From Flavobacteriales bacterium (GTDB lineage Bacteria > Bacteroidota > Bacteroidia > Flavobacteriales_D > Sanyastnellaceae): DNA of 38,346 nucleotides. Shown here piece by piece: positions 1-38,346 of this stretch (position 1 is its first letter; each line of letters starts with the position of its first letter). The stretch spans positions 1 through 38,346 of the forward strand of contig JAQWQB010000017.1 in NCBI GenBank assembly GCA_029245065.1, read 5' to 3'. Below the pieces are notes generated by a model. That model did not search any database, had not been told where the DNA came from, and saw nothing but the letters and a program-made list of their open reading frames with translations. A program made the position numbers and the translations under genes.

Positions 1-1
1 T

Positions 2-9
2 TATCTTTG
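2..9 (+). promoter_or_regulatory. Bacteroidetes-type -7 element (TATCTTTG)
   Basis: TATCTTTG matches the TAnnTTTG -7 consensus of Bacteroidota housekeeping promoters. Only four bases separate it from the ATG at 14, so a transcript from it would be leaderless or nearly so. The -33 element lies outside the window. Confidence 0.5.
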
Positions 10-13
10 CGCC

Positions 14-553
14 ATGGCAGATCAAAAAGCAGTGAATAAGACAAGAGAAAAAATCAAAAAAGACCTTTTCTCGGGCGATGATAAAGTAGTCCTTGCAGCC
101 GTTAAGAAAACGAGCAAGAACGGAGATGCATCCTTTATTCACCCTCTTCTAATAGCTTATCGAGATGCTGGCGAAGGAAAAATTCGTGATGAGATCGGTA
201 AAATGCTACGAGAGCTTAAAATTTCAGAAGGTGAAGACATTCTCTTGGAAGCGCTGAAGGGCGAAGAATTCCCTGGAATGGAAGGCGATCTTATGTCCTT
301 CATTTGGAACAGTGGTTTCCAAACAGTAGATGACCTAGAAGTCATTGTAGACAAGTCGCTCAAAGGTGACTACATGTGCGCAGTAGAAGGCTTGACCTTG
401 CTAGAAAGCCTTGGCGGACCAGTTAATGAAGAAAGCCTGCACCAAGCGCTTATTGACGTTCGAACGTTTCTAATGGAGCACAAAGATACAGACCATCAGA
501 ACTTCCCAATTGCCTTAGGAATTTATGAGGTGCTCTCTAAATTTGAAGAGTAG
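14..553 (+). CDS. HEAT-repeat-like protein of unknown function
   Basis: A 179-residue cytoplasmic protein with no signal peptide or membrane segment. It is built of paired amphipathic helices, for example 'VVLAAVKKTSKNGDASFIHPL' near residues 25-45 and 'EDILLEALK' near 75, in the style of short HEAT/ARM repeats; the C-terminal half is acidic. Such proteins usually act as binding scaffolds, but I do not recognise a specific family or partner. The start is supported by a TATCTTTG promoter-like element ending only four bases before the ATG. The gene ends two bases before the oppositely oriented carboxylase gene, so the two converge. Coding reality is likely from length and composition; function is unknown. 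Confidence 0.8.
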   Translation: MADQKAVNKTREKIKKDLFSGDDKVVLAAVKKTSKNGDASFIHPLLIAYRDAGEGKIRDEIGKMLRELKISEGEDILLEALKGEEFPGMEGDLMSFIWNSGFQTVDDLEVIVDKSLKGDYMCAVEGLTLLESLGGPVNEESLHQALIDVRTFLMEHKDTDHQNFPIALGIYEVLSKFEE

Positions 554-555
554 AC

Positions 556-2208
556 TCAGGTCTGAAGTACTCCTACGTTGTATGGTTTTTCGGCAGGTGC
601 ATTGCTCGCTGCTTCTATTCCCATAGAGATCCAAGTTCTTGTTTCCATCGGATCAATGATGGCGTCAACCCACAATCGAGAAGCCGCATAGTACGGTGAG
701 GTCTGTTCGTCGTAACGGTTTTTAATCGTGTCGAAAATCTCTTTCTTCTTTTCATCCGTAATCTCTTCGCCTTTCGCTTTTCGCGAAGCAACTTCAATCT
801 GAAGCAATACTTTGGCAGCTTGAGATCCGCCCATCACAGCTATTTCAGCACTTGGCCAAGCAACAATTAAACGTGGGTCGTAAGCTTTACCGCACATGGC
901 GTAGTTCCCCGCTCCGTAGCTGTTTCCTGTGATGATTGAAAATTTAGGAACCGTGCTGTTGCTCATGGCATTCACCATTTTTGCACCGTCTTTAATGATT
1001 CCACCGTGTTCAGATCGGCTACCCACCATGAATCCTGTTACATCAGTTAGGAATACCAATGGTATATTCTTCTGGTTGCAGTTCATAATGAAACGTGCTG
1101 CTTTGTCTGCACTATCACTGTAGATAACACCACCGAATTGCATGCCGTCTTTTTTGGACTTCACAAGCTCTCGCTGATTCGCAACGATTCCAACAGACCA
1201 ACCATCAATACGCGCATAACCGCAGATAATCGTCTTTCCAATTCCAGCCTTGTACTCTGTGAACTCACTGTTATCTACCAAACGCTTGATGATGTCTCGT
1301 CCTTCGTAAGGCTTCGCACGGTTATCAGGTATGATTCCGAAGATCTCCTTTTGACCCTCCTTTGGAAGCGCTGGCTTCGCTCTGTTGAACCCTGCATCTT
1401 CAGTAGTTCGTCCCATTTTGTCAACCAACCCCTTGATCGTATCAAGGCAATCTTTATCGTCTTTGGACTTGTAGTCTGTTACGCCTGAAATTTCACAATG
1501 CGCAGTCGCACCACCCAACGTTTCGTTGTCGATATCCTCGCCAATGGCCGCCTTTACCAAGTATGAACCGGCCAAGAAAATAGTTCCTGTTTTATCAACG
1601 ATCAAAGCTTCATCGCTCATGATTGGCAAGTAAGCACCTCCTGCAACACAAGAACCCATGATGGCTGCAATTTGAGGAATGCCTTGAGCAGACATAACCG
1701 CATTGTTTCTGAAAATGCGACCGAAGTGCTCCTTATCTGGGAAAATTTCGTCTTGCATTGGAAGAAAAACACCCGCACTATCTACCAAGTAGATGATTGG
1801 AATTCTGTTCTCCATGGCAATCTCCTGAGCTCTGAGATTCTTCTTTCCTGTCATTGGAAACCAAGCGCCTGCCTTCACGGTAGCATCATTGGCTACTACA
1901 ATGCACTGTTTTCCGCTAACATATCCCATAACCACTACAACGCCAGCTGAAGGACATCCGCCATGTTCCTCATACATACCGTCGGCAGCAAAAGCACCTA
2001 TCTCAATTTGATTGCGATCATCATCCAACAGATACGCCACACGTTCACGGGCGGTCAATTTCCCTTTGGCGTGCTGTTTCGCTATTTTCTTCTCTCCTCC
2101 TCCTTTTGCTACCGCTTCAAATTTGTAACGCAAATCAGACAGAAGCATCTTGTTGTGGTCTTCGTTCTTGTTAAATTCAAGATCTTGTTTAGCGTATTTT
2201 TTGCTCAT
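556..2208 (-). CDS. Acyl-CoA carboxylase beta (carboxyltransferase) subunit, methylcrotonyl-CoA carboxylase type
   Basis: A 550-residue biotin-dependent carboxyltransferase of the crotonase-like fold, the usual length for MccB/PccB subunits. It moves the carboxyl group from biotin to an acyl-CoA. The N-terminal half holds the acyl-CoA-side oxyanion loop 'SCVAGGAYLP' (about residues 186-195), preceded by 'VDSAGVFLPMQDEIFPD' (about 142-158), which resembles 3-methylcrotonyl-CoA carboxylase beta rather than propionyl-CoA carboxylase. The C-terminal half holds the biotin-side loop 'GNSYGAGNYAMCG'. A role in leucine degradation is therefore likely, but no biotin-carboxylase/BCCP alpha subunit is in the window, and substrate choice cannot be proved from motifs. 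It is transcribed alone, leftward. Confidence 0.9.
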   Translation of the reverse strand: MSKKYAKQDLEFNKNEDHNKMLLSDLRYKFEAVAKGGGEKKIAKQHAKGKLTARERVAYLLDDDRNQIEIGAFAADGMYEEHGGCPSAGVVVVMGYVSGKQCIVVANDATVKAGAWFPMTGKKNLRAQEIAMENRIPIIYLVDSAGVFLPMQDEIFPDKEHFGRIFRNNAVMSAQGIPQIAAIMGSCVAGGAYLPIMSDEALIVDKTGTIFLAGSYLVKAAIGEDIDNETLGGATAHCEISGVTDYKSKDDKDCLDTIKGLVDKMGRTTEDAGFNRAKPALPKEGQKEIFGIIPDNRAKPYEGRDIIKRLVDNSEFTEYKAGIGKTIICGYARIDGWSVGIVANQRELVKSKKDGMQFGGVIYSDSADKAARFIMNCNQKNIPLVFLTDVTGFMVGSRSEHGGIIKDGAKMVNAMSNSTVPKFSIITGNSYGAGNYAMCGKAYDPRLIVAWPSAEIAVMGGSQAAKVLLQIEVASRKAKGEEITDEKKKEIFDTIKNRYDEQTSPYYAASRLWVDAIIDPMETRTWISMGIEAASNAPAEKPYNVGVLQT

Positions 2209-2227
2209 GGGTTCTGTTTAAGGATGC

Positions 2228-2254
2228 GAAAGTTACGAAACACACGATTGACAA
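2228..2254 (-). promoter_or_regulatory. Putative promoter of the carboxylase gene
   Basis: On the minus strand TTG, a 16-base spacer, then TAACTTTC lie 19 bases before the carboxylase start codon. This resembles TTG-N17-23-TAnnTTTG with one mismatch and a slightly short spacer. Confidence 0.35.
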
Positions 2255-2288
2255 TTCAAGTTCACCATTAATTCAGTGTGTTCTTCGC

Positions 2289-2296
2289 TACCTTTG
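2289..2296 (+). promoter_or_regulatory. -7 element (TACCTTTG) of the mscS-like/ABC importer operon
   Basis: TACCTTTG lies 18 bases before the ATG at 2315 and fits the TAnnTTTG consensus exactly. I see no good -33 TTG at the expected spacing. It would drive all four overlapping genes 2315-5673. Confidence 0.45.
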
Positions 2297-2314
2297 TTTC
2301 AAACTAGGTAACAG

Positions 2315-2848
2315 ATGTTCGACCATTTTAGTTCTGAAGTAATCAAATCTGCCTTGCTAGTCATCGCTTTGATTGCAGTACGTATTATTAGTGCTCAAGC
2401 TGTTCGACGGGTCATGGGAAAACTCGACTTTGGTTTGCAGCGCAAAAGGCTAACATTAAAGGTGATTAACATCATCTTACTATTAATAGCCCTGACAATT
2501 CTTTTGGGAATATGGGGGCTTAAAGGTGTTGATCTTTTTCTCTTCACTTCGTCTGTTGTAACGGTCATTGGTGTCGCTTTCTTCGCCCAATGGTCCATGC
2601 TGTCGAACCTCTCTGCGGGCCTCATTTTGTTTTTTAATCATCCACTTAAAATTGGAGATTACATTGAAATCAAGGACAACGACTTAAGTGTGATTGGACG
2701 CGTTGATGATATAACCGTATTTTTCATCCACATCATTACAACAGATGATGAACATGTAACGGTTCCGAATAACGTCATTCTTCAAAAGACGGTAAGCTAT
2801 AAAAAGACTCCGATTGCCAAGAAAAACAAACTGAAAGAGACCGCATGA
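2315..2848 (+). CDS. Small MscS-family mechanosensitive channel domain protein
   Basis: A 177-residue membrane protein. Hydrophobic segments lie near residues 8-26, 48-68 and 73-92. They are followed by the MscS pore-helix/beta-domain junction 'LSNLSAGLILFFNHPLKIGDYIEI', the family hallmark, and a short beta domain ending in a lysine-rich tail. It is much shorter than E. coli MscS (about 286 residues) and lacks the C-terminal alpha/beta vestibule. Such short MscS-domain proteins are annotated in many bacteria; gating by membrane tension is a family expectation, not shown here. Its stop overlaps the next gene's ATG by four bases (ATGA), so it is translationally coupled to an ABC importer. That is an unusual pairing whose meaning I cannot tell. 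Confidence 0.82.
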   Translation: MFDHFSSEVIKSALLVIALIAVRIISAQAVRRVMGKLDFGLQRKRLTLKVINIILLLIALTILLGIWGLKGVDLFLFTSSVVTVIGVAFFAQWSMLSNLSAGLILFFNHPLKIGDYIEIKDNDLSVIGRVDDITVFFIHIITTDDEHVTVPNNVILQKTVSYKKTPIAKKNKLKETA

Positions 2849-3996
2849 GATACTTCGCCTTCGCCCTAGCAATATTGCTCTGCGCTTGTTCTGGGGAAGA
2901 TCAAACAGTCAGACCAGCATCTCAGTTGAATGAAGTAAAGAAAACGGAGTTCGCCCTTGGTTTCGATTTTCAGACGGTCAATGACGTCACTTCTCTCCGA
3001 CTCTATGACTTGGTAGGAGATGGACGAAATTGCTTTCTAAACGTTTCGTACGAACCCATTTCTAAAAACGAAGATGGTGTAAACTACGTTGTAATTGATT
3101 CTTTAGGTTCATTCGCAACGCTCTCTACAACACATCTTTCGTACTTCAGCGCAATCAATACACTAGATCAAGTAGCAGGAACAGCTTATGCAGAATGGGT
3201 CAAAAGTCCGAAAGCGCGAAAGGCCATTGATAACGGCGAAATCATTGATATTTCGGGCGAAAAAGACGTCGACTTTGAAAAGGTCGTCATTCTCAACACG
3301 CAAGCCCTGTTGACTTACCCTTATGGGAACACTGATTATTCTCTTCTTGAAAAAGCCGGAGTAGCCATTATTCCTTGCTCTGAATACTTAGAAGAACACC
3401 CACTTGGTAGAGCGGAATGGGTTAAGGTAATAGGCTTTCTTACGGGACAAGAAAAGGCAGCAAACGCACTTTTCGAAGCAATCAGAGATGAATACATGTC
3501 GCTTTCAACGTTGAAGAACTCATTGAAAACCGACGAACTTCCCGAAGTTTTCACTGGGAGTCATAGCAATGGTAAATGGTATGCCCCAACGAGAACTAGT
3601 TTCATCGCTAAATTCATTACAGATGCAGGTGGCCATTACCTTTTTGAAAACGATCCATTGAATGAAAGCACAGCGGCTGGTGAAAACCTAGAAATGGATT
3701 TCGAAGTGTTTATGACCAAGGCTGCAAAAGCAGATTTCTGGGGTAAGGTTGTTTACGAAGAAGAGGGATTGAATTACCGTTCGATTCAAGATGAGGATCC
3801 ACGTTACGAAGGCTTACGAGCCTTCCAGGAAGAAGGTATATTTTATTGCAACGCCAGCACCACAGATTACTTCGGTGATGCGATGTTGGAACCGCATTTA
3901 ATCTTGAAGGACCTCATTCATATTCTGCATCCTCATGCCATGCAGCATGATAGCGTGTACACGCCTCACTACTTCAAAGGACTTGAACGTGAGTAA
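2845..3996 (+). CDS. ABC importer substrate-binding lipoprotein (iron complex/cobalamin type)
   Basis: A 383-residue protein starting with a lipoprotein signal ending in 'LLCACSG' (lipid-modified Cys near residue 15), so it should be membrane-anchored and face the periplasm. The body has the class III (TroA/BtuF/FepB) binding-protein pattern: 'VVILNTQALLTYPYG', 'AGVAIIPCSEYLEEHPLGRAEWVKVIGFLTG', and a C-terminal 'EPHLILKDLIHILHP' helix. The ligand could be an iron siderophore, heme or a cobamide; the sequence does not settle it. It overlaps the MscS-like gene by 4 bp at its start and the permease GTG at its end, forming one importer operon with 3989-4981 and 4981-5673. Confidence 0.87.
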   Translation: MRYFAFALAILLCACSGEDQTVRPASQLNEVKKTEFALGFDFQTVNDVTSLRLYDLVGDGRNCFLNVSYEPISKNEDGVNYVVIDSLGSFATLSTTHLSYFSAINTLDQVAGTAYAEWVKSPKARKAIDNGEIIDISGEKDVDFEKVVILNTQALLTYPYGNTDYSLLEKAGVAIIPCSEYLEEHPLGRAEWVKVIGFLTGQEKAANALFEAIRDEYMSLSTLKNSLKTDELPEVFTGSHSNGKWYAPTRTSFIAKFITDAGGHYLFENDPLNESTAAGENLEMDFEVFMTKAAKADFWGKVVYEEEGLNYRSIQDEDPRYEGLRAFQEEGIFYCNASTTDYFGDAMLEPHLILKDLIHILHPHAMQHDSVYTPHYFKGLERE

Positions 3997-4981
3997 GAAG
4001 AGTAAAATATTCATCCTTGGTTTGGGCTTAGTTCTTTTGCTGTTTCTCCTGGAAATTTTCATTGGCTCTGTTCCCATTGCCGCAGCTGATATTTGGTCTG
4101 TCATCATTGGTGAAAGTGAGAATAAAATCCACCAGATCATCGTCTTGGAATCACGAGTGCCCCGAGCGTTAACCGCTTTATTTGCAGGAGGAGGACTTGC
4201 TTTGTCAGGCTTGTTGATGCAGCGATTCTTCCACAACCCCCTTGCCGGACCATCTGTACTTGGGATTACGTCAGGCTCCAGTTTTGGGGTTGCCCTCGTC
4301 GTATTGGTAACAGGAAGCGCCGTCTTGTCTCAAGTCAGCATAGCGTTGGCTGCGTTCATTGGTGCAATGGCCGTGCTGCTTCTAATACTTGTAGCTTCAA
4401 AACGTATTGCTAGTTCTGTGACCTTGCTTGTGCTTGGACTAATGATTGGCTACATGGTTTCAGCTGGTGTTACAGTGCTCCAATTTGGAGCTACCAAAGA
4501 GGCTCTCCGTTCATTTGTGTTCTGGGGAATGGGTAGTTTTTCTGACCTTAAAACGACGGAGGTACTCATTTTAGGAGGTACCGTTTTGGTCGGTTCAAGC
4601 GTCATTTTCATGAACACGAGAAAACTGGATTTATTCTCCTTGGGCAATGAATACGCATACAGCATGGGGCTCGATGTCAAGAAATTCCGTTTCGTTCTCC
4701 TTTTAGTTACCGGAGTGTTGACCGGAATGGTAACTGCCTTTTGTGGTCCTATTGCCTTCATTGGCCTCGCCGTTCCGCACTTAGCTCGCGGACTTTGGCA
4801 AAATGGCAAACATGCTGTTCTTGTTCCGGCCGTAGTGCTATCAGGAAGCGTAATTGGTATGACGTGCGACCTGATCCTTCGACTTCCTATTGGGCAATCA
4901 CTTCCTTTGAATGCAGTTACTTCGCTCTTCGGGGCTCCGGTAGTGATTTACATTCTTCTTAAAGGGCGAAAAGTATTCTAA
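3989..4981 (+). CDS. FecCD-family ABC transporter permease
   Basis: A 330-residue polytopic inner-membrane permease with about nine to ten hydrophobic helices, the usual FecCD/BtuC size. Typical family sequences are visible: 'RVPRALTALFAGGGLALSGLLMQ', 'NPLAGPSVLGITSG' and, near the C-terminus, 'CGPIAFIGLAVPHLAR', which contains the coupling region to the ATPase. The frame extends upstream to an ATG at 3935, but I chose the GTG at 3989. The longer version adds 18 non-membrane residues overlapping the binding-protein gene, whereas the GTG sits at that gene's stop with an AAAGG about 9 bases upstream. The stop codon shares its last A with the next gene's ATG. Confidence 0.9.
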   Translation: MSKKSKIFILGLGLVLLLFLLEIFIGSVPIAAADIWSVIIGESENKIHQIIVLESRVPRALTALFAGGGLALSGLLMQRFFHNPLAGPSVLGITSGSSFGVALVVLVTGSAVLSQVSIALAAFIGAMAVLLLILVASKRIASSVTLLVLGLMIGYMVSAGVTVLQFGATKEALRSFVFWGMGSFSDLKTTEVLILGGTVLVGSSVIFMNTRKLDLFSLGNEYAYSMGLDVKKFRFVLLLVTGVLTGMVTAFCGPIAFIGLAVPHLARGLWQNGKHAVLVPAVVLSGSVIGMTCDLILRLPIGQSLPLNAVTSLFGAPVVIYILLKGRKVF

Positions 4982-5673
4982 TGGCGAAGATTTCACTTAA
5001 AAATATCGTTGTCGGTTACCGTAAGAAAGGCATTCACAAGCCATTTTCCGTTGATATCAATGAGGGTGAAGTGGTGGTTATTGCAGGGCGAAATGGTTCA
5101 GGAAAAAGTACGTTAATTAAAACACTTTCGGGGCTATTATCACCCGTATCAGGAGAAGTGCTTTTGAATGAACAAAGACTTGCTAGCATGCCTATTTCAG
5201 AAAGAGCAACATTCCTGAGTTTGGTTCAAACGAGTGCGCACTTTTGGACGGGACTTTCTGTTCAAGAGGTGTTGGAATTAGGAGCAGAAGTCAACGAACA
5301 AAAAGCATCCTTAGAACGCATCCAACAACTCGCTTCATTTTTTGGAATTGATCATGTGCTGAAATCTAGTTTAACCGAAATCAGTGATGGAGAACGGCAA
5401 AAGACCATGATACTCAGAGCCATTCTTCAAAATGCATCTACCATCATATTGGATGAGCCAACGGCTTTCCTTGATTTCCCATCGAAAATGAAATGGTGGG
5501 AATTCGCGAAGCAACTAAAAGAAGAAGGTAAAACACTAATCATTAGTAGCCATGACCTCTCTTCATTGAGTTCTCTTTCAATTATAGATCATTTTTGGAT
5601 GGTGGGCGAAAGCGAAATTACTTCGCACCAAGGAAACCTATCGTTACCCGAACTGAAAGGGCTATTGAACTAA
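4981..5673 (+). CDS. ABC transporter ATP-binding protein (FecE/BtuD/FhuC type)
   Basis: A 230-residue nucleotide-binding subunit that powers the importer encoded just upstream. Visible elements are the Walker A 'GRNGSGKST' (residues 36-44), a Q-loop around 'SLVQTSAHF', the signature 'ISDGERQK' (about 134-141; the usual LSGGE is altered to ISDGE), Walker B 'TIILDEP' and H-loop 'ISSHDLSS'. It starts in the TAATG overlap with the permease stop, so the operon is translationally coupled. It lacks the longer C-terminal part of some FecE proteins. The last 12 bases overlap the convergent diacylglycerol kinase gene. Confidence 0.92.
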   Translation: MAKISLKNIVVGYRKKGIHKPFSVDINEGEVVVIAGRNGSGKSTLIKTLSGLLSPVSGEVLLNEQRLASMPISERATFLSLVQTSAHFWTGLSVQEVLELGAEVNEQKASLERIQQLASFFGIDHVLKSSLTEISDGERQKTMILRAILQNASTIILDEPTAFLDFPSKMKWWEFAKQLKEEGKTLIISSHDLSSLSSLSIIDHFWMVGESEITSHQGNLSLPELKGLLN

Positions 5674-6006
5674 CGTTCGGAAATACGGAACGAAGACAAT
5701 TAGCGCAATTACGGCCGAAAGTATGGCAACTACCAATACAGCCCCAGCGGCCATGTCTTTCACGTGCTTAATGCCCTCTGCCCTTTCAGGATGCAGTGTG
5801 TCGCATAATTTTTCCAGAGCCGAATTGAAAATCTCGGCAGATAACACAGCCCCAATGCAGATCAACAAAACAATCCATTCCAGAGAGCTCACGCTAAAGT
5901 AGGTGGCCAAAGCAATCACAGCCATTGCAGCCAACGCATGGATCTTCATATGCGTCTCGTGTTTGAGTGCATATAGAATACCTTGAAAAGCGACCTTAAA
6001 CTTCAT
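5662..6006 (-). CDS. Diacylglycerol kinase / undecaprenol kinase family protein
   Basis: A 114-residue integral membrane kinase of the DgkA family, which phosphorylates diacylglycerol or undecaprenol with ATP at the inner membrane. Three hydrophobic helices are visible (about 23-38, 42-57 and 85-108). The conserved motif 'AEIFNSALEKLCD' (about 57-69) carries the Glu and Asn residues expected to bind metal-ATP and act in catalysis; the preceding amphipathic helix 'FQGILYALKHETHMKIH' is also typical. Whether the substrate is diacylglycerol or undecaprenol cannot be decided here; the Gram-positive-like short form leaves both open. It is convergent with, and overlaps by 12 bp, the ABC ATPase gene. 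Confidence 0.9.
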   Translation of the reverse strand: MKFKVAFQGILYALKHETHMKIHALAAMAVIALATYFSVSSLEWIVLLICIGAVLSAEIFNSALEKLCDTLHPERAEGIKHVKDMAAGAVLVVAILSAVIALIVFVPYFRTLVQ

Positions 6007-6188
6007 GACAATGAATTTGATGCAAAATAAGTTCTTTTACCGTTGAATAGCTCATTTTCAGTAATCGCCCGATTCCTCGCTGTAAAGCAGACAACATTTT
6101 CTTGATCAAATTGTACTTCTTTAACGGAGGCCAACTTGAACACTAATTCTGATCAACTAATTTTACATTCAAATGTTTATTCATCGCT

Positions 6189-6215
6189 TTGATCCCTTCA
6201 AAGAAACTACCTTTG
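6189..6215 (+). promoter_or_regulatory. Putative promoter of the metallophosphoesterase gene
   Basis: TTG, a 16-base spacer and TACCTTTG lie 7 bases before the ATG at 6223. Both elements match the Bacteroidetes TTG / TAnnTTTG pattern with a spacer one base short. The rest of the divergent gap 6007-6222 holds nothing else that I recognise. Confidence 0.5.
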
Positions 6216-6222
6216 CCAACTC

Positions 6223-7518
6223 ATGCGCAACAATCCGCTTAACGCCGCAATTGCAATGATTTTATTCCTAGTTGTTATGGCCCTCATTGAAATCTATGGT
6301 TTCAAGGGCATTTACGTCAGTACCATTAATTGGAACAGCATCTCCCGAACTGCTGTTCACTGGGCATATTGGGCGTTGAATATCTTTTCGTTTGGCTTGT
6401 TGATCATTGCCATGATGAACTTTAGAGAATGGCGTGGGGAACATCCCAATTTGCTAATGTTCGTGATGGCTTTCTTCTTTGTGTTGTGGGTGCCGAAAAT
6501 GGTGCTGGCATCTTTTCACTTAATAGATGACATCCGATACTTTATCACTTGGGCATTCAAAGGCTTTCCCACCGTTCCAAAAAACCTTGTGTCAGCAGCT
6601 GACGCCGAAGAAAATTTAGTTGGGAATCCAATTTCAAGAGCAACCTTCATTACCACTACTGGCCAGTTTGTGGCAGGCTTTGCACTTGTGAGTTTCCTCT
6701 ATGGAGTTACACGAGGTAAATTTGCTTTTCGGGTATTGGAACACCAAGTTGGCTTCAAAAACCTCCCTACAGAATTGGAAGGACTGAAAGTGGTCCAAAT
6801 TTCTGATGCTCACCTTGGAAGCTTCATGGACAGCTTCGACCCGATTAAGGAAGCCATAGACATGATCAACGGATTGAAACCAGACCTCATCATGTTTACG
6901 GGAGACCTTGTTAATGTTGAATCAAGTGAAGCTGAACCGTGGATCCCGATTTTCCGAGAATTAAAAGCACGCTATGGTAAGTTCTCAATACTTGGGAACC
7001 ATGACTATGCTGATTACGGCGACATGACTGAGGAACAACGTGAATTCAGCAGGAATCGCGTGAAAGAAATTCACCAGGAAATGGGCTTCGACCTCTTGTT
7101 AAACGAGAATAGAAACGTTGCTATAAACGGTAAAACACTCGACGTTATTGGCGTTGAGAATTGGGGGAAAGGGTTTGTTCAGCATGGCGACTTGAACAAG
7201 GCTATTAGTGGTTTAGATATGGAGCAACCTTCCATCCTACTCTCCCATGATCCAACGCACTACGAAGAACAGGTACTTGGAAAGAAAAACATCGATCTAA
7301 CGTTGAGCGGTCATACACACGGCATGCAAATGGGGATTGAAATTCCTTGGCTAGGAATTAAACTATCACCAGCAAGACTTCGCTACAAACGTTGGGGTGG
7401 ACTATACACTGACAAGCAACAACACATTCACGTGAACCGTGGTTTTGGCGTTCTTGCCTTCCCTGGCCGGGTTGGTATGCCACCCGAAATAACCCTTTTG
7501 ACGATTACCAAAGCCTAA
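6223..7518 (+). CDS. Membrane-anchored metallophosphoesterase (YkuE-like)
   Basis: A 431-residue protein with four N-terminal hydrophobic segments (about 9-28, 48-66, 76-97 and 140-162) followed by a calcineurin-like phosphoesterase domain. The di-metal ligands are all visible: 'SDAHLG' (D195, H197), 'GDLV' (D228), 'GNHDYADY' (N259, H260), 'SHDPTH' and 'SGHTHG'. This arrangement matches the YkuE/LpxH-like group of membrane phosphoesterases. Proposed substrates in the group include phospholipid or lipid A precursors, but none can be assigned here. The gene is transcribed alone from a promoter just upstream. Confidence 0.88.
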   Translation: MRNNPLNAAIAMILFLVVMALIEIYGFKGIYVSTINWNSISRTAVHWAYWALNIFSFGLLIIAMMNFREWRGEHPNLLMFVMAFFFVLWVPKMVLASFHLIDDIRYFITWAFKGFPTVPKNLVSAADAEENLVGNPISRATFITTTGQFVAGFALVSFLYGVTRGKFAFRVLEHQVGFKNLPTELEGLKVVQISDAHLGSFMDSFDPIKEAIDMINGLKPDLIMFTGDLVNVESSEAEPWIPIFRELKARYGKFSILGNHDYADYGDMTEEQREFSRNRVKEIHQEMGFDLLLNENRNVAINGKTLDVIGVENWGKGFVQHGDLNKAISGLDMEQPSILLSHDPTHYEEQVLGKKNIDLTLSGHTHGMQMGIEIPWLGIKLSPARLRYKRWGGLYTDKQQHIHVNRGFGVLAFPGRVGMPPEITLLTITKA

Positions 7519-7664
7519 TCATTCCAAAAGGAATTTTCGCACCCTACCTCCTTTGGTGAATTTCTTTCAGCAATTTTTACTGTTCAGAAATACAATCTTT
7601 GGCTTTTTCCTACAAACAAAATCGATCCTTACGTCGTATCTTAGTGTTACAAACGCAAGACAAT

Positions 7665-8363
7665 ATGAAACGATTTTACATTTTCTTTTTCGCCCTTTTG
7701 GCTGCAGGAGCTTTGAACGCTCAAAGTCTTCAATTAACTGATACCTTCTTGGAATACACAGAAGGTTTGGATGATGACCCTGGATTTGATTACGACGAAG
7801 TAACTCTTACTAATATTAGTGATGTTGCGGTAACTGTTTCTGCTCGTTTGGAAATGCGTTGCTATCCGAATGACGGATCTGGTGTTCAATTTTGTATCCC
7901 AGGACAGTGTCTTGGCCCATACACTGAGAACGTTCAGATTCCAGGAGCACTTAACTTCACACTTGAGCCTGGAGAATCAACAAGTGAATTAACTGCTCAC
8001 CTATGGGACTACGCTGGAAATGGATCTGCTTGGAGAGTGTATTACTTCGATGCTTTTAACAACGCTGATGAAACATACATTGATGTTGTTTATGGAGAGT
8101 GCGATGAGCAATTCGTGATTGTAGGTGTGGACGAAGCTGTTGCTTCAACATTAACAGTTTATCCAAACCCTGCGAACGAAGTATTGACTGTAGCTAATGA
8201 GCTTCCTACTGGAACGCTTTTCGAAATCTATGACATGACTGGACGTGTTGTTTCGAATGGTCAGATCAACTCAACGAACGAACAAATTCAAATTGCAGAC
8301 CTCACACCAGGATATTACATCCTTGATGTTGCATCTGCAAAAGTGAGATTTACGGTGAAGTAA
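7665..8363 (+). CDS. Secreted T9SS cargo protein (type A sorting domain)
   Basis: A 232-residue protein exported by Sec and then by the type IX system. It begins with a signal peptide 'MKRFYIFFFALLAAGALNAQ', has a beta-rich middle domain with a cysteine cluster (Cys in 'RCYPNDGSGVQFC' and 'GQCLG') and ends in a clear type A C-terminal sorting domain. That domain opens with 'VYPNPANEVLTV', continues with 'IYDMTGRVV' and closes with 'LTPGYYILDV...VRFTVK'. The same frame is open back to 7599, but I start at 7665 because the signal peptide begins there. The middle domain resembles an Ig-like/immune-protease-inhibitor beta sandwich only loosely; function is unknown. A terminator follows. Confidence 0.88.
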   Translation: MKRFYIFFFALLAAGALNAQSLQLTDTFLEYTEGLDDDPGFDYDEVTLTNISDVAVTVSARLEMRCYPNDGSGVQFCIPGQCLGPYTENVQIPGALNFTLEPGESTSELTAHLWDYAGNGSAWRVYYFDAFNNADETYIDVVYGECDEQFVIVGVDEAVASTLTVYPNPANEVLTVANELPTGTLFEIYDMTGRVVSNGQINSTNEQIQIADLTPGYYILDVASAKVRFTVK

Positions 8364-8384
8364 ATTCTTTATACCTAGGTATTG

Positions 8385-8415
8385 AAAAGGTCTTCCATTG
8401 AGAAGGCCTTTTTTT
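8385..8415 (+). terminator. Intrinsic terminator after the T9SS cargo gene
   Basis: A 9-bp stem (AAGGTCTTC / GAAGGCCTT, one G-U pair) with a 6-base loop is followed by a run of seven T. It lies 22 bases past the stop and separates this gene from ettA. Confidence 0.85.
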
Positions 8416-8523
8416 GTGCCCCGTTTTCTACCTCTTACCTTTCAACTATTCCTTCTGGGTATAAAAGGCATCGAATGGTTGAAAAACAATCATTCAAAAA
8501 CCCCGTCAGCACAAGTGGTTTCC

Positions 8524-8531
8524 TATCTTTG
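8524..8531 (+). promoter_or_regulatory. -7 element (TATCTTTG) of ettA
   Basis: TATCTTTG, an exact TAnnTTTG match, ends 20 bases before the ettA ATG. No convincing -33 TTG at the standard spacing is visible. Confidence 0.45.
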
Positions 8532-8551
8532 TAGCTCCAAAATCTATATCC

Positions 8552-10237
8552 ATGTCAGACGATAAAAAAGTCATTTTTTCAATGGTGAAAGTCAATAAGA
8601 CAACACCTGCTGGGAAAAACATCTTGAAGAACATCTACCTCTCTTTCTTCTACGGAGCGAAGATTGGAATTATCGGAGCCAACGGTTCTGGTAAGTCTAC
8701 CGTTATGAAAATTATTGCTGGACTAGACGAAGCGTTCCAAGGTGAAGTTGTGTGGTCTGACGGATATACAGTAGGCTATTTGCCTCAAGAGCCAACACTG
8801 GACGAAACGAAAACCGTTCGGGAAATTGTTGAGGAAGGAACACAAGAAATTGTTGATGTACTCAAGGAGTACGAAGAGATCAATAACAAGTTCATGGACG
8901 AAGAAATCCTCAATGATCCTGATAAAATGCAGGCGTTGATGGATAGGCAAGCAGAAGTTCAAGATAAAATTGATGCACTGGACGCATGGGAGCTAGACAC
9001 CAAGCTAGCCAGAGCGATGGACGCACTTCGCTGCCCACCAGAAGATCAAAACGTTGGCGAACTTTCTGGAGGAGAGCGAAGACGTGTTGCACTTTGCAGA
9101 TTACTACTTCAACAACCAGACGTATTGTTACTCGATGAGCCTACCAACCACTTGGATGCTGAATCTGTACAGTGGTTAGAGCAGCATTTAGCGCAATACA
9201 AAGGAACCGTGATTGCGGTAACTCACGATAGATACTTCCTTGACAATGTAGCCGGTTGGATTCTTGAGCTAGACCGTGGAGAAGGCATTCCATGGAAAGG
9301 GAATTACAGCTCTTGGTTGGATCAAAAAGCGAAGCGTCTTGCTCAAGAAGAAAAGCAAGAGTCGAAGAGAAGAAAAGAATTGGAGCGAGAGTTGGAATGG
9401 GTACAAATGAACCCGAAAGGGCGCCAAGCGAAAAGCAAAGCGCGTTTGAACAACTACGATAAAATGTTGAGTGAGGGCGGAAGCGAGAAGGAAGCTAGGT
9501 TGATCATTCCGATTCCGAACGGACCGCGTCTTGGAAACAAAGTGATTGAAGGAATCCACTTGACAAAAGCGTTTGGTGACAAATTGCTTTATGAAGACCT
9601 CAATTTCGACCTCCCTCCTGCAGGAATCGTTGGTATCATCGGTCCCAATGGAGCCGGTAAAACCACCCTTTTCAAAATGATCATGAACGAAGAAACTCCA
9701 GACGGTGGTGATTTCGTTGTGGGAGATACAGTTAAGATTGGGTATGTTGATCAACGTCACGCAGAAATTGATCCAAACAAGTCTATTTGGGAAGTCATCA
9801 GTGGAGGAAATGAAAACATCGAAATCGGCGGTCAATTAGTTAATTCACGTGCATACGTTTCGAAATTCAATTTCAACGGATCGGACCAGCAAAAGAAATG
9901 CGGTGTGCTTTCTGGAGGTGAGCGAAACCGACTTCACTTGGCTATGACACTCAAGACAGAAGCGAATGTTTTACTGTTGGATGAGCCTACGAACGACCTG
10001 GATGTTAATACATTAAGAGCTCTTGAGGAAGGGATTGAGAGCTTCGCAGGATGTGCCGTTGTGATTAGTCACGACCGTTGGTTCTTGGACAGAATCTGTA
10101 CGCATATTCTTGCGTTTGAAGGCGATTCTCAAGTGTACTTTTTCGAAGGTTCGTTCTCTGAATATGAGGCGAACCGAAAGAAGCGTCTTGGTGATGAAGG
10201 CCCAAAGCGAATCAAGTACAAGAAACTGGTAAAATAG
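8552..10237 (+). CDS. ettA: Energy-dependent translational throttle protein EttA (ABC-F ATPase)
   Basis: A 561-residue soluble ABC-F protein with two ATPase domains and no membrane segment. EttA binds the ribosomal E site and gates entry into elongation according to the ATP/ADP ratio. The first domain has Walker A 'GANGSGKST' (from residue 42), signature 'LSGGERRRVALC' (about 171) and 'LLLDEPTNHLD'. An arm and linker with 'DRGEGIPWKGNYSSWLDQKAKRLAQEE' follow, and the second domain has 'GPNGAGKTT' (about 364), 'LSGGERNRLHLA' (about 453) and 'LLLDEPTNDLD'. The C-terminal 'PKRIKYKKL' tail and overall length agree closely with E. coli EttA (555 residues), which separates it from Uup and other ABC-F proteins. 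Confidence 0.95.
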   Translation: MSDDKKVIFSMVKVNKTTPAGKNILKNIYLSFFYGAKIGIIGANGSGKSTVMKIIAGLDEAFQGEVVWSDGYTVGYLPQEPTLDETKTVREIVEEGTQEIVDVLKEYEEINNKFMDEEILNDPDKMQALMDRQAEVQDKIDALDAWELDTKLARAMDALRCPPEDQNVGELSGGERRRVALCRLLLQQPDVLLLDEPTNHLDAESVQWLEQHLAQYKGTVIAVTHDRYFLDNVAGWILELDRGEGIPWKGNYSSWLDQKAKRLAQEEKQESKRRKELERELEWVQMNPKGRQAKSKARLNNYDKMLSEGGSEKEARLIIPIPNGPRLGNKVIEGIHLTKAFGDKLLYEDLNFDLPPAGIVGIIGPNGAGKTTLFKMIMNEETPDGGDFVVGDTVKIGYVDQRHAEIDPNKSIWEVISGGNENIEIGGQLVNSRAYVSKFNFNGSDQQKKCGVLSGGERNRLHLAMTLKTEANVLLLDEPTNDLDVNTLRALEEGIESFAGCAVVISHDRWFLDRICTHILAFEGDSQVYFFEGSFSEYEANRKKRLGDEGPKRIKYKKLVK

Positions 10238-10244
10238 TAGAGAC

Positions 10245-10904
10245 CTACTTTTTCGTGTAGGTGTATATCAGACTCCGATCAACTTTACCATCTTGCTCAA
10301 TACTACTCTCCGTTAGCAATAACCCTGAGTTATTGTAAACGTGAGATACTGAGTTTTTAGAACGTTTCTTGCGATCAGCTATGTAATCCAAGAACACCTT
10401 ACTCTCCGCATCTCTCCAATTATCGGCGAACTTGCGTTGCTTTTGCCATTTGATAATATCTCCTTCTTTGCCGTAGGTATAAAGATCCCTCGTGGCTTGG
10501 CCAGAAACTTCATCGACCATACTGCGTTCGATGATGCGCTCTTTATCGTCGAGTTTAATAGAATATTGAAGCGTATCCCATCTGCACTCTCGACCTGAGA
10601 AGGTCATTTTTTCAAGCTTTCCACGTTGGTCATAAAAGAAGCACTCTTCAGAAAAAAGTTTGCCACAAGCGAAGTAATTTTGAACTTGTGTTACCCGTCC
10701 TCTGTGGTCAAAGTGAATGACTTCTTTCAAACAAGAGTCTTCTGCTTGATTGTTTGTGTACTTGACCATGTCAACTTGCAGCTGGGTAACTTTAGCTGTC
10801 TTATACAGATCACTCCAGTCCAAGTGTTTTAGACTTTGAGCGGAAACTGAAGAGGCAGTTGTGAGGAGTATAGCACTGAAAACCAAGAGAATAGTGTGTC
10901 GCAT
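10245..10904 (-). CDS. Secreted protein with YD/RHS-like repeat units, function unknown
   Basis: A 219-residue protein with an N-terminal signal peptide (about residues 1-22, ending 'SSVSAQ'). The mature part repeats a pattern of beta strands of the form 'hhDxRGxhxxhxxF': 'VIHFDHRGRVTQVQNYF', 'CFFYDQRGKLEKMTF', 'SIKLDDKERIIERSM', 'LYTYGKEGDIIKWQK', 'SHVYNNSGLLLTESS'. This is like the toxin-antitoxin/MORN or YD repeat proteins often found secreted in Bacteroidota. It probably lies in the periplasm or outer envelope. I do not recognise a specific family. It converges on ettA with a 7-bp gap and is divergent from the DUF1684 gene. Confidence 0.78.
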   Translation of the reverse strand: MRHTILLVFSAILLTTASSVSAQSLKHLDWSDLYKTAKVTQLQVDMVKYTNNQAEDSCLKEVIHFDHRGRVTQVQNYFACGKLFSEECFFYDQRGKLEKMTFSGRECRWDTLQYSIKLDDKERIIERSMVDEVSGQATRDLYTYGKEGDIIKWQKQRKFADNWRDAESKVFLDYIADRKKRSKNSVSHVYNNSGLLLTESSIEQDGKVDRSLIYTYTKK

Positions 10905-10976
10905 AGTATTGGTTGGTTACATTAGGTCCGGTTGCAAAAAGACGTATCTTCATGCTTCTATCTTCTACGTATTACC

Positions 10977-11597
10977 ATGATAAAAGTTAACTCGCTGATA
11001 ATCTTATTCTTGACTGTGTTTTTCGGAAACGCCCTACAGGTAAATGGCCAGTCGGCTTATGAGAAAACCCTCCAACATGATAGAGACTCCATCGATGTTG
11101 TATTTGGTGATGCTGAACAATCTATCTTGACAGCAGAGGATGTTGCCGATTTTCACGGTTTAACTTATTACCCAATCGACATTTCATACCGAGTTCCCTG
11201 TTCGTTCAAGCGATTGAAGAGTCAGAAACCATTTCAGATGAAGACATCAACTGACCGTCTTCCAACCTATGTTGCTTATGGCAAGCTTACTTTCAAAGTG
11301 AATGGCGAACAATGCGAATTGACCGTGTATCAGAACCTTGACCTGATCAAGAATAAAGAATACGCAGATTACTTGTTCATCCCTTTCATTGATGAAACGA
11401 GTGGAAACGAAACGTACGGTGCTGGCAGGTACATGGACATTCGCATTGGCGACTTAGAAGACAATCCTGTTATCGATTTCAATACCTGTTATAATCCTTA
11501 CTGCGCCTATAACAACAGGTACAGTTGTCCGGTACCACCAAGTGAGAATCACCTGACCGTTCCAATACGTGCAGGAGTCAAATACACGCCGCACTAG
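10977..11597 (+). CDS. DUF1684 family exported protein
   Basis: A 206-residue protein with a signal peptide ('LIILFLTVFFGNALQVNGQ') and the DUF1684 body. The family signature is the C-terminal run 'FIPFIDETSGNETYGAGRYMDI' (split across about residues 142-163), followed by 'IDFNTCYNPYCAYN', 'YSCPVPPSENHL' and 'VPIRAGVK'. The conserved cysteines in 'NPYCAYN' and 'YSCPVPP' could bind metal or form a disulfide. The biochemical function of DUF1684 is not established as far as I know. The frame is open to 10932, but the signal peptide fixes the ATG at 10977. The last four bases overlap the convergent Nudix gene. Confidence 0.88.
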   Translation: MIKVNSLIILFLTVFFGNALQVNGQSAYEKTLQHDRDSIDVVFGDAEQSILTAEDVADFHGLTYYPIDISYRVPCSFKRLKSQKPFQMKTSTDRLPTYVAYGKLTFKVNGEQCELTVYQNLDLIKNKEYADYLFIPFIDETSGNETYGAGRYMDIRIGDLEDNPVIDFNTCYNPYCAYNNRYSCPVPPSENHLTVPIRAGVKYTPH

Positions 11598-12217
11598 GTC
11601 CGTGTGTAAAGTGCTCTAAATTCAGCTAACATCATTGCGGTGGCTCCCCACACAACATGTCCGTCAACCATAAAGGCCTTGACACGCATGGAAGTTTGTT
11701 TGCCAATGTTCACCGTGGTGGTGGTAACGGCATCCTTTTTCAGAAAGGAATCTACCGAAGGTTCCATAATTTTCGCCACTTCGAAATCATCTGGTATGAA
11801 GGTTGGTCGTTCAGGTAACACACCAACGAAAGGCTTGACAATGAAATTACTGGGAGGAATGTACAACTCTGAAAGCTCCCCGATAACCTCAATTTGAGAG
11901 GCATTCACCCCTACTTCCTCCTCAGTTTCACGCAAGGCTGTGTCCTTCAAGTCTCCGTCCTCGTTTTCCCTCGCGCCTCCTGGAAAAGCAACTTGGCCGC
12001 TATGAACACCTTCGTAAGTGGGTCTTAGAATTAGCGCCGTATGCAAGAGCTCTTCTATTGGATATATGAGCATCATCACTCCACCTTCCCGGTAGGTTGA
12101 ACCGTTAGTTCTCACTTCCTCAGCTTGTTGACGAGCGTATGACATCACTTCGTTGTGGACAATGCTTCCGGGGAGGTCTCCCTCAAATTTCGCTCTTAAT
12201 TCATTGGCCCATTTCAT
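11594..12217 (-). CDS. Nudix hydrolase, CoA pyrophosphatase (NudL/CoAse) type
   Basis: A 207-residue cytosolic hydrolase. The Nudix box region starts with 'VHSGQVAFPGG' (about 71-81), the UPF0035 motif typical of CoA-diphosphatases, and continues to 'LRETEEEVGV' (about 95-104) with the metal-binding REUXEEXGU glutamates. Two residues are inserted in the box relative to the plain GX5EX7RE pattern, as is usual in this subgroup. The expected reaction is cleavage of CoA or acyl-CoA to 4'-phosphopantetheine and 3',5'-ADP. A TATTTTTG element ends four bases before its ATG, so the message may be leaderless. Confidence 0.88.
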   Translation of the reverse strand: MKWANELRAKFEGDLPGSIVHNEVMSYARQQAEEVRTNGSTYREGGVMMLIYPIEELLHTALILRPTYEGVHSGQVAFPGGARENEDGDLKDTALRETEEEVGVNASQIEVIGELSELYIPPSNFIVKPFVGVLPERPTFIPDDFEVAKIMEPSVDSFLKKDAVTTTTVNIGKQTSMRVKAFMVDGHVVWGATAMMLAEFRALYTRT

Positions 12218-12221
12218 AAGG

Positions 12222-12229
12222 CAAAAATA
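12222..12229 (-). promoter_or_regulatory. -7 element (TATTTTTG) of the Nudix gene
   Basis: On the minus strand TATTTTTG ends four bases before the ATG at 12217. It matches TAnnTTTG and implies a leaderless transcript. No -33 TTG is evident. Confidence 0.45.
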
Positions 12230-12287
12230 CGTAATCCCATGTTGAAACTTACTGATTAGTTTGAAGGTCCTTTGGCTTCTTGTTTAG

Positions 12288-12295
12288 TACCTTCG
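12288..12295 (+). promoter_or_regulatory. -7 element (TACCTTCG) of the aat operon
   Basis: TACCTTCG ends four bases before the aat ATG, again suggesting a leaderless message. A TTTG at 12260-12263 lies 24 bases upstream of it, slightly farther than the usual -33 position. Confidence 0.4.
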
Positions 12296-12299
12296 CCCC

Positions 12300-12992
12300 A
12301 TGCCCATTTACCTTCTCAACGACGAATTGGTTTTTCCAGATCCACACGACGGATCCGAAGAAGGAATATTGGCTGTTGGTGGAGATTTAAGTTCAGACCG
12401 CCTTCTTCTAGCCTATGAAATGGGAATATTCCCTTGGTTTAGCCCCCCTGACCCGATCTTATGGTGGTCACCTGACCCACGTTGCGTGTTACAGCTCAAT
12501 GAATTGAAAATCTCAAAGAGCATGCGAAACGTGCTCAACCAAAAGAAATTTTCGGTGACGATGGACACCTCCTTTGAAGAAGTAGTAAGAGCGTGTCAAG
12601 ATGCACCTCGAAAAGAAGACGGCACTTGGATCACAGATGACATCATCACTGCTTACAATGCTTTACATGAATTAGGAGTTGCGCATTCTGTAGAAGTTTG
12701 GGAAGGGGATGAACTAGCTGGTGGCTTGTATGGTGTTTCTTTGGGTAGCATGTTTTTTGGCGAATCTATGTTTGCACGAAAAAGCAACGCATCCAAAGTA
12801 GGCTTCATCACCTTGGTACAGCTTCTTGAAACAAAAGGGTTTGAAATGATTGATTGCCAAGTTTACAATGACCACCTAGGAAGTTTAGGAGCTAAAGACA
12901 TCACAAGAGAAGTTTTTCATTCCCACCTCGAACACGCCTTAACTTCTCCAACGCTGAAAGGAAACTGGAGCTCATTCCTTCCCTTGACATGA
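12300..12992 (+). CDS. aat: Leucyl/phenylalanyl-tRNA--protein transferase
   Basis: A 230-residue enzyme of the Aat family, which attaches Leu or Phe from aminoacyl-tRNA to proteins with N-terminal Arg or Lys, marking them for ClpAP/ClpSAP degradation. Family blocks run the length of the protein: 'GILAVGGDLSSDRLLLAYEMGIFPWF' in pieces from residue 23 to 48, 'ILWWSPDPRCVL' (about 53-64), 'GTWITDDIITAYNALHELGVAHSVEVW', and 'GGLYGVSLGSMFFGESMFA' (about 141-159) forming the GNAT-like core. It overlaps the next gene by four bases (ATGA), so the two are co-translated. Confidence 0.95.
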   Translation: MPIYLLNDELVFPDPHDGSEEGILAVGGDLSSDRLLLAYEMGIFPWFSPPDPILWWSPDPRCVLQLNELKISKSMRNVLNQKKFSVTMDTSFEEVVRACQDAPRKEDGTWITDDIITAYNALHELGVAHSVEVWEGDELAGGLYGVSLGSMFFGESMFARKSNASKVGFITLVQLLETKGFEMIDCQVYNDHLGSLGAKDITREVFHSHLEHALTSPTLKGNWSSFLPLT

Positions 12993-13507
12993 AGTGGATT
13001 ACTCGGAGAGCACGAAAAAGGCTCCTGCGCAAAGGCTGGAACTTTATGGGCACCCTTCCTAAGAAGAAAAGTAACATGGTTCTGATCATAGGACCTAATA
13101 CTGATTCGGAAGATTTTCATCGGCTCTTGGCAATTTCCGACCTCACTGAATTTAAAATTACCTTCTCCTTCTCAAAAAATGACGTTCCTTGGGTCTTTCA
13201 ATTGCTGCTTAAAAATACGGGGGCTGTGAGCAGGTCGAACCAAGTGGAAGCATTAGTGAGCAACAAAGAAAGTGTAGCCTTTTTTCTGAATGAGAAAGAC
13301 AACGATTGGACTGAACTACCTCATTACAAGCTACTTTACACAGAAAAAACCCCCATCGTTCTGGTAGGTATTGATCACCACAGGAAACTCATTAAATTCC
13401 ATAATCCATTCCATTTTTCAGGCCATCAATCCAGAGACGAAAGTTTCATAAGAGGGTACTTTTCCAACTTCTTTAGTTACGCTTATCCGCAGTGGTTTAA
13501 ACGTTAA
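12989..13507 (+). CDS. Degenerate acyltransferase-like protein (likely catalytically inactive)
   Basis: A 172-residue protein that I read as a relative of the short Bacteroidota glycerolipid (PlsC-like) acyltransferases. The opening 'LLRKGWNFMGTLPKKKSNMVLIIGPNT', the 'SKNDVPWVFQLLLKNTGAVSRS' block and 'TPIVLVGIDHHRKLIKFHNPF' all fall in the family order. However the catalytic HX4D motif is replaced by N37-T-D-S-E-D42, so the histidine is missing, and the usual EGTR block is replaced by 'FFLNEKDN' (about 98-105). Acyl transfer is therefore unlikely by the family mechanism. It is translationally coupled to aat through an ATGA overlap. The family call rests on pattern recognition, not a search. 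Confidence 0.72.
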   Translation: MKWITRRARKRLLRKGWNFMGTLPKKKSNMVLIIGPNTDSEDFHRLLAISDLTEFKITFSFSKNDVPWVFQLLLKNTGAVSRSNQVEALVSNKESVAFFLNEKDNDWTELPHYKLLYTEKTPIVLVGIDHHRKLIKFHNPFHFSGHQSRDESFIRGYFSNFFSYAYPQWFKR

Positions 13508-13644
13508 TAACGTGTAGATAAAATCATTGGAGGGGCGGTCAAACCTTCGTTTTATAAAGCTATTTTCGAATATCTATCAGACACGGGCTCACTTGTGTTC
13601 TGATTGGAACCTAAAGACTATTTTTAACCTTAACGACCTACCAT

Positions 13645-13917
13645 ATGGACAAGTACGACTACATGATTCTGGATGTAATCCAAACTTACAAACAGCAACA
13701 CGGTCGATTCATTCGTCTGACAGATATAGAAAAAGATTTCTGGAAGCGAATTGAAGATGACCACTCGTTAAGCATAGGCCAAGCTAGAATTGGCGAACGC
13801 GTTGCAAATCTTTATGTAGAAGATTTGATTCAAAACAAAAACGGATACATGCTGACTAGAAAAGGAAGAGAAATCCTCTCTTTCGCTCCGATGGAGGAAA
13901 TATCAGTAGCATCCTAG
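13645..13917 (+). CDS. Small winged-helix-like protein, function unknown
   Basis: A 90-residue soluble protein. Helices 'YMILDVIQTYKQQHG' and 'LTDIEKDFWKR', then 'IGERVANLYVEDLIQNKNGYMLTRKGREIL', end in a strand-turn pattern like the wing of a winged helix-turn-helix ('GYMLTRKGREIL'). That would suit a small DNA-binding or adaptor protein. No partner gene is obvious: the preceding aat operon ends 137 bp upstream and a terminator follows directly. Confidence 0.72.
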   Translation: MDKYDYMILDVIQTYKQQHGRFIRLTDIEKDFWKRIEDDHSLSIGQARIGERVANLYVEDLIQNKNGYMLTRKGREILSFAPMEEISVAS

Positions 13918-13953
13918 CCCCTGTTTACCCTAACTTAATTGAAAAATGCATTG

Positions 13954-13995
13954 AAATGAGCGACCACTTTTATTGAGGACGCTCATTTTTATTTT
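13954..13995 (+). terminator. Intrinsic terminator after the small wHTH-like gene
   Basis: A 9-bp perfect stem, AAATGAGCG / CGCTCATTT, with a 17-base loop is followed by a T-rich tract. An upstream ATG-like start at 13973 in the frame of the next gene lies inside this hairpin and is therefore not used. Confidence 0.75.
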
Positions 13996-14005
13996 ACCCC
14001 AACCC

Positions 14006-15673
14006 ATGAAAAAATCCCTCATCGCATTTGGAGCCATTGCCATGCTTGCAGCTTGCTCCTCTCCTCAACCTGAACAGGTCGAAATAGAAGAAACGCCTGT
14101 TGAACCAGCCGCGTATTCGTCGCTTCTTTCTGACACTGATAAGCAAACTTACACTACGTTTAAGCTCACAACCGACTTGAGTTTGCTTTCAGAAGAAGAC
14201 AAACAAATCATTCCTCTGCTGATCGAAGCAGGAGAAATTATGGATGGTCTTTTCTGGAGAGAATCTTTTGGTGAAAAAGACTCTTTAATGGCGTTGATTT
14301 CTGACCCTGATGCCCAAGCATTTGCACTGGCGAATTATGGTCCTTGGGATAGACTAAATGACAACCAACCTTTCCTTTATGGAGTTGGTGAAAAACCACT
14401 TGGTGCGCAGTACTACCCAACAGACATGACGAAAGAGGAGTTCGAGTCGCTGAACAATCCTCACAAAACAAGTTTGTACACATTTATTAAGCGAGACGAT
14501 CAAGGGAGATTAATTCACGCTTACTTTCATGAAGAATTCTCTGAAGAAGTGCAAGAAGCGGCCAATTTGCTTCGCGAAGCTGCAGCTATCAGCACAAATA
14601 CTTCGTTCAAATTCTACCTTGAACAACGAGCGAAAGCGCTAGAAACGGACCGTTACAACGCGAGCGATATTGCATGGCTCAACCTAAAAGACAATCACAT
14701 TGATGTCATTATTGGCCCAATTGAAAACTACGAAGACCATCTGTATGGCTACAAAGCGGCCCACGAATGCTACGTTTTGGTAAAAGACTTAGAATGGAGT
14801 GCACGCTTAGATAGGTACAAAGATCTGTTACCGGGTCTTCAAACCGAACTCCCATGCAATGAAAAGTACAAGCAGGATGCCATTGGTTCTAACGCTCAAT
14901 TGAACGCATATGACGTAGTATTCTATGCTGGAGATTGCAATGCCGGAAGCAAGACCATTGCTGTGAACCTACCAAATGACGAGACCATTCAGCAGCAGCA
15001 CGGAACGCGTAGATCTCAGCTCAAGAATGCTATGCGTGCGAAATACGATATGATCCTAGAACCAATTGCTGATGAGCTTATTGATGAATCACAACGTCAG
15101 CACATTACATTCGATGCTTTCTTTGGTAACACCATGTTTCACGAAGTAGCACATGGTTTGGGAATCAAGAATACCATTAACGACAACGGCACAGTGCGAG
15201 AAGCGCTGAAGGACCAGGCATCAGCACTCGAAGAAGGCAAAGCCGACATTCTGGGGTTGTGGATGGTTACTCGATTATTTGAAATGGGTGAAATCGAAGA
15301 AGGTGTTGTTGAAGACAACTACGTGACCTTCTTAGCCGGCATCTTCCGTTCTGTTCGTTTTGGTGCATCAAGCGCACACGGTAAAGCAAACATGCTACGC
15401 TTTAACTATTTCAAGGATGCGGGCGCATTTGCTTACAATGAAGCGTCTGGGAAGTACACCGTGAATTTTGACGCCATGCAAGAAGCTGTGAGCAGCCTAA
15501 GTTCACTCATTCTTCAATTACAAGGAGATGGGGATTACGACGGAGTAACCGCCTTGATGAATGACAAAGGACTCATTGGAGCACAGCTGCAATCTGACTT
15601 GGACAAACTAGACGAAGCAGGAATCCCTGTTGACGTAATCTTTGAACAAGGAACAGAAGCTCTCGGCCTCTAA
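14006..15673 (+). CDS. M49-like zinc peptidase lipoprotein (dipeptidyl-peptidase III relative)
   Basis: A 555-residue lipoprotein: the signal 'MKKSLIAFGAIAMLAACSS' has a lipobox with Cys near residue 17. The C-terminal half has zinc-site motifs 'HEVAHG' (H379, E380, H383) and 'EEGKAD' (409-414), a pattern I associate with the bacterial peptidase M49-like group. Classical DPP III instead has HExxGH and EECRAE with a longer gap. The expected activity is removal of dipeptides or short peptides, probably in the periplasm, but substrate is unknown. The reading frame extends to 13973, inside a terminator; 14006 is chosen because the lipoprotein signal starts there. Some databases label relatives as dihydrofolate reductase; no DHFR motif is visible. 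Confidence 0.8.
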   Translation: MKKSLIAFGAIAMLAACSSPQPEQVEIEETPVEPAAYSSLLSDTDKQTYTTFKLTTDLSLLSEEDKQIIPLLIEAGEIMDGLFWRESFGEKDSLMALISDPDAQAFALANYGPWDRLNDNQPFLYGVGEKPLGAQYYPTDMTKEEFESLNNPHKTSLYTFIKRDDQGRLIHAYFHEEFSEEVQEAANLLREAAAISTNTSFKFYLEQRAKALETDRYNASDIAWLNLKDNHIDVIIGPIENYEDHLYGYKAAHECYVLVKDLEWSARLDRYKDLLPGLQTELPCNEKYKQDAIGSNAQLNAYDVVFYAGDCNAGSKTIAVNLPNDETIQQQHGTRRSQLKNAMRAKYDMILEPIADELIDESQRQHITFDAFFGNTMFHEVAHGLGIKNTINDNGTVREALKDQASALEEGKADILGLWMVTRLFEMGEIEEGVVEDNYVTFLAGIFRSVRFGASSAHGKANMLRFNYFKDAGAFAYNEASGKYTVNFDAMQEAVSSLSSLILQLQGDGDYDGVTALMNDKGLIGAQLQSDLDKLDEAGIPVDVIFEQGTEALGL

Positions 15674-15719
15674 ACAATTCGATTCGAAATACTTCGTTTA
15701 GACTTAAACGCGCACAAAC

Positions 15720-16268
15720 ATGTTCAAATCAACAGTTACATTGGTGGCACTGCTTCTAAGTGCCACTATCCTATTTGCTCAAAAGGGAGTTCAATTTCCA
15801 GAAATGCCTTGCGAATCATTGGATAACCAAACCGTTGTTATTCCTACCGATACCAAGGATAAACTCACCATTGTAGGAATGGCTTATTCAAAAAAGGCTG
15901 AGAGCGCCTTGAAGTCGTGGTACACACCCATGTACGATAAGTTCATTCTGAAACGTGGAATCTTCGACGCGATGTATGACGTCAATTTCTTTTTCGTACC
16001 GATGTATACTGGTACCAAGAAAATGGCTTTCGAGATTTCGATGAAGAAAATGCGGGAAAGCAACCGAAAGGACTTATATCCTTATTTGCTCTTTTACAAA
16101 GGAGGGTTGGAGCCGTATGTTGAAGTGCTCAATATGAAAGAGAAAAACCTTCCCTACCTGTTCGTGATCGATCAGGAAGGAAAGGTAGTTTATTACGCTA
16201 AAGGTCTTTACACCGAAAAAAAGATGGAAGACCTTGAGGAAGTACTTGATTCGTTTATAGAAGATTAA
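15720..16268 (+). CDS. Secreted thioredoxin-fold-like protein lacking CxxC
   Basis: A 182-residue exported protein (signal peptide 'LVALLLSATILFAQ'). The order of elements suggests a thioredoxin/TlpA-like fold: strand 'LTIVGMAYSKKAESALKSWY', helix, strand 'YDVNFFFVPMY', then 'NLPYLFVIDQEGKVVYYAKGLY', which looks like the cis-proline and later strands. The redox CxxC is absent: at its place the sequence reads 'YSKKAES', and only one Cys remains in the mature protein ('MPCES'). A non-redox role such as an assembly factor is possible; an ATP10-like relationship is a guess. It directly follows the M49-like gene by 46 bp and may share its transcript. Confidence 0.72.
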   Translation: MFKSTVTLVALLLSATILFAQKGVQFPEMPCESLDNQTVVIPTDTKDKLTIVGMAYSKKAESALKSWYTPMYDKFILKRGIFDAMYDVNFFFVPMYTGTKKMAFEISMKKMRESNRKDLYPYLLFYKGGLEPYVEVLNMKEKNLPYLFVIDQEGKVVYYAKGLYTEKKMEDLEEVLDSFIED

Positions 16269-16421
16269 TTAATCCAGAACTTCTAGATTGGGATACTTCT
16301 GACGCCAAAAGTCTAATTTACTTATATCCTTAAGGGTTATAGTCGTTTTCCCGTCTAACTTCACTCTGATATTCGGCTGGAGTACTTTTTCCGCCGATTT
16401 CTTCTTTCTCGTCGATGCCAT
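16269..16421 (-). CDS. Small basic protein, 50 residues
   Basis: An open frame of 50 codons, ATG to TAA, on the minus strand. The product is lysine-rich at its start ('MASTRKKKSAEK'), then 'IRVKLDGKTTITLKDISKL', then 'FWRQKYPNLEVLD', a protein-like mixture of basic, hydrophobic and aromatic residues. Its stop codon abuts the preceding gene's stop with no intervening base, exactly the tail-to-tail arrangement of the other convergent pairs here. A TACTTTTC element lies 21 bases upstream of the ATG. I recognise no family; it could bind nucleic acid. Without it the 253 bp between the flanking genes would be the largest gap in the window. Confidence 0.55.
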   Translation of the reverse strand: MASTRKKKSAEKVLQPNIRVKLDGKTTITLKDISKLDFWRQKYPNLEVLD

Positions 16422-16442
16422 ATTGCAATCTATTGATTCTAT

Positions 16443-16450
16443 GAAAAGTA
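16443..16450 (-). promoter_or_regulatory. Possible -7 element of the 50-residue gene
   Basis: TACTTTTC on the minus strand (one mismatch to TAnnTTTG) ends 21 bases before the ATG at 16421. A TTG lies 24 bases farther upstream at 16475-16477. Confidence 0.3.
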
Positions 16451-16521
16451 GCCAACTTTTTCGCTACACTTCTTCAAATTACAACAGAAAGTTCCATCAA
16501 TAGTTCATGAAAGTGTCACGA

Positions 16522-17166
16522 TTAGTCCTCATTTCTTAAAAAAACATAACCGCCCTTCTCAGCTCCCCATACGTGAACTCCTAACGAATCGAAGCCTTGA
16601 TCCCACGAAACGACACGATCATTGAACACATCTACCTGTGACATCGCGTAGCTAGCACCTCTCATGGTACTAAGGCAAGTGGCACTATCTGTTGCGCCGG
16701 TAAAGTAGTCTTGGCTCCATTTTAATTGAACATCGCAACCATCTTTAATCGTAATCGAATCAGGAGTATAGACTTTCCACAAATCCGTGTTTAGCCATTG
16801 TCCGGTGAACTGGTCCGGATTAGGAAGCATGTACACTTCGCTTATATACTCTCCTTCTCTTTCTACAACATGGTACACTCGTTGACGATATGGTTTATCT
16901 GTCATGGATGCAAGTGATTGCTCTACATACAAGTAAAAGGAAGTGTCTGTTTTTGTCCAAACAGGGTGCATTTCGAGGCATATGTTATAATAATCTGAGT
17001 CATTCTCAGCTTGAAGTGCACTCGAAAAAGACCCCGTCATCCAACCATTGATGGTATCTAAGTAATTAACTTCTATTACTTCGAGTTCGCCCAGATCAAC
17101 GGCATCGTTCGTACAGGCCCCAAATGCAAGTAAAGTCGTTAAAGAGAAGAAAATGAAATATTTCAT
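16522..17166 (-). CDS. CpcT/CpeT-like lipoprotein
   Basis: A 214-residue lipoprotein (signal ending 'LLAFGAC', Cys18). The mature part matches the CpcT/CpeT (DUF1001) family: 'GWMTGSFSSALQAENDSDYYNI' near the start (in pieces, about 41-62), 'MHPVW', 'FYLYVEQ', 'PYRQRVYHV', 'DGCDVQLKW', 'FTGATDSATC', 'RGASYAMSQV' and 'HVWGAEKGGYVF' at the end. In cyanobacteria this family attaches phycocyanobilin to phycobiliproteins, but the organism shows no sign of phycobilisomes. A lipid-anchored homolog here must do something else, perhaps bind another tetrapyrrole or lipophilic ligand; that is inference. It is transcribed alone, from a TACATTTG element. Confidence 0.82.
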   Translation of the reverse strand: MKYFIFFSLTTLLAFGACTNDAVDLGELEVIEVNYLDTINGWMTGSFSSALQAENDSDYYNICLEMHPVWTKTDTSFYLYVEQSLASMTDKPYRQRVYHVVEREGEYISEVYMLPNPDQFTGQWLNTDLWKVYTPDSITIKDGCDVQLKWSQDYFTGATDSATCLSTMRGASYAMSQVDVFNDRVVSWDQGFDSLGVHVWGAEKGGYVFLRNED

Positions 17167-17183
17167 GGTGGTCTTATTTTTCG

Positions 17184-17191
17184 CAAATGTA
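17184..17191 (-). promoter_or_regulatory. -7 element (TACATTTG) of the CpeT-like gene
   Basis: TACATTTG on the minus strand matches TAnnTTTG exactly and ends 17 bases before the ATG at 17166. No -33 TTG is visible at the standard distance. Confidence 0.45.
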
Positions 17192-17225
17192 ATTAATTGG
17201 ATTTGTCGGGGCTATTCACGTCTGA

Positions 17226-18569
17226 TCACTTCGCGACAGCAGACTTGAACTTCATGGCGTACCAAGTAATGTAGAAATAGCAAAGTATCGGTAAGATAAA
17301 CGCGAGCGAGAATGACCATTCGTCGCCACCGACATCTCTTAACAATCCTACCAGCGGAGGAATAACAGCTCCACCAACGATAGCGGAACATAGAATTCCT
17401 GACCCTTGCGGCTTTTCGTCGCCCAAATTCTCCAAGGACATGGTGAAAATGGTTGGGAACATGACTGAGTTGAAGAAACCTACAAGTAAAATGAATACCA
17501 CTGCTGCCATACCTGACGAAAGAAGAGACAATGCGGTCATTGTTATGGCCCCAAACGCGAAGTACATTAAGATTTTTCCTGGAGCAACTATGCTTGTAAG
17601 CTTCGCCCCAACAAACCTTCCTATCATGGCAGAACCCCAATAAAACAGCCCAAACGTTCCAACAATCCCTTTGGTATCTAATTCTTCAATTTTTTTACCA
17701 GAAAATGTTTCAGACAAAAACATCACAATGCTGCGAAGTGGCGCTTTCTCCTTCACCAATGAATCAAGATCAAGATCTATGAAATAGTTCACCAAAAAAC
17801 TACCGATGGATACCTCAGCGCCCACATACACGAAAATACCTATCGCCCCAAACAACAAGCGTTTGTCAGAAAGAACTTTGGTGAAAGAACCAAAATTCAC
17901 CTTGGTATTCCCCATAATTTTGGGAAGCGAAACCATTGCCACGAAAAAGGCTAATAAGAGAAAACACCCTCCTAAAAACAAAAAGGGCATCTGAACGGCG
18001 TTTGCTTCTGAAGCATAGTATGCTTGTTTAGCTGTTTCATCAAGCCCACCGATCTCATCGCCCGTCAAAATGGTATCACTTAGAAGGTAAGACGCGGATA
18101 GAATTGGAGCAATGGTCGTACCCAGACTATTGAACGCTTGAGACAAGTTCAATCTACTTGCCGCCTTTTCCGGGCTACCTAGGACCGCCACATATGGATT
18201 GGCAGCCACTTGTAGAATAGTGATTCCGGAGGCGAGGACGAATAGCGCTACGAGAAACAAACTGAATTCACGCACTTCTGCCGCAGGATAGAACAACGCG
18301 AGCCCTATTCCTGCCATTCCAAGACCAATAAGGATTCCCTTCTTGTAACCGATTTTACCTAACATGATACCGGCAGGAATGGAAACAATGAAGTATGCCA
18401 TGAACCAGGCAACCTGCACGAGTCCTGCTTGCCAATAATCCAACTCAAAGACTTCTTTTAATCTTGGAATAAGGGCATCCACTAAAACGGTAATCAAGCC
18501 CCACATGAAGAACAAGCTGGTAACAGCTATAAATGCGGATCGGTAACTAGTAGGTTTAGAGTCATTCAT
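17226..18569 (-). CDS. Sugar:H+ symporter, MFS (FucP/GluP type)
   Basis: A 447-residue major-facilitator protein with about twelve hydrophobic helices. The family-specific start 'YRSAFIAVTSLFFMWGLITVLVDALIPRLKEVFEL' (in pieces, about residues 8-42) and 'ASGITILQVAANPYVAVLG' with 'RLNLSQAFNSLGTTIAPILSA' are characteristic of the FucP/GluP group of fucose, glucose/galactose or N-acetylglucosamine symporters. The substrate cannot be read from these motifs and no sugar-catabolic gene lies beside it. The frame is open to 18629, but the MNDSKP start at 18569 fits family N-termini and the longer version adds 20 unrelated residues. Confidence 0.9.
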   Translation of the reverse strand: MNDSKPTSYRSAFIAVTSLFFMWGLITVLVDALIPRLKEVFELDYWQAGLVQVAWFMAYFIVSIPAGIMLGKIGYKKGILIGLGMAGIGLALFYPAAEVREFSLFLVALFVLASGITILQVAANPYVAVLGSPEKAASRLNLSQAFNSLGTTIAPILSASYLLSDTILTGDEIGGLDETAKQAYYASEANAVQMPFLFLGGCFLLLAFFVAMVSLPKIMGNTKVNFGSFTKVLSDKRLLFGAIGIFVYVGAEVSIGSFLVNYFIDLDLDSLVKEKAPLRSIVMFLSETFSGKKIEELDTKGIVGTFGLFYWGSAMIGRFVGAKLTSIVAPGKILMYFAFGAITMTALSLLSSGMAAVVFILLVGFFNSVMFPTIFTMSLENLGDEKPQGSGILCSAIVGGAVIPPLVGLLRDVGGDEWSFSLAFILPILCYFYITWYAMKFKSAVAK

Positions 18570-18624
18570 AATGAGACATTCTGTTTTGGTCGTCGGCCGA
18601 AGATAAACAAACCCTGAGTACCAA

Positions 18625-18662
18625 AACAAAAAAGCCCCTGTCTCTGGGAAGAAACAGGGGCC
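18625..18662 (-). terminator. Intrinsic terminator of the T9SS type-B surface protein gene
   Basis: Read leftward, an 8-bp perfect stem GCCCCTGT / ACAGGGGC with a 12-base loop is followed by TTTTTTG. It lies 18 bases beyond the stop of 18680-21808 and isolates it from the sugar transporter. Confidence 0.88.
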
Positions 18663-18679
18663 TTAATAAAAAGGTGATG

Positions 18680-21600
18680 TTATCGCATAACGTTCACCTG
18701 TCCGGTACGCTCATAAGCATCCGTGTCAATTCCTTTTACTTTAATCTTATAAGTGTACACGCCATCTGGAACGTAGTGTGTTCCTGACTGGTGGTCTCCC
18801 ACCCATGGTGTATTGATGTCATCTGTGAAGAATACTACTTCTCCCCAACGATCTACAATGACCATTTCGAAGCCAAGGATTCCTTGTCCGAACGCACGGA
18901 AGGTATCATTGATTCCATCATTATTGGGTGTAAAGGTATTCGGTACATATAGGATGATCGGACTGTTGATCAAAGTATACGTTGAGTCTGTACACCCAAT
19001 CATGTTAGTCACAGTCAAACTTGCGTTGTAGTCGCTCAATCCGTCATACGTATGAACAGGACTCACGTCTGTACTTGTTTCTCCATCGCCAAAGTCCCAT
19101 TCGAAAATACAATCTTCACATTCTGGTTCTGGTAGACCAATGAATTGGTATTCGTTGTCGCCTAGATTCTCAACCGTGAAGTTGCTGAATAAGAACTGCA
19201 CATCGATTGTTACGTCTCCCGTAATGCTCTCTCCACAGATATCAGTTGCAATAACTTCATATGTCTGTGTTGAGTAAGGAGTAGCGTATTGATCTGGACC
19301 ATACTCGCCAAGCTGTGGCCAGTAGTAGTAAAAACCATCTTCACCTCCAGTTGCAAGAGCAGAGATAGACATTCCATCTCCAGCGCAAATTGAAGAATCA
19401 GCTGTAACGGTCAATTCCAATGGAATATCTGGAATGATGTATAGAAGGTCTGTGGTAGCAGATGAGCCGCAACCGTCGCTCACAGTTACCGATACAGGCA
19501 CTGTATTGAACGATTGAAGGATAATATCTTCTGTCAATGCATAAGAGGTATCTGCAACCATCCATTCGTATTGGTAACCACCGCTTCCACTGATTACATC
19601 TACGTCCAGTTGTGTATTGTCTACACAACTAGCATTGATATCTTCAATTTCCGCTAGCACAACTGGCGGGTTGTCAATTGTAATGATAGTTGTTGTGGTA
19701 GCTTCTGCACCACAAGCATCTGAAACGAATAGTTCAACCAACACATCAATATCTGACTGGTAATCTAAACTTGGAGAGTTATTTCCTGCTGCATCACCAT
19801 TTGCTGTCCAATCGTAGTTCAATCCACCACTCCCCCCTTCGATCACTGCATCGATTTCAAAGAGTTCCGTACATGGACCAACAAAATCTTGAGGGAGAGA
19901 GAGAATAATGTCTGGGCTCTCTACAACTACTTCAATGTCTACTTCTTCAGTTTGTCCGCAGTTGTCAAACACTTCAAACGTCAACGTCATATCTTCTGAC
20001 GTCGTCAGTGTAATTGATGGGTTCCAATCAATCCACATTCCGTTGTCGTACCAGTTGTAGAAATAAGGTGCCTCTCCACCAGACACTTCTGGGGTAATTG
20101 TAAACGGATCGTTACAAAGCACTGATAGCGTTTCTTCTTGGGTCAAGATGAGTTCAGGAATATCCAATGTTACTGCTATGGTAATTGACTCTTCAAAGCC
20201 GCATCCATCTGTAACTGTTGCCGTAATAGACTCAGCTCCTTGCCACGTACTATACCACAATGAGTTTCCAAAACCGAAGAGGTTTCCTCCGTCTTGATCT
20301 TCCCAGCTAAAGTCATAGAATCCATCTCCTCCTGTAGCAGTGGCGATGATGTTCACCTGCGCACCACAACTTAACGCTAAATCGCCTTGGTTGAGTGTGA
20401 TTTCTAGTGGCGGTAGGTCCAATACTTCAATGGTAATATCAGCATCGTCAGGGGTCATACCACAGGTATCTCCCACCATGATGTTGTACGTTGTTGTTAC
20501 GTCAGGGTTGACATCAATGGTTGGCGTATCTTCGCCGGTAGACCAATCATAGATAAAGTTTCCATAACCACCAGTGATGATTGGCTCTAGGGTTACCCCT
20601 GCTCCAACGCACATTTCAGTGGTGTAACCATCTACCACGAGTGGTTCAGGTTCATCGGCAATGTAGAATTCGAAGTAACTCGTCAATCCACCACCATTGC
20701 ACGCCGCAAGGTTGAGGATTTCGAACTGTACCAATTCTATTCCTTCATCAATTCCGTCTTCAAAAGCGTCAACGAAGAAGCTCACGCTTTCAACACCAGG
20801 AGCAAACACGACAGTGTCGGGTAAGAATGTGTAGTCAATACCGTTTTCACCTTCTCCTTGGTAGGAAATGATGACCATCTCTTCAATCTCCAATACTGTT
20901 TCGATAGGGCGAGTAAATGTCAAAAGTGCCTCACCGCAGTCTTCGTACATGGTATCATTGTCTGGACCACCTACGTCAATTGACAAATCAACTTGAACAA
21001 CCGAGTTACTTGTGAAAGAACCTGCTTCCAAGATCACAATGGATTCCAGCGCCGTATCGGATCCATCTGCAATTGCAAGTTTGATGTGATAGGTTTCACC
21101 ACACTCTACTTCGGAAATCGCTTCTAATTTTGTTGTGTACCCATCTTGACAAATGTTGTCGTTTGCAAAGTTATCAATGTAGTATTCTGTATTGATCTGG
21201 TCATTTACCGAAGATACAGTTACCGGAAGTGGAGGATCTGTGCCAGGAACTTGGGCAATGTTGATTGCATTGTCTGCATACGGACCATTAATTCCAGGTC
21301 CTGAAAGGAAGAAAGCAAAAATATCATTGAAGGTACTGTTCACCCATTCGAGGTATTCATCAGAACCAAAGATGTAATTGAACTTAACCGTGTCACCTGT
21401 AGCGATAAAGTCAAACTCAAGTATACACAGGTCATTTACACTTCCTACTGTGAAATTCTGACCAATCATTCCCGGAACGGAGTTGGCGATTTCTAACAAA
21501 TCTGGTTCTCCCGAGACACCTTCACCGAAAGGCACGTCAGTGCCAAAGTCATCTGGACAAGCAATATTTTCTGCTGCCGCCGAAGAAAGAACAAGTCCCT

Positions 21601-21808
21601 CTGTAAGCGGAATTCCTTCAGCGTCTTGAAGGTAACCAACTTGTACATCAGAACCCGTAAGTTCAATGTTAAAAGCTTCTACTCCAGAGCCGAGAAGGAT
21701 GTCGTTCACGTACTCTTCTAGCGTTAATCCAGAAGTTACGGTTTGAGCTACAATGCTTGCTGGCATAAGCAAGGCAATTGTTAGCATTTTCAGGTAAAGG
21801 TTTTTCAT
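18680..21808 (-). CDS. Large secreted multidomain protein with T9SS type-B (gliding-associated) C-terminal domain
   Basis: A 1042-residue surface or secreted protein. After a signal peptide ('LTIALLMPASIVAQ') comes a choice-of-anchor L domain (about 22-215: 'VTSGLTLEEYVNDILLGSG', 'GLVLSSAAAENIACPDDFG', 'YIFGSDEYLEWVN'). A Calx-beta-like stretch follows. Then there are about six Ig-like repeats of roughly 80 residues, each ending in a 'V-x-D-x-CG' strand (VTDGCG, VFDNCG, VSDACG, VSDGCG, ATDICG), and a PKD domain ('WDFGDGETSTDVSPVHTY'). The CHU_C-type sorting domain closes it: 'VPNTFTPNNDGINDTF', 'VDRWGEVVF', 'DGVYTYKIKVKG'. It is likely a T9SS-exported adhesin. I use the ATG at 21808 because the signal peptide begins there; the frame is open to 21880. 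Confidence 0.9.
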   Translation of the reverse strand: MKNLYLKMLTIALLMPASIVAQTVTSGLTLEEYVNDILLGSGVEAFNIELTGSDVQVGYLQDAEGIPLTEGLVLSSAAAENIACPDDFGTDVPFGEGVSGEPDLLEIANSVPGMIGQNFTVGSVNDLCILEFDFIATGDTVKFNYIFGSDEYLEWVNSTFNDIFAFFLSGPGINGPYADNAINIAQVPGTDPPLPVTVSSVNDQINTEYYIDNFANDNICQDGYTTKLEAISEVECGETYHIKLAIADGSDTALESIVILEAGSFTSNSVVQVDLSIDVGGPDNDTMYEDCGEALLTFTRPIETVLEIEEMVIISYQGEGENGIDYTFLPDTVVFAPGVESVSFFVDAFEDGIDEGIELVQFEILNLAACNGGGLTSYFEFYIADEPEPLVVDGYTTEMCVGAGVTLEPIITGGYGNFIYDWSTGEDTPTIDVNPDVTTTYNIMVGDTCGMTPDDADITIEVLDLPPLEITLNQGDLALSCGAQVNIIATATGGDGFYDFSWEDQDGGNLFGFGNSLWYSTWQGAESITATVTDGCGFEESITIAVTLDIPELILTQEETLSVLCNDPFTITPEVSGGEAPYFYNWYDNGMWIDWNPSITLTTSEDMTLTFEVFDNCGQTEEVDIEVVVESPDIILSLPQDFVGPCTELFEIDAVIEGGSGGLNYDWTANGDAAGNNSPSLDYQSDIDVLVELFVSDACGAEATTTTIITIDNPPVVLAEIEDINASCVDNTQLDVDVISGSGGYQYEWMVADTSYALTEDIILQSFNTVPVSVTVSDGCGSSATTDLLYIIPDIPLELTVTADSSICAGDGMSISALATGGEDGFYYYWPQLGEYGPDQYATPYSTQTYEVIATDICGESITGDVTIDVQFLFSNFTVENLGDNEYQFIGLPEPECEDCIFEWDFGDGETSTDVSPVHTYDGLSDYNASLTVTNMIGCTDSTYTLINSPIILYVPNTFTPNNDGINDTFRAFGQGILGFEMVIVDRWGEVVFFTDDINTPWVGDHQSGTHYVPDGVYTYKIKVKGIDTDAYERTGQVNVMR

Positions 21809-21841
21809 TTGATGTGGCGCTTTTCCTACATTCATAAGGAA

Positions 21842-21856
21842 GACACATAGTGTGTC
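21842..21856. repeat. Interrupted palindrome GACACATAGTGTGTC
   Basis: A perfect 6-bp inverted repeat with a 3-base centre lies 34 bases upstream of the surface-protein start. A 10-bp direct repeat GTCAAAAAGG begins in it (21854-21863) and recurs at 21963-21972 in the same divergent gap. It could be an operator or a leader hairpin; there is no other support. The rest of the 184-bp gap shows nothing I recognise. Confidence 0.3.
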
Positions 21857-21992
21857 AAAAAGGTTGCTTTGAAAACGCACTCTTTTTCCTTAATTCGTAT
21901 AAAAATAAGCAATGTATTAGATTCAGGGTTTGTACTGTGGTCTAAAGTTGTAAACCTAACTAGTCAAAAAGGCTACATAAGGCAGTAAAACT

Positions 21993-22700
21993 ATGAATGA
22001 TGATGTTTTTGGCCGTGCGTTCTCTGCCTTCCTAAATGGAGAGAACTGTGCCCCCATCACTGTGAAGATTGATGACGAACTCCAAGACCCACTTCCGGTG
22101 GAATATTTCTTTCGGTCTGTGAACGATATGCCTGATTTAGAAAGAATAGCGCTCGATCTAGCCGAAGGAAAAACGTTAGACGTAGGCGCCGCAGCCGGTT
22201 GCCATAGCCTCGTACTTCAAGATAGAATTCACACCGTGGCACTCGAAATCTCCCAAAAAGCATGCGATGTCATGCAACATCGTGGAGTAAACAACATTAT
22301 TTGCAAAGACTTTTTTGATTACCAAGCTGACCGTTTTGACACCATCTTATTCCTAATGAACGGGTTAGGTATAGGGAAATCACCAAAAGGAACTGTTGAA
22401 TTGCTAAAACACGCCAAAAGTTTATTAACACCGGATGGGTTTATTTTAGGTGATAGCTCTGACATCTCTTATTTCAAAAATGACGAAATAAAAAAGGGAG
22501 GTGAAATCACCTCCCTTGAACAAGAATATTTTGGCACCGTTGAATTCAATCTTCATTGGCGCGATTTTCATTCAAATTTCCAGTGGATTTATCCTGACCC
22601 TGAATTGATTGAAAAATGCGCTGTAGAAGCGGGACTTACAATGTCCCTTGTTGCAGAAGGTCCTCATTACGACTACCTTCTTCGTTTTGATCAACGATAA
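21993..22700 (+). CDS. Class I SAM-dependent methyltransferase
   Basis: A 235-residue cytosolic enzyme. Motif I 'LDVGAAAGCHSLVLQ' (about residues 57-71) is the SAM-binding glycine loop, followed by an acidic residue after strand 2 ('VALEIS'), 'IICKDFFDY' (motif II/III region) and 'FDTILFLMNGLGIG' (motif IV). The substrate is not evident. The C-terminal 'FQWIYPDPELIEKCAVEAGL' is common in small-molecule methyltransferases of this fold. A perfect 11-bp inverted repeat lies inside the gene at 22494-22517. Its last 10 bases overlap the convergent sigma-factor gene. Confidence 0.82.
   Translation: MNDDVFGRAFSAFLNGENCAPITVKIDDELQDPLPVEYFFRSVNDMPDLERIALDLAEGKTLDVGAAAGCHSLVLQDRIHTVALEISQKACDVMQHRGVNNIICKDFFDYQADRFDTILFLMNGLGIGKSPKGTVELLKHAKSLLTPDGFILGDSSDISYFKNDEIKKGGEITSLEQEYFGTVEFNLHWRDFHSNFQWIYPDPELIEKCAVEAGLTMSLVAEGPHYDYLLRFDQR
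22494..22517. repeat. Perfect 11-bp inverted repeat inside the methyltransferase gene
   Basis: AAGGGAGGTGA, two A, then its exact reverse complement. It has terminator-like stem strength but no T-tract directly after it on the plus strand; on the minus strand it is followed by TTTTATTTCG. It encodes the 'IKKGGEITSLEQ' stretch. Confidence 0.6.
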
Positions 22701-23194
22701 ACTTCCAATTTTGCAGCTAGCTTCTTTCTTGCATGAAAGATTCTACTTTTTACTGTTCCCATTGGAATCCCTAATGTATCAGCTATTTCATCGTAATGGT
22801 AGCCTTCAACAAACATGGTAAATGGCACTTTAAAGTCCTTACTAAGGTTTCCGATTGCAGAACGAATTTCCTTCTCATTGATTTGTGTGGTCACAGAGTC
22901 GAAACTGTAATCCTGTGATGCGTCAATAAAGTAGCTATTGTCGGTGCTGTCTGTAATGGTGTTCTGAAATTTCTTTCTCTTGTAATTATTGATAAAGATA
23001 TTTCTCATGATGGTAAACAACCATCCTTTGATGTTTGTACCTTCCTTGAAATTGTTTTTGTAGCGAAGCGCTTTCACAAATGTGTCTTGGATAAGGTCAT
23101 TTGCATCTTCACTATCCTTTGTAAAGCTGAACGCGAATCCCCTTAGAAATTCGGTATTGCTCGTAAGCAATTGATTAAATTCGATTGATGACAT
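22691..23194 (-). CDS. ECF-type RNA polymerase sigma factor (candidate light/B12-controlled)
   Basis: A 167-residue sigma-70-family extracytoplasmic-function factor. Region 2 is visible as 'DANDLIQDTFVKALRYKNNF' (about 32-51) with 'IKGWLFTIMRNIFINNYKRKK', and region 4 as 'YHYDEIADTLGIPMGTVKSRIFHARKKL' (in pieces, about 131-158) with the helix-turn-helix. No anti-sigma gene is adjacent. The frame stays open to 23272, but the added residues would be encoded by the operator-like repeats, and ECF proteins usually start just before region 2, so I start at ATG 23194. The MerR/B12-domain regulator gene lies upstream on the same strand, and the leader carries two matching inverted repeats, suggesting that regulator controls this gene. 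Confidence 0.9.
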   Translation of the reverse strand: MSSIEFNQLLTSNTEFLRGFAFSFTKDSEDANDLIQDTFVKALRYKNNFKEGTNIKGWLFTIMRNIFINNYKRKKFQNTITDSTDNSYFIDASQDYSFDSVTTQINEKEIRSAIGNLSKDFKVPFTMFVEGYHYDEIADTLGIPMGTVKSRIFHARKKLAAKLEVYR

Positions 23195-23201
23195 GTTATT
23201 C

Positions 23202-23286
23202 TTGTTTAACGGTTCAATGCAAATATTAAACAAAATTCTCTTCGTTCCACATTTTTGTTTAACTATTTTCAAACAGGCTTAAACAA
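23202..23286 (-). promoter_or_regulatory. Two identical-geometry inverted repeats in the sigma-factor leader (putative MerR/CarH operators)
   Basis: Four copies of the octamer TTGTTTAA or its complement occur: 23202-23209 (plus), 23226-23233 (minus), 23255-23262 (plus), 23279-23286 (minus). They form two inverted repeats TTGTTTAA-N16-TTAAACAA with the same 16-base centre length, starting 53 bp apart (about five helical turns). The near one ends 7 bases before the sigma ATG. I did not find the octamer anywhere else in the window by eye. MerR-family regulators bind such dyads, so operators for the neighbouring B12-domain regulator are the natural reading. Confidence 0.65.
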
Positions 23287-23325
23287 AAAATGGATTCTCA
23301 ACCTGATCGGAAGAAGAATCCATTT
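23281..23325 (-). terminator. Intrinsic terminator between the MerR-like and sigma genes
   Basis: Read leftward, an 11-bp perfect stem AAATGGATTCT / AGAATCCATTT with a 16-base loop is followed by TTTTTTG. The U-tract runs straight into the distal TTGTTTAA operator half-site. It ends the regulator transcript 24 bases past its stop. Confidence 0.8.
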
Positions 23326-23348
23326 AATAAAATATCAGTAAAATCAGG

Positions 23349-24239
23349 CTATCCCGAGAACAAACCACTCATAAGCTGTCCGCCATTCTCATAAACCTGA
23401 ATCAACTCTGCGTTGGGGGAAGTAACATCCGTTAACATACGTCCTGCGATGTGGAACTTGCAGTCAAACTGCTGAAACTCTCTGTTTATCCTATCCAAAT
23501 ACTGGGCAACATGTTTTGTTGAAGGAGAAGTGGTAGAATATGAAACAAAACTCACATTAGGGTATTTCTTTACGATTTGAAAGAGGTCCTCAAATGGAAC
23601 GCTCTGTCCAAGAAACAAACTTCGGTGTCCGCGCTTTCTGATGATGTAATGCACCAAAAGAAGACTTATTTCATGAATCTCCCCTTGTGGTAGGTACATA
23701 ACGTACTTGACCTCTTCATCATTTGACTTTCCATCAAATTGATCAATCAACGAAAAGAGTTTCTGGCGAATCAAATTTGAAACAAAATGCTCCTGAGCAG
23801 GACAAATCGTGCTCGTAAGCCATAAAATACCTACTTGTGTTAAGAACGGAATAAAAAGATGAGTAAACGTTTGTTCAACCCCGTGTTCTTCTATGTAAGA
23901 ATTGGTAATGCTGTAGAATAATTCTTCATCATAGTTGAGCATGCTAATCTTCAGCATGTTCAAATAATGATGTTCTTGGGAATCTTTGGCGCTCTCTTCT
24001 TTAATGAGCTCTTGGATTTCTTCTTCTTCTAATTCAGATATTTTAGAAATTTTATGCCCAAGTTGATTAAGCAGGCCAACATTCAGCAGTTTTTTCAAAT
24101 CTGCGTCTGTGTAGTAGCGAATATTCGTGGAAGTCCTTTTAGGCTCCAGAATACCGTAACGTTGTTCCCAAATACGTATCGTATGGGCTTTGATACCCGT
24201 GAACGTCTCTAGGTCTTTTATGGAATATTCCTGCATCAT
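23349..24239 (-). CDS. MerR-family regulator with cobalamin-binding domain (CarH/LitR-like)
   Basis: A 296-residue transcription factor. Residues 4-70 are a MerR winged-helix DNA-binding domain ('YSIKDLETFTGIKAHTIRIW', 'RYYTDADLKKL'). Residues about 90-165 form the helical cap and about 178-290 a Rossmann-like B12-binding domain. The cap keeps W140-x9-E150-H151 and the B12 domain keeps E187-x-H189 in 'QGEIHE', the signatures of adenosylcobalamin photoreceptors of the CarH/LitR group, where the second His is the lower cobalt ligand. The residue after the Trp is Leu141, where Thermus CarH has the His that ligates cobalt after photolysis. In known systems it represses carotenoid or ECF sigma genes in the dark. 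The start may be either of two adjacent ATGs (24239 or 24236). Confidence 0.87.
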   Translation of the reverse strand: MMQEYSIKDLETFTGIKAHTIRIWEQRYGILEPKRTSTNIRYYTDADLKKLLNVGLLNQLGHKISKISELEEEEIQELIKEESAKDSQEHHYLNMLKISMLNYDEELFYSITNSYIEEHGVEQTFTHLFIPFLTQVGILWLTSTICPAQEHFVSNLIRQKLFSLIDQFDGKSNDEEVKYVMYLPQGEIHEISLLLVHYIIRKRGHRSLFLGQSVPFEDLFQIVKKYPNVSFVSYSTTSPSTKHVAQYLDRINREFQQFDCKFHIAGRMLTDVTSPNAELIQVYENGGQLMSGLFSG

Positions 24240-24389
24240 GATACCAAATCCTTAAATTAACACCTCTTATTCAATTTTGTTCTACGCTACTTTCACTTTT
24301 CCTTTGCAACGGAAGAGTTCTTATCTTTCACAATTGAATACCGAACTTGTTCACTCCATGTTCGAAACATGCCAGAATACGATTCCAAC

Positions 24390-25583
24390 ATGCATATTAT
24401 CCTATTTGAAGACCATTTACGCTCAGCATTTTTACCACTCGCATACACACGTCCAATCGGGGACCTTCGATTTGGAATCTACACCTTGGCAGATCAATGG
24501 GACGGACTGCTTCGCCCAACAGCTATAAGTCATGCTACGAATACAACGCTTCAACAGGCGTACCCTACTCAATACGGTGCAGAGAACCTTTTAATTAACG
24601 CACGATTGATTCCCGATGCGTTGCTTTCTAATGAGTTAAGTCAACTAGAACTCGGCACCATGCTTTCCGCTCAAGACGGTGTTGTGATAGCGTACAAGGC
24701 AAATCGGGAACAAGCTGAAAAATGGATCCTTTCAGCAGAACGTCAATCCAATAATGACAGTATTGAGAATGAATACAACCTGTTAACTCACATAACAGAC
24801 CTTTTTCAAAAGAATGACACGGCAATTGATACCGAATTCAAACGCCTAAGCTACCAACGAATTTCAGCACCGCTCTCCCCTACTGTAACGGTCATTGGTG
24901 ATCCTAGTCGCGTTTTTATGGAAGAAGGCGCCTCCGTAGAAGGATGTTGGTTAAACACAACCAAAGGAAACATCTACATCGGGAAAGACGCAACCATCAT
25001 GGAAGGATGCGTTGTGCACGGTCCATTAGGACTCTGCCACAATTCAACTATCAAGGCAGGAGCAAAAATTTATGGCGCTACCACCATTGGGCCACATTCA
25101 AAAGTAGGTGGCGAAGTATCCAATTCTGTTATCCAAGGCTACAGCAACAAAGGACATGACGGTTTCCTAGGGAATTCAATCATTGGCGAATGGTGCAATC
25201 TTGGTGCAGACACCAATACCAGTAACCTTAAGAACAACTATTCCGATGTACGCTTGTGGAATTACAACAACCAATCATACCAGCCTTCTGGACTAACCTT
25301 TTGCGGTTTGATTATGGGAGATCATAGCAAATCCAGCATCAATAGCATGTTCAACACCGGAACGGTTGTAGGCGTCAATGCTAATATTTTCGGTAGTGGT
25401 TTTCCTCCGAAGCACATTCCGTCCTACTCTTGGGGTGGGTCAGAAGGCTTCGATACCTATGACTTTGACAAATCAGTAGAGGTGGCGAAACGTGTTATGG
25501 CACGAAGGAATGTCGAATTGTCAGAAGCTCAAATCAGCATCCTACGCCAGATATACAGTGATTCAGCGCATTTTCGCGATTAA
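24390..25583 (+). CDS. GlmU-like sugar-nucleotidyltransferase/acetyltransferase family protein
   Basis: A 397-residue protein. The N-terminal part has the Bacteroidota GlmU-like opening 'MHIILFEDHLRSAFLPLAYTRP' in pieces with 'GDLRFGIYTLADQW'. The C-terminal half is a left-handed beta helix with hexapeptide repeats ('IYIGKDATIMEGCVVHG', 'STIKAGAKIYGATTIGPHSKVGG', 'SIIGEWCNLGADTNTSNL'), as in acyl- and nucleotidyltransferases. The glycine-rich nucleotide loop GxGTRM of true GlmU is not visible, so activity on UDP-GlcNAc is uncertain. I start at ATG 24390 because relatives begin with that MxIILFxD block; the frame also allows 24369. The 150-bp divergent gap before it may hold promoters for both this gene and the MerR-like gene. 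Confidence 0.82.
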   Translation: MHIILFEDHLRSAFLPLAYTRPIGDLRFGIYTLADQWDGLLRPTAISHATNTTLQQAYPTQYGAENLLINARLIPDALLSNELSQLELGTMLSAQDGVVIAYKANREQAEKWILSAERQSNNDSIENEYNLLTHITDLFQKNDTAIDTEFKRLSYQRISAPLSPTVTVIGDPSRVFMEEGASVEGCWLNTTKGNIYIGKDATIMEGCVVHGPLGLCHNSTIKAGAKIYGATTIGPHSKVGGEVSNSVIQGYSNKGHDGFLGNSIIGEWCNLGADTNTSNLKNNYSDVRLWNYNNQSYQPSGLTFCGLIMGDHSKSSINSMFNTGTVVGVNANIFGSGFPPKHIPSYSWGGSEGFDTYDFDKSVEVAKRVMARRNVELSEAQISILRQIYSDSAHFRD

Positions 25584-25668
25584 GCCCGACAAAATTTCCG
25601 AATGTTGTAGATGGCACACCCTTTGACCTACTGGAGGCAAATGTGCTAACTCAGCACGTACGATATAG

Positions 25669-28116
25669 ATGAACATCACTATGGCATTCGAAGATCAATT
25701 TTTAGAATTATCCAATATACAAGATCATGACTTCATCCCACTCATCTCTCCAGAAGATGAAGAAGCGATGAACGAGGAGAAATCTCCTGAAATACTTCCT
25801 ATCCTCCCTCTGAGAAACACCGTACTTTTTCCTGGGGTAGTGATACCTATTACTGTAGGACGTGACCGCTCGATTCGATTAATCAATGACGCGCACAAAT
25901 CAGACAAGATTATTGGTGTCGTTTCGCAATCTGATGGTGAAATTGAAGAACCTACAGCTGCAGACTTAAACAAAGTCGGAACGGTGGCAACCATCGTGAA
26001 AATGCTTAAGATGCCTGATGGTAGTACAACGGTTATCATTCAAGGAAAGAAGCGTTTTGAATGGGTCGAAATGATCGAAGAACAACCCGTTATGAAAGCG
26101 CGCATCCGCGAATTCAACGAACGGGAAAGTAAAGCAACTGAGAACGAAGGGCATGCATTGCAGGACAGTCTTAAAGAACTGGCTCTAAAGATCATTCAGA
26201 AATCACCCAACATCCCTTCGGAAGCCGGCTTCGCCATTAAAAACATTGAAAGTCTTTCATTTCTGGTAAACTTCATTTCTTCCAACATGAACATTGTTGT
26301 GGAGGAAAAACAACGACTACTCGAAATCACCGACCTGAAAGAACGTGCTGAAGAAGCGTTGAAGTTAATGACACATGAACTTCAGATGCTTGACTTGAAA
26401 AACGACATTCAATCGAAGGTAAAAACAGATATTGACAAGCAACAACGTGAGTACTTTCTGAACCAGCAATTGAAGCAAATTCAAGAAGAGTTAGGTTCAA
26501 ACCCTTCAAAAGACGACATTGAACAAAAGCGCAAGAAAGCGAAGGGGAAAGTATGGAGTGATGAAGTGCAAGAAACCTTCTCCAAAGAGCTAAAGAAGTT
26601 GGAACGCATGAATCCACAAAGCGCAGAATACTCTGTTCAAACAAACTATGTTGACCTCCTACTTGATCTCCCATGGGGGAATTACAGCGATGATAATTTC
26701 GATCTGAAGCACGCCCAAGAAGTACTCGACAGAGACCACTACGGACTGGAAAAAGTGAAAGAACGTATTATTGAGCACCTAGCCGTTCTTAAGATCAAAG
26801 GGGATATGAAAGCGCCCATTATTTGCCTTTACGGACCTCCGGGAGTTGGTAAGACATCGCTTGGGAAAAGCGTTGCCGAAGCCCTTGGCAGAAAGTACAT
26901 GCGCATGAGTCTTGGTGGTCTTCGTGATGAAGCTGAAATTAGAGGACACCGAAAGACGTACATCGGTGCGATGCCCGGCAGAATTATTCAAAACCTGAAG
27001 AAAGCAGGCACTTCCAATCCACTTTTTGTGTTGGATGAAATAGACAAACTGGCGAGAGATGCACACGGTGATCCTTCTTCAGCCATGTTGGAAGTTCTTG
27101 ACCCAGAGCAAAACAGTACTTTTTATGACAACTATGTCGAAATAGATTACGACTTGAGTAAAGTACTTTTTGTTGCAACCTGTAATAACCTTTCTACCAT
27201 CCAACCAGCCTTGAGAGACCGAATGGAAATCATTGAGGTCACTGGCTATACCGTGGAAGAAAAAGTAGAAATAGCCCTTCGTCACCTTGCTCCTAAGCAC
27301 CTCAAAGAAACGGGGATTGATTCTGAGTTGATTGAAATCGGCGCGGACGTGATTGAACGATTGGTAGTAGAATACACCAATGAAAGTGGAGTAAGAGGCT
27401 TGGACAAACGCATTGGAAAAGTAGTACGTTATCGCGCGAAGCAACTCGCGCTGGAAGAAGCCTATGAAGTTCGCATCAAACCCGAGGATTTAGCGACCAT
27501 ACTTGGACCTAGTCATGAAAAAGATAAGTACCAAGGAAACGATGTAGCCGGTGTGGTTACAGGTTTGGCGTGGACCCCAACTGGTGGCGATATTCTTTTC
27601 ATTGAAACTTCGCTCACCAAAGGAAAGGGAAAACTCACTCTCACAGGTAACCTAGGTGATGTCATGAAGGAATCTGCTGTGTTGGCACTGGAATACCTCA
27701 AAGCGCACTCGGATCACCTAGGCATTGAACAAGAGGTTTTCGACAAATGGAACGTACACATTCACGTACCTCAAGGGGCTATTCCAAAAGACGGACCTTC
27801 CGCCGGAATTACAATTCTAACTGCTCTTGCGTCAGCGTTCACACAAAAGAAAATCAAGAAGTACTTGGCCATGACTGGCGAAATAACGCTGCGCGGCAGC
27901 GTGTTACCAGTTGGTGGCATTAAAGAGAAAATTCTTGCTGCCAAAAGAGCGGGTATCAAGGAGATTATCTTGTCTGAACGCAACCGAAAGGACATCAATG
28001 AAATCAATGAGCGTTACTTGAAAGGACTTACCTTCCATTACGTAACTGAAATGATTGATGTAATCGACAAAGCATTGCTTCAAGAAAAGGTGGTGAATCC
28101 CCTGAAAGTAGCATAA
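25669..28116 (+). CDS. lon: ATP-dependent protease La (Lon)
   Basis: An 815-residue cytosolic AAA+ protease that degrades misfolded and regulatory proteins. The N-terminal substrate-binding domain begins '[19 protein letters not shown]' (about 43-61). The coiled region is around 240-270 with '[18 protein letters not shown]'. The ATPase has Walker A 'GPPGVGKTS' (from residue 389) and Walker B 'LFVLDEIDK'. The protease domain has catalytic Ser711 in 'PKDGPSAGI' and Lys754 in 'GGIKEKIL', with the same 43-residue separation as E. coli Lon. The length is normal. A second ATG at 25681 could be the real start. It is monocistronic, with a terminator directly downstream. Confidence 0.97.
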
Positions 28117-28124
28117 GCAATTTG

Positions 28125-28158
28125 AAAAGCCGAGGTAGCGAACTATCTCGGCTTTTTT
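28125..28158 (+). terminator. Intrinsic terminator of lon
   Basis: A 12-bp stem AAGCCGAGGTAG / CTATCTCGGCTT (one wobble pair) with a 4-base loop is followed by six T, beginning 9 bases past the lon stop. Confidence 0.9.
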
Positions 28159-28237
28159 ATGTTCTTGTTTTAGGCTTACTAGATTCGGCAAAACCGTTTT
28201 ATCTTGCGCCTGCAATAAGTAACCGCTGATTTCGTTT

Positions 28238-29290
28238 GTGAAAGTGTTAACCACTACTGTGAAAAAGAAACTCCTCACCATTAGTCTTGTTCTTATTACC
28301 GTTGTCTTGCAGGCTCAGACGGGAGGACAAACTGTGTTCAACTCCTTGTCCATTCCTTCCTCAGCACGTATTGCTTCTATGGGAGGCGCTCTTCCAACCG
28401 TGCGTGATGGAGACTTGAGTTTGGCGCTCTTCAATCCTGCGCTGCTTGATACGTTATCAGATCAACAAGCTACCTTGAGTTATGTCAACTACTTCAGCGG
28501 AATCAACTTAGGATACGCTTCTTATGCGCACCACTTAGACAGTTTAGGAGTCACTGTATCTGGCTCAATACAGTATGTTGATTATGGTGATTTCACCGAA
28601 AGAGATGCTACAGGTCAGGACATCGGATCATTTAGTGCTGGAGACTACGCATTTGTTGTTGGCGCAGCTGTACCCGTTGATTCCTTGTTCAACATCGGTG
28701 TAAATGTCAAGGGGATTTACAGTTCTATTTCGACCTACAATTCCTGGGGAATGGCTATTGACGCAGGCGCTACTTACAATAACCCTGCAAAAAAATTCAG
28801 CGCTTCTTTGGTCGTCCAAAACCTAGGATATCAATTCAAAGGGTACCGATCTGAACTAAGAGACACCTTACCTGTGAATTTACAAATAGGACTTGCCAAG
28901 CAACTGAAGCATGCGCCTTTCCGTTTTTCATTGGTTTTTGATCAACTTCACAAATGGGACTTAACGGATGGTGAAGGCCCAGTAGAAACCATTGATCCGA
29001 TTACAGGAGAAGTTACAACCGAAGGAGGTTTTGAATTTGGAGACAAGCTCATGCGTCACGTGATTTTTGGCACTGAAGTTCTGCTAGGAGACAATTTTCG
29101 TGTGAATATTGGGTATAACTACCGGCGGAGACAAGAACTCAAGCTGGAAGACCGACCAGGAACTGCTGGTCTCTCTTGGGGCGTGGGTGCACGAATCAAA
29201 AAATTCTCCATCTCTTATGGCCGAGCGGTATATCATTTAGCCGGGCCTTCCAACCATTTCACGGTAAGCACACGTATTTCTGATTGGTGA
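28238..29290 (+). CDS. porQ: Type IX secretion system protein PorQ
   Basis: A 350-residue outer-membrane beta-barrel protein of the PorV/PorQ/FadL-like group. After the signal peptide ('LLTISLVLITVVLQAQ') come the PorQ block 'GGQTVFNSLSIPSSARIASMGG' in pieces and 'LALFNPALLD'. Alternating beta strands follow, with 'SWGMAIDAGATYNN' and a final 'YHLAGPSNHFTVSTRI'. PorQ is associated with PorZ in the T9SS attachment complex that anchors cargo at the cell surface. Its neighbour cmk immediately follows, an arrangement I recall in other Bacteroidota. A start at the second ATG-like codon (28259, VKKKL) is also possible. Confidence 0.87.
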   Translation: MKVLTTTVKKKLLTISLVLITVVLQAQTGGQTVFNSLSIPSSARIASMGGALPTVRDGDLSLALFNPALLDTLSDQQATLSYVNYFSGINLGYASYAHHLDSLGVTVSGSIQYVDYGDFTERDATGQDIGSFSAGDYAFVVGAAVPVDSLFNIGVNVKGIYSSISTYNSWGMAIDAGATYNNPAKKFSASLVVQNLGYQFKGYRSELRDTLPVNLQIGLAKQLKHAPFRFSLVFDQLHKWDLTDGEGPVETIDPITGEVTTEGGFEFGDKLMRHVIFGTEVLLGDNFRVNIGYNYRRRQELKLEDRPGTAGLSWGVGARIKKFSISYGRAVYHLAGPSNHFTVSTRISDW

Positions 29291-29294
29291 TAGG

Positions 29295-29325
29295 TTGCTC
29301 ATAATGCCCTAATACGGTATATTCG
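29295..29325 (+). promoter_or_regulatory. Putative promoter of cmk
   Basis: TTG, a 20-base spacer and TATATTCG lie 11 bases before the GTG start. Spacing is within the 17-23 bases of Bacteroidota promoters; the -7 element has one mismatch (TTCG for TTTG). Confidence 0.5.
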
Positions 29326-29336
29326 CCTCAAATCCT

Positions 29337-30050
29337 GTGTTCGTGAGAAAGAAAATTAACATCGCCATTGATGGCCATTCATCTTGTGGTAAAAGTACGC
29401 TTGCAAAAGCGCTCGCCAAAGAATTGAATTACTTGTACATTGACACAGGAGCAATGTACAGAGCCATTACCCTATTCGCTCTGAAGAACAATGCCATTAA
29501 AGATGGTGAGTTGTTAGAAGACAAAATGAAAAGTGTTCTTGACAACGCATACATCACTTTCAAATACGATACGGATTCTAAACAAGTAGATGCTTACCTG
29601 AACGGCGACAACGTTGAGAAAGAAATCAGAAGCATGCAAGTTTCAAAGCATGTAAGTGTGGTAGCTTCACTTTTAGATGTGCGAAAAAAGTTGGTTCGCT
29701 TGCAACAGCGAATGGCTGAATCCAAAGGTGTGGTGATGGATGGACGAGACATTGGCACTGTTGTACTTCCCGATGCTGAGTTGAAATTTTTCATGACAGC
29801 AGAATTGGAGGTGCGTGCGAAAAGACGTTACAACGAACTAATAGACCGGGGCATTGAAGTCTCTTTCGAAGAAGTACTGGACAACGTTAAAACCAGAGAC
29901 CACATTGATTCTACTCGGGAACACGATCCGCTTCGCCAAGCAGAAGATGCGGTGGTTGTAGACAATTCCAATTTAACCCTTGACGAACAGTTCACTTTTA
30001 TCATCGGCCAGGTGAACAAAACCCTAGAGCCAGGTACGATTACTTCCTAA
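29337..30050 (+). CDS. cmk: (d)CMP kinase
   Basis: A 237-residue nucleoside-monophosphate kinase that phosphorylates CMP and dCMP. The P-loop is 'IDGHSSCGKST' (about 10-20), followed by 'YIDTGAMYRAITLFAL', the NMP-binding region with 'GRDIGTVVLPDAELKFFMTA', and 'RAKRRYNEL' with the lid arginines. Length is typical. The start is GTG at 29337 or, two codons later, GTG at 29343; both sit close after a promoter-like TATATTCG, and relatives begin 'KKINIAIDG', so either is acceptable. Confidence 0.95.
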   Translation: MFVRKKINIAIDGHSSCGKSTLAKALAKELNYLYIDTGAMYRAITLFALKNNAIKDGELLEDKMKSVLDNAYITFKYDTDSKQVDAYLNGDNVEKEIRSMQVSKHVSVVASLLDVRKKLVRLQQRMAESKGVVMDGRDIGTVVLPDAELKFFMTAELEVRAKRRYNELIDRGIEVSFEEVLDNVKTRDHIDSTREHDPLRQAEDAVVVDNSNLTLDEQFTFIIGQVNKTLEPGTITS

Positions 30051-30162
30051 ACGGCACGGAGATTGCACGTTTACTTACGAATGTTGAAAACAACTGAAAA
30101 GGTGTTCTAATTGCACTTTCTTGCGTTTTAACTTCGAAGGTTACATTGACGTCCAATTCCAG

Positions 30163-33132
30163 ATGAGAAAATTGCTTGCTTTTATTTGCGCTGCCGTGTT
30201 GGTATGCACCTGTTCCTTTCTAAACGCTCAGACACAACCTGAATTTAGGAAAGTACAGACTCCGTGGGCTGACTCATTGTTGGAGAACATGTCGCTTGAG
30301 CAAAAAATAGGGCAACTCTTCATGGTGGCGGCGTATTCGAACCGAGGAGAAGCGCACGTTAAAGAAATCGAAGCGCTTATCACTGACCAACACATTGGTG
30401 GACTAATCTTTATGCAAGGAGGTCCAGCTCGTCAGGTGAATCTCACCAACCGTTATCAAGCCATTTCATCGACCCCTCTCCTCCTTTCAATGGATGCCGA
30501 ATGGGGGCTTGGAATGCGCTTAGACAGTGTTCCATTTTTTCCTCGACAAATGACATTGGGCGCCACTTTCGACGATGATTTAGTGTATGACTTTGGGCGT
30601 TTGCAAGCCAAACATTTAAAACGAATAGGCGTGCATGTTAGCTTTTCACCTGTTGTAGATGTGAACAGTAATTCTGCGAACCCAGTAATTGGGAACCGTG
30701 CATTTGGTGAAAACAGACATCATGCAGCCATACTTGGTGAGGCGTACATGAAAGGACTCCAGGATCAGCATATTCTTGCGAATGCGAAACATTTCCCCGG
30801 ACACGGAGACACTGACAAGGATAGCCATAAAACGCTACCTTCTATTCTTCATGAGCGTGGAAGACTAGACAGCATTGAACTCTATCCATTCCGACAATTG
30901 ATTGATCACGGTGTTGGCAGCATGATGGTAGCTCACCTGGAAGTTCCCGCACTTGATGCTACCCCAGGATTGCCCACGACCCTTTCAGCAAAAGTGGTGA
31001 CCGGACTGCTCAGAAACGAACTAGGTTTCGACGGGCTCGTATTTACCGACGCATTGAACATGCGAGGTGTTGCCGACATTGCAGAACCCGGTGATGCGGA
31101 ATTTAGATCCCTACTTGCTGGAAATGATGTGTTGCTTTTTGCAGGTGACGTTCCAAAAGCAATTGAACGGATCATGGTTGGTTTGAAAAATGGCGAAATC
31201 TCAGAGGATCAAATCAATGCTCACTGCTACCGAATTTTGCAAGCCAAGGAATGGTGTGGGCTTGCTAACTTCACTCCCATCGCTACCCAAGGACTTATTG
31301 CCGACCTTAATAACAGTGAGTCGAAGTCCATTCAACGCAGACTCGTCGAAAGCTCTTTGACGGTTGTCAAAAATGACAGTTTGCTTCCAATCAGAACCAG
31401 TTCACCAGGTAAGGTTGCGGTACTTTCCATTGGCACTGGTGCGGAAAACGCTTTCACTGAACGATTGCAAGACTATATTTCATGCGACCTATTCAAGCTC
31501 CCCAAAAACACTGACTTCAGTACAAGTCAAAAAATGGAAGAACGTTTGAGCGCCTATGAATTGGTGATTGTGAATTTCCTAGATGCTAGCAATCGGCCTT
31601 CCAAGAATTTCGGAGTATCCAATCAAAGTGTGCGTATTGTAAATGCCATCAATGCAAAAACCAATGTCATCGTCAACCTCTTCACCAATCCGTACGCCTT
31701 GAAAAATATGCGCGGAATCGATAAGGCAGAAGGGATCGTTGTGGCTTACCAAGATGATGATTTAACGCAAAGAATTTGCGCTGAAGCGATGTGTGCTGGC
31801 AGCCAAGCGAAGGGAAAACTTCCCGTTTCATGTGGCACTCAATTTCCGGCTGGGCTAGGGTCTCCGCTAACGGAATTAGCACGCTTAAGACATACGTATC
31901 CTGAATTCGAGGGCATTTCATCTGAAGACTTGCTACAAATAGACAGCATCGCATTGAACGGCATTGCAGAGCAGGCCTATCCCGGTTGCCGTGTGCTCGT
32001 TATCAAAGGCAAAAGTATCATCATAGATCGGAGTTACGGCTACTTCACTTACGAAAACAAGGAAGTCGTTGACCAGCAAACAGTCTATGATTTAGCATCA
32101 ATTACCAAAGTTGTTTCTTCAACTGCTGCTTTGATGCGTTTGTCTGACGAAGGGAAAATCAACCTTGATTACAGTCTTTGCGATTACATCGCCTTGCCGG
32201 ATACCGCCGCTTGCTACAACGTGAACTTAAGAGAGATGATGAGTCATTACGCTCAGCTCCCCGCTTGGATACCGTTTTACGTGGAAACCATGAACAACGG
32301 CAAACTTCGTCCCGATCTATACCGAAAAACACCTGTCAAAGGCTTTACAACCAGAGTGGCCAATGAGTTGTACATCAGCAATAGCTATGTTGACTCCATT
32401 TATGCAACCATTGCCGGCGCAGCCCTTCGATCTAGGAAGGAATACAAATACAGTGACTTGGGATACTATTATGTGAAATCCATGGTAGAAAGTATTTCAG
32501 GAACAACGCTTGATAGATACGTTGACTCGGTGTTTTATGAGCCGATGGGATTACAATCTATGGGATATCTTCCTTTAGAGAAAATGTCCAAGGAAACTAT
32601 CGCTCCAACAGAATATGATGTAGCGTACCGAAAGCAACTGATCCAAGGTCATGTACATGATCCAGGCGCCGCCATGATGGGAGGAGTTGGAGGACATGCC
32701 GGCGTTTTTTCCACCGCAGAAGACCTCGGCGTAATGATGCACATGTTCATGAACAATGGAGTTTACGGGGGTGTGCGCTACCTCAATGAAAATACGCTTG
32801 ATGAATTTACAAGCTGTCAGTTCTGTGAAGATGACAACCGAAGAGGCATTGGATTTGACAAACCAAGTCTTCATCCAGATTCTGGTCCTACGTGCAACGA
32901 CGCCTCAAAAGATAGCTTTGGACATTCTGGTTTTACGGGAACTCTTACTTGGGCAGACCCAAAAGAAGACCTCGTTTATGTATTTTTGTCGAACCGGGTT
33001 TATCCGAATGCTGACAACAGAAAACTGTTGAAAATGAACATTCGCACTGATATCCAACAGGTTATTTACGACGCCATACGAAAGTCGAAGCTTCGAAATC
33101 GTCACGAATTACTTGGAGACACTGGTGAAAAC
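30163..33132 (+). CDS. Fusion of GH3 beta-N-acetylglucosaminidase-like domain and class C-type serine hydrolase
   Basis: A 990-residue exported enzyme (signal peptide 'LLAFICAAVLVCTCSFLNAQ'). Residues about 30-390 are a glycoside hydrolase family 3 domain of the NagZ type: 'KHFPGHGDTDKDSH' (about 209-222, with the D/H acid-base pair) and nucleophile D296 in 'VFTDALNM'. A GH3 C-terminal-like domain follows to about 590. Residues about 610-970 are a beta-lactamase-fold serine hydrolase with S646-I-T-K649 (SxxK) and 'YSDLGYYYV' in the position of the YxN motif. The architecture suggests cell-wall muropeptide turnover: glucosaminidase plus peptidase/esterase. The start at 30163 is set by the signal peptide; the frame runs from 30121. 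BshA begins about 20 bp later. Confidence 0.9.
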
Positions 33133-33153
33133 TAACCGTCCCGGGAACGAAAA

Positions 33154-34281
33154 ATGAAAATTGGAATCGTTTGTTACCCAACCTTCGGAGGTAGTGGCGT
33201 AGTTGCAACAGAGCTTGGTAAAGCGCTCGCAGCTAAGGGTCACGAAATACATTTCATTACATACAATCAACCTGTTCGACTTGGTAGTTTTCGCAAAAAT
33301 ATTTTCTACCACGAAGTAGCGGTATCTGAATACCCTCTATTCGATTACCCTCCCTATGAGCTTGTGCTTGCAAGTAAAATGGTCGACGTAGCTCGGTACG
33401 AGAAACTTGACTTATTGCATGTTCATTATGCCATTCCGCATGCTTCCGCGGCCTATACCGCGAAGAAAATTCTCGCAGAGGAAGGCATCACACTACCCGT
33501 GGTTACTACCCTTCACGGTACTGATATTACACTTCTAGGAAGAGATAGCAGCTTCGAATCAGTAATTAGCTTCGCCATCAACAAAAGCGATGCTGTAACT
33601 GCTGTATCAAGTAGTCTTCGCAATGATACGTACAAACTATTCGGAGTCAACAAAGAGATTTCTGTCATCCCCAACTTCGTTTGCATGGACCAATTCGACT
33701 TCGAACCAAACGAAGAATTACGAAAAGAACACGCGCCTAACGGAGAGAAAATCCTAACGCACATTTCAAACTTCCGCGCAGTTAAGCGTGTAGAAGACAT
33801 CGTGAGAATATTTGCAGAAGTGCGAAAGACGGTCCCGAGTAAATTGGTTCTTGTGGGTGACGGTCCTGAAAGATCGCGCGTTGAGCAACTGTGCAGAGAA
33901 CTGCGAACATGCGAAGACGTTATCTTCCTTGGAAAACTAAAAAACCCAACCGAAGTACTGAGCATTGCGGATGTGTTTTTATTACCGTCCGAAGCGGAAA
34001 GCTTTGGTTTGGCGGCACTTGAAGCCATGGCTGCCTCTGTTCCTGTTATAAGTACGAACACCGGTGGGTTGCCAGAAGTGAATCGTCATGGCGTCTCTGG
34101 AATGATGAGTGATGTTGGTGACATTGAAGACATGGTGAAAAACACCTTGTTTCTCCTCAGTGAACCAAACAAACTTGAGAAATTCAAGAAACAAGCACGA
34201 AAGCGCGCCAGTGATTTTGATTTGAAGGCCATTCTTCCGCAGTACGAAGAACTTTACGAGAGTTTGTTAGTTGAAGGATAA
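33154..34281 (+). CDS. bshA: N-acetyl-alpha-D-glucosaminyl L-malate synthase BshA
   Basis: A 375-residue GT4 glycosyltransferase that joins UDP-GlcNAc to L-malate, the first step of bacillithiol synthesis. Family blocks are 'YPTFGGSGVVATELGKALA' at the start, 'VHYAIPHASAAY' (about 91-102), 'TTLHGTDITLLG', and the GT4 nucleotide-sugar site 'LPSEAESFGLAALEAMAASVPVI' (split, about 272-294), containing the E-x7-E pair. The BshA opening 'GIVCYPTFGGSG' sets it apart from other GT4 enzymes. It follows the GH3-serine-hydrolase gene by about 20 bp and directly abuts the next gene's ATG. Confidence 0.93.
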   Translation: MKIGIVCYPTFGGSGVVATELGKALAAKGHEIHFITYNQPVRLGSFRKNIFYHEVAVSEYPLFDYPPYELVLASKMVDVARYEKLDLLHVHYAIPHASAAYTAKKILAEEGITLPVVTTLHGTDITLLGRDSSFESVISFAINKSDAVTAVSSSLRNDTYKLFGVNKEISVIPNFVCMDQFDFEPNEELRKEHAPNGEKILTHISNFRAVKRVEDIVRIFAEVRKTVPSKLVLVGDGPERSRVEQLCRELRTCEDVIFLGKLKNPTEVLSIADVFLLPSEAESFGLAALEAMAASVPVISTNTGGLPEVNRHGVSGMMSDVGDIEDMVKNTLFLLSEPNKLEKFKKQARKRASDFDLKAILPQYEELYESLLVEG

Positions 34282-34896
34282 ATGCAAGCACCTAAACACA
34301 TCAGTGACCGAATTAGTTTCGTTAAAAAACCAGACGAACTAACCGTCGTGATTTCTCAAGAAATCCCTAAAAAGAAAGAAGCCTTGTTATTCACCTGGAT
34401 CATGGCATGGCTTTTTGTTGGCATTGCTTTTATCTTCTATTTCTTTACGAGTCCTCCTGAATCTGATGAGAAGATTTTCTTCGCTGTGACAGTGGCTTTT
34501 TGGGCATTCTTCTTTTTTAGAATGGCTAAGGTGTTTTATTGGAGACGTGCAGGAATCGAGTTACTTCGTGTTAAAGAAGATTATTTGACCATAAAAAATG
34601 CCTTCGGCAAGTATGGAAAGGCACGTATGTACCAAATTGAAAACATTCAAAAATTCGGGACTATTCCTTACGATTTCACCAAGTATGGTCAATTTCTAGA
34701 TCGGTCGTTCTGGGAGATGGGAGGTGAAACTGTTGGTTTTGAGCATTTTAATAAGTCGGTTCGCTTTGGGAAACAGCTGTCCGAGAAAGAGTCGAAACAA
34801 CTAGCGAAGCTGTTAGACAAAGCCATGAGAGACATTCCGGCTGGGTTTAACCGAAAGATAAGTGACGCAATAGAAGAAAATGCCGACCAGACCTAG
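34282..34896 (+). CDS. Two-helix membrane protein with PH-like domain, function unknown
   Basis: A 204-residue protein starting on the base after the bshA stop. Two hydrophobic helices (about 36-56 and 66-84) are followed by a soluble region rich in beta strands ('GIELLRVKEDYLTIKNAFGKY'), the pattern of bacterial PH-like (YdbS/YdbT-type) membrane-associated domains. The end is basic and acidic mixed. No family is certain. Co-transcription with bshA is likely from the zero spacing, but a role in bacillithiol metabolism is not shown. Confidence 0.75.
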   Translation: MQAPKHISDRISFVKKPDELTVVISQEIPKKKEALLFTWIMAWLFVGIAFIFYFFTSPPESDEKIFFAVTVAFWAFFFFRMAKVFYWRRAGIELLRVKEDYLTIKNAFGKYGKARMYQIENIQKFGTIPYDFTKYGQFLDRSFWEMGGETVGFEHFNKSVRFGKQLSEKESKQLAKLLDKAMRDIPAGFNRKISDAIEENADQT

Positions 34897-34972
34897 CTTG
34901 AATTACCACAATAGTTGATTTTTTATGGTAAATTCAGTCGTTAAAATCCAAACGACGAAATTAACTTCAAGC

Positions 34973-36511
34973 ATGATTCAATCTCTTAAACGTTTAGCCC
35001 CATTAGCCTTGGTAGTTTTAATGCTACCAAGTTGCGCGTCAATTTTGAACGGCAAATTCCAGACTGTTCCAATTGCCACTAACGATTCAGGTACAGAAGT
35101 GTACCACAACGACGAACTCGTAGGAACGGGCAATTCTCTTGAAGTTCCGCTTCAGCGTGATTTGGACACGCATCAGTTCAGAGTAGAACTTGATGGCTAC
35201 AAACCTGAATATTGCGTTGCTTTCCAAGAAAAAAAATCTGGATTATATGTGTTTTCAGTCATTCCTTTTGGCATCTTATTCTATCCAATATTTTACGATG
35301 CATTGCCAAAGGCTTTCAACTATAATTCAGATGGCTACAGTCTCGAAGTGCAAAGACCAATTACAGCCAGAGCGGAAGATGAACGCTACATATTCTTGAA
35401 TAACACTGCGCTGGAAGTTGACAAAGAGAACCTTGTATTCTCGAACATTTCGTGGACCAACTACCAAAATGGTAACGACAAAAGAATGCGTTCAGTGGAA
35501 TCTTCTGAAGATATCAATCTGGTGGACATGGTTTTCAGTGACGATCTGAACGAATTGTTGACAGAAAATCAATATTCTGATACAACTGAGACCATCTTCA
35601 AGAACAATACCAACACACTTTATCTGAGTGCGACCATTACAGAACTTGAATTTTTGGCAGTCTATCATGTTAAAGGAAATGTTTACGCCGGGAACTTTTT
35701 AGAAGCTACTATGACTACGAAGTGGGAACTTCAGAACGTTTACGAGCAAGTAATCTACAGCACAGAAATTGAGTCTCAAAGTGGTCAATTCTCAGGAGAT
35801 TTCTACGACGATGCTTGGAGTGAATCGATGGGAGATGCATTGACCAATTCTTTCTTGGATTTCCTAGATGATCCAGGTGTTGCAGAGCACAAGAAAATGA
35901 GTGAGTTCGATGACATCAATGAATTGGACGAGATTGTAGTTGCAAAACCAACGAAAAAAATTGAGTCGTTGACCGATGCCATGGAGTCTACCGTAACAAT
36001 CATCTTGGATGAAGGACACGGAAGTGGATGCATTGTTTCTTCAGACGGATACATCGTAACCAACTACCACGTCACCGCTGGTGCTTCAGACAAACTGACG
36101 GTTCGTTTGAATAACGGAGAAGAATTAGAAGCCACTTTTATTCGTGGAAACGAACAACACGATCTAGCGTTGATCAAGGTTGACAAAACATTCGATGTTG
36201 CCTATGAATTGCCTACTGCAAGTAGAGTTGATTTAGGAGATGAGATATTTGCTATTGGAACACCAACGTCTATTGAACTTGGAAACTCGCTGTCGAAAGG
36301 AGTACTTTCAGGAGTTCGTGAAAAAGACGGAATGGAATTCCTTCAAACGGATGTGAGTATTAGTCCAGGAAACAGTGGAGGTGCACTTGTTAGCAAAGAA
36401 GGCCGTATTGTTGGAGTGGTAAACTCGAAGTTAATTGGATTCGGAGTTGAAGGTATTGCCTTCGGAACACCCGGTGAAAACGTTCTAGGCCACCTAAGAA
36501 TAAAGTACTAA
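34973..36511 (+). CDS. HtrA/DegP-like serine protease lipoprotein (S1C)
   Basis: A 512-residue protein anchored by a lipoprotein signal 'LAPLALVVLMLPSCAS'. The N-terminal part contains a PEGA-like segment ('TEVYHNDELVGTGNSLEVPL', about 29-48) and a beta-rich middle domain (about 130-310). The C-terminal 170 residues are a trypsin-like DegP protease domain with the full triad: H366 in 'TNYHVTAG', D397 in 'HDLALIKV', S468 in 'SPGNSGGALV'. There is no PDZ domain, so it differs from DegP/DegS. It should act in the periplasm or outer envelope. The start at 34973 is set by the signal; the frame is open to 34925. The next gene is a catalytically dead paralog. Confidence 0.87.
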   Translation: MIQSLKRLAPLALVVLMLPSCASILNGKFQTVPIATNDSGTEVYHNDELVGTGNSLEVPLQRDLDTHQFRVELDGYKPEYCVAFQEKKSGLYVFSVIPFGILFYPIFYDALPKAFNYNSDGYSLEVQRPITARAEDERYIFLNNTALEVDKENLVFSNISWTNYQNGNDKRMRSVESSEDINLVDMVFSDDLNELLTENQYSDTTETIFKNNTNTLYLSATITELEFLAVYHVKGNVYAGNFLEATMTTKWELQNVYEQVIYSTEIESQSGQFSGDFYDDAWSESMGDALTNSFLDFLDDPGVAEHKKMSEFDDINELDEIVVAKPTKKIESLTDAMESTVTIILDEGHGSGCIVSSDGYIVTNYHVTAGASDKLTVRLNNGEELEATFIRGNEQHDLALIKVDKTFDVAYELPTASRVDLGDEIFAIGTPTSIELGNSLSKGVLSGVREKDGMEFLQTDVSISPGNSGGALVSKEGRIVGVVNSKLIGFGVEGIAFGTPGENVLGHLRIKY

Positions 36512-36535
36512 GGACCGTTTACATTCAAAGAATTG

Positions 36536-36568
36536 AAAGCCTCGCTGTACAGTGAGGCTTTTTTTTGC
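36536..36568 (+). terminator. Intrinsic terminator between the two HtrA-like paralogs
   Basis: A stem AAAGCCTC / GAGGCTTT, extended by the CTGTACAG palindrome at its top with a wobble pair, is followed by eight T. It lies about 25 bases past the protease stop, so the two paralogs are probably separate transcripts. Confidence 0.88.
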
Positions 36569-36621
36569 GCATCTTTCTTTGCATCAACAGTATTGTTATT
36601 TTAGACAATCAAATAAGGAAT

Positions 36622-38076
36622 ATGAAATTCAGCTTGTTCATTCTCTCGTTCACCATGCCTCTGGCGCTTTGCGCTCAAAAAAATCAATCGATCCAATTCT
36701 CTTCCAATTGGGATGAGCATGTTGTTTTCTTGGGAGAGACTCAATTAGACACTTCGGAGGCAGCACTGAATTACTCCAGTGGAAATAGAGCAGTTAGCTT
36801 AGTGATGAACACCTGTGAACCGCAGCAACTAAGATTCGAAAAAGAGGGGCACCGAACGCAGTACAGACTGCTACGTCCGCGTCAATTGAAGTCTCTAAAA
36901 AGACGTAAAGAAGATTGTGCCTATTGGGAGTACCGAGATCGAACAACTTACAATGTCAACTTAGTTCAAGAATTTGCATTCAATGAACTAGCGTTCAACA
37001 TTGACATAAAGGAATTCACTTTTGACTACAATTTGATGACATTCGAATTCTCTTCTGACGGCTATTTCACAAGAGATCAGGAGGAAGAAGAAGAGAATTT
37101 CAAAATTGATTCGGATGTCAAATTTGATGATCGCTATTCCAGTACATTTTGCAAAGAACTACTGAATGGAGAGCTAACAACATATCCAGACACATCGCGA
37201 AGATTCAATCTTTCAGGTAGCGTTAAGCAAGTTTCTCATCGAACTGATATGCGTGCGAACTTTCTTTCACATGAGATCAATCTAATTATACACTGGGTGT
37301 TGACCAACAAAGATGGAGCTACCATTTTTGAATCATTCGTTGAGGGAAACAGCGGAGAAATCTTATCAGAAGAATCAGCCGCGAGTGAAACCATTCAGCA
37401 GTGCCTATCGAACGCCCTATTAAATAGCTTTCATTCGGCATTTTCCGATGAAGAAGAAAGAATTGCTGAACTCTCGGAAGTGTTTACTTGGGAGGTAATT
37501 CCATTGACAGAGACACAATCCTCTGTGAGTTCAGTCAAAGAAGCCACCAAAGTACTCGTATCCATCTCTTTTGGTGAAGAGGAAATGCGCACAACAGGAA
37601 TCTTCATAACAGATCGAGGTCACATTTTGACCAGCGCATTCTACTTTCACGAAGATTCTATCATGTCCATTACAACCAATGACAACCGAAATCATCAAGG
37701 GAAGTTAATTCGAATGAATAGACTATCAGATGTAATGATCATTCAAATTGATACCACATCCAATCAGTTTCTAAGCATGCCTAGCGAAAAGAATTTTGGC
37801 ATGGCAGAAAACGTATTTGCCATCAGCAATCCTAAACAAGAGCTTGGTCAATCATTGTCGAAAGGAATTGTATCTGGTGAAAGAAACATGGACGGTATCA
37901 AATTCATTCAATCGGATGTCCGCATTTCACCTGAAAGCATTGGTGGTGCTCTAGTGAGTGAAGATGGCACTAAATTCTATGGAATGATCTCAGATAAAGC
38001 GGTTGGCTTTGGTGTAGAAGGCATTGCTTTCATCCTCCGGGCAGATTTTATTCGTGAAGTACTACTGCTCCAATAA
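36622..38076 (+). CDS. HtrA-like pseudoprotease, paralog of the preceding protein
   Basis: A 484-residue exported protein (signal 'LFILSFTMPLALCAQ') with the same layout as its neighbour: beta-rich N-terminal and middle regions, then a trypsin-like domain. The middle domain shares the 'W-x-L-x-N/NKDG...SG' pattern ('HWVLTNKDGATIFESFVEGNSG'). In the protease domain the aligned catalytic positions are F340 for His ('LTSAFYF'), D370 retained ('LSDVMIIQI') and I440 for Ser ('SPESIGGALV'). Proteolysis is therefore impossible by the family mechanism. The surrounding core ('GQSLSKGIVSG', 'GFGVEGIAF') is well kept, so it is probably a folded binding or regulatory protein rather than a decaying gene. 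The last 15 bases overlap the convergent aroQ. Confidence 0.85.
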   Translation: MKFSLFILSFTMPLALCAQKNQSIQFSSNWDEHVVFLGETQLDTSEAALNYSSGNRAVSLVMNTCEPQQLRFEKEGHRTQYRLLRPRQLKSLKRRKEDCAYWEYRDRTTYNVNLVQEFAFNELAFNIDIKEFTFDYNLMTFEFSSDGYFTRDQEEEEENFKIDSDVKFDDRYSSTFCKELLNGELTTYPDTSRRFNLSGSVKQVSHRTDMRANFLSHEINLIIHWVLTNKDGATIFESFVEGNSGEILSEESAASETIQQCLSNALLNSFHSAFSDEEERIAELSEVFTWEVIPLTETQSSVSSVKEATKVLVSISFGEEEMRTTGIFITDRGHILTSAFYFHEDSIMSITTNDNRNHQGKLIRMNRLSDVMIIQIDTTSNQFLSMPSEKNFGMAENVFAISNPKQELGQSLSKGIVSGERNMDGIKFIQSDVRISPESIGGALVSEDGTKFYGMISDKAVGFGVEGIAFILRADFIREVLLLQ

Positions 38077-38346
38077 CCCCTCAACAGCCGCTTTATACCC
38101 ATAAATTCCCATACCGGAAATAACGGCCATACAGACTGGAGCAGTGAGCGAAACTCTTCTAAAATCTTCGCGCTGGTACACATTGGAAATATGCACTTCC
38201 ACCACAGGAGTTTCGATGGCGCTAATGGCATCTCTTAGAGCTACAGACGTATGCGTGTACCCTCCCGGATTGAATACGATCCCAGTGCCTTGAAAACCTT
38301 CTGCGTGCAAGGCATCAATCAATTCTCCTTCATGATTGCTTTGATA
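38062..38346 (-). CDS. aroQ: 3-dehydroquinate dehydratase, type II (C-terminal part; gene continues beyond window)
   Basis: The last 94 residues of a type II dehydroquinase, which converts 3-dehydroquinate to 3-dehydroshikimate in the shikimate pathway. The visible start 'QSNHEGEL' is the conserved substrate-binding motif. 'FNPGGYTHTSVALRDAI' and 'VEVHISNVYQREDFR' with the catalytic His follow, then 'VISGMGIYGYKAAVEGL'. The N-terminal roughly 50 residues, including the catalytic tyrosine loop, lie outside the window. It is convergent with the pseudoprotease gene and overlaps it by 15 bp. Confidence 0.93.
   Translation of the reverse strand, partial: YQSNHEGELIDALHAEGFQGTGIVFNPGGYTHTSVALRDAISAIETPVVEVHISNVYQREDFRRVSLTAPVCMAVISGMGIYGYKAAVEGLLEQ

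Follow-up and report, generated by a model that had tools for sequence, protein, structure and literature searches.

The window (the whole analysed stretch, 38,346 nucleotides) carries a MerR-type regulator gene and an ECF sigma factor gene side by side, and two inverted repeats of the form TTGTTTAA-N16-TTAAACAA, referred to below as dyads, are located between them (table 1). A preliminary description had reported these two dyads with 16-base centres and a start-to-start distance of 53 bp, and both were recovered as exact matches. The distance of 7 bases given there between the near dyad and the sigma ATG was also confirmed (23195–23201, with the ATG at 23194 on the minus strand). All four octamers contain TAAACA, matching the operator half-site core TnnACA. 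The statement that the octamer is absent from the rest of the window was wrong: a fifth TTGTTTAA octamer is present at 25966–25973 on the minus strand, which has no partner and is read as a chance occurrence.

Table 1. Features of the regulator–sigma intergenic region and its flanking genes (window coordinates)
Feature	Position	Strand	Remarks
ECF sigma factor gene, 167 aa (controlled gene)	22691–23194	-	Sigma70_r2, Sigma70_r4_2; sigma70-ECF
Near operator dyad (putative), TTGTTTAA-N16-TTAAACAA	23202–23233; half-sites 23226–23233 and 23202–23209	.	Exact match; at most three mismatches in 45/45 merR–sigma loci
Predicted -7 element, TAATATTTG	23220–23228	-	Like Bacteroidota sigma-A TAnnTTTG, one base longer; begins within left half-site of near dyad
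Predicted -33 element, between the dyads	23248–23250	-	GTG here, TTG in most relatives; ttTGg kept in f1 consensus
Far (promoter-distal) operator dyad (putative), TTGTTTAA-N16-TTAAACAA	23255–23286; half-sites 23279–23286 and 23255–23262	.	Exact match; dyad kept in f1 consensus
Terminator-like merR hairpin	23288–23325	-	RNA fold -16.6 kcal/mol, z = -4.96; T-run extends into far dyad
merR-type CarH/LitR-like regulator gene, 296 aa	23349–24239	-	wHTH, four-helix B12-binding domain, Rossmann domain; W140-x9-E150-H151, E187-x-H189

The regulator contains an N-terminal MerR winged helix-turn-helix (PF13411, 3.4e-15), followed by a C-terminal four-helix bundle (PF02607) and a Rossmann cobalamin domain. 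Its AlphaFold model (pLDDT 87) matches CarH; the best Foldseek matches were 5c8e and 5c8d, the CarH-DNA and dark-state structures (E-value = 7e-14 for 5c8e). The sequence also matches Thermus CarH/LitR, with an aligned identity of approximately 22% to Thermus CarH, and it scores 94.8 bits against the CarH equivalog NCBIfam NF052513, far under the 400-bit cut-off. The W-x9-EH motif forms the cap over the Ado group of CarH (PMC8156234); it is present in every homolog of family f1 and in nearly all other homologs examined. The second signature, E/DxHxxG, is kept in part, as E187-I-H189, while its final glycine is replaced by serine in most f1 proteins and is still glycine in many other families. 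This motif carries the lower axial histidine of B12. Judged by these two largely retained signature motifs, the predicted protein belongs with CarH/LitR, and the earlier assignment of the neighboring gene to the B12-type MerR regulators is upheld. A cobalamin adenosyltransferase gene was found in the same genome, and thus AdoCbl could be made there from salvaged or synthesised cobalamin.

The hairpin downstream of merR probably ends the merR transcript, and the sigma gene therefore probably needs its own promoter. A promoter scan with an E. coli-type sigma70 model is uninformative for Bacteroidota. The f1 consensus reads, in order, far dyad, ttTGg at -33, and TTTAATcTTTG; the last element is kept in 27 f1 loci, and its TA forms part of the left half-site of the near dyad. 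Exact TAACTTTG was also observed at the -7 position in many dyads of other genomes. Considering that the Bacteroidota -7 box spans -12 to -5 (PMC9723704), the predicted start site lies near 23215.

To examine conservation, we used 150 genomes of the order, 124 of which have a detectable regulator; the merR–sigma pair is present at 45 non-redundant loci. At all 45, a dyad with no more than three mismatches precedes the sigma ATG (21 exact, 18 with one mismatch), in agreement with the expectation that the site is conserved before orthologous sigma genes. Dyads with zero or one mismatch occur at 39/45 loci versus 0/2070 shuffles. The centre length of 16 bases is nearly fixed across loci and the centre sequence is variable. 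At some loci that have no sigma gene (L067, L074, L076, L082, and L086), the dyad is located directly before crtI. Outside the order, dyads were detected at merR–sigma–crtI or merR loci of Pontibacter, Adhaeribacter, Echinicola, Spirosoma, Flexithrix, and Chitinophaga, Cytophagales being among these named genomes. The locus scan revealed no dyad near merR in several genomes carrying merR. At L016, L017, L047, and L048, mostly from genus g12, the half-sites of the near dyad are shifted towards TTGTTCAA ... TTGAACA, and hence dyad symmetry is largely kept while the letters change.

Chance-scattered dyads are ruled out at several levels. Dinucleotide shuffling (100 shuffles) gave an expectation of zero exact dyads in the window, and the entire 3.19-Mb genome contains just the two copies described above, its remaining matches with up to two mismatches being at control level. 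Together with locus conservation, an order-wide count gave the same answer: 158 exact dyads in the 150 genomes versus 3 for a reversed-pattern control. Exact dyads were found in 81 of the 124 genomes with the regulator (43 lack an exact N16 dyad) versus 3 of the 26 without it (Fisher's exact test, P-value = 3.8e-7); two of these three genomes are at most 83% complete. In several genomes merR and dyads are far apart.

The genes most commonly following exact dyads are those for ECF sigma factors (some unlinked to merR), crtI, rhodopsin, fasciclin, folE, pterin synthase (PTPS), merR itself (L243, L248, and L251), and photolyase-linked genes. Others include dxs and the genes for HMG-CoA reductase, glutathione peroxidase (GPx), DUF2805, photolyase-related proteins, and TonB-type receptors; 5 of approximately 74 retrieved sites lack a recognised target class. 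The preliminary description had named dyads upstream of crt, photolyase, or sigma genes as support; in relatives, dyads precede crtI, rhodopsin, folE, photolyase-linked, and sigma genes. That the same sites recur before light-related genes across many related Bacteroidota suggests a light-response circuit of wide distribution. Based on conservation, co-occurrence with the regulator, the targets, and the CarH homology of the neighboring protein, the dyads are very probably operators of the adjacent CarH/LitR-type regulator, as originally proposed.

Distances between dyads, taken over all loci, are 33–35, 41–44, 50–55, or 64 bp with none between, apart from three wide exceptions at 111–133 bp. 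They follow a period of approximately 10.3–10.5 bp (Rayleigh test, P-value = 2.7e-6 for 25 clusters, or 0.0015 without the 52–54 bp class, with some shared ancestry among clusters in both cases). Such spacings place neighboring dyads on one DNA face. The original estimate of about five helical turns is strengthened, because pairs in other genomes are 3, 4, 5, or 6 turns apart. Direct repeats of 11 bp are nearly absent: across the 45 loci, a distance of 11 was observed once and 22 never, and 53 was seen 46 times. These counts rule out CarH-like 11-bp direct repeats hidden in the dyad centres. A tentative model, which we rate at somewhat under even chances, is that a single CarH-type tetramer would bind two inverted pairs, 3, 4, 5, or 6 whole turns apart, through all four of its DNA-binding domains and would wrap or loop the promoter DNA. 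Such binding would be unlike that of known CarH, which sits head-to-tail on direct repeats, and would belong to a Bacteroidota-wide B12 light regulon in which one switch might serve a sigma cascade as well as carotenoids, rhodopsin, and the cofactor genes of photolyase.

We then searched the window's genome for other targets. The fasciclin gene is preceded by a weaker dyad, ATGTTTAA-N17-TTAAACAA (one mismatch; control = 0), and the rhodopsin gene by another, TTGTTAAA-N15-TTAAACAA (control = 0). The gene after rhodopsin resembles blh, which encodes the retinal-forming enzyme. A further N15 match (G000:C103:4938) lies within a coding frame and was taken as chance. The crt operon is unlinked, and the 14.6-kb contig that carries it (L127) contains no octamer, which rules out the dyad as its direct operator in this genome; crt must therefore be controlled indirectly, with the sigma factor as the probable intermediary. 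This operon carries TGAACAA-N16-GTT, and TGAACA[AT]-N15/16-GTT was found before crtI in 12 of 18 f1 loci (0.008 expected per 160-bp region). TGAACAA-N15-GTT is also present 135 bp upstream of the photolyase gene, which is divergent from the fasciclin gene; in the region between them (G000:C37; L293 2273–2730), the N17 dyad is on the fasciclin side and the TGAACAA-N15-GTT on the photolyase side. The motif resembles an ECF-type promoter and is probably a candidate recognition site of the sigma factor. A genome-wide search with TTGAACAA-N16-GTTT gave 51 matches versus 44 for the control, showing no enrichment; as the motif is too little distinctive for such a search, the sigma step is one that we infer.

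Taken together, these features suggest a mechanism. In the dark, the regulator with AdoCbl bound would sit on both dyads along the same DNA face, covering the -7 element and bracketing the -33 region of the predicted sigma-A promoter, with the ECF sigma gene kept off. Light would break the Co–C bond, the regulator oligomer would dissociate, and sigma factor would be produced. The sigma factor would then activate the unlinked carotenoid operon and the photolyase gene via the TGAACAA-N15/16-GTT promoters, while the weaker single dyads would place the rhodopsin and fasciclin genes under direct control of the regulator. The predicted sign is repression, since the -7 element and the predicted start site overlap with the near dyad. 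We consider the full reading, an AdoCbl-dependent dark repressor on both dyads with a sigma cascade to carotenoid and photolyase genes, quite likely. Regarding its parts, dark repression with AdoCbl, for which we infer protein binding, the repressive sign, and dependence on B12 and light, appears likely, and it is fairly likely that the sigma factor turns on crt and photolyase genes by recognizing the putative promoters.

With the same regulator and sites, light might instead turn the regulator into an activator of the sigma gene, or the regulator might respond to B12 status or oxidative stress rather than to light. Streptomyces LitR has been reported to activate litS in light (PMC12705666), so the sign of control could differ, and the altered glycine at the end of the B12 motif in family f1 would also fit a different behavior. 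However, the position of the near dyad over the -7 element and the predicted start fits repression. A signal other than light is opposed by the light-related nature of the targets and by retention of the Ado-capping W-x9-EH motif in all f1 and nearly all other homologs examined. On balance we regard these alternatives as unlikely.

It is quite improbable that another regulator binds the dyads, or that they belong to an autoregulated ECF sigma promoter, and that merR is a mere neighbor. The three genomes with exact dyads and no detected merR, and those in which the two are widely separated, agree with such a view; on the other hand, dyads track the presence of merR, precede merR itself, and stand before crtI beside merR at loci that have no sigma gene. 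In addition, the half-site TTAAACA includes the CarH core TnnACA (PMC9304148), and the ECF-like motif before crtI differs from the dyad.

Two further ideas are very improbable, namely that the dyads work at the RNA level, as a terminator or other hairpin, or that they are AT-rich repeats arisen by chance. Such inverted repeats could pair as RNA, but the fold of the dyad stretch is only marginally better than that of shuffles (z = -1.9). The predicted promoter is downstream of the far dyad, and a strong hairpin is already present at the end of merR. The centre length is nearly constant while its sequence varies, and chance is refuted by the reversed-pattern comparison.

The AdoCbl-dependent repressor reading can be compared with known systems. 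CarH/LitR photoreceptor repressors of Thermus, Bacillus megaterium, Myxococcus, and Cystobacter have the same domain order and fold, and share with the present system W-x9-EH, the axial histidine, the TnnACA half-site core, an operator over a sigma-A promoter (predicted here), and carotenoid targets. The CarH operators described so far consist of 11-bp direct repeats in tandem (PMC8156234), whereas here inverted half-site pairs with 16-base centres occur in one to two phased copies, and the putative regulon extends to rhodopsin, pterin, and other genes. Since CarH-type operator design is called plastic between species (PMC9304148), we did not treat the missing direct repeats as defining. In Streptomyces LitR–LitS, a B12-type MerR gene likewise lies beside an ECF sigma gene, and carotenoid genes come later in the cascade, the Streptomyces sigma factor transcribing crtE (PMC12705666). 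The arrangement here is of this type, as the regulator gene adjoins the ECF sigma gene and the sites, assigned by conservation, are in the sigma promoter; the phylum and promoter class are different, the operators are not shared as far as described, and the -7 overlap suggests repression here versus the activation in light reported for LitR. Class II LitR of Pseudomonas (PplR1/PmlR2) has two operator copies around one promoter, one at the -35 region and the other past the start site, and folE and photolyase genes are among its light-inducible targets, similar to the target set described above (PMC9758184). It differs in its site, TGTACA-N12-TGTACA. Its protein is missing the second B12 domain, and the response to it comes from a LOV protein. 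The Myxococcus CarA operator is a region of approximately 55 bp that two dimers cover and that in some species contains an inverted repeat (PMC8156234; PMC9304148), but CarA lacks W-x9-EH, is B12-independent, and has another half-site spacing. On sequence grounds, we describe the present system as CarH/LitR-like with a new operator design. No description of the dyad code was found in the open-licence papers searched, which gave nothing relevant on the octamer in connection with MerR or on CarH in connection with rhodopsin of flavobacteria.

Bacteroidota are a major group of rhodopsin-bearing surface-water bacteria. For one light-pigmented Chryseobacterium, a study detected none of the known regulator genes of the car or lit type and proposed an unknown regulator (PMC7064467). 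An operator code that finds targets genome after genome makes the light induction of carotenoid and related genes in Bacteroidota a directly testable question. It would also connect rhodopsin expression with a B12 photoreceptor, and may give a phylum poor in genetic tools a ready light switch whose sites are defined.

Several additional sites were observed among the relatives. Fasciclin proteins are repeated dyad targets across families. At L245, L246, and L250, two dyads 35 bp apart lie between the PTPS (pterin) gene and a divergent PnuC-like gene. Dyads between divergent DUF429 and SOUL-type genes (L237, L239, and L253) suggest a likely light-response context for both of these families. In family f13 (L179 1447–1532 and L180 1446–1532), an rpoD-like primary sigma gene, a target that is unexpected for a light regulon, is preceded at a distance of approximately 160–230 bp by double dyads 54–55 bp apart.
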